40,091 nucleotides of DNA from Synergistaceae bacterium (GTDB taxonomy: Bacteria > Synergistota > Synergistia > Synergistales > Synergistaceae), in NCBI GenBank assembly GCA_030533085.1, contig JAUNJZ010000023.1, forward strand, positions 1-40,091, written 5' to 3'. Made by a program: the position numbers and the translations under genes. Positions 1 to 40,091 of this stretch are shown here, one piece after another (position 1 is the stretch's first letter; each line of letters starts with the position of its first letter). A model generated the notes under the pieces. It saw only the letters and a list, made by a program, of their open reading frames with translations. It did not search any database and was not told the DNA's origin.

Positions 1-51
1 CGAGCGCGTAGTGGACTTTCACCACCTAGTTGTTGACCATGCCGGGCGCAC
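1..51 (-). mobile_element. 5' end of a group II intron inserted in the glycerate kinase gene
   Basis: Read on the minus strand from position 51, the sequence begins with GTGCGCCCGGCATGG and continues with GGTGGTGAAAGTCCAC. This matches the 5' boundary (GUGCG) and early domain I of bacterial group II introns as I know them. The homology to glycerate kinase starts exactly at 52, so 51/52 is the intron-exon junction. The rest of the intron, including any reverse transcriptase, lies outside the window. It is antisense to the kinase gene, so it could not splice from the kinase mRNA. An assembly join at a multicopy intron is the alternative. Confidence 0.72.
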
Positions 52-927
52 GAGATGGCCGCCTGCGCGGGGCTTCCGCTCGCAGGCGACAGCTGCGACG
101 CCGCGCTGACAACGACATTCGGCGTCGGCGAGCTGATGCTGGACGCAGCGCGCGCGGGCTGCCGTCATATTATCATGGGGCTTGGCGGAAGCGCCACGAA
201 TGACGGCGGCTGCGGCTGTGCCGCGGCTCTCGGAGCGGTATTCACCGACGAGGCGGGAGAGAGCTTCGTGCCTGTCGGCGGCACGCTTTCAAAGCTCGCC
301 GGCATCGACCTTTCAGGGATAGCTCCGGAGCTGAGGGATATAAGGATAACGACCATGTGCGACATTAACAACCCGCTCACGGGTGAGAATGGCGCGGCAT
401 ACGTATTCGCCCCTCAGAAGGGGGCGGCCGCTGAGGCGCTGCCGCTGCTTGACGCGAGGCTGCGCCGTCTCGCGGAGGTCGCGGCGCGCGACCTTTCCGC
501 CGACTGCGCGGATATGCCGGGGGCCGGCGCGGCAGGGGGCATGGGCTTCGGAATGAGGGCTTTCTTCGGCTCGGAGCTGAAAATGGGAATAGATACCGTC
601 CTCGATACAGTGGGCTTCGACGAGCTGGCGCGCGGCTCGGATATGATATTCACCGGCGAGGGGCGCATAGACCGGCAGAGCCTCGGCGGCAAGGTCGTGA
701 TCGGAGTGGCGCGCCGCGCCGCAAAGTTTGCCGTGCCTGTCGTCGCCGTGGTCGGAGATATAGGCGACGATATCGAGCGCGCCTATGACGAGGGGGTCAG
801 CGCCATATTCAGTATCAACCGCGTCGCAGTTCCCTACAGTCAGGCAAAGCTACGCGCGAGAGAAGACATTTATCTGACGATGGACAATATCATGCGTTTC
901 GTGGGCACGATCGAGGGACGCGGCTGA
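52..927 (+). CDS. Glycerate kinase, 3' part only (interrupted by intron)
   Basis: This is the C-terminal part (about 291 residues) of a type I glycerate kinase (PF02595 family, usually 370-385 aa), which phosphorylates glycerate with ATP. The family motifs GLGGSATNDGGCG and GEGRIDRQSLGGK are present near the middle and C-terminus. In the intact family the text before the first visible methionine reads IEMAA; here the codon at 52-54 gives the E and 55-57 the M, so the ATG at 55 is an internal methionine and not a real start. In frame, an intron-derived stop occurs at 34-36. About 85 N-terminal residues are missing, so the protein is probably not functional unless the upstream part is supplied elsewhere. 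A strong hairpin terminator follows the stop. Confidence 0.85.
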   Translation, partial: EMAACAGLPLAGDSCDAALTTTFGVGELMLDAARAGCRHIIMGLGGSATNDGGCGCAAALGAVFTDEAGESFVPVGGTLSKLAGIDLSGIAPELRDIRITTMCDINNPLTGENGAAYVFAPQKGAAAEALPLLDARLRRLAEVAARDLSADCADMPGAGAAGGMGFGMRAFFGSELKMGIDTVLDTVGFDELARGSDMIFTGEGRIDRQSLGGKVVIGVARRAAKFAVPVVAVVGDIGDDIERAYDEGVSAIFSINRVAVPYSQAKLRAREDIYLTMDNIMRFVGTIEGRG

Positions 928-938
928 GAGACGAAAAG

Positions 939-959
939 GGGCGCGGATATTCCGCGCCC
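939..959 (+). terminator. Rho-independent terminator after glycerate kinase
   Basis: A perfect 9-bp stem (GGGCGCGGA / TCCGCGCCC) with a 3-nt loop is followed by a T-rich stretch to 980. It sits between two convergent genes and may also serve iorB on the other strand, where the T run is only CCCCTTTTC. Confidence 0.8.
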
Positions 960-981
960 GCCGTTCTTTTTATTTTTTCCC

Positions 982-1560
982 TCACTGAGCAAGTCCGGCT
1001 TTGAAGGCGGCCAGATTCAGCTCCAGCAGCTTTGGCGGGATCAGCTCTTTCAAAACGGAGTCCCAATCCAGTTCTTCAAGCCCCATAGCCTTGACGAGCG
1101 CCCCCAGCAGCACGATATTCTGCGCCTTGATATTTCCCAGAGACTCAGCTATCTCTCCGGCGTTGAAGGCTTTCGTATTTGCAACGGCGGCTTTCAGCTT
1201 TTCCGTCACGCCGTCGGGATATGTCGCGGCTCCGGTGAGAACCGGCAGCGAATAGATCTCGAAGTCGTTGACGACCAGCGTTCCGCCCTTTTTCAGATAG
1301 CGCAGCCAGCGGGCCGCCTCTACCTTTTCAAAGGCGACCAACACGTCTGCTTCCCCCTCCGGCACTACGGGAGAGGCGACGCTTGAGCCATAGCGCACAT
1401 GCGTGGTGACGCTTCCGCCGCGCTGGCTCATGCCGTGTATCTCCGACATTTTCACATCGTAACCCTTACGCGCCAGCCCTTCGGAGAGAATTTTCGAGGC
1501 GAGTATGGTCCCCTGCCCGCCGACTCCTACAAGAAGAATGCTTCTGGTATCCTTATCCAT
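982..1560 (-). CDS. iorB: Indolepyruvate:ferredoxin oxidoreductase, beta subunit
   Basis: This is the gamma-type domain subunit of IorAB, the thiamine-PP and Fe-S enzyme that oxidatively decarboxylates aryl pyruvates (from Trp, Phe, Tyr) to aryl-acetyl-CoA while reducing ferredoxin. The N-terminus has GVGGQGTILASKIL, the typical glycine-rich start of this domain, followed by SEIHGMSQRGGSVTTHVR, the family signature. An upstream GTG at 1569 overlaps iorA by 8 bp. I chose the ATG at 1560 because GGAGG lies 9 nt before it, giving 192 aa, whereas the GTG has no spaced ribosome site. The iorA stop codon (TAG, 1562-1564) lies within that ribosome site spacer, so translation is likely coupled. Confidence 0.93.
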   Translation of the reverse strand: MDKDTRSILLVGVGGQGTILASKILSEGLARKGYDVKMSEIHGMSQRGGSVTTHVRYGSSVASPVVPEGEADVLVAFEKVEAARWLRYLKKGGTLVVNDFEIYSLPVLTGAATYPDGVTEKLKAAVANTKAFNAGEIAESLGNIKAQNIVLLGALVKAMGLEELDWDSVLKELIPPKLLELNLAAFKAGLAQ

Positions 1561-1561
1561 G

Positions 1562-3322
1562 CTATTCACCCTCCTTCGAGATGGCCTTTTTCGGGCATAT
1601 CTGCATACAGACCGTGCAGCCGTTGCAGGAGTCGCGGTCTATATATATCCTCCCGCCCCGGAAGTTGAGGGCGGGGCAGCCGGCCTTGAGACAAAGCCTG
1701 CATTTTACGCATTTTTCCTCGTCAACGCGGCACTTCATAGCGGCGCGTTTTTTTACGACCTCCTTGATAAGGGCGCAGGGAGAGGTCGTGATTATCACGA
1801 AAGGCTCTGCCGCTTCATAGCCGGCGCGCACTGCCTCCCGCGTCGCCGTGAGGTCGTATGGATCTATCAGCCGAATATTTTCTTCCTTCACGCCGCAGGC
1901 GGCGCAGAGAGCGCGCAGGTCAACCTGATGCGTCGGCTCGCCCATCAGAGTGCGCCCGGTTCCGGGATTCTCCTGATGACCCGTCATGGCCGTGATGCGG
2001 TTGTCGAGAATATTTATGACTATGGGGGCCTTATTTACTACCGCGTCGATGAGTCCGGTTATTCCGGAATGGAAGAATGTGGAATCACCGATGACGGCAA
2101 ATACCTTTTCCTTTCTTCCGGCGCGCCCGACGGCCTTGCGGAAGCCCACTCCGGCTGAAATGCTCGCCCCCATGCATATTACGGAGTCCGTAACGGAGAG
2201 CGGGGGAACGATCCCCAGCGTATAACAGCCTATATCTCCAGTCACCACGATATCTTTATATTTGCCCACCTCGTAGAAAAAGCCGCGGTGCGTACAGCCT
2301 GCGCAGAGCACCGGAGGGCGCGGCGGTATCTCGGCCTCTATCGCGTAGCCGCCGCTTTCGGCGCTGTCAGGGAAAAAGGCGCGGCGAATGACCTCTGGGG
2401 TCAGCTCGTCCACCCAGGGAAGTTTCTCGCGTCCGACGCAGGCTATCCCCAGCGATTTGACGAAGTCCTCTATATAGGGCTCGTTTTCCTCAATGACGTA
2501 GAGATTACCGACGGAGGCGGCGAAATCGCGAATCTTTTTCTCCGGCAGCGGCCATGTGAAGCCCAGCTTGAGATATGAGGCCGTATCCCCGAATACCTCC
2601 CTCGCGTGATTATAGGCGACTCCGCTCGTGATGACTCCTACATTGCCGCCGCGCTCCACGCGGTTCAGCGGCGTATTCTCGCTGAAATTTTTCAGCGCGG
2701 CGATGCGCTCTTCCATCAGATATTTGCGCTTCTTCGCGTTGGCGGGGGCCATAACATACTTGCCCATATCTTTCTTATAGGGGCGCACCGGAATCTCCGC
2801 GCGCTCCCCCGTCTCGACGAGCGTCTTGCTGTGGCAGATGCGGGTCGTCAGCCTGAAAAGCACAGGAGTGTCAAATTTCTCCGATATTTCAAAGGCCTCT
2901 TTTATGAAATCAAGACATTCCTGACTGTTCGACGGCTCCAACATCGCGATTTTCGCGTGAGAGGCATAAAAACGGTTATCCTGCTCGTTCTGCGAGCTGA
3001 AAAGGCCGGGGTCGTCGGCGGAGACCACTACAAGCGCCCCGTTCACCCCGGTATAGGCCAGAGTGAAGAGCGGGTCTGCCGCTACATTGAGGCCGACATG
3101 CTTCATCGCGGCAAGAGACCTCGCCCCGGCGATTGAGGCTCCGGCCGCCGCTTCCAGCGCGACCTTCTCGTTAGTTGACCATTCTGAATAGATATCGCCG
3201 TAAAGGGCGAGATTTTCCAGAATTTCGGTTGACGGCGTCCCAGGATAGGCCGCCGCGAAATGAAGCCCTCCCTCCCACGCGCCGCGGGCAACGGCTTCGT
3301 TGCCGGTCATAATTTTTTTCAT
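1562..3322 (-). CDS. iorA: Indolepyruvate:ferredoxin oxidoreductase, alpha subunit
   Basis: The catalytic subunit (586 aa, about the usual length) of the cytoplasmic enzyme that oxidises indolepyruvate and related 2-keto acids with ferredoxin as acceptor. The order is: a pyrimidine-binding thiamine domain at the N-terminus (AYPGTPSTEILE), a middle domain, a TPP-binding domain (CAGCTHRGFFYEV and later GDIGCYTLG) and a C-terminal pair of 4Fe-4S motifs (CVKCRLCLKAGCP and CNGCTVCMQICP). The ATG at 3322 is preceded by GGGGG at 7 nt. A terminator hairpin of the upstream pssA operon lies just before it, so iorAB either has a promoter in this short gap or depends on read-through. The role in fermentative amino-acid catabolism is family knowledge. 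Confidence 0.95.
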   Translation of the reverse strand: MKKIMTGNEAVARGAWEGGLHFAAAYPGTPSTEILENLALYGDIYSEWSTNEKVALEAAAGASIAGARSLAAMKHVGLNVAADPLFTLAYTGVNGALVVVSADDPGLFSSQNEQDNRFYASHAKIAMLEPSNSQECLDFIKEAFEISEKFDTPVLFRLTTRICHSKTLVETGERAEIPVRPYKKDMGKYVMAPANAKKRKYLMEERIAALKNFSENTPLNRVERGGNVGVITSGVAYNHAREVFGDTASYLKLGFTWPLPEKKIRDFAASVGNLYVIEENEPYIEDFVKSLGIACVGREKLPWVDELTPEVIRRAFFPDSAESGGYAIEAEIPPRPPVLCAGCTHRGFFYEVGKYKDIVVTGDIGCYTLGIVPPLSVTDSVICMGASISAGVGFRKAVGRAGRKEKVFAVIGDSTFFHSGITGLIDAVVNKAPIVINILDNRITAMTGHQENPGTGRTLMGEPTHQVDLRALCAACGVKEENIRLIDPYDLTATREAVRAGYEAAEPFVIITTSPCALIKEVVKKRAAMKCRVDEEKCVKCRLCLKAGCPALNFRGGRIYIDRDSCNGCTVCMQICPKKAISKEGE

Positions 3323-3338
3323 AACATATCCCCCTTAT

Positions 3339-3371
3339 AAAAAAGCCCGGCTCCGCGTCTGCGGAACCGGG
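3339..3371 (-). terminator. Terminator of the gyrA-psd-pssA operon
   Basis: On the minus strand a stem CCCGGTTCCGC / GCGGAGCCGGG (with a 2-nt internal mismatch and a 4-nt loop) is followed by C and six Ts. It lies 25 nt after the pssA stop. Confidence 0.82.
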
Positions 3372-3396
3372 GAATTATCTCTTTTCAGTCCTCGGG

Positions 3397-4140
3397 TCAG
3401 TCCTTTTCCCGAGCGGAGCGTTCCCCCTCGTGTTCGAGCATTATCCACGCCGCTCCGTCAAACTTCACCAGCCCGCTTATTATATACATTACAGCCATTG
3501 CCAGAAAAGCCCTTTCTCTCAAAACGATGAAGCAAAGAATAAAAAATGTCATCAGACCGTAAAACCTGACCATATTGACATTATTCTTTTTCAGCTTCTT
3601 CGCGTTGCAGTAAGGCACAGAGCTTACCATCAGCGCGCCGACAAAGCACATCACAGTCATAGCCACCATCGGCGTTATCGGAATACGGGCTATCACTATC
3701 GAGGCGAGCGTAAGGCCGCCTGCGGGGATGGGAAGCCCCTGAAATGGCCCGGCTGGAACATGCGTAACGTTGAAGCGCGCCAGACGCAGCACGCCGCAGA
3801 GGGCGAAGAAGGAGGCCGAAAGCGGACCCGCTACGGCGCTCTCCGGGCCGATGTAGGCGTTGTAAATCAAGAAAGCAGGAGCAACGCCGAAGCTTATCGC
3901 GTCGGCCAGACTGTCAAGCTCCTCGCCAAAGGAGCTGCCGCCGCCGAGGCTGCGCGCCACGCGGCCGTCCATCACGTCAAAGAAGACCGCGAAGCATATA
4001 AGCAGCGCGGCTGGAACCAGCCGTCCGTGAGCGGTCAGAATCAGCGAAGAAACTCCGCAGAACACGCTGCCGCTCGTTATCATATTCGGTATTATCATCT
4101 TTATCGGTATATTCTTCACACGCTTATCTTTGTTCATCAT
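3397..4140 (-). CDS. pssA: CDP-diacylglycerol--serine O-phosphatidyltransferase
   Basis: A membrane enzyme that makes phosphatidylserine from CDP-diacylglycerol and serine. The 247-aa protein carries the CDP-alcohol phosphotransferase signature DG-x2-AR-x8-G-x3-D-x3-D at residues 58-80 (D58, G59, R63, G72, D76, D80), with several hydrophobic segments on both sides. The start overlaps the end of psd by 17 bp. AGGAG lies 6 nt before the ATG at 4140. The next enzyme of the pathway, Psd, is encoded directly upstream, so the pair makes phosphatidylethanolamine. The operon ends at the hairpin terminator 25 nt downstream. Confidence 0.93.
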   Translation of the reverse strand: MMNKDKRVKNIPIKMIIPNMITSGSVFCGVSSLILTAHGRLVPAALLICFAVFFDVMDGRVARSLGGGSSFGEELDSLADAISFGVAPAFLIYNAYIGPESAVAGPLSASFFALCGVLRLARFNVTHVPAGPFQGLPIPAGGLTLASIVIARIPITPMVAMTVMCFVGALMVSSVPYCNAKKLKKNNVNMVRFYGLMTFFILCFIVLRERAFLAMAVMYIISGLVKFDGAAWIMLEHEGERSAREKD

Positions 4141-4759
4141 CTTTCACTCCTATTATACTGAAACCGGCCGCGACGCGGTCGCCTATTGCGACATTAGGCC
4201 GGATTCCCCGAGGCAGATATATATCCACCTTTGAACCGAGCTTAATCATACCATATCTTTGCCCTTCGCGCACTACCTCTCCGACGCGCACGCGGCAGGC
4301 TATCCTGCGCGCCATGATACCGGCTATCTGCACCAGCAGGAAGCGCCCATACTCAGATTCAGCCCCTACGTACAAACGCTCGTTTATTTCGGATGCCTTC
4401 GGCGCTATCGCGAACCATTTTTTACCGGGGACATATTTTATATATTCCACCCTGCCCCGAACGGGAAAGCGGTTCACATGCACGTCGAAGCCGCTCATAA
4501 AAATACCTATCTTTACGGCGCGCCCTACAAACTCGTGCTCCGCCTCCTCAATCTCCACTACCCTGCCGTCGGCGGGGCTGAGAAAATCGCCCGGCGAAAG
4601 TTCGCGCTCAGGCATCCTCTCCGGGTCGCGGAAAAACCAGAGGACGAAAGAGAGCGGAAAGGCGAGCGACAGCGTCAGCCACGGAGAGATGAGCCAGCCT
4701 CCCGCCATCATGAAAACAAGCGCGCCGATAGACGGATAAGATTCCCGCGCGAGCCTCAA
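4124..4759 (-). CDS. psd: Phosphatidylserine decarboxylase proenzyme
   Basis: Decarboxylates phosphatidylserine to phosphatidylethanolamine at the inner membrane, using a pyruvoyl group made by self-cleavage. This is the short form (211 aa). Two hydrophobic stretches lie at about 11-43, then the family motifs SPADGRV (D64), FDVHVNRFP (H93) and the cleavage site KLGSKVD (G175/S176) near the C-terminus. The start is a TTG at 4759, chosen because AGGA lies 7 nt upstream, at the end of gyrA; only 3 nt separate it from the gyrA stop codon. Pairing with pssA is usual; being in one operon behind gyrA is less so. Confidence 0.93.
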   Translation of the reverse strand: MRLARESYPSIGALVFMMAGGWLISPWLTLSLAFPLSFVLWFFRDPERMPERELSPGDFLSPADGRVVEIEEAEHEFVGRAVKIGIFMSGFDVHVNRFPVRGRVEYIKYVPGKKWFAIAPKASEINERLYVGAESEYGRFLLVQIAGIMARRIACRVRVGEVVREGQRYGMIKLGSKVDIYLPRGIRPNVAIGDRVAAGFSIIGVKDDEQR

Positions 4760-4762
4760 CTG

Positions 4763-7219
4763 TTAATCCTCGTTCTCTTCGTCACGGCGGACGATGCTGA
4801 TATCCGCTACAGTATCGCCCTCGTCAAGGCTTACGATAGTGTAGCCGGTCGCGGTGCGGCTGAGCGTCGAGATCTCCTTCGCTCCGATACGCACCATGCG
4901 CCCCTTTCCGCTGATGACTATAATATCTTCATCTTCATGAACGCCCCACGCTCCGACAAGATCTCCCGTCTTCTGCGAAAGCTTCATCGCGCGCACCCCG
5001 TAACCCGCGCGGTGATGCGTTGTAAATTCACTGTAATCGGTGCGCTTGCCGATGCCGCGTTCGCTGATAAAGAGCACCTGCCGCCCGTCGGCCACTACGT
5101 CGCAGCCGACCACGCTGTCGCCATCATCCAGACGTATCCCGCGCACTCCCTGAGCCTGACGCCCCAGCGGACGGAACTCCTCTTCGCAGACCCGAAGAGT
5201 CTGCCCCTGCGCCGTCGTAAGCAGCAGCTCGTCGTCGCCGCATGTCGTGCGCACGCGCGCGATATCGTCGCCGTCGGAAATCCCCAGCACGCGCCGTCCC
5301 GCGCGCGTCAGCCCTTCAAGCTCGCCGACCGGCAGTCTCTTCGCCGTCCCCTGCTTTGTGACGAAAAAGACGAACTTCGCACCTTCGAGCATACTGTCCT
5401 TAATCGCGACGACCTTCTCATCCTTCTCCATAGTTATAATAGAGCCAATAAGCTTGCCCTTTCCGGTCTTGGGCTCCGGCAGCGAGAAGCCGCGCACTCC
5501 GAAGACGCGCCCCTTATTCGTGAAAAGATAGAGCGTTCTGTGCGTCGTCGTCGTCGCCAGAATGGAAATTTCATCCTCCGACTTCGTAGCGACACCTTTA
5601 ACGCCCTTCCCTCCCCGCTGCTGCGCGCGGTAATCGTGCAGCGGCATACGGCGGATATAGCCGTCGCGCGAAAGGGCGACGACGATCTCCTCCTCCGGGA
5701 TAAGATCCTCCTCAGCAACCTCACAGACGCCGTTTTCAATATCGGTGCGCCGCTTGTCTCCGTAAGAGGCGCGAATCTCCATCAGCTCCGACTTCACAAC
5801 GGAGTCGAGGATAAGCGGGCTGGAAAGTATGCTGTGATAGCGTTCGATATCCATCAGAAGCTGCGCCAGCTCCGAATCGAGCTTTTCGCGCTCAAGTCCG
5901 GTAAGCCGCTGCAAACGCATATCAAGGATAGCCTGAGCCTGAATCTCCGAAAATTCCAGCTCCGCGACAAGATTGTTCCTCGCCGTCGCCGCGTTGTCGG
6001 AGCCTCTGATAATCTGTATGACCCTGTCAATAACGTCAAGGGCCCTCAGCAGCCCCTCCACGATATGGCGGCGATCCTCCGCCTTGCGCAGGCGGTACTC
6101 CGTCCTCCTCCGCACCACCTCGCGGCGGTGATTCAGGAATATGAGCACCATATCCTTCAGCGGCAGCTCCTTCGTCTCTCCGTCCACAATGGCGAGATTG
6201 ATAACGCCGAAGGTGCTTTGCAGCTGCGTCCGCGTGTAAAGCTGGCGCAGCACCAGATTCGGGTCGGCGTCGCGCTGAAGCTCCACGACTATCCTCATAC
6301 CCGTCCTGTCCGACTCGTCGCGCAGGTCTGAAATGCCGTCGATGATTCCCGTCTGCACACCCTTCGCGATAGTCTCTATAAAATTGGTCTTATTGACCAT
6401 ATATGGAATTTCCGTGATGATAATGGAGCGCCTGTTCTTCTTGCCGTCCTCGATATCGACGCGGCCGCGCACCACCAGCTTGCCGCGCCCTGTGCGGTAA
6501 GCGTCTATGATACCGTCGCGCCCAAGAATAATGCCGCCGGTCGGGAAATCCGGCCCGGGCATCAGAGTCAAAAGCTCGCCCAGCTCCACATCGGGATTAT
6601 CGAGAATGGCGCAGCATACGTCTATCGCCTCGCCGAGATTGTGCGGCGGCATATTGGTCGCCATACCGACCGCGATTCCGGTGCTGCCGTTGACCAGCAG
6701 ATTCGGAATACGGGAAGGCAGCACAAGCGGCTCCTGCAAGGACTCGTCGAAGTTCGGCCCCCAGTCAACAGTCTCTTCGTTTATATCGGTCAGCATCTCC
6801 TCGCCGAGAGAATGAAGGCGCGCCTCCGTATAACGCATAGCCGCCGGCGGGTCGCCGTCTATCGAGCCGAAATTTCCCTGACCTTCCACAAGCTGATAGC
6901 GCATACTGAAATCCTGCGAGAGACGCGCCATCGTGTCGTAAATCGCGGCGTCGCCGTGCGGGTGGTACTTACCCATAGTCTCGCCGACGATACGCGCCGA
7001 CTTCTTGAAAGCCTGATTGCGGCGCAACCCCAGCTCCATCATCGCGAAAAGAATACGCCGCTGCACCGGCTTCAGTCCATCGCGCGCGTCGGGAAGGGCG
7101 CGTCCGACAATAACGCTCATAGCGTAATTGAGATAGCTCTGCTTTATTTCCTCTTCCAGCGGCAGCGGGATAACCTTGTTAATTTCGAAAAGGTTGCTCT
7201 GCTTTGAATTATGATCCAT
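4763..7219 (-). CDS. gyrA: DNA gyrase subunit A
   Basis: The breakage-reunion subunit of gyrase, which introduces negative supercoils together with GyrB (not in this window). The N-terminal winged-helix region contains the catalytic tyrosine Y130 in [10 protein letters not shown]. The C-terminal beta-pinwheel holds a GyrA box, QQRGGKG, which distinguishes it from ParC. A longer reading frame starts at 7264, but the ATG at 7219 has GGAGG at 7 nt and gives the usual N-terminus (818 aa). In the quinolone-resistance region, [12 protein letters not shown], the position equivalent to E. coli Ser83 is alanine (A91), and the Asp87 equivalent is kept (D95). First gene of an operon with psd and pssA. 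Confidence 0.97.
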
Positions 7220-7267
7220 ATAAATACCTCCGGGGCGCGTATCGTAAAAATAACGACACGGCAATAA

Positions 7268-7286
7268 GGCGGCGAAAGTCGCCGCC
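7268..7286 (-). other. Hairpin in the gyrA leader
   Basis: A perfect 8-bp inverted repeat (GGCGGCGA / TCGCCGCC) with a 3-nt loop lies between the predicted gyrA promoter and its ribosome site. It has no T run, so it is probably not a terminator; it could stabilise the leader. Confidence 0.5.
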
Positions 7287-7303
7287 GCTGATTCAGCTTG
7301 TCT

Positions 7304-7332
7304 ATTTTACCATAACAGAGGCATAAATGTAA
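7304..7332 (-). promoter_or_regulatory. Predicted sigma70-type promoter of gyrA
   Basis: On the minus strand TTACAT is separated by 17 nt from TAAAAT, about 85 nt before the chosen gyrA start. It lies downstream of the P-type ATPase terminator. Confidence 0.55.
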
Positions 7333-7339
7333 GAAAATA

Positions 7340-7370
7340 TCTGACAACGGGGGCAGAGAGCGTTATCAGA
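7340..7370 (-). terminator. Candidate terminator of the P-type ATPase gene
   Basis: On the minus strand TCTGATAACG pairs with CGTTGTCAGA (one G-T pair), followed by TATTTTCTT. The stem overlaps the ATPase stop codon. Confidence 0.6.
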
Positions 7371-9234
7371 CAAATTTTCTGTCATAAAGCAGAGCGGCGA
7401 TCAGCACTACAAACACCGACCCCGCGTTATGCACCAGCGCGCCGGTCGTCGGCGTCAACACTCCGCGCAGAGAAAGAGCGATTGCGGCGAAATTGATACA
7501 GAGCGACAGAGCGATACTGCATTTAATCGTTCTGATCGTCGCGTCGGATAGTCTTTTCAGATAAGGGATTTTAGCTATATCGTCGCTCATCAGGGCGATG
7601 TCTGCGGCCTCCACGGCAATATCGCTTCCCATACTTCCCATTGCAACGCCGACCTTTGCCGTTTTAAGCGCAGGGGCGTCGTTTACGCCGTCGCCAATCA
7701 TACAGACAGTCTTCCCCTCTCGCTCAAGCTGCAAAATATTATTTACCTTGTCTTCCGGCAGCAATTCCGCGCGGATTGACGTAATGCCGGCCTGCTTTGC
7801 GAAATAGTCCGCGGCTTTGCGGTTGTCCCCCGTGAGCAGCACCGTATCCGTTCCCATCTGAGACAGCCTCGCCGCCATTTCTTTAGCGTCAGGGCGCAGC
7901 ACGTCAGAGAGGGCGATCACGCCGGAGCACTGCCCGTCCGCCGCGACCAGAATTGAAGCTTTTCCCTGATTCCTTAGCATATCAAGCCTTTCCCTTACAC
8001 GGTCGGAGATAGCGATTCCATTTTGCGCCAAATATTTCTCGCTGCCGCAAAACAGCTTTTTGCCAGCAGCCTCTGCATAAATGCCTTTCCCCGCTTCCAT
8101 ACGAAAATTCTCTGCCTGTACGACAGGGAGCTTTTTATCTTTCGCATAAGCCGTTACCGCTTTGCCCAAAGGGTGTTCGCTGAAAGCTTCGGCTGCGGCG
8201 GCGAGGGCGACGAGCTCTCTTTCGCTCCCCTCAGCGGCGAATGAAATGATGTCGCTCACTTCCAGCTTACCAAAAGTAAGCGTCCCTGTCTTGTCAAAGG
8301 CGATAGTATCGACTCTGCCCATGTTTTCCAACGCTTCGCCGGACTTTATGATAACGCCCTGCTTCACCGCCTGCCCAATTGCCGCCATAATCGCGGTGGG
8401 CGTCGCCAGAACGAGCGCGCACGGGCAGAATACGACAAGGACGGTTACTGCGCGCACGACGTCTTTTGTAAAGACGTAAGCGGCAGCTGCTATAAGCAGC
8501 GCCACAGGAACTAGCCAGCTTGCCCACCTGTCCGCGATGCGCTGCATAGGGGCTTTTTTGTTTTCGGCCTCCCGCACCATTCTGATAAGCTTTTGCAGTG
8601 AGCTGTCCTCGCCTACGCCGGTCGCCCTGACGTCGATTGCCCCGAAGCGATTGATTGTTCCGCAAAAAACACGGTCGCCAGCCCCCTTATCAACCGGCAG
8701 GGACTCTCCGGTGATTACCGCCTGATCTACCGACGTATTGCCGCCGATAATCTCTCCGTCAACAGGTATCGCCTCTCCCGGAAGAACGCGCAAAATATCG
8801 TTCGCCTTTATCTCTTCGGAGGCAATCATTTCTTCCTTTCCGTCAATTATCCTGCGCCCCTGCTGCGGGGCGAGCGAAATCAGCTTTTTCAACCCCTTTC
8901 GCGCCCGCCGCACAGTCTTTTCCTCCAATATCGCGCCTATAGCCATAATAAACGCAACCTCGCCGGCCGCGAAAATATCCCCGATAGCGACTGCGGCGGC
9001 CATGGCTATAGAAATCAGAAGCGCGGAAGAAATCCTGCTGATACCGGGATTATAAATAACCCTCCATACGGCGAGATATAAAAGCGGCATTCCGCTTATC
9101 AGGACGGAAAGCCACGCAGGGTCAATCGCCGTTTTTATTCCTTTCAGTGAAAGGGCAAGGCTGATGACCAAAAAAAGACCGCTGACAACCGTCATGGGGA
9201 CTCCCGCAAGCATGTCGCTCACTTTTTTCAACAT
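7366..9234 (-). CDS. Heavy-metal P1B-type ATPase (probably Zn/Cd/Co class)
   Basis: A membrane pump that exports a transition metal with ATP. The 622-aa protein has the actuator TGES (175-178), the membrane metal-binding CPC (270-272), the phosphorylated Asp in DKTGT (D314), a SEHPLGKAV motif typical of P1B pumps, and GDGVNDAP. The C-terminus ends in a membrane segment beginning HNAGSV, which is closer to Zn/Cd-type than Cu-type pumps; substrate is inference. No N-terminal HMA domain is present; the first residues go straight into membrane segments. GGAGG lies 7 nt before the ATG. A TetR-family gene is divergent, 191 nt away, and probably controls it. Confidence 0.88.
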   Translation of the reverse strand: MLKKVSDMLAGVPMTVVSGLFLVISLALSLKGIKTAIDPAWLSVLISGMPLLYLAVWRVIYNPGISRISSALLISIAMAAAVAIGDIFAAGEVAFIMAIGAILEEKTVRRARKGLKKLISLAPQQGRRIIDGKEEMIASEEIKANDILRVLPGEAIPVDGEIIGGNTSVDQAVITGESLPVDKGAGDRVFCGTINRFGAIDVRATGVGEDSSLQKLIRMVREAENKKAPMQRIADRWASWLVPVALLIAAAAYVFTKDVVRAVTVLVVFCPCALVLATPTAIMAAIGQAVKQGVIIKSGEALENMGRVDTIAFDKTGTLTFGKLEVSDIISFAAEGSERELVALAAAAEAFSEHPLGKAVTAYAKDKKLPVVQAENFRMEAGKGIYAEAAGKKLFCGSEKYLAQNGIAISDRVRERLDMLRNQGKASILVAADGQCSGVIALSDVLRPDAKEMAARLSQMGTDTVLLTGDNRKAADYFAKQAGITSIRAELLPEDKVNNILQLEREGKTVCMIGDGVNDAPALKTAKVGVAMGSMGSDIAVEAADIALMSDDIAKIPYLKRLSDATIRTIKCSIALSLCINFAAIALSLRGVLTPTTGALVHNAGSVFVVLIAALLYDRKFV

Positions 9235-9309
9235 AACTATTCCTCCTATAGTCTCTCTGTACTCCCGCTTGCGCTAAGGCGCGAACGGTGCTACAGTAAA
9301 TATAATATT

Positions 9310-9322
9310 GAACATATTGTTC
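9310..9322. promoter_or_regulatory. Candidate TetR operator
   Basis: A palindrome GAACA-TAT-TGTTC lies in the 191-nt gap between the divergent ATPase and TetR genes. A partial copy (GAACAATTC) occurs at 9388-9396, close to the tetR ribosome site. Its position fits control of both genes; binding is inference. Confidence 0.5.
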
Positions 9323-9425
9323 GCTTTTTATTCTATAGTGCGGAATCATCGCTTTCAACAGATAATTTTCTTAAAGCGTCCGCTACGGAACAATTCTTTT
9401 GATTTGTACGAAAGGAGTGTTTAAG

Positions 9426-10046
9426 ATGGACAGGAGACAAAAGAAGACAAGAGCCGCGATTTTCGAAGCCTTTGGAAAGCTGTTGTCGTCAAAGAGTTAT
9501 TCAAAAATTACCGTGCAGGAGATCATCGACGCTGCAAATGTCGGCCGCGCGACCTTTTATGCGCACTTTGAAACGAAGGATTTTCTGCTGAAAGAAATGT
9601 GTGCGGATTTATTTGAGCATGTTTTTTCAGCTGCGCCCACTGCTGAGAGCAGCCACGATTTTTCGCTCGCGGGAGGCGAGCCGCGCGCTATTATCACGCA
9701 CATCCTCTACCACTTAAGGGACAGCGATAAAAACATCATAGGCATTTTAAGCTGTGAGAGCGGCGAATTGTTTCTTTGCTTTTTCCGGCAATATCTTCGC
9801 GAATTGACGGCGGCATATCTTTTAAGCGCTGCAAGCTGTAAAAACGCGGAAATCCCCTTGGACTTTCTGATCAATCATGTCTCGTGCGGCTTTGTCGGCA
9901 TGATTCAATGGTGGATAAAAAATAATTTGAAGGAGACGCCTGAAGAGCTTGCCGGATATTTTATGTCTGTAATCGCCCCCGCAATCCGTTCAGGGGAAGA
10001 GGTCAGAGAGCCTGACGCGGGAGAGGAAGGCACGACCTGTATATAA
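9426..10046 (+). CDS. TetR/AcrR-family transcriptional regulator
   Basis: A DNA-binding regulator of 206 aa. The N-terminal helix-turn-helix spans about residues 8-55 (KITVQEIIDAANVGRATFYAHF), the standard TetR pattern, followed by a helical ligand-binding domain (to about 190) that I cannot assign to a subfamily. The ATG at 9426 was chosen because AAGGAG lies about 9 nt upstream; the reading frame extends to 9399 without another good start. It is divergent from the P-type ATPase, so it probably represses that gene and itself. Two cysteines (C112 region and C134 region) could allow metal or redox sensing, but this is not demonstrated by the sequence. Confidence 0.82.
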   Translation: MDRRQKKTRAAIFEAFGKLLSSKSYSKITVQEIIDAANVGRATFYAHFETKDFLLKEMCADLFEHVFSAAPTAESSHDFSLAGGEPRAIITHILYHLRDSDKNIIGILSCESGELFLCFFRQYLRELTAAYLLSAASCKNAEIPLDFLINHVSCGFVGMIQWWIKNNLKETPEELAGYFMSVIAPAIRSGEEVREPDAGEEGTTCI

Positions 10047-10149
10047 AGACAATCGGCGCAGCCGAAGCCGCGCCGTCTTCTGGAAACGATTCCGACCGTT
10101 TTATTGAGCCGTCGGCATCTATTCCATGTTTTTCCTCAGCCAGCGATAT

Positions 10150-10629
10150 TCACTGAAGCTGTGGATTCGCAGTCTGTCTGATTGGATCTATCGAGCGCTC
10201 CGTCACAGGCGACGACAGCACGATCGCCGTTGTCGTCATGCCGCAGCTTCCCATTTTGCTGATAACCTCTTCAAGATGGCCTACCGACGAGACTGCCACC
10301 TTTAATATCACGCCGTCGCTTCCGGTCAGGTGATGGCATTCCAGCACCTCCGGTATCTCTTTGGCCAGCTCGTCCGCCTGCGCTAGGAATGATACCGCTA
10401 TCGAGAGGCGTATGTAAGCCATTATCGGATATCCGATGCGCGACTGGTCTATGACGGCGCGATAGCCGAGTATTATCCCCGCCTCTTCCATACGGCGGAC
10501 ACGCTCCGCTACAGCCGGCGAGGAGAGCCCCACCCTCCTGCCGAGCTCGTTGAAAGATATCCTTCCCTCTTCCTGCAAGATCCTGAGTATCTGTCTCCCA
10601 ATATCATCAAGCAATTTGTTGCTGAGCAC
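10150..10629 (-). CDS. Lrp/AsnC-family transcriptional regulator
   Basis: A regulator of about 159 aa with the classic two-part layout: an N-terminal AsnC-type winged helix (LDDIGRQILRILQEEGRISFNELGRRVGLSSPAVAERVRRMEE read in two pieces, residues about 6-48) and a C-terminal RAM ligand-binding domain with LECHHLTGSDGVILKV. Such proteins sense amino acids. Two GTG codons (10632 and 10629) are possible starts; I chose the second because the GGGGGA ribosome site is 6 nt away rather than 3. It is transcribed the same way as carAB, but a terminator separates them. A TATAAT is present upstream without a good -35 box. Confidence 0.88.
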   Translation of the reverse strand: MLSNKLLDDIGRQILRILQEEGRISFNELGRRVGLSSPAVAERVRRMEEAGIILGYRAVIDQSRIGYPIMAYIRLSIAVSFLAQADELAKEIPEVLECHHLTGSDGVILKVAVSSVGHLEEVISKMGSCGMTTTAIVLSSPVTERSIDPIRQTANPQLQ

Positions 10630-10739
10630 CACAAATCCCCCTATCCCTCTCTGTAAAAAAAAGCTTTTTGAGACTTCTCTGTTATTATATTAAGCCATAA
10701 CTAAAAAAAATGGAATAGTTGGAAAAGAATTTTATGCAA

Positions 10740-10783
10740 GAAAGCGCCGGTTTCGCCATCTTGCGGCGGATACCGGCGCTTTC
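10740..10783 (-). terminator. Terminator of carAB
   Basis: Two 12-bp perfect arms (GAAAGCGCCGGT and ACCGGCGCTTTC) enclose a smaller nested stem (CGCC / GGCG). On the minus strand the hairpin is followed by TTGCATAAAATTCTTTT. It lies 26 nt after the carB stop. Confidence 0.75.
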
Positions 10784-10808
10784 GCGCGCTGCCAGAGCTT
10801 TATTTTTT

Positions 10809-13800
10809 TCAGCGGTTTCCGGTGAGCCCCGCCGCGACCGCCCAGGCGGCCGCTATTGAGTGTAGGCAGGGGGTATTCGCGGCGCAGGCATGTTTTCTTA
10901 TTGCCGCGCCGTCGGCCATATGTCCTTCGCTGCCTCCCGGAATGTTGAGAACCAGATCCCATTCCCCGGCGCGCAGCCGCTGGACAAGCTCTTCGCGATC
11001 CACCGCGCTCGCGGCGATCCCCCACTTTTTAAGATATGCCGCTGTCCCCTCCGTGGCGTCCACAGACCAGCCGAGCATGGAAAACTGCGAGGCCACAGGC
11101 ATGGCGTCCGCCTTTTCGCTGTCGGCTATGCTCATGAGAATACGCCCCGCCGACGGCGGCTCCCAGCCTGAACCTTTGAGCGCGTCGAGTATCGCCTCCG
11201 AAAGGTTGTCCGCAACTCCTAGGCTCTCTCCGGTGGACATCATTCTCGGCCCCAGCTTAGGGTCGAGGCCGGGGAGCTTGTCATTTGAGAATACCGGAAC
11301 CTTGACGCTCCATTGGCCAGTCTCCGGATAAAGCCCCGTGCCGTAGGGCATGTCGCGCAGGCGTTCGCCCAGCGCCAGCCCCACCGCTATGTCTATAACC
11401 GGCAGTCTTGATATCTTGCTCACTATGGGAACGGTGCGGCTGGCGCGCGGGTTGGCCTCTATTATCCAGAAGACGCCGCCGCGCAGCACGAACTGTATAT
11501 TGAGAAGTCCGTGTATATCCAGCTCCTTTGATATGACCCTTACGAAATTCAGCACTTCGTTCTGCTGCTCCTTTGTAAGGGAATAGCTGGGGAATACCGC
11601 TATCGAGTCGCCGGAGTGTATGCCCGATGGGTCTATATGCTCAAATATGCCGGGAATCAGCACATCTTCGCCGTCGCATATCGCGTCGCATTCAAATTCG
11701 CGTCCGGCCAGGAACTGATCGACCATGACCTTCTGACCCGGCACGGCCTCGAATGCCTCTTTAAGCACCGCCGTGAGCGCCCTTTCGCCGTAGACCGCTT
11801 TCATCGCGACGCCTCCTATGACGAAGCTTGGGCGCACCATGAGCGGATAGCCAAGCCGCTTTGCGACGTCCAGAGCCTCTTCGACGGAGGCGACGTCCAC
11901 CCCCTCCGGCTCCGGCACTCCTATTCTTGAGAGAAGACGGGAAAACTTTCCCCTGTCCTCCGCCGCGTCTATAACGGCGGCGTCAGGGCCGAAGAGTTTT
12001 ATCCCCTCGCGCGCGAGGTCAAGGCCGAGGCGCAGCGAAGTCTGCCCGCCGAAGCAGGCGAATACCCCCGCCGCATCTTCGCGGCGAAGCACCGGGAGCG
12101 TGTCGTCCACAGTCAGCGGTTCAAGGTACAGCGCGTCTGAAATATCGTGGTCGGTGCTCACCGTTTCAGGATTGACGTTCATCATTATCGCGCGTATGCC
12201 GCGGCGGCGCAGCGCCTCTACAGCCTTTACGCAGCAGTAGTCAAACTCCACACCCTGCGCTATGCGTATAGGGCCGGAGCCGAGCACCGCGATGCCGCCG
12301 CTGTGCTTTTCGTAGGGGTCGTCCACGCTTCCCGCCGCGCCGTAGTAATAGCCGGAGCCTGAGGGGAACTCGCCGGCGCAGCCGTCCACCTCGCGGTATC
12401 CTGCGGCGCAGCCTTCCTCTTTCAGTATCCTCTCTATCTCTTCCTTTGGAAGCCCCGCCGCGCGCGCCATCTGGCTGACGGTGAAGCCCTTCAGCGCGGC
12501 GCTGACGATATTTCCGTTCACCGCTCCATCCTCTTCCAGATACTTTTCCGCAAGCTGAATCGCGTTGAGCTGTTCTATGAAGTAACGGCGTATGTGGGTG
12601 CGGCGCGCCATTTCTTCCACGGTAGCGGAACTGCGGCGCAGCAGCTCTGTTATTGCTTCAAGCCTGAGATTTGTCGGGGTGTTCACCTGCTCCCAGAGGC
12701 GGCGCGTCTCCCAGCCGCGCATCGTCCTGTCGGGCAGCTCGCGGCCTCGGGCAACGGAGCGAAAAGCCTTGACAAGCGCCTGCGCGAAGTTGGAGCCTAT
12801 GGCGAGCACCTCTCCGGTCGCTTTCATCCTGGGGCCGAGGGCCGGATCCGCCTGCGGGAAGCTGTCGAAGGGCCATGACGGAACCTTTACCGCCACATAG
12901 TCAAGCGCCGGCTCTGACAGGGCGCTGCCCGCGCCGGTGACGGGATTTGCCATTTCAGTCAGCTCAAGGCCGAGAGCTATCTTTGCCGCCATGCGCGCTA
13001 TCGGATATCCTGTAGCCTTGCTCGCGAGGGCGCTCGAACGGCTGGCGCGCGGGTTGACCTCTATGACATAGTATTCCTCTCCATCCGGCGAAAGGGCGAA
13101 CTGCACATTGCAGGCCCCGCGGATATCCAGCACATCCACTATTTTCAGCGCGGCGGTGCGGAGCATCTGCCATTCCTTATCCGTGAGCGTCAGCGTCGGG
13201 GAGGCTACGATGGAATCCCCCGTATGAACGCCCATCGGGTCTATATTTTCCATGCCGCAGACGGCGAGCGTGTTTCCCGCGCCGTCGCGCACGACCTCTA
13301 TCTCTATCTCATGCCAGCCCTCCAGATAGCGCTCTATCAGCGCGCGTCCGACCGGGGAGGCGGTGAGCGCGTCCTCCGTCTGAACGACGAAGCTCTCCAC
13401 GCTGCGAACTACGGAATTCCCGCTGCCGCCAAGGGTGAAGTCAGGGCGCAGTATCAGCGGGAGCGGCGTTCTGAGGGCAAATTCCTGAGCCTCCGCGACC
13501 GAGGATATGCCGCGGCTGGCGATTATGGGCTGCCGCGCTGCGAGCATCGCCCTGCGGAACGGCTCGCGCGCCTCCGCTCGCTCTATCGCCTCCGGCTGAG
13601 TGCCGAGCACGCGGCATTTATAGCGGCGCCACAACCCCAGCTTTTCACAGGTCATGCAGAGATTCAGCCCCGTCTGGCCGCCAAGCGTGGCGACAACGCC
13701 GTCGGGGCGGTGCTCCTTCAAGATCTCCTCAACAACGTGCGGCAGCAGCGGGCGTATATATACATAATCGGCGACGGAGTTATCCGTCTGAATAGTGGCA

Positions 13801-13949
13801 GGGTTGCTGTTGAGCAGTATCACGCCGCAGCCCTCTTCTTTAAGGGCGCGGCAGGCCTGAGTGCCGGCGTAGTCAAATTCCGCCGCCTGTCCTATCTTTA
13901 TCGGCCCCGAGCCGAGCACGAGAACCTTTTTTATCGTCGCGTCTCTCAT
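10809..13949 (-). CDS. carB: Carbamoyl phosphate synthase, large subunit
   Basis: Makes carbamoyl phosphate from bicarbonate, ammonia (delivered from CarA) and two ATP, for pyrimidines and arginine. The 1046-aa protein shows the internal duplication of the family: each half begins with a GSGPI(K/R)I(G/A)Q nucleotide-binding segment (VLGSGPIKIGQAAEFDYAG near residue 10; VLGSGPIRIAQGVEFDY near the middle), each with an ATP-grasp domain ending in EVNPRASRSS or EANPRASRTV. The C-terminal allosteric domain is short. The start codon overlaps the carA stop as ATGA, so the two are translated together. Confidence 0.97.
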   Translation of the reverse strand: MRDATIKKVLVLGSGPIKIGQAAEFDYAGTQACRALKEEGCGVILLNSNPATIQTDNSVADYVYIRPLLPHVVEEILKEHRPDGVVATLGGQTGLNLCMTCEKLGLWRRYKCRVLGTQPEAIERAEAREPFRRAMLAARQPIIASRGISSVAEAQEFALRTPLPLILRPDFTLGGSGNSVVRSVESFVVQTEDALTASPVGRALIERYLEGWHEIEIEVVRDGAGNTLAVCGMENIDPMGVHTGDSIVASPTLTLTDKEWQMLRTAALKIVDVLDIRGACNVQFALSPDGEEYYVIEVNPRASRSSALASKATGYPIARMAAKIALGLELTEMANPVTGAGSALSEPALDYVAVKVPSWPFDSFPQADPALGPRMKATGEVLAIGSNFAQALVKAFRSVARGRELPDRTMRGWETRRLWEQVNTPTNLRLEAITELLRRSSATVEEMARRTHIRRYFIEQLNAIQLAEKYLEEDGAVNGNIVSAALKGFTVSQMARAAGLPKEEIERILKEEGCAAGYREVDGCAGEFPSGSGYYYGAAGSVDDPYEKHSGGIAVLGSGPIRIAQGVEFDYCCVKAVEALRRRGIRAIMMNVNPETVSTDHDISDALYLEPLTVDDTLPVLRREDAAGVFACFGGQTSLRLGLDLAREGIKLFGPDAAVIDAAEDRGKFSRLLSRIGVPEPEGVDVASVEEALDVAKRLGYPLMVRPSFVIGGVAMKAVYGERALTAVLKEAFEAVPGQKVMVDQFLAGREFECDAICDGEDVLIPGIFEHIDPSGIHSGDSIAVFPSYSLTKEQQNEVLNFVRVISKELDIHGLLNIQFVLRGGVFWIIEANPRASRTVPIVSKISRLPVIDIAVGLALGERLRDMPYGTGLYPETGQWSVKVPVFSNDKLPGLDPKLGPRMMSTGESLGVADNLSEAILDALKGSGWEPPSAGRILMSIADSEKADAMPVASQFSMLGWSVDATEGTAAYLKKWGIAASAVDREELVQRLRAGEWDLVLNIPGGSEGHMADGAAIRKHACAANTPCLHSIAAAWAVAAGLTGNR

Positions 13950-15016
13950 TCTCTTTCACCTTTTTTTTCTGTTTTTTCCGCTTTTATTCTCTCGATGAAA
14001 TTGTCGAAAATATATGAGGCGTCTTCCGGCCCCGGCGAGGCCTCCGGATGAAACTGCACGCTGAGAGCGTCGAATCTCCTGTGACGCAGCCCCTCTACTG
14101 TGCCGTCGCCAAGGTGGCTGTAGGCGACCTCAAGCTCCGTGCCGCGCAGGCTCTCCGCGTCCACCGCGTACTGGTGATTCTGACTGGTAAGGAGGCCGCG
14201 CCCCGTGGCCGTCTCCATAACCGGCTGATTCGCCCCCCTGTGGCCGAAGGGCAGCTTCTTCGTCGCCGCCCCGCAGGCGCGCGCGAGAAGCTGATTTCCA
14301 AGACATACGCCGAGAATCGGCAGACGGCCGATCATCTTTGAAATCTCCCGCGCCTCCGCGTCAAGAACGGCAGGGTCTCCCGGCCCGTTGCTGAGAAGAA
14401 TGCCGTGCGCTCCGCTGGAAAGCACAGTCTCCGCCGTGGTATCGTTGGGGAAACGGATAACGCGGCAGCCGCGCCGCTCCATGCTCCTTATAATATTCTC
14501 CTTCACGCCGTAATCCATCACGGCGACAGTTATATCCCCCTCCCCGCTCACAAGCGTCTCCTTGCAGGAGACCTCGCTTACCAGCGTCGGGGGCAGTTCC
14601 GCGCTCTGAGGGGGCGTCGGCTCGTAATCCAGCCGTCCCATCATCGAGCCGCTTTCGCGGATCTTTAATATAAGCTGACGCGTATCTATGCCGGAAATTA
14701 TTGGGCGCTCATTCTCCGCCATCCAGCGGCCTAAACTTTCAAAGCGTCCGAATTCCGTTTCGTCGAGGTGAGTGACGAGCGCCGCCCGTACCCAGGCGCG
14801 CCTTCCTTCGAGATTTTCACAGTCCACGCCGTATATCCCTATCGGCGGAAAGGCAAATACCACTATCTGACCGTTGTACGATGGATCCGTCAGGGTCTGC
14901 GGATATCCGCACGAGGCCGTTGTAAAAACCACCTCGCCCTCGACAGGGGCGCTCAGCTCTCCCTTTCCGCGCCACACCGTTCCGTCGCTCAGTGTCAGAT
15001 AAACCGTTTTCTTCAT
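13946..15016 (-). CDS. carA: Carbamoyl phosphate synthase, small (glutaminase) subunit
   Basis: Hydrolyses glutamine and channels ammonia to CarB. The 356-aa protein has the N-terminal CarA domain (LSDGTVWRGKG, FTTASCGYPQTLTDPSY) and a C-terminal class I glutamine amidotransferase domain with the nucleophile Cys in GVCLGNQLLARACGA and the His-Glu in VQFHPEASPGP. A longer frame begins at 15154, but the extension reads as upstream promoter DNA; I chose the ATG at 15016, where family homology starts, with GGAG 5 nt before it and AAAGGAG further up. First gene of the carAB operon, driven by the promoter at 15111-15138. Confidence 0.96.
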   Translation of the reverse strand: MKKTVYLTLSDGTVWRGKGELSAPVEGEVVFTTASCGYPQTLTDPSYNGQIVVFAFPPIGIYGVDCENLEGRRAWVRAALVTHLDETEFGRFESLGRWMAENERPIISGIDTRQLILKIRESGSMMGRLDYEPTPPQSAELPPTLVSEVSCKETLVSGEGDITVAVMDYGVKENIIRSMERRGCRVIRFPNDTTAETVLSSGAHGILLSNGPGDPAVLDAEAREISKMIGRLPILGVCLGNQLLARACGAATKKLPFGHRGANQPVMETATGRGLLTSQNHQYAVDAESLRGTELEVAYSHLGDGTVEGLRHRRFDALSVQFHPEASPGPEDASYIFDNFIERIKAEKTEKKGERE

Positions 15017-15110
15017 ATAACTCCGCACTCCTTTTGCGGTAAACGAAAATAAACTGAAATTTATGTTTTGTTTATTTTTCAATTTTACCATCCGTTCAAA
15101 GTTCCAGTGT

Positions 15111-15138
15111 ATTATAGCCGTTACCGCGAAAAGGTCAA
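15111..15138 (-). promoter_or_regulatory. Predicted sigma70 promoter of carAB
   Basis: On the minus strand TTGACC is followed after 16 nt by TATAAT. The start of transcription would be near 15104, giving a leader of about 90 nt. I see no clear attenuator or riboswitch in that AT-rich leader. Confidence 0.7.
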
Positions 15139-15250
15139 GCCCCCAGAAAAACATTTTTTCTTGTTACAGCAAATGTTCAATCGGTTGCACAATACAACGC
15201 CGCCGCTATGGTTTATAATGGCGCTGCGAAGGGAAGGAGAGGATAGGCTG

Positions 15251-15736
15251 ATGGAATACAGCTTCGGGCCGCTTATCTGCGAAAGCTCAAAAATTCTGAT
15301 TCTCGGCTCCCTGCCTGGGGTGCGTTCACTGGCGGAGGGGCGCTACTACGCGCATCCGCGGAACTTATTCTGGCCTCTCATCTACGGCCAATGGCAAATG
15401 AAGCCGCCGGAAAGCTTCGACGAGCGATACCGCTTCATCCTCGAACATGAGCTGGCCCTCTGGGACGTTATAGGCTGCGCGCGGCGCGAGGGAAGCCTTG
15501 ACGGAAACATCCGCGACGAACGCCCTAACGACATTCCCTCCCTGCTCCGCGGACATCCCTCGCTGTCGCTGATTCTCTTCAACGGCGCTTACGCCTTCGC
15601 TAAATACAAAAAATACTTCGGCGAGCCGGATATCCCTTACAGAAAGCTGCTCTCTACCAGCCCGGCCTGCGCCGGAAGGGACAGGGAGCGGGAGCTGATG
15701 TGGCGCGGCGCGCTGAGCCTCGCGGGCGAAGCGTGA
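15251..15736 (+). CDS. Family 6 uracil-DNA glycosylase fold protein (hypoxanthine-DNA glycosylase type)
   Basis: A base-excision repair enzyme of the uracil-DNA glycosylase superfamily; the closest subfamily I recognise is DNA-deoxyinosine glycosylase (UDG family 6). The 161-aa protein has the N-terminal loop GSLPGVRSLAEG followed by YYAHPRNLFWPL, the family hallmark, and a C-terminal STSPA segment in place of the usual HPSP-type motif. The start at 15251 has GAGGA 7 nt upstream; the frame continues to 15068 but that part overlaps the carA promoter region. A TATAAT at 15214-15219 may be its -10 box, with no good -35. Divergent from carAB. Confidence 0.85.
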   Translation: MEYSFGPLICESSKILILGSLPGVRSLAEGRYYAHPRNLFWPLIYGQWQMKPPESFDERYRFILEHELALWDVIGCARREGSLDGNIRDERPNDIPSLLRGHPSLSLILFNGAYAFAKYKKYFGEPDIPYRKLLSTSPACAGRDRERELMWRGALSLAGEA

Positions 15737-15783
15737 GGCTCCGACCGCCCCTGCCGCTCTCCACAGCCGAAAAAGCACAAAAA

Positions 15784-15810
15784 AAAAGCCGGAGCGAGGC
15801 TCCGGCTTTT
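15784..15810. terminator. Bidirectional terminator
   Basis: A perfect 12-bp stem (AAAAGCCGGAGC / GCTCCGGCTTTT) with a GAG loop lies between the convergent glycosylase and lat genes, with A/T runs on both sides. Confidence 0.9.
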
Positions 15811-15841
15811 GGCGTTTTTGTAACCTGCGGCCTGCGCGCGT

Positions 15842-17209
15842 TTATTTCTTGAATACTTCCTGCGCGGCCTTGCGGGAGATTTCGATTCCAAGCTGCAAGT
15901 CCTCAAGAGGAACATTCAGCGCTGGGCGGAAGCGGACTGTATTGCTGCCGCAGCCGAGGATGAGCATGTTCTGCTTATGGCAGGCGGCGAGGAACTTGTC
16001 GCGCAGCTCTGGGCAGCAGATATCATAGGCGCACATGAGCCCCTTGCCGCGGACATTGCGGATATATCCGGGGAATTCGGCTTCCAGCTCTTTGAGGCCG
16101 GCATAAAGCGCGGGGCCGGCGACATTGCTTACATAGTCAAGGACCTTGTCGTCGCGGTATATTTCAAGATATCTCTGCGCGCGAACCATGTCCACGACCG
16201 TGCCGCCCCATGTTGAGTTGATGCGGCTGGATACTTTGAAGCAGTTTTTCTCCACCTCGTCAACGCGCGGCCCGGCGACAAGCCCGCATATCTGAGCCTT
16301 CTTACCGAATGAGAAGATGTCCGGCTTCACAGGGGCGTGATGCTGCCAGGCCCACATCTTGCCTGTGATGCCCATGCCGCACTGCACTTCGTCGAAGATA
16401 AGCAGCATTTCATTTTCGTCGCAAATCTGGCGCAGCTTCTGGAAGAACTCGGTGCGGAAATGGTTGTCCCCGCCCTCGCCCTGTATCGTCTCGATAATGA
16501 CGGCCGCGACGCCGTCCGGATCGTCCATCAGCACCTGCTTGATCTGCTTGATAGCCTGAGCTTCGAGCCACTCTACCTCGCCGATATGCTCTTCAAGCGG
16601 GAAGGTGATTTTCGGGTTGATAATGCGCGGCCATTCGGTGAATTTGGCAAAGCGCTGATGCTTGTTCGGGTCGTTCGTGTTCGTGACGGAAAGCGTGTAG
16701 CCGCTGCGTCCGTGGAAAGCCTCGTTGAAGTGCATGATCTTCGTGCCCTTGCGTCCGTTGTAGGCTTCGCCGGGGGTGATTTTGCCCTTCTGCATCAGCT
16801 TCTGAACCTTCCAGTCCATCGCTACCTTGAAGGTGTTCTCTACCGCGAGCGTACCGTAGTCGATGAAGAATGTGTGCTCGTAACCCTCGGGTACCGCGAC
16901 CTCGCCGAATGTCTTGATGAACTCGGCCATCTCCTGAGTATAAATATCGGAGTTAGCGACCTTGTTGATGGCTGCGCGGAAGATCTTTTCCTTAAACTCG
17001 GGATTGTCAAGCTTCGGATGATTCATTCCGAAGGGGGACGAAGCAAAGAATGTGTAGAAATCCAGCCAATTGGCTCCCGACGCTGAGTCGATTATGTGGC
17101 TTCCCTTCGACTGCTCCATATCGATGACGATATCGAATCCGTCACGGAGAAGCAGCTTCTCAATCGTTGAAAATACATCTTTCGGCGCTACTGAGCAATT
17201 TGATGGCAT
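15842..17209 (-). CDS. lat: L-lysine 6-transaminase
   Basis: A pyridoxal-phosphate enzyme (class III aminotransferase fold) that moves the epsilon-amino group of lysine to 2-oxoglutarate, giving 2-aminoadipate semialdehyde (which cyclises to piperideine-6-carboxylate) and glutamate. The 455-aa sequence matches the Lat family length. Visible features: HFNEAFHGRSGYTLS (about 160-174), ETIQGEGGDNHFR (240-252), the cofactor-contacting IFDEVQCGMG (D273, Q276) and the PLP lysine in FSFGKKAQICG (K303 or K304). GGAGG lies 8 nt before the ATG. The 209-nt gap upstream, to ykgJ, is AT-rich with TTGATT and TAAACT 17 nt apart as a weak promoter candidate. It fits the amino-acid-fermenting lifestyle. Confidence 0.93.
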   Translation of the reverse strand: MPSNCSVAPKDVFSTIEKLLLRDGFDIVIDMEQSKGSHIIDSASGANWLDFYTFFASSPFGMNHPKLDNPEFKEKIFRAAINKVANSDIYTQEMAEFIKTFGEVAVPEGYEHTFFIDYGTLAVENTFKVAMDWKVQKLMQKGKITPGEAYNGRKGTKIMHFNEAFHGRSGYTLSVTNTNDPNKHQRFAKFTEWPRIINPKITFPLEEHIGEVEWLEAQAIKQIKQVLMDDPDGVAAVIIETIQGEGGDNHFRTEFFQKLRQICDENEMLLIFDEVQCGMGITGKMWAWQHHAPVKPDIFSFGKKAQICGLVAGPRVDEVEKNCFKVSSRINSTWGGTVVDMVRAQRYLEIYRDDKVLDYVSNVAGPALYAGLKELEAEFPGYIRNVRGKGLMCAYDICCPELRDKFLAACHKQNMLILGCGSNTVRFRPALNVPLEDLQLGIEISRKAAQEVFKK

Positions 17210-17418
17210 GTGAAGAACCTCCTCGAGTATTTGTGTACTTGTTTGGGAACTTGGTTCAATTATCTTTTCCTCGCATATATAAGTTTACAGGCAGTGCGCT
17301 CTAAAATCAAGAATCAATTTCCAGAATACGACAGCCAATTCATATCGATTTGCGCCGCAAAAAACAGCGCTTTTTTAATAAAATTCCGACTGTTCGACCT
17401 TTTCTTGTCATATTTTCC

Positions 17419-17844
17419 CTACAAACCGGCCGCAAGCGGCAAATTCAGGAATCTTTTTATCAGCTCTGGCGGATAATATTTTCCTTTATTCATTCCTGGA
17501 CATAAATCCATGTAATAATTCCAAATCTTTTTATCTTTCAGCATTGACGGCCAGAATGGGAAAAGACGGCATTGCAGAGGTCGAACTTTGTAAATCTTAC
17601 AGCGCATGGAGTTTCGTTCAAAAAAATAGCAGTCATAATTTTCCCTCTCCCTCACGCTGTATCCGCCGTCAACGCGCGTCAGGTATTCCTGCCGGAGAGC
17701 GGCCCCGTCAATACCAAGCTCCCTCGCGACAGCGGCGCGTTCCGCCGCCGTCATCCAGACGAAGCCCGGCGCGCCTCCGCAGCAGCGGCCGCAGCCGGCG
17801 CACTGGAAATATATCCCGCTTTCCTCCCACCAGTAACGGCGCAT
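17419..17844 (-). CDS. YkgJ-family cysteine cluster protein (putative metal-chelating)
   Basis: A small protein (141 aa) of the YkgJ family (PF03692), predicted to bind zinc or an iron-sulfur cluster through conserved cysteines. Visible cysteines: CAGCGRCCGG at residues 15-24, C72 in NYDCYFF, and further ones in CKIYKVRPLQCRLFPFW and near DLCPG, the family pattern. The cellular role is unknown. Its ATG shares one base with the mreB stop codon (TAATG), so it is translationally coupled to mreB; this neighbour is unusual for the family in my experience and may hint at a link to the cell envelope. Confidence 0.85.
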   Translation of the reverse strand: MRRYWWEESGIYFQCAGCGRCCGGAPGFVWMTAAERAAVARELGIDGAALRQEYLTRVDGGYSVRERENYDCYFFERNSMRCKIYKVRPLQCRLFPFWPSMLKDKKIWNYYMDLCPGMNKGKYYPPELIKRFLNLPLAAGL

Positions 17845-18887
17845 TATCTGCCTTTGAATCCCTTTCTTGTAGCGGCGTACACAGCGCCGGTCTCCTTCAG
17901 CTTGTCCAGCGACTCAAGGGCGATGCCAGTCCCCAGCGCCACACATTCCCCCGCCGACTCCGCAACGATGGCGTTTATCTCCGTCTCCTCCATCACCAGC
18001 TCCGCAAGGCCGCGCAGGTAAGCGCCGCCCCCCGTCAGGATAATCCCCCTGTCCATAACGTCGGCTGACAGCTCCGGCGGAGTCTTTTCCAGCACGCGTT
18101 TGATTCCGGCTATTATGGAGCTGACAGGCTCGTCTATAGCCTTAGCCACATCGGCGCTGGAGACCGTCACCTGACGCGGCAGCCCCTGCAAAAGGTCGCG
18201 TCCGCGGATATCCATCGTCTTATCGGCCGTCGCTTTCTTCGGGTCGCAGGCTCCTATCTGCTTTTTCACATCCTCGGCCGTCTGCTCGCCTATCGCGAGG
18301 TTATACTGCTTGCGCATATAGCGCACTATCGCTTCGTCAAATTTATCTCCGCCTACGCGCAGCGATTCAAAGACTACGAGGCCGCCGAGGGAGACGATGG
18401 CGATATCCGTGGTTCCGCCGCCGATATCGACCACCATATTGCCGACGGCCTCCCCGACCGGCATATTGGCTCCTATCGCGGCGGCCATGGGCTCCTCGAT
18501 CAGGTAAGCTTCCTTCGCCCCGACCTCAAGCGCCGCCTCAAGCACAGCGCGCCGCTCGACGTCGGTCGCGCCGGCCGGCACGCCGATCATCAGGCGGTGG
18601 CGGACTATGCGCTCTATCCCAGAGGTAACCTTCTTCAGAAACTCGCGCAGCATTACCTCCGTCATCGTGTAATCCGCTATCACCCCGTCGCGCAGCGGCC
18701 TTATCGCGACGACGTTGCCGGGGGTCTTGCCTATCATGATCTTCGCGTCCTCGCCGACGGAAAGTATCCTGCCGGTGCTCTGATCCATTGCCACGACGGA
18801 GGGCTCGCGCAGCACGACTCCCTTTCCCTTTACAAATACAAGAACCGTCGCAGTGCCCAAATCTATTCCTATATCTCTATTCCACAA
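17844..18887 (-). CDS. mreB: Rod shape-determining protein MreB
   Basis: The bacterial actin homologue that forms membrane-associated filaments directing cell-wall synthesis in rod-shaped cells. Phosphate-binding loop 1 is RDIGIDLGTATV at the N-terminus, phosphate 2 is MVVDIGGGTTDIAIVSLGG, and the adenosine motif is ILTGGGAYLRGL. The frame runs to a TTG at 18944, but GGGAGG sits 8 nt before a TTG at 18887, which gives a 347-aa protein starting MWNRDIGIDLGTA, the usual MreB length and N-terminus. I therefore use 18887. No mreC/mreD follow; a YkgJ-family gene does, so this may be a stand-alone MreB copy. Confidence 0.95.
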   Translation of the reverse strand: MWNRDIGIDLGTATVLVFVKGKGVVLREPSVVAMDQSTGRILSVGEDAKIMIGKTPGNVVAIRPLRDGVIADYTMTEVMLREFLKKVTSGIERIVRHRLMIGVPAGATDVERRAVLEAALEVGAKEAYLIEEPMAAAIGANMPVGEAVGNMVVDIGGGTTDIAIVSLGGLVVFESLRVGGDKFDEAIVRYMRKQYNLAIGEQTAEDVKKQIGACDPKKATADKTMDIRGRDLLQGLPRQVTVSSADVAKAIDEPVSSIIAGIKRVLEKTPPELSADVMDRGIILTGGGAYLRGLAELVMEETEINAIVAESAGECVALGTGIALESLDKLKETGAVYAATRKGFKGR

Positions 18888-19212
18888 ATTTACAGCCTCC
18901 CGTCTCAGCTCGGAGCTTTTTCCGCGCCGTGCCTCCCGCTTCAAATAATAATTTTATCATATATCGCGCTCCGAGAACGCTTTTTTATCGCGGCGCGAAG
19001 CCGGAAAAGGCGAACGACCCATCCGTCAGCCGCGCGGAGAACAGCCGCAAAACGATGCTCGAAGGAAGCTTCCTGCCGGACGGAAAAGCGCCGCCTGCCG
19101 CCGCAGCACGCCTTTGACCTTTCCGCCTGCCCGCACAGGATAAAAGATTCCGGCTCCGCGGTACGCTCATGGATGGGGCTGGCTGCAAATACGGCGTTTG
19201 AGGACTGCCTTT
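18888..19212. other. Intergenic region between mreB and rmuC
   Basis: About 325 nt without a convincing gene. The part next to mreB is AT-rich (TATGAT/TAAAAT runs around 18950-18965) and probably holds its promoter, without a clear -35 box. The rest is GC-rich; I see no tRNA, 4.5S RNA or RNase P signature. Confidence 0.5.
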
Positions 19213-20655
19213 TTAATTGGAGTCAGGAGCGCTTTCTTCGCCTTCCGCCTCTATCTGGATGAATTCTTCTTCGCCGGAGAGGGGGAGCTGTTGGACGTTT
19301 TTCAGCGCGCGGTTTATGGCTCGCGTCCTTACTCCGGCTTTTTCCAGCTCTTTGCCGGCCAGTTCTATTTTTTGTCTTGTTTTGTCCAGCGTTTCGCCGA
19401 ATTTTTCAAATTCGCTCTTTACTTTGCCGAGCAGTATCCATACTTCGCTTGAGCGCTTTTCTATCGCCAGGGTGCGGAAGCCCATTTGCAGGCTGTTGAG
19501 CAGCGCGCAGATGGTGGTCGGGCCGGCGGGAACGACGCGGAAGTCTCGCGAGAGCTGGTCGCACAGCCCCTCTATGCGCAGCACTTCCGCGTAAAGCCCC
19601 TCTATCGGCAGGTAGAGTATTCCGAAGTCTGTCGTGTAGGGCGGCTCTATGTATTTTTCGTGTATCGTCTTCGCCTCTTCAAGGACGCGGAGGCGCAGCG
19701 CCTTTTGCTGTTCGGCTATCTGTTGGGCGTCGCCCTTTTCTGAGGCGGAGATGAGGCGCTGGTAGTCTTCTATCGGGAATTTTGAATCTATCGGCAGCAG
19801 CACGCGGCCGCTGTCGTCCGCGCCGGGGAGGATGATGGCAAATTCCACGCGCTCGCCGCGGTTTGGGCGCGTGATTACATTTTCGGCGTACTGCTCTTTG
19901 GCGAGAAGCTGTTCGAGGAGGACGCGCAGCTGCATTTCTCCCCATGTGCCGCGAACTTTCACGTTGGAGAGGACTTTTTTCAGGTCGCCGACGTCCGAGG
20001 TCAGCGCGCGCATTTCTCCCAGCCCCTTATGGACCTGTTCAAGTCGTTCGGATACTGAGGCGAAGGCTTCGCCGAGGCGCTTTTCCAGCGTAGAGTGGAG
20101 CTGTTCGTCTACTGTCGCGCGTATCTTTTCAAGCTTTTCCTCGTTGCTTTTGTGCAGTTCGCCGAGTTTTTCTCCGACGGCGGCGCGGATGGCTTCAAGC
20201 TTTTCTTCGTTTAGGCGGCTGATGTTTGTCAGCTGGGTCGAGAAGGCGGCCAGGCTTTCCGTCTGGTGCGCGCTGATTTCTTTTATGCGTTCCGCCTGGC
20301 TCTCGCCGAGTGTCGTCAGCTGCCCGGAGAAGCTTCGGAAGCTTTCGCGCTGTAGTTCCCCTATCTCTTTTATGCGCTTTGCCTGCGCCTCTCCCAGCTC
20401 CGCGACGGAGCGCCGCTGTTCGCCGCGTGCCGCCTCCGCGCTTTCTCTCTGTTCCCGGCGCATCGCGGCGAGGTTGTCGTTTAGCCGTCCGTCTGTCTCG
20501 TCAAGGCGCGCCTCCATATTTTGCAGGCGCGTCAGCAGCTCCCGCGCGGTCTGTTCCATTGCTCCGGCGCTTTCGCGGAAGCGCGAGAGCGATATCACGA
20601 TGTAGATTCCCGCCAGAATGACGGCGGCTCCGATTCCAATTATAAGCGGCATCAT
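19213..20655 (-). CDS. rmuC: DNA recombination protein RmuC
   Basis: A membrane-anchored coiled-coil protein with a nuclease-like domain (RmuC, PF02646), implicated in limiting DNA inversions. A single transmembrane segment at the N-terminus (residues about 3-22) is followed by a long coiled coil to about 200 with near-repeats of Q-A-E/K-R-I-K-E-I (three copies around residues 85-130), then the RmuC domain (VKGSWGEMQL-like VRGTWGEMQLRVLLEQLL, LPIDSKFPIEDYQRL, FLYLP-like GILYLPIEGLYAEV). Three ATG codons are possible (20670, 20655, 20652); AAGGG lies 7 nt before 20655, which I use (480 aa). Confidence 0.93.
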   Translation of the reverse strand: MMPLIIGIGAAVILAGIYIVISLSRFRESAGAMEQTARELLTRLQNMEARLDETDGRLNDNLAAMRREQRESAEAARGEQRRSVAELGEAQAKRIKEIGELQRESFRSFSGQLTTLGESQAERIKEISAHQTESLAAFSTQLTNISRLNEEKLEAIRAAVGEKLGELHKSNEEKLEKIRATVDEQLHSTLEKRLGEAFASVSERLEQVHKGLGEMRALTSDVGDLKKVLSNVKVRGTWGEMQLRVLLEQLLAKEQYAENVITRPNRGERVEFAIILPGADDSGRVLLPIDSKFPIEDYQRLISASEKGDAQQIAEQQKALRLRVLEEAKTIHEKYIEPPYTTDFGILYLPIEGLYAEVLRIEGLCDQLSRDFRVVPAGPTTICALLNSLQMGFRTLAIEKRSSEVWILLGKVKSEFEKFGETLDKTRQKIELAGKELEKAGVRTRAINRALKNVQQLPLSGEEEFIQIEAEGEESAPDSN

Positions 20656-20720
20656 TAACACACCCTTCATTTATCTGCCGCTATTATAAACTAAAATCCC
20701 CTAATGTTCAGTCGGCTGAC

Positions 20721-20840
20721 GCCGTCCTCTGTTTGCGTAAGCAAACATTCTAAATTTCCTTAGAGGGCGGCTAATGCCGAGTGCGCCGTCCCCCTGTCCG
20801 CTTATGAGCGGACATTTGAAATTTCCTTCGGGGGCAAGCC
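20721..20840. repeat. Two tandem structured repeats with compensatory stems
   Basis: Two similar units (20721-20771 and 20785-20840). Each has GCCGTCC, an inner hairpin, then AAATTTCCTT and a G-rich arm that pairs back to the start. The inner stems differ in sequence but stay paired: TGTTTGC-GTAA-GCAAACA in unit 1, TGTCCGCT-TATG-AGCGGACA in unit 2. The outer stem of unit 1 is GCCGTCCTCT / AGAGGGCGGC (one G-T pair); in unit 2 it is CCCCC / GGGGG. It looks like a dispersed intergenic repeat or a small structured RNA family. Confidence 0.7.
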
Positions 20841-20852
20841 TTCGGATGCGCC

Positions 20853-20873
20853 TGCCGAGCGCGTTACTCGGCA
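20853..20873 (-). terminator. Hairpin at the end of the response-regulator gene
   Basis: A perfect 7-bp stem (TGCCGAG / CTCGGCA) with a 7-nt loop surrounds the response-regulator stop codon (20864-20866). There is no T run, so termination is only possible. Confidence 0.4.
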
Positions 20874-21514
20874 AGCGTCAGAAATCCTTCGCGTATCGCA
20901 TATTTGGTCAGCTCAGCCACGCTGTCGCAGCCGAGTTTGTCCATGATGCGGCGGCGGTGGGTATCGACGGTGTTTTTGCTTATGGAGAGCGCGGCGGCGA
21001 TTTGTTTTCCGCTGCGTCCCTTTACCAGAAGCTGCAAGACCTGCGTTTCGCGTTCAGATAGGGGGTTCGCGCCGCGGGAATCTTCGTTGTCCAGCAGCCG
21101 CAGGTAGTCTCCGACCAGTACGGTGCATACCGCGGGGGCCAGATATATGTCGCCCCGGCTTACTGTGCGTATCGCTTCCAGCATGAATTCCGGTGAGCTG
21201 TCTTTAAGCACGTAGCCTCTTGCGCCGGCTTTGAGGCTTTCGGCGATGAATCTTCGGTCGCCGTGCATGGATATGACTACGACCGCGCTTTCCGGCAGAG
21301 CTTCGCGTATTTTTTCGGTGGCGGTGATTCCGTTCATGTTAGGCATTGTGACGTCCATCAGCACGACGTCCGGCTTCAGCCGAATCGCCTCTTCCACGGC
21401 GCGCGCGCCGTCGGAGGCGGAGCCGAGTATTTCTATATCGCTTTCTTTGCTCAGGAGGCTTTTCAGCCCTTCGCGGAAAAGCTCGTGGTCGTCCGCCAGA
21501 TATATTTTTATCAT
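20864..21514 (-). CDS. NarL/LuxR-family response regulator
   Basis: A 216-aa transcription factor of a two-component system. The N-terminal receiver domain has the acidic pair D8-D9, the phosphorylated D54 in VVLMDVTMPNMNG and K105-like lysine in GYVLKDSSPEF. The C-terminal LuxR-type helix-turn-helix reads LSERETQVLQLLVKG followed by SISKNTVDTHRRRIMDKLG. The start overlaps the kinase stop by 4 bp (ATGA), so the two are made together and are a cognate pair. Targets cannot be read from the sequence. Confidence 0.93.
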   Translation of the reverse strand: MIKIYLADDHELFREGLKSLLSKESDIEILGSASDGARAVEEAIRLKPDVVLMDVTMPNMNGITATEKIREALPESAVVVISMHGDRRFIAESLKAGARGYVLKDSSPEFMLEAIRTVSRGDIYLAPAVCTVLVGDYLRLLDNEDSRGANPLSERETQVLQLLVKGRSGKQIAAALSISKNTVDTHRRRIMDKLGCDSVAELTKYAIREGFLTLAE

Positions 21515-22620
21515 ATAAGGGCTTCCTCCTCTCCCGTTTCCGCCGCTTTTATCATAAGAGGGGCAAGCAGCGATACTGTCGTGCCGGATTTGTTGGATAC
21601 TATTTGCATCTCCCCGCCTATGTGCAGGAGCCGTTCCCTTATGCTGAAGAGTCCCAGTCCCGAGCCGCCGGAGCGCGCCGCATTTTCTCTTTTTATTCCG
21701 ACTCCGTCGTCCTCTATCACGACCTGCACTCTGCCCGGCCCTCTGTTTACGCTGATGTGGACGGAGGCGGCTTTCGAGTGTTTTATGACGTTTACCAGCA
21801 GTTCGCGGGACATGCGGTAGAGTATGACGCAGACGGCGTCTTCGGCAGAGTATTTTTTGCTGTCTCCCTTAGACGATACGCTCCATCGTATGCCGCGCGG
21901 CGTCAGCAGGTTATCGGCAAGCGCTTCGATGGCGGGGGTGATGCCGACTTCCAGAAGTATCGGCGGGCTTAGCTCGAAGATAAGCTGGCGGCTTTCGGCA
22001 ATCATGCGCTCTGTGGAATGTATTGAATTTTCGAGTGTCGCGCCGGCCTCTTCCGTAAGGGAGGCGCTTTCTTTCAGTTTGCGCAGGTCAAGCAGGAGCG
22101 AGAGCAGCGAATGGCCGATGCTGTCGTGCAGGTCGGTCGCTATTTCGCGGCGCGTCGTCTCTTCGCTTATCGTCAGCTTTGTGGCCAGTTCGCGCAACAG
22201 AGATCTGTATTCAAGAAGTTTTTTCTGGTTTTCTTTCAATTTTTCCTCTGATTTTTTCAGCTCCGTCCTGTCAAGGAAGATCGTGGCGGCTCTGTCCTCC
22301 GATAGAGGAAATGCGATGGCCTCAAGGTATTTTTCTGTATAGATGCTCTCGTTTTCGCAGTGCACGGCCCTTTTCTCCTTCATACAGCGCATGATTATTT
22401 CCGACCAGCATGGCTCGACGTTGGGCCAGACTTCCAGGAAGCTTTTTCCGATAACATCTTCGCGGCGCACGCGGTTCACCTTTTCGTAGGCGTCGTTGAC
22501 GGCGATGTAGCGAATCGCGCCGGCTCCGCGCTCTTTCAGGTCGGCCTCTATCTTGTAGAGCGCGATTGGGTTGAATGTCTGCTCAAAGAAGAATTTCTCA
22601 AAAAAAACGTTCTCCGCCAT
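21511..22620 (-). CDS. PAS-domain sensor histidine kinase (HisKA_3 type)
   Basis: A 369-aa sensor kinase of the NarX/DegS type. An N-terminal PAS domain (about 12-120; NDAYEKVNRVRREDVIGKSF) is followed by a coiled coil (120-150), a HisKA_3 dimerisation domain with the phosphorylated H165 in REIATDLHDSIGHSLLSLLL, and a HATPase_c domain (VIEDDGVGIK, SGLGLFSIRERL). No transmembrane segment is visible, so it senses a cytoplasmic signal. A TATAAT lies about 30-35 nt upstream of the start. Partner: the response regulator directly downstream. Confidence 0.92.
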   Translation of the reverse strand: MAENVFFEKFFFEQTFNPIALYKIEADLKERGAGAIRYIAVNDAYEKVNRVRREDVIGKSFLEVWPNVEPCWSEIIMRCMKEKRAVHCENESIYTEKYLEAIAFPLSEDRAATIFLDRTELKKSEEKLKENQKKLLEYRSLLRELATKLTISEETTRREIATDLHDSIGHSLLSLLLDLRKLKESASLTEEAGATLENSIHSTERMIAESRQLIFELSPPILLEVGITPAIEALADNLLTPRGIRWSVSSKGDSKKYSAEDAVCVILYRMSRELLVNVIKHSKAASVHISVNRGPGRVQVVIEDDGVGIKRENAARSGGSGLGLFSIRERLLHIGGEMQIVSNKSGTTVSLLAPLMIKAAETGEEEALI

Positions 22621-22650
22621 TTTTTATACCATCCGTTCCGTGTTTTACCA

Positions 22651-22656
22651 ATTATA
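22651..22656 (-). promoter_or_regulatory. Candidate -10 box of the sensor kinase operon
   Basis: TATAAT on the minus strand, 31 nt before the kinase start. The matching -35 (TTTATA at about 17 nt) is weak. Confidence 0.4.
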
Positions 22657-22716
22657 CCGCGGAGCTGCCGATTTATAAAAATATTTTTCGCGCAGCGGAG
22701 GCTTTGATTAAAGGTT

Positions 22717-22748
22717 ATGCCGTCCGCGGGGGAGGCTGCGGACGGCAT
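22717..22748 (-). terminator. Hairpin after the reductase-transporter cluster
   Basis: A perfect 11-bp stem (ATGCCGTCCGC / GCGGACGGCAT) with a 10-nt loop starts 15 nt after the stop at 22763. Only AACCTTT follows, so it is a weak intrinsic terminator or a transcript-end stabiliser. Confidence 0.6.
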
Positions 22749-22762
22749 GGGGCGGCGGCTTT

Positions 22763-23794
22763 TTATACGTCCGGCCTAACGATGTGCGCGGTCTTGTCGC
22801 AGAACCAGTCGTAGACTGTCGGCTCCGGCTCTTCCTGCCGGCGCAGGCGTTCGATGCTTGTGCCGATTATGAAGAGCGGGTTTGCCGGCGCGATGAGGTT
22901 TTTTCCGTCGTATGAGTAACGTTTGCGGATTGCCGCCAGCTCCTCTTCGTTATCGGCAGTCAGCACGAGCATCGTCCAGTTTTCCTGTTCGTGCGAGTCG
23001 ATGTCGGCGTAGCCCGGTATGTAGACGCGCCGCTGTCCGAGCAGGAATAGGTGCAGGCGCCCTATGGCGTCGTATATTTCATCGGAGCTTTTGTCCGATG
23101 TGCGCAGGAAGAAGAGGCGGTCCGCGTCTTTCATGTAGAAAATATCTTCCGGCATGTGCGGCGTTTTGCGGTATAGCTCGAAGTCGTAGCGGCTTCTCAA
23201 GATAAGGTTGAAGCTCTGTATGCAGAAGTCCGCTCCGGCCGCCCTAGTCCAGCCCCACATCGCGGCGTCGCCCGGGGCGGGGAGCTTTCTGGCGGCCACC
23301 CCCCACGCGGGAAAACGCTCTTTGAAGCTTTTTATCAGAGGATGCTCCGGCCAGATGTATTTGACGCGGCCGTCGCTCATGCGCCGCCAGAGGTTGTATC
23401 TTGAAATCAGCGGGATAACGGGCAGCTTTTCATTTAAGGTATATTCCTTGACGCCGAACTGGCCGACGAAGGCGCGCTCCATAAGCAGGTAAAGCCTGTT
23501 GTTCCAGAGCGCTTCTTCGGGGTTGAAGGGCGTTATCTCAAAGGCGGGGACGCCGGCGTTTTCTGCGTATCTCAGACGTTCCGCGTCGCCCTTTGGCGTG
23601 AGGACGTATCCGCCCTCAGAGCTTTTGAGCAGTCCGGCAGCCGCAAGCTCGCGGAGGCCGTCGGGATTTTCTCCGGCGAGAAGAGCCGTCTCTTCGTCCC
23701 AGCAGGGGAATCTTTCTTCAAAAAGAAGGAGCAGCCGCGTCATATCTTCAGAGCACATGCTTTTTCTCTCAGGAACAGCCTCTGTCGTCTTCAT
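22763..23794 (-). CDS. Unrecognised protein, last gene of the component B/BCCT cluster
   Basis: I do not recognise this 343-aa protein. Residues about 18-75 look like a winged helix (MTRLLLLFEERF, then LRELAAAGLLKSSEGGYVLTPKGDAERLR), the form used for DNA binding. The rest is a soluble, aromatic-rich domain (many W and Y; for example WGWTRAAGADFCIQSFNLILRSRY in two parts) without membrane segments. Its start lies inside the BCCT gene (26-bp overlap), with GGGAGG about 10 nt upstream, so it is coupled to the transporter and likely serves the same substrate pathway, as regulator or accessory enzyme. Function is not assigned. Confidence 0.8.
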   Translation of the reverse strand: MKTTEAVPERKSMCSEDMTRLLLLFEERFPCWDEETALLAGENPDGLRELAAAGLLKSSEGGYVLTPKGDAERLRYAENAGVPAFEITPFNPEEALWNNRLYLLMERAFVGQFGVKEYTLNEKLPVIPLISRYNLWRRMSDGRVKYIWPEHPLIKSFKERFPAWGVAARKLPAPGDAAMWGWTRAAGADFCIQSFNLILRSRYDFELYRKTPHMPEDIFYMKDADRLFFLRTSDKSSDEIYDAIGRLHLFLLGQRRVYIPGYADIDSHEQENWTMLVLTADNEEELAAIRKRYSYDGKNLIAPANPLFIIGTSIERLRRQEEPEPTVYDWFCDKTAHIVRPDV

Positions 23795-25301
23795 TTTTCT
23801 TTTCCTCCCTTGTCAGCGTCTTCCAGAATGAAGCGCAGGAACATATCATTATCAGCGAGAAGGGCATCGCGGCCGCGAGCGATACTGTCTGGAGGTTTTG
23901 CAGCCCGCCGGTGAGCAGGAGCACCGCGGCGAGCGCCCCCATCAGCACCCCCCATACGACCATTCTGCCGTGGCCGGGGTTGAGATCTCCGTTCGTGGAA
24001 TACATCGCGAGCACGAAGGTCCCTGAATTGGCGGAGGTAACGAAGAAGGTGACGATCAGCACCAGCATGACGACCGACATTATCTGCCCCAGCGGATAGT
24101 AGCTGTACATGTTGAATATACCGACCGAAATATCTTTCAGCACCTCAGCGGAGACGGCGATTTTTCTGACGACCTCAAGATGCAGCGCGGAGGTTCCGAA
24201 GATGGCGAACCAGGTGAAGCTGCCGAGGGCGGGGACGATGAGCACGCCGCTCACAAACTCCCTTACTGTGCGTCCGCGAGAAATCCTTGCCACGAAGGAG
24301 CCGACGAAGGGCGCCCAGGATATCCACCAGGCCCAATAGTAGAGCGTCCAGCTGTCAAGGAAGGAGGAATATTCCCCGCCGTATGGGGCGAGCGTAAAGC
24401 TTTCCCTGACAAGGCCGCTGATGAAGTCTCCAAGTCCGGTCATGAAAGCGTTCAATATAGCGAGCGAGGGGCCGACCGCGAAGAGCGATACCATGAGCAG
24501 CAGGCAGACCCACAGGTTGAAATCCGCCACCCTTTTTATCCCCTTTTCTATGCCAAGCGCCGCCGAGCCTGTGTAAAGGACGGCGAGGGCGGCGATAATA
24601 ATCACCTGTACCACTGTCTCCTTCGGAATGCCGAAGAGCATGTTAAGGCCGCTGTTGAGCTGCAAAGTGCCAAGCCCGAGAGATGTCGTTATGCCGGCAA
24701 GCGTCGCGAATATTGCCAGTATATCGACCGTCTTGCCGAATGCGCCGCGCACCATATCTTCGCCGACGAGCGGGATAAAGATGGAGCTGATAAGCCCCGG
24801 AGTGTTGCGGCGGAACTGATAGTAAGCGAGCGGCATCGCTATGACGGAGTAGCCGGCCCAGGGATGCAGCCCCCAGTGGAAGAAGGATATCTGCATGGCG
24901 TCTCTGGCGGCCTCTATCGAGCCGGGGGCCGCGCCGAAGGGGGTCGAACCGAAGTGAAAAAGCGGCTCCGCCGCGCCGTAGAATACAAGCCCCACCCCCA
25001 TGCCGGCGGAAAAGAGCATCGCAAACCATGATACATTGCCGTATTCGGGACGGGAATCCTCCGGCCCGAGCCGCACCTTTCCAAAGCGGCTCAACGCGAC
25101 GACGATGCAGAATACGACGAATATATTCATTGTGAGCATGTAGCCCCAGCCGTAATATTTCGTCAGTCCGCCGTTGAGGGCTTTGGCGAAAGAACCGAAG
25201 CTTTGAGGAGAGATAAGCCCCCAGAGTACGAGGGCGACGGTGATCGCGATGGAAATTATATATACTGTGTTGCTTTTGGAAGAGCTGTTTTTTTCTATCA
25301 T
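23769..25301 (-). CDS. BCCT-family transporter (betaine/carnitine/choline)
   Basis: A secondary transporter (510 aa) with about 12 membrane segments. The N-terminal segment and LGPEDSRPEYGNVSWFAMLFSAGMG (in two pieces) are typical, and the family signature WTLYYWAWWISWAPFVGSFVARISRG spans about residues 315-340 (tryptophan-rich helix, WW at the core). Family members import betaine, choline or carnitine. The ATG at 25301 has AAAGGAG 11 nt upstream, a long spacing. It directly follows the component B reductase genes, so betaine import for reductive cleavage is the best guess. Confidence 0.93.
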   Translation of the reverse strand: MIEKNSSSKSNTVYIISIAITVALVLWGLISPQSFGSFAKALNGGLTKYYGWGYMLTMNIFVVFCIVVALSRFGKVRLGPEDSRPEYGNVSWFAMLFSAGMGVGLVFYGAAEPLFHFGSTPFGAAPGSIEAARDAMQISFFHWGLHPWAGYSVIAMPLAYYQFRRNTPGLISSIFIPLVGEDMVRGAFGKTVDILAIFATLAGITTSLGLGTLQLNSGLNMLFGIPKETVVQVIIIAALAVLYTGSAALGIEKGIKRVADFNLWVCLLLMVSLFAVGPSLAILNAFMTGLGDFISGLVRESFTLAPYGGEYSSFLDSWTLYYWAWWISWAPFVGSFVARISRGRTVREFVSGVLIVPALGSFTWFAIFGTSALHLEVVRKIAVSAEVLKDISVGIFNMYSYYPLGQIMSVVMLVLIVTFFVTSANSGTFVLAMYSTNGDLNPGHGRMVVWGVLMGALAAVLLLTGGLQNLQTVSLAAAMPFSLIMICSCASFWKTLTREEKKNEDDRGCS

Positions 25302-25374
25302 TGCGCAACTGGCTCCTTTCGCAGCGTTTTTGCCGCGGAGGGCCGGAATACGGCTCCCCGCGGCTGCCTGTAGA

Positions 25375-26685
25375 CTAAATATTTACCTTGAATACCTCGG
25401 GAGCCTCTATATCTTTTGCGAGAGAATCCAGAGCTACGCCGACTCTGTGATAGCGGAGCGTCCATTCTTCATCTTTCGAGAGAGTGGGGTCGCCGAGCGG
25501 GTAGGGGACGGAGACAGTGGGAACGATTCTGTTGGAGCCTACGGTTTTTGCCACGTCGATGAGGTTGCACATTACCACGACAGGGAAGCCAGCGCGTTCT
25601 ATTTCTTTAGCCATCGTTGCGCCGCAACGAGTGCAGGTTCCTCAGGTGGCGGTGAGGACCACGGCGTCAACCTTCGCCTGTTTCAGCTCCGCCGCTATCT
25701 CTTTTCCGAATTTCGCCGCGTAGTTCTGCGTCGTGCCGGTGCCTACCGTAACGTAATAGTAATCGTAGAGCTTCGCGAATTTGCCCTCTTTTTCATAGAC
25801 GCGCATAGCGTCAAGAGGAATGCCGCGGTCGGGAACGGCGCACATGGCCTCCGGGTCGAAGCCTGCGTGTATCGTCTTGTATTCGCCGGCGGGAAGGCTG
25901 TCCATACCGGAGATATTATACTTGCCCCACTTCTGCGCCGAGGCGCTCTGAATGCGGTCGGGGTTGTCCGAGGGGACTACGCCGCTCGTGGAGACGAGCG
26001 CTATCGTGCATTTAGACAGATCCTTCACTGCCTCCGCCGGCGGAATGCGGTCTGTCTTCGGAATGACAAGCTCTGTCTGGAATGGCTCGCCGTTCAGCTT
26101 TTTCAGCAGCATGTCGATGACGCGGTCCGCGGCCATCACGCCGCCCGGCGCGGGGATCTCGCTGCGTATGCCGCGCGGGAAATAGCCCTCTTCGGCGGCG
26201 GAAAGCAGCTTCTCGCCTTTGGCCAGCTTTTCAGCGTACTTCGCCATCAGCGTGAGGTCTGCCTTCATGAAGGTCGCTTTGCGCCCTCCGCGGAAGATAA
26301 GACAATCAGCCTTATATTCTTCAACTCCCGGATTCTCCTCGTTCATCGACGAAATGACGGGAACATTGTAACGCGCCGCTACCGCCTTGCAGACAAGGCC
26401 GCAGCCGACGCCGTAGCGCCCGGCCATGAATGCCGGCCCGGCGAAGAATATGTCGAAATCCCTGCCGTCCAGCCAGGCGAATATCTCCGCAAGCGCCTCT
26501 TCCGTGTGATTCGTGATGTAATTGTCGCCGCACACGATGGTATTTGTCACTTCTACATCCGGCATCATGCCGTTGAGCATCATCGAACAGCCTATGGGGG
26601 CGTCGTGGAAAATCGGCCTGCTGTCCGCCGCGTCCTCGCCTCCGACCTGTCCGAAAAACTGATTTATATAATGTATGGCTTTCAT
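25375..26685 (-). CDS. Glycine/sarcosine/betaine reductase component B, selenoprotein subunit (GrdB/GrdF/GrdH type), UGA = selenocysteine
   Basis: The substrate-binding selenoprotein of Stickland-type reductases that cleave C-N bonds of glycine, sarcosine or betaine. The frame is interrupted at TGA 25642-25644, but homology continues without a shift: before it VVLTAT, after it GTCTRCGATMAKE, giving the family motif U-G-T-C-T-R-C. The full product has 436 aa with Sec at 348, the usual length. A stem-loop suited for Sec insertion follows the UGA. The real stop is TAG at 25375. The upstream gene encodes the partner subunit, 14 nt away. The BCCT transporter downstream favours betaine, hence GrdH, but the subtype is inference. 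Components A and C are not in the window. Confidence 0.93.
25614..25630 (-). promoter_or_regulatory. Candidate bacterial SECIS stem-loop
   Basis: On the minus strand, 11 nt after the UGA, TCGTTGC and GCAACGA form a perfect 7-bp stem with a GGC loop, about 18-21 nt beyond the UGA. Distance and the G in the loop fit SelB-recognised elements. Confidence 0.65.
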
Positions 26686-26699
26686 CTGTTTCGCCCCCC

Positions 26700-28007
26700 T
26701 TAGAAATCAGCGCAGCTTCTGCGCGAGTAGCCGCTGATGTGGTTCGCGCAGAACATCCCGTTGTTTTCCATCACGCAGCTGCCGTCGGGATTGATACAGC
26801 CCTCCCAGCCGCCGGAGTTTCCGTCGCGCGCGAGCGCTTCAAGCTCTCCGATGACCTCCATCGCCGGCAGCTCGTAGAACTGCGAGACATTTCCGGTCGA
26901 GACGAGAGCGTCAGTGGCGGGATTCATCGAAACCAGCGGCTGAGAAGCGCCGTCGCGCCCCGTCGCCTCGTCCGATATGCCTATCGTTTTGATTCCGAGC
27001 CGTTCAAGCTCTACAAGCATCGCGGTATAATCGACGTCCGGGTTGCCGTAGCCCTCTTCCGCGACCACCGCTCCCTTTGCCCCGACTGCGACGGCTATCT
27101 GCCCCGCCATCTGCACGCAGCGCACCTTTTCCTCCATCTTCGGATTCAGCGTGGAAAGAATCACGCCGAGGAAATTTATTGTCTTGCCGTGCTGCGCGTA
27201 GAGGCGCTTTATCATCGGGTTTGTGGAAAATTCGTAAGTCGATATCTTTGACGAGCTGGGCATGAAGCTCCCCGATACCAGACAGCCGTCAAGGAATTCG
27301 TTTGGATGCATGAAGGTAGGCAGCATACGGTTGCCGTCCCAGCCATATACGAGGGTGTTGTAGCCGAGAGCCTCCATCTGCGTCTGCGGCTGGAGCACGT
27401 AGACGACGCCGGGGAGCTTCTTCACCTCTTCGCCGCGCGCATCCAGCGGCGGCAGCTCGTAAACATCCAGCGTATCCGGCTCCAAATCGCGGATACACTG
27501 CGCTATATGCTCCGCGAGACGCAGCCCCGCCCAGCGTATAGCGTGATTTCTCTTCTGCTGCTCGCGCTGCTCGTCAAGCTCGTCCGTATCCGCGACAAGC
27601 ACCAGATTCGGCATATCGCCCCATATCGTGTAATGCTGATAGTGGCCTCCCATGTCGATCAGCCCATCCTGAAAGCCGCCCCAGTGCCTGCCGACCGTCA
27701 GCAGAGTCGCCCCATCGATGACATGCGTCCGCCCCATCCCCGCCTGGCCGAGCGGAGACGTCACGCCGGGATAAGCCCCCTCGCCGCCATTCACCTTGCA
27801 GCGAAATTCGACGGAATCCTTCACAGGGCAGAGCCTGACCATATCGCCGGGGCGAACTATCTTCAGCTCAGCCTCCGTGATATGCCTGTCCTCGCGGACG
27901 ACGCGAAGCGCCTCCTCTGCGTTCACGGTAAGAACGCCGCCGCGACAGGCCGTTTCGCCGCCAAAGACGATATCTTTGACCTTAAAGCTGCCTATTTCCA
28001 GTCTCAT
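26700..28007 (-). CDS. Glycine/sarcosine/betaine reductase component B, proprotein subunit (GrdE/GrdG/GrdI type)
   Basis: The 435-aa precursor of the alpha and beta chains of component B, which is cleaved internally to make a pyruvoyl group that binds the substrate amine (family knowledge). Family features: MRLEIGSFKVKDIVFG at the start, RTHVIDGATLLTVG, FQDGLIDMGG, LVLVADTDELDEQREQQKRN and a conserved C-terminal EEGYGNPDVDYTAML. Cys242 in HPNEFLDGCLVSG is the candidate residue for pyruvoyl formation; I recall Cys242 being used in Clostridium, but the alignment is from memory. GGAGG lies 6 nt before the ATG. First gene of the cluster; if the betaine subtype is right it is GrdI. Confidence 0.92.
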   Translation of the reverse strand: MRLEIGSFKVKDIVFGGETACRGGVLTVNAEEALRVVREDRHITEAELKIVRPGDMVRLCPVKDSVEFRCKVNGGEGAYPGVTSPLGQAGMGRTHVIDGATLLTVGRHWGGFQDGLIDMGGHYQHYTIWGDMPNLVLVADTDELDEQREQQKRNHAIRWAGLRLAEHIAQCIRDLEPDTLDVYELPPLDARGEEVKKLPGVVYVLQPQTQMEALGYNTLVYGWDGNRMLPTFMHPNEFLDGCLVSGSFMPSSSKISTYEFSTNPMIKRLYAQHGKTINFLGVILSTLNPKMEEKVRCVQMAGQIAVAVGAKGAVVAEEGYGNPDVDYTAMLVELERLGIKTIGISDEATGRDGASQPLVSMNPATDALVSTGNVSQFYELPAMEVIGELEALARDGNSGGWEGCINPDGSCVMENNGMFCANHISGYSRRSCADF

Positions 28008-28059
28008 ATTATTCCTCCTTCATAAATTCTTTATTATTGAGCCGCGATTTACATGTGAA

Positions 28060-28089
28060 AATATATACTTTCGCTCCGTTCAAATACAA
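28060..28089 (-). promoter_or_regulatory. Candidate promoter of the component B cluster
   Basis: On the minus strand TTGTAT is followed by TATATA after 16 nt (or TATATT after 18 nt), 53-58 nt before the start of the first reductase gene. Confidence 0.45.
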
Positions 28090-28109
28090 TGAGGAAAAGG
28101 TGGAAGCCT

Positions 28110-28130
28110 CTGTCACGTTTTGCATGACAG
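28110..28130. promoter_or_regulatory. Candidate operator between reductase cluster and pgm
   Basis: An inverted repeat CTGTCA-9 nt-TGACAG lies just upstream of the -35 box of the reductase cluster and within the shared divergent region with pgm. The binding factor is unknown. Confidence 0.45.
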
Positions 28131-28211
28131 CGTAATAAGTCAATCGCGCATCGGCCGTTTTTGCGCTATTATTATCTATATTGCCGGGGCACGGCGAAAG
28201 GAGAGATTTGT

Positions 28212-29819
28212 ATGTCTGAACATCCTGCGATAAACATTCCAAGGCTGATGACGGCCTATTATACCGAAAGACCGGATATGGAAATAAAAGAGCAGCGCGT
28301 GTCATTCGGCACGTCCGGACACAGAGGCTCGTCGCTGAAAGGGAGCTTCAACGACGACCATATAGCGGCAATAGCGCAGGCGATATGCGAATACAGGCTG
28401 GAGCGCGGCATAAACGGGCCGCTGTTCATGGGCATGGACACGCACGCGCTGTCAGAGGCGGCGCTGCGCAGCGCCGCGGAGGTATTCGCGGCAAACGACG
28501 TCGAGCTGCGTATGCAGGAGGGCTTTTCCTACACGCCGACCCCCGTCATATCGCACGCGATCCTCAACTGGAACAGGCAGAAAAACGCCCCCGCCGCGGA
28601 CGGCGTAGTCATAACGCCGTCGCACAACCCGCCAGGCGACGGCGGCTTCAAATACAATCCGCCAAGCGGCGGCCCGGCCGGAACAAACGTCACGAAGCTG
28701 ATAGAAAGACGCGCGAACGAGCTGATAGAAAACGGCTTAAAGGGGCTGAAGCGCGTAAGCTTCAAAGAGGCGCTGTCACGCGGCAGCGTGCGCTTCATCG
28801 ATTACATAGCGCAATACACGGCGGAGCTGGAAGAAATCATAGATATGAAGGCCATAGCCGCATCGGGGCTGAAAATAGGGGCCGACCCGCTCGGCGGCTC
28901 CGGCATATTTTTCTGGGAGCCGATAGCGGAGCGCTACGGGCTTGACATCGAAGTGGTAAACAAAAGCGTCGATCCGACCTTCTCATTCATGCCGCTCGAC
29001 CGCGACGGCAAGGTGCGCATGGACTGCTCCTCGCCGTGGGCGATGGCGAAGCTCGTCGCGCTCAAAGATAAATACGACATCGCATTCGGCAACGACCCTG
29101 ACTACGACCGCCACGGCATAGTGACAAAGGAGGGACTGATGCAGCCGAACGCCTACCTCGCCGCAGCTATAGAATACCTCTTCACGCACCGCCCGCTCTG
29201 GAAGCCCTCCGCGATGGCCGGCAAAACGCTCGTCTCAAGCTCCATGATAGACCGCGCGGCGGCGGGAGCGGCGCGCTCCGTCTACGAAGTGCCCGTCGGC
29301 TTCAAATGGTTCGTAGACGGGCTGCTCGCCGGAACGCTCGCATTCGGCGGAGAGGAAAGCGCCGGAGCCTCCTTCCTGCGCAAAGACGGCTCTCCCTGGA
29401 GCACGGACAAAGACGGCTTCATAATGAGCCTTCTCGCGGCGGAAATAACGGCAGTCACCGGCAGCTCCCCATCGGAGCACTATAAAAAAATGACGGAGCG
29501 CTTCGGCGTCCCGTACTACTCGCGCAAAGACGCCCCCGCAACGCGCGAGGAAAAGGAAAAGCTCAAAAAGCTCTCCCCCGCGGATGTGACGGCGGAGATG
29601 CTGGCAGGAGAAAAGATAACGGCGAAGCTGACCAACGCCCCCGGCAACGGAGCGCCGATAGACGGCCTCAAGGTAATCACGGAAAACGGCTGGTTCGCCG
29701 CCCGCCCCTCCGGCACGGAAGATATCTGCAAAATCTACGCCGAAAGCTTCAAAAGCGAAGAACATCTGGCCGCGATAAACGAAGAGGCGCGCCGGATAGT
29801 CTCAAAGGCGACAGCCTGA
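28212..29819 (+). CDS. pgm: Phosphoglucomutase (alpha-D-glucose phosphate-specific)
   Basis: Interconverts glucose 1-phosphate and glucose 6-phosphate in the cytoplasm; needed for sugar nucleotides and storage glucan. The 535-aa protein is of the E. coli Pgm type: [16 protein letters not shown] near the N-terminus, the phosphoserine loop [23 protein letters not shown] (S in TPSHN), the metal-binding DPDYDRHG, the sugar loop [11 protein letters not shown] and the C-terminal phosphate-binding [16 protein letters not shown]. An in-frame start upstream at 28161 exists, but AAGGAG stands 8 nt before the ATG at 28212, which I chose. A hairpin terminator follows. Confidence 0.96.
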
Positions 29820-29827
29820 CGAAAAGG

Positions 29828-29852
29828 AAGGCGCGGCTATACGCCGCGCCTT
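29828..29852 (+). terminator. Terminator of pgm
   Basis: A perfect 10-bp stem (AAGGCGCGGC / GCCGCGCCTT) with a 5-nt loop, 9 nt after the pgm stop; a short T run follows. Confidence 0.8.
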
Positions 29853-29951
29853 TATCCCCGCTGTTATTGATTCATCCGGCAGCCCTTACGAATGTTCTGC
29901 GAGAGAGATTATATCAGCTTATATTCATGTGACTCACAAAATGTTTATCTG

Positions 29952-30377
29952 TTATGTTTCAGACGACACTCTTTCTATCTTATCCCATGCCTGATCCAGA
30001 ATATTTTTTATCAGCTTCACTCTTTCTTCATTGACTTCATAACGTATAATTTTATTGGCGACTTTTCTTTCAATTATCCCTGAATTTCTGGCCGTCGGGG
30101 ACAGTATTATATATTGAATATCGTGACTTTTTTCTTCGGAGACGGGCGTTTGTCCGAACGGAATCCCATGCGGATTATCGCTCTGGCCGGACAGGTACGG
30201 CACGGTAGTTCCCAGGACCTCCGCCAGCTTTTCCATATTCCCAAGGTCAGGAGTGAAAATGTTCCTTTCCCAAAGACAGACGGTTTGCCTTGCCACGCCT
30301 ACAAGCTCGGCTAACTTTTCCTGGTTTTTTATCCCTGCCTTTTTGCGAAGAGCTTTTATCTTGTCTCCAATTCCCAT
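29952..30377 (-). CDS. XRE-family transcriptional regulator
   Basis: A 141-aa protein with an N-terminal lambda-Cro/XRE helix-turn-helix (residues about 5-60; LAELVGVARQTVCLWERN followed by TPDLGNMEKLAEVLGT) and a C-terminal region of about 70 residues that I do not recognise (helical, charged, with KIIRYEVNEERVKLI). It is divergent from the GTPase operon and marks the beginning of the AT-richer accessory segment. Repressor of the consensus promoter at 30475-30503 and of its own gene is the likely role (inference). Close to pgm, which is convergent with it across the terminator. Confidence 0.88.
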   Translation of the reverse strand: MGIGDKIKALRKKAGIKNQEKLAELVGVARQTVCLWERNIFTPDLGNMEKLAEVLGTTVPYLSGQSDNPHGIPFGQTPVSEEKSHDIQYIILSPTARNSGIIERKVANKIIRYEVNEERVKLIKNILDQAWDKIERVSSET

Positions 30378-30474
30378 TTCAGATCCACTCCCATGTACAA
30401 CCTTACCAACATGACAACAAACAAAAAAGCATGTGTAGTTTTATAAATAAATAAAATGACATGTATAAAATAAA

Positions 30475-30503
30475 TTGACATATTGCATATGGCAAAATAT
30501 AAT
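30475..30503 (+). promoter_or_regulatory. Consensus sigma70 promoter of the GTPase operon
   Basis: TTGACA, a spacer of exactly 17 nt, TATAAT: a perfect match to the consensus. Transcription would start near 30510, leaving a leader of about 180 nt before the chosen start at 30691. The leader includes CTCCC / GGGAG (about 30530-30555), a weak stem. Confidence 0.85.
30483..30495. promoter_or_regulatory. Candidate XRE operator inside the promoter spacer
   Basis: The palindrome TTGC-ATATG-GCAA lies between the -35 and -10 boxes. Copies of TGACAT (at 30456-30461 and 30476-30481) flank it. Such a position would let a bound repressor exclude RNA polymerase. The assigned repressor is the divergent XRE protein (inference). 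Confidence 0.5.
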
Positions 30504-30690
30504 CTAGTCAAGCTTTGCATCTATTACTCCCGCGATAGTTTATAAAAGGGAGCGGCAGCATAAAAGAGCTTTTTCTATGAGCGCCGATAACGGTAATAAC
30601 TACAGATTTACGGCAGGCGGTTCTGTTTTTCAGTTGAATTTAACTGCGGGGCATAACATTATAAAGAAATGTAAAGAGAGGAAGATGACA

Positions 30691-31803
30691 ATGTCGGCAA
30701 TCACAACTATCAACGTATCGATGCTGGGGCCAAGCAGGTGCGGAAAAACATCAATGCTGGCTTCGATGCTTAACAGGGCACAGGATGTGTTTCACGGAAT
30801 TACTGGAATGGGAGATGTATCGCTTGGCATTTCAGATGGCGATGTTTTTACGAGAACAAATATAGATAGAGCATACCAAAGTCTCGTTGGATATTACAAC
30901 CGCAAAGATACCAAAGAACCGTTTCTCAACGATTCAGAGGGGATTGGCGTCCTTGGTACCGGTGTTTCAAATACATATAAATTCACAATGAAAGCTCGTG
31001 GATCGGACATGGTGGATTTTAACTTCTATGATTTCCCCGGCGGGTATTTTATGGAAAACGCCTGTAAAAATTACGGAGATGCCGATATTGATAATGCTCA
31101 TAAGAAACTTGCAAAGTCGGATATTATTTACATTACGATAGATACCCCTTATTTAATGACTGGCGATAAAGATATAAATGAAAGACGCAATATCTCTGAA
31201 TCTATCTGTAAGTATGCGTGCAAGGTCCTTAAGGAGGAGAACACGAATATGACAGTAAAAAAGACTGTCATTTTTGTGCCTATGAAATCTGAGAAGTGGA
31301 TTATAAATTATGACAATAATAATAATAATCATATGAGCATATCGGATAGTGGCTGCAAGAAAGTCTTGGAGAAAGTTAAGGAAACGTATGCCACGTTGAT
31401 AGAATTTGTCAAAGAAAGCGAAGGGCTTCTTTTATGGGGTTACATGCCGCTTGCGACGCTTGGGGGCGTGCGTTTTAAAGAATTCTCCGAAAAAAAAGAC
31501 AACGACGACAATAAGTTGGAACTCTTTGAGTATGTACCAGGAAATTTTACTTCTCCAGCAATGATCAATTCAAAATATCTACTGACGTACGCCATTTGGA
31601 TTGGAATTCTCGATATTTGTTTTAAAGTTCAGCTTGCAGTCGACAAAATAGGATTTTTTGAGCGGATGTTTACTGACAATTACGAAAGAGGGATGTTGTT
31701 GCTGAATTACTTTGGAGGATTGCGGAAGGCATTAAATGCTGATGCGTCGTTTGGAAAAATGTTTCGTAGAGATAGTCTTCATGATGGTTGCGGAATATTT
31801 TGA
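30691..31803 (+). CDS. P-loop GTPase-like protein 1 of an accessory locus
   Basis: A predicted NTPase of 370 aa. The Walker A motif GPSRCGKTS is at residues 13-21, the G3-like motif DFPGG at 114-118 and a G4-like motif VPMKSEKW at 196-203 where the usual NKxD is degenerate. The protein is clearly paralogous to the next gene: both share ID-x-PYLM, RN(I/M)SE and FK-x-FSEK. No transmembrane segment stands out. The frame reaches 30577, but GAGG lies 9 nt before the ATG at 30691. A run of six asparagines occurs at 209-214. The layout recalls the paired 'double GTPase' families described in prokaryotic conflict systems, but I cannot confirm that by search. Confidence 0.78.
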   Translation: MSAITTINVSMLGPSRCGKTSMLASMLNRAQDVFHGITGMGDVSLGISDGDVFTRTNIDRAYQSLVGYYNRKDTKEPFLNDSEGIGVLGTGVSNTYKFTMKARGSDMVDFNFYDFPGGYFMENACKNYGDADIDNAHKKLAKSDIIYITIDTPYLMTGDKDINERRNISESICKYACKVLKEENTNMTVKKTVIFVPMKSEKWIINYDNNNNNHMSISDSGCKKVLEKVKETYATLIEFVKESEGLLLWGYMPLATLGGVRFKEFSEKKDNDDNKLELFEYVPGNFTSPAMINSKYLLTYAIWIGILDICFKVQLAVDKIGFFERMFTDNYERGMLLLNYFGGLRKALNADASFGKMFRRDSLHDGCGIF

Positions 31804-31869
31804 GGTAGTCTTCATGATGGCTGCAGAATGTTTTATTAGTATACAGGCAAATTGTGAAAGGAGATATGT

Positions 31870-32943
31870 ATGATGTTATCAGGATTTCTTGAAACAATAA
31901 AAAACGGAGCTTGCAATGTTATACGCGGAGACAAAGTCTGCGAAGTGCGCGTCGTTATGCTTGGCGCGCGAGGCGCGGGCAAGTCAAGTATGCTTACCGC
32001 GATGTATGAACGTTTCCGGCAATCAAAGATGTCTTCCGACTATGACAAGCATATCAGCATTAACGGCGATGAGGCTACGAATAACGTAATGAAAAGTCAA
32101 TATGATGCCCTTTGCAAGATGGCTAACAGTGACGGAGACATCACTAACGCTATAAAACCATCTACAGGTGAACGGACATATAAATACACAATCTCGGATG
32201 ATACTAAATCCGGCGAAGATTCGCGGATTGTCGTATCATTCACCGATTATCCCGGAGGTTGGCTGACAGATAATCATAGATCACATGTGAAGGAAATGAT
32301 AAAAGAAGCGCACGTGCTGCTTGTCGCAATTGACGCTCCCTATCTGATGGAAGAAGGAGGCGACTATAACAATAAACGCAATATGTCAGAAGAATTCACC
32401 AAATTGATAGAAGAGGCGTGGCGCGACTCCACTGACGTTCGCAGAATGGTGCTGCTTGTACCAATTAAATGTGAACGGTATTGCAAGTCTAATGAAGAGA
32501 AAAAATGTCTTGTAAGGCGTGTGAAAAAGGCGTATTCTGAGTTTATCGAAGAACTAAAGGACAATCAGAATTATTGTGGAGTTTTCATCGTACCTATCGA
32601 GACCACAGGCACTATTCATTTTAAGCAGTTTTCCGAAAAGCCAGCTGACGGTATACCACTTAAGCAGTTTTCCGAAAAGCCAGCTGAGTATATACCACTT
32701 TCCGTCTTTGAAAGTACGAGAAAACCGGGGCATGACGGATATGCTCCCAGGAATTGCAGCCAGCCGCTTAGATTTGTGTTCTCATACGCGCTGTCCGCAC
32801 TTATTCAACAGGATCAAAAAGGCGTGCGCGGTGCGCTTATTAACGTTTTCAATATCAACAGGCATTTCAAGAATGCCCTGCAAAATATTGCAGGAGGATG
32901 CTCTGGCGAGGTACTGAACCCTATGTGTAAAAGGGGGAATTAA
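31870..32943 (+). CDS. P-loop GTPase-like protein 2, paralogue of its neighbour
   Basis: A 357-aa predicted NTPase. Walker A is GARGAGKSS (32-40), the G3-like motif is DYPGG (126-130), followed by AIDAPYLM (153-160), RNMSE, and VPIKCERY (197-204) at the G4 position. The strong parallel to protein 1 indicates a duplicated GTPase pair that may form a heterodimer. AAGGAG lies 6 nt before the ATG. A tandem duplication of 13 residues (KQFSEKPA..IPL) is present near 252-277. It lies 66 nt after protein 1 and 3 nt before the next gene, so the genes are one operon. The function is unknown. Confidence 0.8.
   Translation: MMLSGFLETIKNGACNVIRGDKVCEVRVVMLGARGAGKSSMLTAMYERFRQSKMSSDYDKHISINGDEATNNVMKSQYDALCKMANSDGDITNAIKPSTGERTYKYTISDDTKSGEDSRIVVSFTDYPGGWLTDNHRSHVKEMIKEAHVLLVAIDAPYLMEEGGDYNNKRNMSEEFTKLIEEAWRDSTDVRRMVLLVPIKCERYCKSNEEKKCLVRRVKKAYSEFIEELKDNQNYCGVFIVPIETTGTIHFKQFSEKPADGIPLKQFSEKPAEYIPLSVFESTRKPGHDGYAPRNCSQPLRFVFSYALSALIQQDQKGVRGALINVFNINRHFKNALQNIAGGCSGEVLNPMCKRGN
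32623..32700 (+). repeat. In-frame 39-bp tandem duplication
   Basis: Units 32623-32661 and 32662-32700 match at 36 of 39 bases and encode KQFSEKPADGIPL and KQFSEKPAEYIPL. The first GTPase has a single related copy (KEFSEK), so the second unit is a recent duplication. Confidence 0.9.
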
Positions 32944-32946
32944 GGT

Positions 32947-33886
32947 ATGGAATCTATGAAATCGTTGTATATAAAAAGTTGCGGCGAAAGCATATCAAAG
33001 GACTATGTCTGGGTAAACGCTGAAAATGGTTCCGTTGGCTTTAAGTCAGAAGGTGATAGCGAAGTAATAAGGAAAAATGACGATCTTAAAATGGGGCTGG
33101 AGTATGTTGACAACGATTCGTCAAAAAGTTTGATTATTTATCAGGACAGGAATGATATATGGCTTTTCCTCGCTATTTACGATGAGTATGATAAAAAAGA
33201 TTTGGCAGGACGAGGGGTTTTTTACAAGGCTGCAATGTGTTTTGAGAGGGTGTGTAATACATCCGAGAAATTAGTAAGATCTATTGCCGCCTGCTGGTTA
33301 GAGGATGATGCTTCCATCATAAAACTTTTTCGCGAGTGCATTACTTTCAGCGATGAAACAGATTCAGGGTTCGCCATTTGTTACGAAAAACTTATGGAAG
33401 GGATTAAAGAAGCGGCTAAAGGTTTTGACAAAGAATCAGCTGAAGCCGCCACGATTAAAGAGTCACACAAAGGCCTGTTTCGCAGCGGGAAAATAACAGA
33501 GTGTTCTCAGAAAAAAATGGCCGAAATACTTCGTAAGGAACAGCTGCCGGATACAAATGGATACATTGTTATAATGTCCTCATATCCTTTCAGCGAGGAA
33601 TGTCTGACAAGATGGGGTACGTGGCTGGCGCTGGTTGATGATAACAGCAGTGATGATGAGTTCAAAAAGGCACAAAAAATAAAAAAAAGAAAACATAATA
33701 ATAGATCCAATAGGACGAAAAAAGAAAGAAAAAACTGCCATTATTGCGGGAGCTATCATCGTATTCGCGATTTGTGCAGTTGGGTATGTGCTTTGGCCTA
33801 AGGAGCGTGAAGAAAAGGATCTTCGCGGTAAAACAGACATGACAAATCTGACAATTTCTGAAGATAAAAAACAGGAGGGGTTCTAA
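32947..33886 (+). CDS. Unrecognised protein with a C-terminal membrane anchor, frame changed at an A8 run
   Basis: The first 247 residues are soluble and match no family I recognise. In frame zero the gene ends at 33801 after an odd basic, Cys-rich tail. If one A of the A8 run at 33681-33688 is skipped, translation continues for 65 more residues: a basic stretch (GRKKKEKT), one hydrophobic segment (AIIAGAIIVFAICAVGYVLW) and a charged tail, ending in TAA at 33884-33886. That stop overlaps the start of the M48 gene as TAATG, and AGGAGGGG within this tail is the M48 ribosome site. This strongly suggests the anchored form (about 312 aa) is the real or alternate product. Causes: sequencing error, recent mutation, or programmed slippage. 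Confidence 0.72.
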
Positions 33887-34728
33887 TGAGTATTGCTTTT
33901 GAAAAATATTCACATCCGCTTGATATTCAATACCTTGAAAATATAAAAAAGCTTCCCATGCTTGATAAAGCACTGAAGAAGTATCTTGAAAAATTCGACG
34001 AAGTATCGTACAGAACTCTCTATCTTGGAAGCTCGGTCAAAGTCTCAGAACGGCAGTTTCCAAAAATACATGAGAGGCTTTCGAAGAGCTGTAATATTCT
34101 CGGCATCGACGAGCCGGAGCTTTTCATAAGCGGCAGCGCAGAAGCAAACGCCTTTACCTTTGGAGACACTAGCCCGTTAATAGTTATCTCAGCGGGGCTT
34201 CTCTATAGGGTCACGGAAGATGAGTTAAATGCGATTATTGCTCATGAATGCGGGCATATTGCAGGGCGACACTTGCTATACCACTCTTTGGGCAATGCCA
34301 TTCTTTATGGTTCTAGCAGGTTTTTAGGAAGTTTTGTGGCAGGCGGTCTGTTGATGAAATTCTTTCAGTGGATGCGCGCCAGTGAGTATAGCTGTGACCG
34401 TGCTGCTTCACTGGCAATGGGCAGTAGTCAGCCGGTACAGAGCGGATTGTTGAAGCTCGCTACAGGTAATGCAGGGCTTCTGGAGAAGATCGATTTGGAA
34501 GAGTGCTTTAAACAGGCAGATACTCTTGATAAGTACACAGAAGATACATGGAAAAAGTTTATCTCCTTTATGTCAGTCACATCCAAGATGACCCATCCGT
34601 TCCTGATCCATAGGGTCAGGGAGTTGACTCGATGGACAGCGACTGAAGATTACAAAAATCTATTGTGTGACGATGATGGGAACAAACTTGATCTTGAAAA
34701 CCCAAGCAGCCCGATCCAGTTTATGTAA
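33886..34728 (+). CDS. M48-family metallopeptidase
   Basis: A zinc protease of the M48 (HtpX/Ste24/YcaL) family, 280 aa. The catalytic motif is HECGH (H120, E121, H124), and the third zinc ligand is E167 in RASEYSCDRAA. A family-typical AFTFGDTSPLIVISAGLL segment precedes the catalytic helix. Two hydrophobic stretches (about 136-160) could touch or cross the membrane, but there is no N-terminal signal peptide. Translation is coupled to the upstream gene through TAATG with AGGAGGGG as ribosome site. Its presence beside GTPase-like and membrane proteins suggests it is the effector or processing protease of the locus (inference). Confidence 0.88.
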   Translation: MSIAFEKYSHPLDIQYLENIKKLPMLDKALKKYLEKFDEVSYRTLYLGSSVKVSERQFPKIHERLSKSCNILGIDEPELFISGSAEANAFTFGDTSPLIVISAGLLYRVTEDELNAIIAHECGHIAGRHLLYHSLGNAILYGSSRFLGSFVAGGLLMKFFQWMRASEYSCDRAASLAMGSSQPVQSGLLKLATGNAGLLEKIDLEECFKQADTLDKYTEDTWKKFISFMSVTSKMTHPFLIHRVRELTRWTATEDYKNLLCDDDGNKLDLENPSSPIQFM

Positions 34729-34768
34729 TTCAGGCGATCGGACGTTTTGCCGCTACAAGATTCTCGTT

Positions 34769-34813
34769 CCGTTTTATCTGACCTGAAGGCCCTGTACTGG
34801 TCAGATAAAACGG
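34769..34813. repeat. Perfect 15-bp inverted repeat
   Basis: CCGTTTTATCTGACC and its exact reverse complement GGTCAGATAAAACGG are separated by 15 nt. It lies 41 nt after the M48 stop. No T run follows on either strand, so it is not an ordinary terminator; it may be a mobile-element trace, a protein-binding site or a transcript-end structure. Confidence 0.75.
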
Positions 34814-34815
34814 CC

Positions 34816-35043
34816 ATGCCAACGATAGGCTTATCCATTCCAAGCCTGCGAAGAGATGGATCCTTATCAAAGATAGCAGAATGGAAAGGTTAAAAGATAA
34901 AAATGAGCTTCTTGTTTCCCTTATTGGAAGAGAAAGTGTAAAAAGGCTCTGAAAGACGCTGTTGCATCGATACCGCAGGCGGAGCGGGAAGAAATGATAA
35001 CCCTCTTCGTCCGCCAATTTATAGAGAACGAATTACCGAATGG
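34816..35043 (+). pseudogene. Degenerate small gene remnant
   Basis: Three short open pieces in different frames lie one after another. The first reads from ATG 34816 (MPTIGLSIPSLRRDGSL and on) and stops soon after IAEWKG. The second frame reads MERLKDKNELLVSLIGRESV and stops; adding one base to its A5 run joins it to KKALKDAVASIPQAEREEM, ending PNG and TAA at 35043. The joined text looks like a helical protein but I do not recognise it. I read it as a small gene broken by A-run indels, or sequence errors in the same style as the break at 33681. Confidence 0.45.
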
Positions 35044-35065
35044 CTAAAGGTGGAGTCCCGCCGTA

Positions 35066-35121
35066 GGGGGCTAATATGCGAAGACGTGCGGTTCGAGCTT
35101 GCGCAGAAGGATTAGCGCCCC
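35066..35121 (+). other. Imperfect hairpin upstream of the DUF697-like gene
   Basis: GGGGCTAAT pairs with ATTAGCGCCCC (2-nt bulge) and, inside, TGCGAAG pairs with CTTGCGCA (1-nt bulge), around a 14-nt loop. It stands 31 nt before the ATG at 35153, in the leader, and could be a structured RNA. I do not recognise the class. Confidence 0.5.
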
Positions 35122-35152
35122 ATAGAACAAAAATGGAAGCGGAGGTGTAATT

Positions 35153-35728
35153 ATGGGATCAGAAAGAGCGCTCGTGAAGCATTTGGGGAGGATGCTGTCA
35201 AGTTATTACAATTTATCTGAAGATGATATGAAAATAGTATTGGATCATAGCTATGCCGGCGCGGCTACGTCTATATGTCCTGTCCCTATTCTAACATTGG
35301 GTTTAAATCTTGTGAATCAAATTGCTCTGTACAAAAGGATCAATAGCTATTTAGGCATACGAACAATGTCGTTCGAACTTCTAAAAGTCATTGCCGGAAT
35401 AATAGCGTCTCAGGTGATGGGAGCGCTGGCCGCCTATCCGGCTGTAATAGGCGGGATCATGTGCGGGGAGCTCCTGAAGTTCATTCCTGGTGCGGGGAGC
35501 GTCTGTGGTATACTTATCGGAGCCAGCGTTTACGGCGCCATTACATTTGTGATGGGGGTTGTTTATCTGGCAGCAATTAAAAAACTGGTAAATACAAATA
35601 AAGAGTTGACAAAAGAGAATATACAAGAAGCTCTCAAAGATCTGGATGATAAGGAAACGATTAAGCAAATTTTTGAAGAAGCAAAGAAAGTCCATAGCAG
35701 CGCTAAAGAAAGGGCAAAAACTGTGTAA
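35153..35728 (+). CDS. DUF697-like integral membrane protein
   Basis: A 191-aa protein with three hydrophobic regions (about 38-58, 77-105 and 112-142) rich in Gly, Ala and Pro (GAATSICPVPILTLGLNLVNQ, then IPGAGSVCGILIGASVYG), followed by a charged helical tail. This resembles the membrane domain DUF697 (YcjF-like), which is often fused to or encoded beside GTPases; the assignment is from pattern memory. GGAGG lies 7 nt before the ATG. The gap of 424 nt to the M48 gene holds an inverted repeat and gene remnants, so it may have its own transcript, but neighbours and family habit link it to the GTPase pair. Confidence 0.72.
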   Translation: MGSERALVKHLGRMLSSYYNLSEDDMKIVLDHSYAGAATSICPVPILTLGLNLVNQIALYKRINSYLGIRTMSFELLKVIAGIIASQVMGALAAYPAVIGGIMCGELLKFIPGAGSVCGILIGASVYGAITFVMGVVYLAAIKKLVNTNKELTKENIQEALKDLDDKETIKQIFEEAKKVHSSAKERAKTV

Positions 35729-36072
35729 TTCAGCAACAGATTATTTCAAGGATGACAATAAGTTCAATGCGGCCTGGCAAAAAAAATGGACAAGCTAAAG
35801 AAAACAGGAATACTCGTATGCTCCTAGGACAACGCGAAATAAATGGTTATAAGCTATGATAGACGTTGAAATCGACTGGAATCAGCCTATTATGTGCATT
35901 TAGGCAATAATGGCGCGCTTATATACTAGAAATCTCTTGCGCGGGAAGCTCTCCGCAGACTGATAGGTACGCTCTGCATGTGTACGTTATTTTGTCATCT
36001 GCATCGTTTGAATTGGGAAGGAGGACATGAAGTCATATGTCGGTAGGGTACTTATTCATGAGGGGTGAAAAG
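35729..36072. other. Intergenic segment with coding remnant
   Basis: About 340 nt without an intact gene. A short frame from 35727 reads DYFKDDNKFNAAWQKKWTS and stops at 35798; it looks like the tail of a lost gene. A TATACT near 35922 has no good -35. AAGGAGG at 36018-36024 precedes short frames, but the downstream gene more likely starts at 36073. Confidence 0.4.
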
Positions 36073-37038
36073 GTGAAAACATTAATCAGATTGATATTCA
36101 TTGTGTTCTCGCTGTTTGCTTTTCCGGAGTCTGTCCATTGCGGTGAAATCCGCGATCCCTTAGATTCGGAGCTTTCCGCGCGAATAAACGCCGCTGCCGG
36201 AGGCGCTGTCGAAACGACGTTTACCGAGGAGATTGGGAAGAGATGGAAGGAGCGTCTTGATCGAGCTTATCGCTCTTTGCACGATTCTTTGCATGGAGAC
36301 GTCAAAAGTTGCCTGGAACGCTCTCAGTCCGAATGGGTAAAGATGAAAGAAGAGGATGAAGAATTTTTTCCAAATTTTCATATCAGCGACAAGAGGGCCG
36401 TATTGTACGAGGCTCGCCGCCGCTGCGCTAGCTTCCGGCTGCGAGCGCTTATGCTGGAAGATGCGGCAGGAAACGGCGCGCTGCGCTTTACCGGAAGCGA
36501 TATCTACAGGTATGACGGCATGGGGCGGCGGGGGCCCAATATAATGGACGAATGGTTTGTTGAGCTTTATAACGACGCCCCCAATGACACGCAGAAGCTG
36601 AAGCTTCTGGCAATGGCGAAGGATGCGTGGAATAAGCGCTGGAGACACGCCAATTTTTACATGATGGAACGTCTCGTAAAAGAGAAGATGCGGTCTGCCA
36701 GGATAGACGCTCTGGCGATGGAGTTTCCTGGCCTCAACGCATATCTGCGGATTCCAGAGCCTATTGACGGCTTTTACCGGCATACGGTAAAAAATAGGGA
36801 GCGGTTTTTAAGTGCGGAGACAAAATTCTGGCGTTCAGCCTATGGGGAACTGGCGTCGGCATGGCAATCTTTACGTCTGGAAAGGCAGCTCGCATTGGAG
36901 ATTGAGGAGTGCGCGTTTACCGGGGTACCGCGGAAGGAGCGGCAGCGCAAAATGTATCAATTTAAGAAGTCCGACGCATATATTTATGGAAAATTGCGGA
37001 ATAATATCTTTGACCGAGAAGGAGGGGATGGGCAATGA
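36073..37038 (+). CDS. Exported helical protein 1 (LprI/DUF1311-like, paralogue of next gene)
   Basis: A 321-aa secreted protein. The GTG at 36073 gives a clean signal peptide (MKTLIRLIFIVFSLFAFPESVHC) and has GAGGGG 7 nt before it; longer frames (ATG 36037 or 36058) would place charged residues before the signal. The mature protein is helical. It shares an ordered set of motifs with the next gene: W-x-ER-x3-A, a segment ending F-x-R-x-RALMLE, an aromatic Y-x2-Y stretch, and a C-terminal AE-x2-(F/L)W-x2-Y. The spacing of W, R and A resembles the lysozyme-inhibitor-like LprI/DUF1311 domain; this is weak inference. The stop overlaps the next start (ATGA). Confidence 0.7.
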   Translation: MKTLIRLIFIVFSLFAFPESVHCGEIRDPLDSELSARINAAAGGAVETTFTEEIGKRWKERLDRAYRSLHDSLHGDVKSCLERSQSEWVKMKEEDEEFFPNFHISDKRAVLYEARRRCASFRLRALMLEDAAGNGALRFTGSDIYRYDGMGRRGPNIMDEWFVELYNDAPNDTQKLKLLAMAKDAWNKRWRHANFYMMERLVKEKMRSARIDALAMEFPGLNAYLRIPEPIDGFYRHTVKNRERFLSAETKFWRSAYGELASAWQSLRLERQLALEIEECAFTGVPRKERQRKMYQFKKSDAYIYGKLRNNIFDREGGDGQ

Positions 37039-37913
37039 AGACGTTTTCTCGGAATCTCATTATTTTTACCGTATGCATCGCCCTTTTGCAATTTGCGCGT
37101 CCCTGGCTTGAAAGGCAGGAAAGGATCGATTTAACGACTATTGATGAAGCATTGGACAGGGATTTTGTTTCGCGCTATTACGACGTGCGCGAAGCGGAAG
37201 ATATGAATTCTCTGATCGGGGAACTTTTCTTTAAATGGAACGAACGTATGCAAAAGGCGGAAGCAGAATACGATACGAATCCTTTTACCGACGATGCGCT
37301 GCGGAGAGAGGAGAGCGAAAGCTTTGCGCGTTGCTTAAAAGCTGACGGTCAGTTTCTGCCGGCGCCTGTAAAAGTATATAATGGAAAACCATTCAATTTC
37401 CCGCCTTTTCTTTATATCACGATGAGGGAGGCGCGTTTCCGCGCGCTGATGCTGGAAGAGCTTCACCGGCTCTGCGCCGGAGAGAGTATCACCTTTGATG
37501 TTCGTCGTTATGATTTTTACCTCTATACTGTAAAAAACGACAAGCTGGATGAATATCTTACAGAACGTTATGACGGTTCCATCATGATGCTGAAAGAGAA
37601 ATCGCTTGTATTGTCCGACGTTATCGAGATGTGGCAGGAGAGATATGACGTCGTTTATTCGAAAGTGCTGAAGATGCTTGAAATGTATCCGCGCTGGAAG
37701 CCATCTGAAAACGACGTAACTGCTGCTGCGGGATTTGTTCGCGCTGAGGCGTTGTGGTCGGAATATGCAATGAGCAGTTATCAGCATATATCGGAAGAAT
37801 TTGGCATACAGTATGCTGGCGAGATACTGCTGCATAACATCCGTTTCCGCACGCTGCTTTTAGAGGAAGCGCTTGCAATGCGGCCAGGAGGCAAATGGGC
37901 AGCTGATATATAG
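37035..37913 (+). CDS. Exported or membrane-anchored helical protein 2, paralogue of the preceding gene
   Basis: A 292-aa protein. An N-terminal hydrophobic segment (residues about 8-22, NLIIFTVCIALLQFARPWL) is a signal peptide or anchor without a clear cleavage site. The rest is helical with motifs in the same order as in protein 1: KWNERMQKAEAEY, then ITMREARFRALMLEEL, YLYTVKNDKLDEYL and, near the C-terminus, RAEALWSEYAMSSYQ and IRFRTLLLEEALA. It begins inside the previous stop codon (ATGA), so the two are a coupled pair with related roles in the envelope. No function is assigned. Confidence 0.72.
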   Translation: MKTFSRNLIIFTVCIALLQFARPWLERQERIDLTTIDEALDRDFVSRYYDVREAEDMNSLIGELFFKWNERMQKAEAEYDTNPFTDDALRREESESFARCLKADGQFLPAPVKVYNGKPFNFPPFLYITMREARFRALMLEELHRLCAGESITFDVRRYDFYLYTVKNDKLDEYLTERYDGSIMMLKEKSLVLSDVIEMWQERYDVVYSKVLKMLEMYPRWKPSENDVTAAAGFVRAEALWSEYAMSSYQHISEEFGIQYAGEILLHNIRFRTLLLEEALAMRPGGKWAADI

Positions 37914-37936
37914 CTGCTGACGCAAAAGAAAATATC

Positions 37937-37964
37937 TTTGTTATAGGAGACGATGTGGTACAAT
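37937..37964 (+). promoter_or_regulatory. Candidate promoter of the F420-ligase-like gene
   Basis: TTTGTT, 16 nt, TACAAT, about 43 nt before the ATG at 38007. The -10 is good, the -35 weak. Confidence 0.4.
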
Positions 37965-38006
37965 AAGACGTTGTAAAAAAATCCTTTTTCAGAGAGGAAC
38001 GATCTG

Positions 38007-39188
38007 ATGCGTTACGTTGGAACCGTTTCAAGGGGAATACGCCTCCCGGTCGTCACTAAAGGCGCCGACATTGTAAAGATCATCTCCGACAGCATAATCA
38101 GCGCGGCGGAGTCCGAAAGAGATAAATTCGAGATACGCGACCGCGACGTCGTTGGCGTTACGGAATCGCTTGTCGCCCGCGCGCAGGGCAACTACGTGAC
38201 GCTGGAGGACATATCGCGGGACGTGGCGGAGAAATTCCCGGAGGGCGACGTGGCGGTGATATGCCCGATACTTTCCCGCAATCGCTTTCATCAGCTGCTC
38301 CGCGGCATGGTGAAGGGGATAAAGGGGCATGTCCACATCATACTCACCTATCCGTCGGACGAAGTGGGCAATCAGCTTATAGAGCCGATGAACTACTATC
38401 TCAACAGCTCAAGGCTCTCAGGAGAATGCTTTGACGAAAAGGAATATTACGAAGTGTTCGGAGAATACAAGCATCCCTTCACCGGCGTCGATTACATACA
38501 GCTGTACAAAAGCACAGACCCGGGGCGCGTCAGCATCCACTTTTCAAACAATCCGCTTTCCGCGCTGAAGTTCGCGGATCAGGCGCTCGTCGCCAGCATA
38601 CATGCTCGGAAGATACAGCGCGACATACTTGAAAAGGGCGGCGCGCGGAAGGTCGTGACGATGGACCAGATATGCAGCGCCCCAGTGCGCGACGGGGCGG
38701 GCTACAACGAAGCTTACGGCCTGCTCGGCTCCAACTATACGAACGACGATTCCGTAAAGCTCTTCCCGCGCGACTGCGGCGCTTTCGTCTCGCGCCTCAA
38801 GGCGGAGCTGCGCGCGCGCAGCGGCAAAGATGTAGAGGTGCTCGTCTACGGCGACGGCGCTTTCAAAGACCCGGTATGCGGTATATGGGAGCTGGCCGAT
38901 CCGGTCGTCTCCCCCGGCTACACCGAAGGGCTGGACGGAATGCCGAAGGAGATAAAATTCAAATATGTCGCCGACAACGCCGGAGAAAAAGACCCCGCTC
39001 AGGCTGTGGAAGAGGCGATACGGGCAAAAAGTGCCCTGGATAAATTCGGGCATTCGACGCTCGGCACCACGCCGCGCCGCCTTACCGACTTGATAGGCTC
39101 GCTTTGCGACCTCACGTCAGGCTCCGGCGACAAAGGAACGCCGGTAGTCTATATACAGGGCTACTTCGACAACTATCTCGATGACTGA
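38007..39188 (+). CDS. Coenzyme F420-0:L-glutamate ligase family protein
   Basis: A 393-aa protein of the CofE/FbiB N-domain family (PF01996), whose known members add glutamate to coenzyme F420-0 with GTP. The family N-terminus is present: GADIVKIISDSIISAA, then RDRDVVGVTESLVARAQGNYVTL. It is longer than typical CofE (about 250 aa), with an extra C-terminal part containing VLVYGDGAFKDPVCGIWELADPV and a glycine-rich end. The organism is not expected to make F420, so it may ligate glutamate or another amino acid to a different substrate (inference). GAGGA lies 8 nt before the ATG. The next gene begins 8 nt before its stop, so they are coupled. Confidence 0.85.
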   Translation: MRYVGTVSRGIRLPVVTKGADIVKIISDSIISAAESERDKFEIRDRDVVGVTESLVARAQGNYVTLEDISRDVAEKFPEGDVAVICPILSRNRFHQLLRGMVKGIKGHVHIILTYPSDEVGNQLIEPMNYYLNSSRLSGECFDEKEYYEVFGEYKHPFTGVDYIQLYKSTDPGRVSIHFSNNPLSALKFADQALVASIHARKIQRDILEKGGARKVVTMDQICSAPVRDGAGYNEAYGLLGSNYTNDDSVKLFPRDCGAFVSRLKAELRARSGKDVEVLVYGDGAFKDPVCGIWELADPVVSPGYTEGLDGMPKEIKFKYVADNAGEKDPAQAVEEAIRAKSALDKFGHSTLGTTPRRLTDLIGSLCDLTSGSGDKGTPVVYIQGYFDNYLDD

Positions 39189-39915
39189 GCTTGAAAACGT
39201 ACTGCCGTTCAGCGGCATCGACCCGCGCGGACGCGTAAAATTCTCCGTGCTGCTTGAAATGTTCCAGCAGATGGCGGATACGGACGCCTCGAAATACGGC
39301 CTTTCCGTCCGCCAGACGCTTGAGAACAACATCACCTGGGTGCTGCGCAAATACCGCGTGGATCTTGAGCGCTACCCCACGAAAGAGAGCGGGAATCTGA
39401 CGATAAAAACCTACGCGGAGATATTCCGCAATCTCTTTTCCCTGCGCTCCTTCAAGCTGCGGGATTCGCGCGGCGGCTTCCTCGGCTCCGCCTATACATG
39501 GTGGGTGCTGCTCGACGTCGCGAAACAGCGGCCGATACGTCTCGACAAATGCGAGCTGGTAAACGCCTTTAGGGAACGGTTCTCTGATGAGCTGCCGGCC
39601 GACGTAAAGGTGCCGGAGGCTACGGCTCCCGCAATCGAAGAGCTATGGAAGGTCAGATGGCAGGATCTAGACGTAAACGACCACACCAACCACGCGGTAT
39701 ATTTCAGCTGGGTGCTTGACAGCGTACCGGACGAAGTGCCTGAGAAGATGGTTCCGTCATTCGTAGAGGGAGAATATCTCCACCCGATACCGCGCACGCG
39801 AGTGCGCTGCCTGACGCAGGAAATTCCCTGCGAAGATGGGCGCGCCTTCCTCCATTCGCTGCGCCACGCGGAGGACGAAACGGAATACGCAAAGTTTCTG
39901 TCGAGGTGGCGCTGA
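39181..39915 (+). CDS. Acyl-ACP thioesterase (FatA/FatB-like double hotdog)
   Basis: Releases fatty acids from acyl carrier protein. The 244-aa protein has two hotdog halves: the first begins DPRGRVKFSVLLEMFQQMADTDA, and the second carries VRWQDLDVNDHTNHAVYFSWVLD, the conserved D-x-N-x-H-x-N-x3-Y pattern of bacterial members of PF01643. It overlaps the F420-ligase-like gene by 8 bp and is likely translated with it. Bacterial homologues are common in Clostridia and Synergistota. A hairpin terminator follows 13 nt after the stop. Confidence 0.9.
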   Translation: MTELENVLPFSGIDPRGRVKFSVLLEMFQQMADTDASKYGLSVRQTLENNITWVLRKYRVDLERYPTKESGNLTIKTYAEIFRNLFSLRSFKLRDSRGGFLGSAYTWWVLLDVAKQRPIRLDKCELVNAFRERFSDELPADVKVPEATAPAIEELWKVRWQDLDVNDHTNHAVYFSWVLDSVPDEVPEKMVPSFVEGEYLHPIPRTRVRCLTQEIPCEDGRAFLHSLRHAEDETEYAKFLSRWR

Positions 39916-39927
39916 AAATATATTCTT

Positions 39928-39973
39928 AAAAGCGGCCCTGAAGCAGCTGGAATGGCTTAGGGGCTGCTTTTTT
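39928..39973 (+). terminator. Terminator of the thioesterase operon
   Basis: AAAAGCGGCCCT pairs with AGGGGCTGCTTTT (one G-T pair, one bulge), followed by a T run. A competing stem AAGCAGC / GCTGCTT is nested. Confidence 0.75.
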
Positions 39974-40035
39974 GTCGGCAGCGTATTCCGTGATTATTCC
40001 CAAACATTCGATTCTGATGGGCGTGGCGAAAAAAC

Positions 40036-40083
40036 GGGTCGGTTGCCAAAGTAATCGCGAGAATGCAGATGTAAGCGCGACCC
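40036..40083. repeat. Partial palindromic element at the window end
   Basis: GGGTCG and CGACCC are 36 nt apart. No gene is visible from 39978 to 40091. It may be an extragenic repeat cut by the window edge. Confidence 0.3.
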
Positions 40084-40091
40084 CCGCGTTT

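Follow-up and report, generated by a model that had tools for sequence, protein, structure and literature searches.

A conserved TGACAT-containing candidate operator and an exact consensus promoter between a divergent XRE regulator gene and a GTPase cassette in a Synergistaceae bacterium

The window, a stretch of 40,091 nucleotides from a Synergistaceae bacterium, represents one whole contig (C32) of a 2.63 Mb genome. It contains a gene for an XRE family regulator and, facing away from it, a cassette of genes for two GTPases, a protein of unassigned function, an M48 family metallopeptidase and a small hydrophobic protein (Table 1). The 199-bp intergenic stretch that separates the XRE gene from the cassette's first ATG is A+T-rich, with 32% G+C, and the G+C content of the cassette is 39-44%, compared to 57-59% in its outer neighbors.

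Table 1. Features of the XRE-GTPase locus, with positions in the window.
Feature	Position	Strand	Basis or remark
XRE/HTH_3 regulator, 141 aa, divergent	29952..30377	-	Pfam HTH_3, AlphaFold, Foldseek, homologs
AATAAAATGACAT, upstream copy of 13-bp direct repeat, holds distal half-site	30450..30462	+	Read from sequence
ATGACATGTAT, conserved candidate operator element of the XRE subfamily	30456..30466	+	2 exact genome copies; TGACRYGYWT in homologs
AATAAATTGACAT, downstream copy of direct repeat, runs through -35 hexamer	30469..30481	+	Read from sequence
-35 hexamer TTGACA (6/6)	30475..30480	+	Read from sequence
TTGCATATGGCAA, TTGC-ATATG-GCAA spacer palindrome	30483..30495	+	Judged a chance feature
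-10 hexamer TATAAT (6/6)	30498..30503	+	Read from sequence
5' leader, predicted, ~180 nt	30510..30690	+	No Rfam match, no unusual fold
First GTPase gene, P-loop GPSRCGKTS	30691..31803	+	Homology; below Pfam DO-GTPase2 cutoff
Second GTPase gene, DO-GTPase2 family	31870..32943	+	Pfam PF19993, E=2.1e-7, 31.3 bits vs cutoff 27
Third operon protein, function unassigned	32947..33801	+	Weak collinear similarity to the protein after the GTPase pair in other Synergistales
M48-family metallopeptidase	33886..34728	+	Pfam PF01435, E=3.2e-19; NCBIfam HtpX models below cutoffs
Small hydrophobic protein, last low-G+C cassette gene	35153..35728	+	Strand and composition suggest operon membership

The first GTPase has a longer in-frame ATG at 30577. 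Most of its homology begins only near residue 33-48 of this longer reading, and the GTPases of relatives start just before the P-loop, so that by comparison with these proteins 30691 is a more likely start of the gene than 30577. This start gives a leader of approximately 180 nt, and a leader RNA element was rejected there, as the Rfam search was empty and the fold was unremarkable (z-score -0.25 for 30510..30690). The score of the first GTPase against the DO-GTPase2 model was 17.7 (cutoff 27), yet the protein is homologous to the second GTPase. Paired DO-GTPases are described in predicted conflict systems, 38% of which are reported to have paired copies (PMC7159879). The window operon resembles these GTPase-centric systems in having two paralogous TRAFAC-type GTPases, one of them above the DO-GTPase2 cutoff, so that the characteristic domain, often paired in such systems, is present here. 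A possible difference is that Pfam detected no recognizable GAP1 component in the window; the protein encoded at 32947-33801 has a weak similarity to the one in third place at related loci (hmmsearch E about 0.002-0.004, with a single target only). The M48 metallopeptidase is another difference, as a search of the remaining 187 Synergistota genomes found no close homolog of it (E 1e-20); this would be in keeping with a recent acquisition of the cassette.

Related GTPases were found in 16 other genomes, all belonging to one genus in another family of the order, and no close relatives of the second GTPase were found in named genomes. None of the GTPase loci read had an adjacent XRE homolog, and their neighborhoods differed from that in the window. 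A fixed association of the XRE protein with the GTPase cassette was rejected, the sole XRE match at 17 loci (14 genomes) being distant and ~6 kb away. A phage origin of the cassette was also rejected, with no GTPase match in phage records or viral contigs. In another Synergistales family, a large dynamin-like GTPase gene precedes the GTPase pair and a conserved unnamed protein is encoded after it. The latter protein has a KDxxxR-like motif and often also a hydrophobic stretch and a tail resembling a coiled coil, and the third open reading frame of the window may encode a distant version of it.

The sequence TTGACA-17-TATAAT at 30475-30503 matches the sigma-70 consensus at 12 of 12 positions, and its 17-nt spacer lies within the 16-18 nt spacing of this promoter class. 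The earlier note had described an exact promoter at 30456-30503. The promoter itself was confirmed, but position 30456 is the start of a TGACAT element and not of the promoter. No other 12/12 site occurs within 25000-40091, and exact promoters with 16-18 nt spacing were obtained in 0.04% of dinucleotide shuffles of the 199-bp intergenic region. From the position of the promoter, transcription is predicted to start near 30510.

Pattern searches of the whole genome identified 27 exact TTGACA-16..18-TATAAT sites; the reversed pattern, as a control, gave 0 matches on one strand and 1 on the other. Three relatives had 36, 29 and 19 such sites (reversed controls 0, 0 and 1). As the counts far exceed the reversed controls across genomes, exact consensus sites are meaningful as a class, yet in the genome of the window they are neither rare nor unique. 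Five of the 27 lie directly upstream of tRNA genes and, as a raw count, ~11 adjoin genes for regulators or toxin-antitoxin components, namely three XRE genes (the one in the window among them), two TetR genes and one each for GntR, Rrf2, RelB, HicA (below cutoff), HicB and DUF134. This distribution fits the idea that exact promoters serve genes that are constantly needed or genes that are repressed, and is in line with the general point made earlier that a promoter of this strength is often paired with regulation. The site adjoining the DUF134 gene (G000:C4:23687-23716) precedes a DUF134 / Nitro_FeMo-Co gene, and its spacer holds the perfect palindrome GTGCATATGCAC, of which another copy lies immediately upstream.

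The divergently encoded protein belongs to the HTH_3 family (E=3.5e-11, 43.4 bits vs cutoff 23). In its AlphaFold model the helix-turn-helix is confident over residues 1-70 (10-residue blocks at 81-96 pLDDT), and the C-terminal part, a strand-strand-strand-helix arrangement unrecognized by Pfam, is of lower confidence. The best Foldseek match of the model was the P22 c2 repressor, in its helix-turn-helix domain, with ImmR, SinR and restriction-modification controller (C) proteins among the others; the best NCBIfam similarities, below cutoffs, included RstR and DicA. Matches in viral contigs mainly covered the helix-turn-helix part. Five full-length homologs were identified in 188 Synergistota genomes: a paralog on contig C48 of the window's own genome, one in G015, two in G013 and one in G028. 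The window protein is the most diverged member of this subfamily, with 35-39% identity to the full-length homologs overall and 50-56% in the helix-turn-helix, and the recognition-helix residues A29, R30, Q31 and T32 are invariant in all members, including the window. Candidates by eye for a minus-strand promoter of the XRE gene itself were weak and lacked conserved spacing.

Copies of TGACAT lie at 30457-30462 and 30476-30481, the second overlapping the -35 box. A 10-bp motif, TGACRYGYWT, was defined wholly from the five homologs, with the window left out. The motif was present between the XRE gene and its divergent neighbor in 5 of 5 homologs (~4 independent lineages, G000:C48 and G015 being close relatives), at 69-82 bp from the XRE start, and it was also present in the window. 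TTGACA follows it in four of the five regions, and an exact consensus promoter occupies the same place at C48, G015 and one G013 member (spacers of 16, 16 and 18). In G028 the contig ends soon past TTGACA, and the other G013 member (G013:C3) has kept the operator element with a degenerate promoter. Among dinucleotide shuffles of the intergenic region of the window, 0.56% contained the motif and 0.005% contained it with a following TTGACA.

All five matches to TGACRYGYWT-N(0-10)-TTGACA in the four genomes that carry the subfamily were located in XRE-divergent regions. The other 184 genomes had 28 matches. Nine of these loci were inspected; six lay within long open reading frames, and none of the nine had a homologous XRE arrangement beside it. 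The exact sequence ATGACATGTAT occurs twice in 2.63 Mb, at the window site and at the C48 paralog site, each time between an XRE-subfamily gene and an exact consensus promoter. The suggestion in the earlier note that the TGACAT elements are linked to the XRE protein is thus supported at the level of sequence conservation, at the divergent promoters of this subfamily.

The operators of C48, G015 and G028 consist of two 11-bp quasi-palindromes with a 2-bp gap, e.g. GTCATAATGAC-AT-GTATAATTGAC, the second of which ends inside the -35 hexamer. The two G013 members show this 11-2-11 layout approximately. In the window, the first palindrome has lost its left half and the TGAC cores are 19 bp apart compared to 13 bp in the homologs, i.e. 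6 bp have been added. The window has instead direct repeats of 13 bp, identical at 12 of 13 positions and 19 bp apart, suggesting that its operator drifted from the 11-2-11 layout to this form. The window XRE protein, the most diverged of the subfamily and facing an operator that lacks the left half-site and has six extra bases, may therefore bind differently or weakly. Another XRE gene of this genome, on contig C44 (30905), has a like architecture with another operator: in its divergent region, TTGACA-17-TATCAT is immediately preceded by the palindrome TTTACATTTTATGTAAA.

A different site had been proposed in the earlier note, in which the XRE protein would bind the TTGC-ATATG-GCAA palindrome in the promoter spacer as its operator. 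A palindrome between the promoter boxes is a classical repressor site, and plausible examples are present in the same genome at a TetR gene (TACCT...AGGTA) and at the DUF134 gene. However, arms of at least 4 bp were found in 30% of mononucleotide shuffles of the window's 17-nt spacer, and TTGC-N5-GCAA was absent from all five other XRE-divergent intergenic regions of the homologs found in Synergistaceae. As a positive control, we used the exact promoter of the TetR gene in the window's genome (G000:C40:17328-17357), which has TACCT-N6-AGGTA in its spacer, a likely candidate for an autorepression site. TetR homologs with 41% and 58% protein identity in two relatives have an exact promoter with a related spacer palindrome at the same place. 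These results indicated that spacer operators can be recognized at such distances, and the palindrome of the window was not recognizable in relatives. The palindrome is therefore neither above chance nor conserved with the regulator, the latter being an outcome that the earlier note had named as refuting its proposal, and it was rejected as an operator. A near-identical ortholog of the window XRE protein was not found, which leaves room for a species-specific switch to the palindrome; we nevertheless regard binding there as very unlikely.

Judged by these comparisons, the XRE protein probably represses the divergent GTPase cassette through the TGACAT operator and the -35 region. A strong sigma-70 type promoter would drive the GTPase / M48 peptidase cassette, and the XRE protein would bind a TGACAT-containing operator at about -60 to -29, with ATGACATGTAT (30456-30466) as the distal half-site and the -35 hexamer itself (TTGACAT, 30475-30481) as the proximal one. 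With the repressor bound, the -35 region would be inaccessible to RNA polymerase, and the cassette would stay silent until some inducing signal lifted repression. The XRE protein probably controls its own gene from the same operator as well, given the distance of 73-104 bp between this operator and the start codon of the XRE gene. A sigma-70 promoter with 12/12 consensus should need no activator; repression is therefore favored, and activation of this promoter by the XRE protein is unlikely. The locus would accordingly be a repressor-operator pair of an ordinary kind that leaves a neat footprint in the comparison of relatives.

A further point against repression as proposed here, besides the divergence of the window XRE protein and its altered operator, is that G013:C3 keeps the operator element without a consensus promoter. 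The same homolog would suit a promoter that is constitutive and an XRE protein that is purely autoregulatory, acting at its own promoter. The position of the operator also suits control of the XRE gene, and the tRNA genes behind exact promoters of this genome provide a precedent for constitutive use. However, the proximal TGACAT overlaps the -35 hexamer, where a bound protein should block the divergent promoter, and the operator and exact promoter are kept together in four members, including the window. We consider a constitutive promoter quite unlikely.

The operators of restriction-modification controller proteins are reported to consist of GACTtatAGTC twice with GT between (PMC3115060). The two 11-bp quasi-palindromes with a 2-bp gap in the clearest XRE homologs, where the second reaches into the -35 box, are similar to these C-boxes (PMC3115060), although the core in the homologs is GTCA/TGAC and not GACT/AGTC. 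This layout, clear in three homologs and approximate in the two G013 members, together with the C-proteins among the structural matches of the XRE model, would be consistent with a dual switch, in which a distal dimer helps or tolerates the polymerase and a proximal dimer represses, giving a timed or threshold response and not simple on/off control. We consider this unlikely, as the 11-2-11 layout is no longer present in the window operator, the XRE gene is read divergently, the 141-residue protein has an extra C-terminal part and there is little that activation could add to a perfect promoter. No restriction-modification Pfam family was found among the ten proteins scanned at 29952-39915.

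The preferred reading, repression from the TGACAT operator, has a counterpart in the P22 c2 / SinR / RstR / DicA type of HTH_3 repressor. The window protein shares with these the HTH_3 domain, with P22 c2 as its best structural match, and a divergent strong promoter, beside which the window has its conserved element. It differs in its C-terminal part, unrecognized by Pfam, and in a TGACAT element of its own. No phage genes were seen among the proteins scanned around the window XRE gene.

To our knowledge, few regulators in the phylum Synergistota have defined sites, and the comparison provides a testable candidate operator for an uncharacterized XRE subfamily. Of the two candidate sites in this promoter it also singles out the meaningful one, and it suggests a route for switching on a DO-GTPase-type cassette. 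The cargo behind the homologous XRE promoters is mostly unrelated: an 834-aa secreted protein, two secreted proteins and a Wzz protein. The XRE gene, tandem TGAC operator and exact promoter could tentatively be seen as an exchangeable control module placed before varied accessory cargo in Synergistaceae, this being the GTPase cassette for the window, secreted proteins for three relatives and a Wzz-like chain-length gene for another; we hold this possible, if somewhat doubtful. At three of the homologous XRE promoters, the divergent gene encodes a large secreted protein of unassigned function. Those from G015 and G013 seem to be related in their N-terminal parts, and one of the two has a weak beta-helix match.
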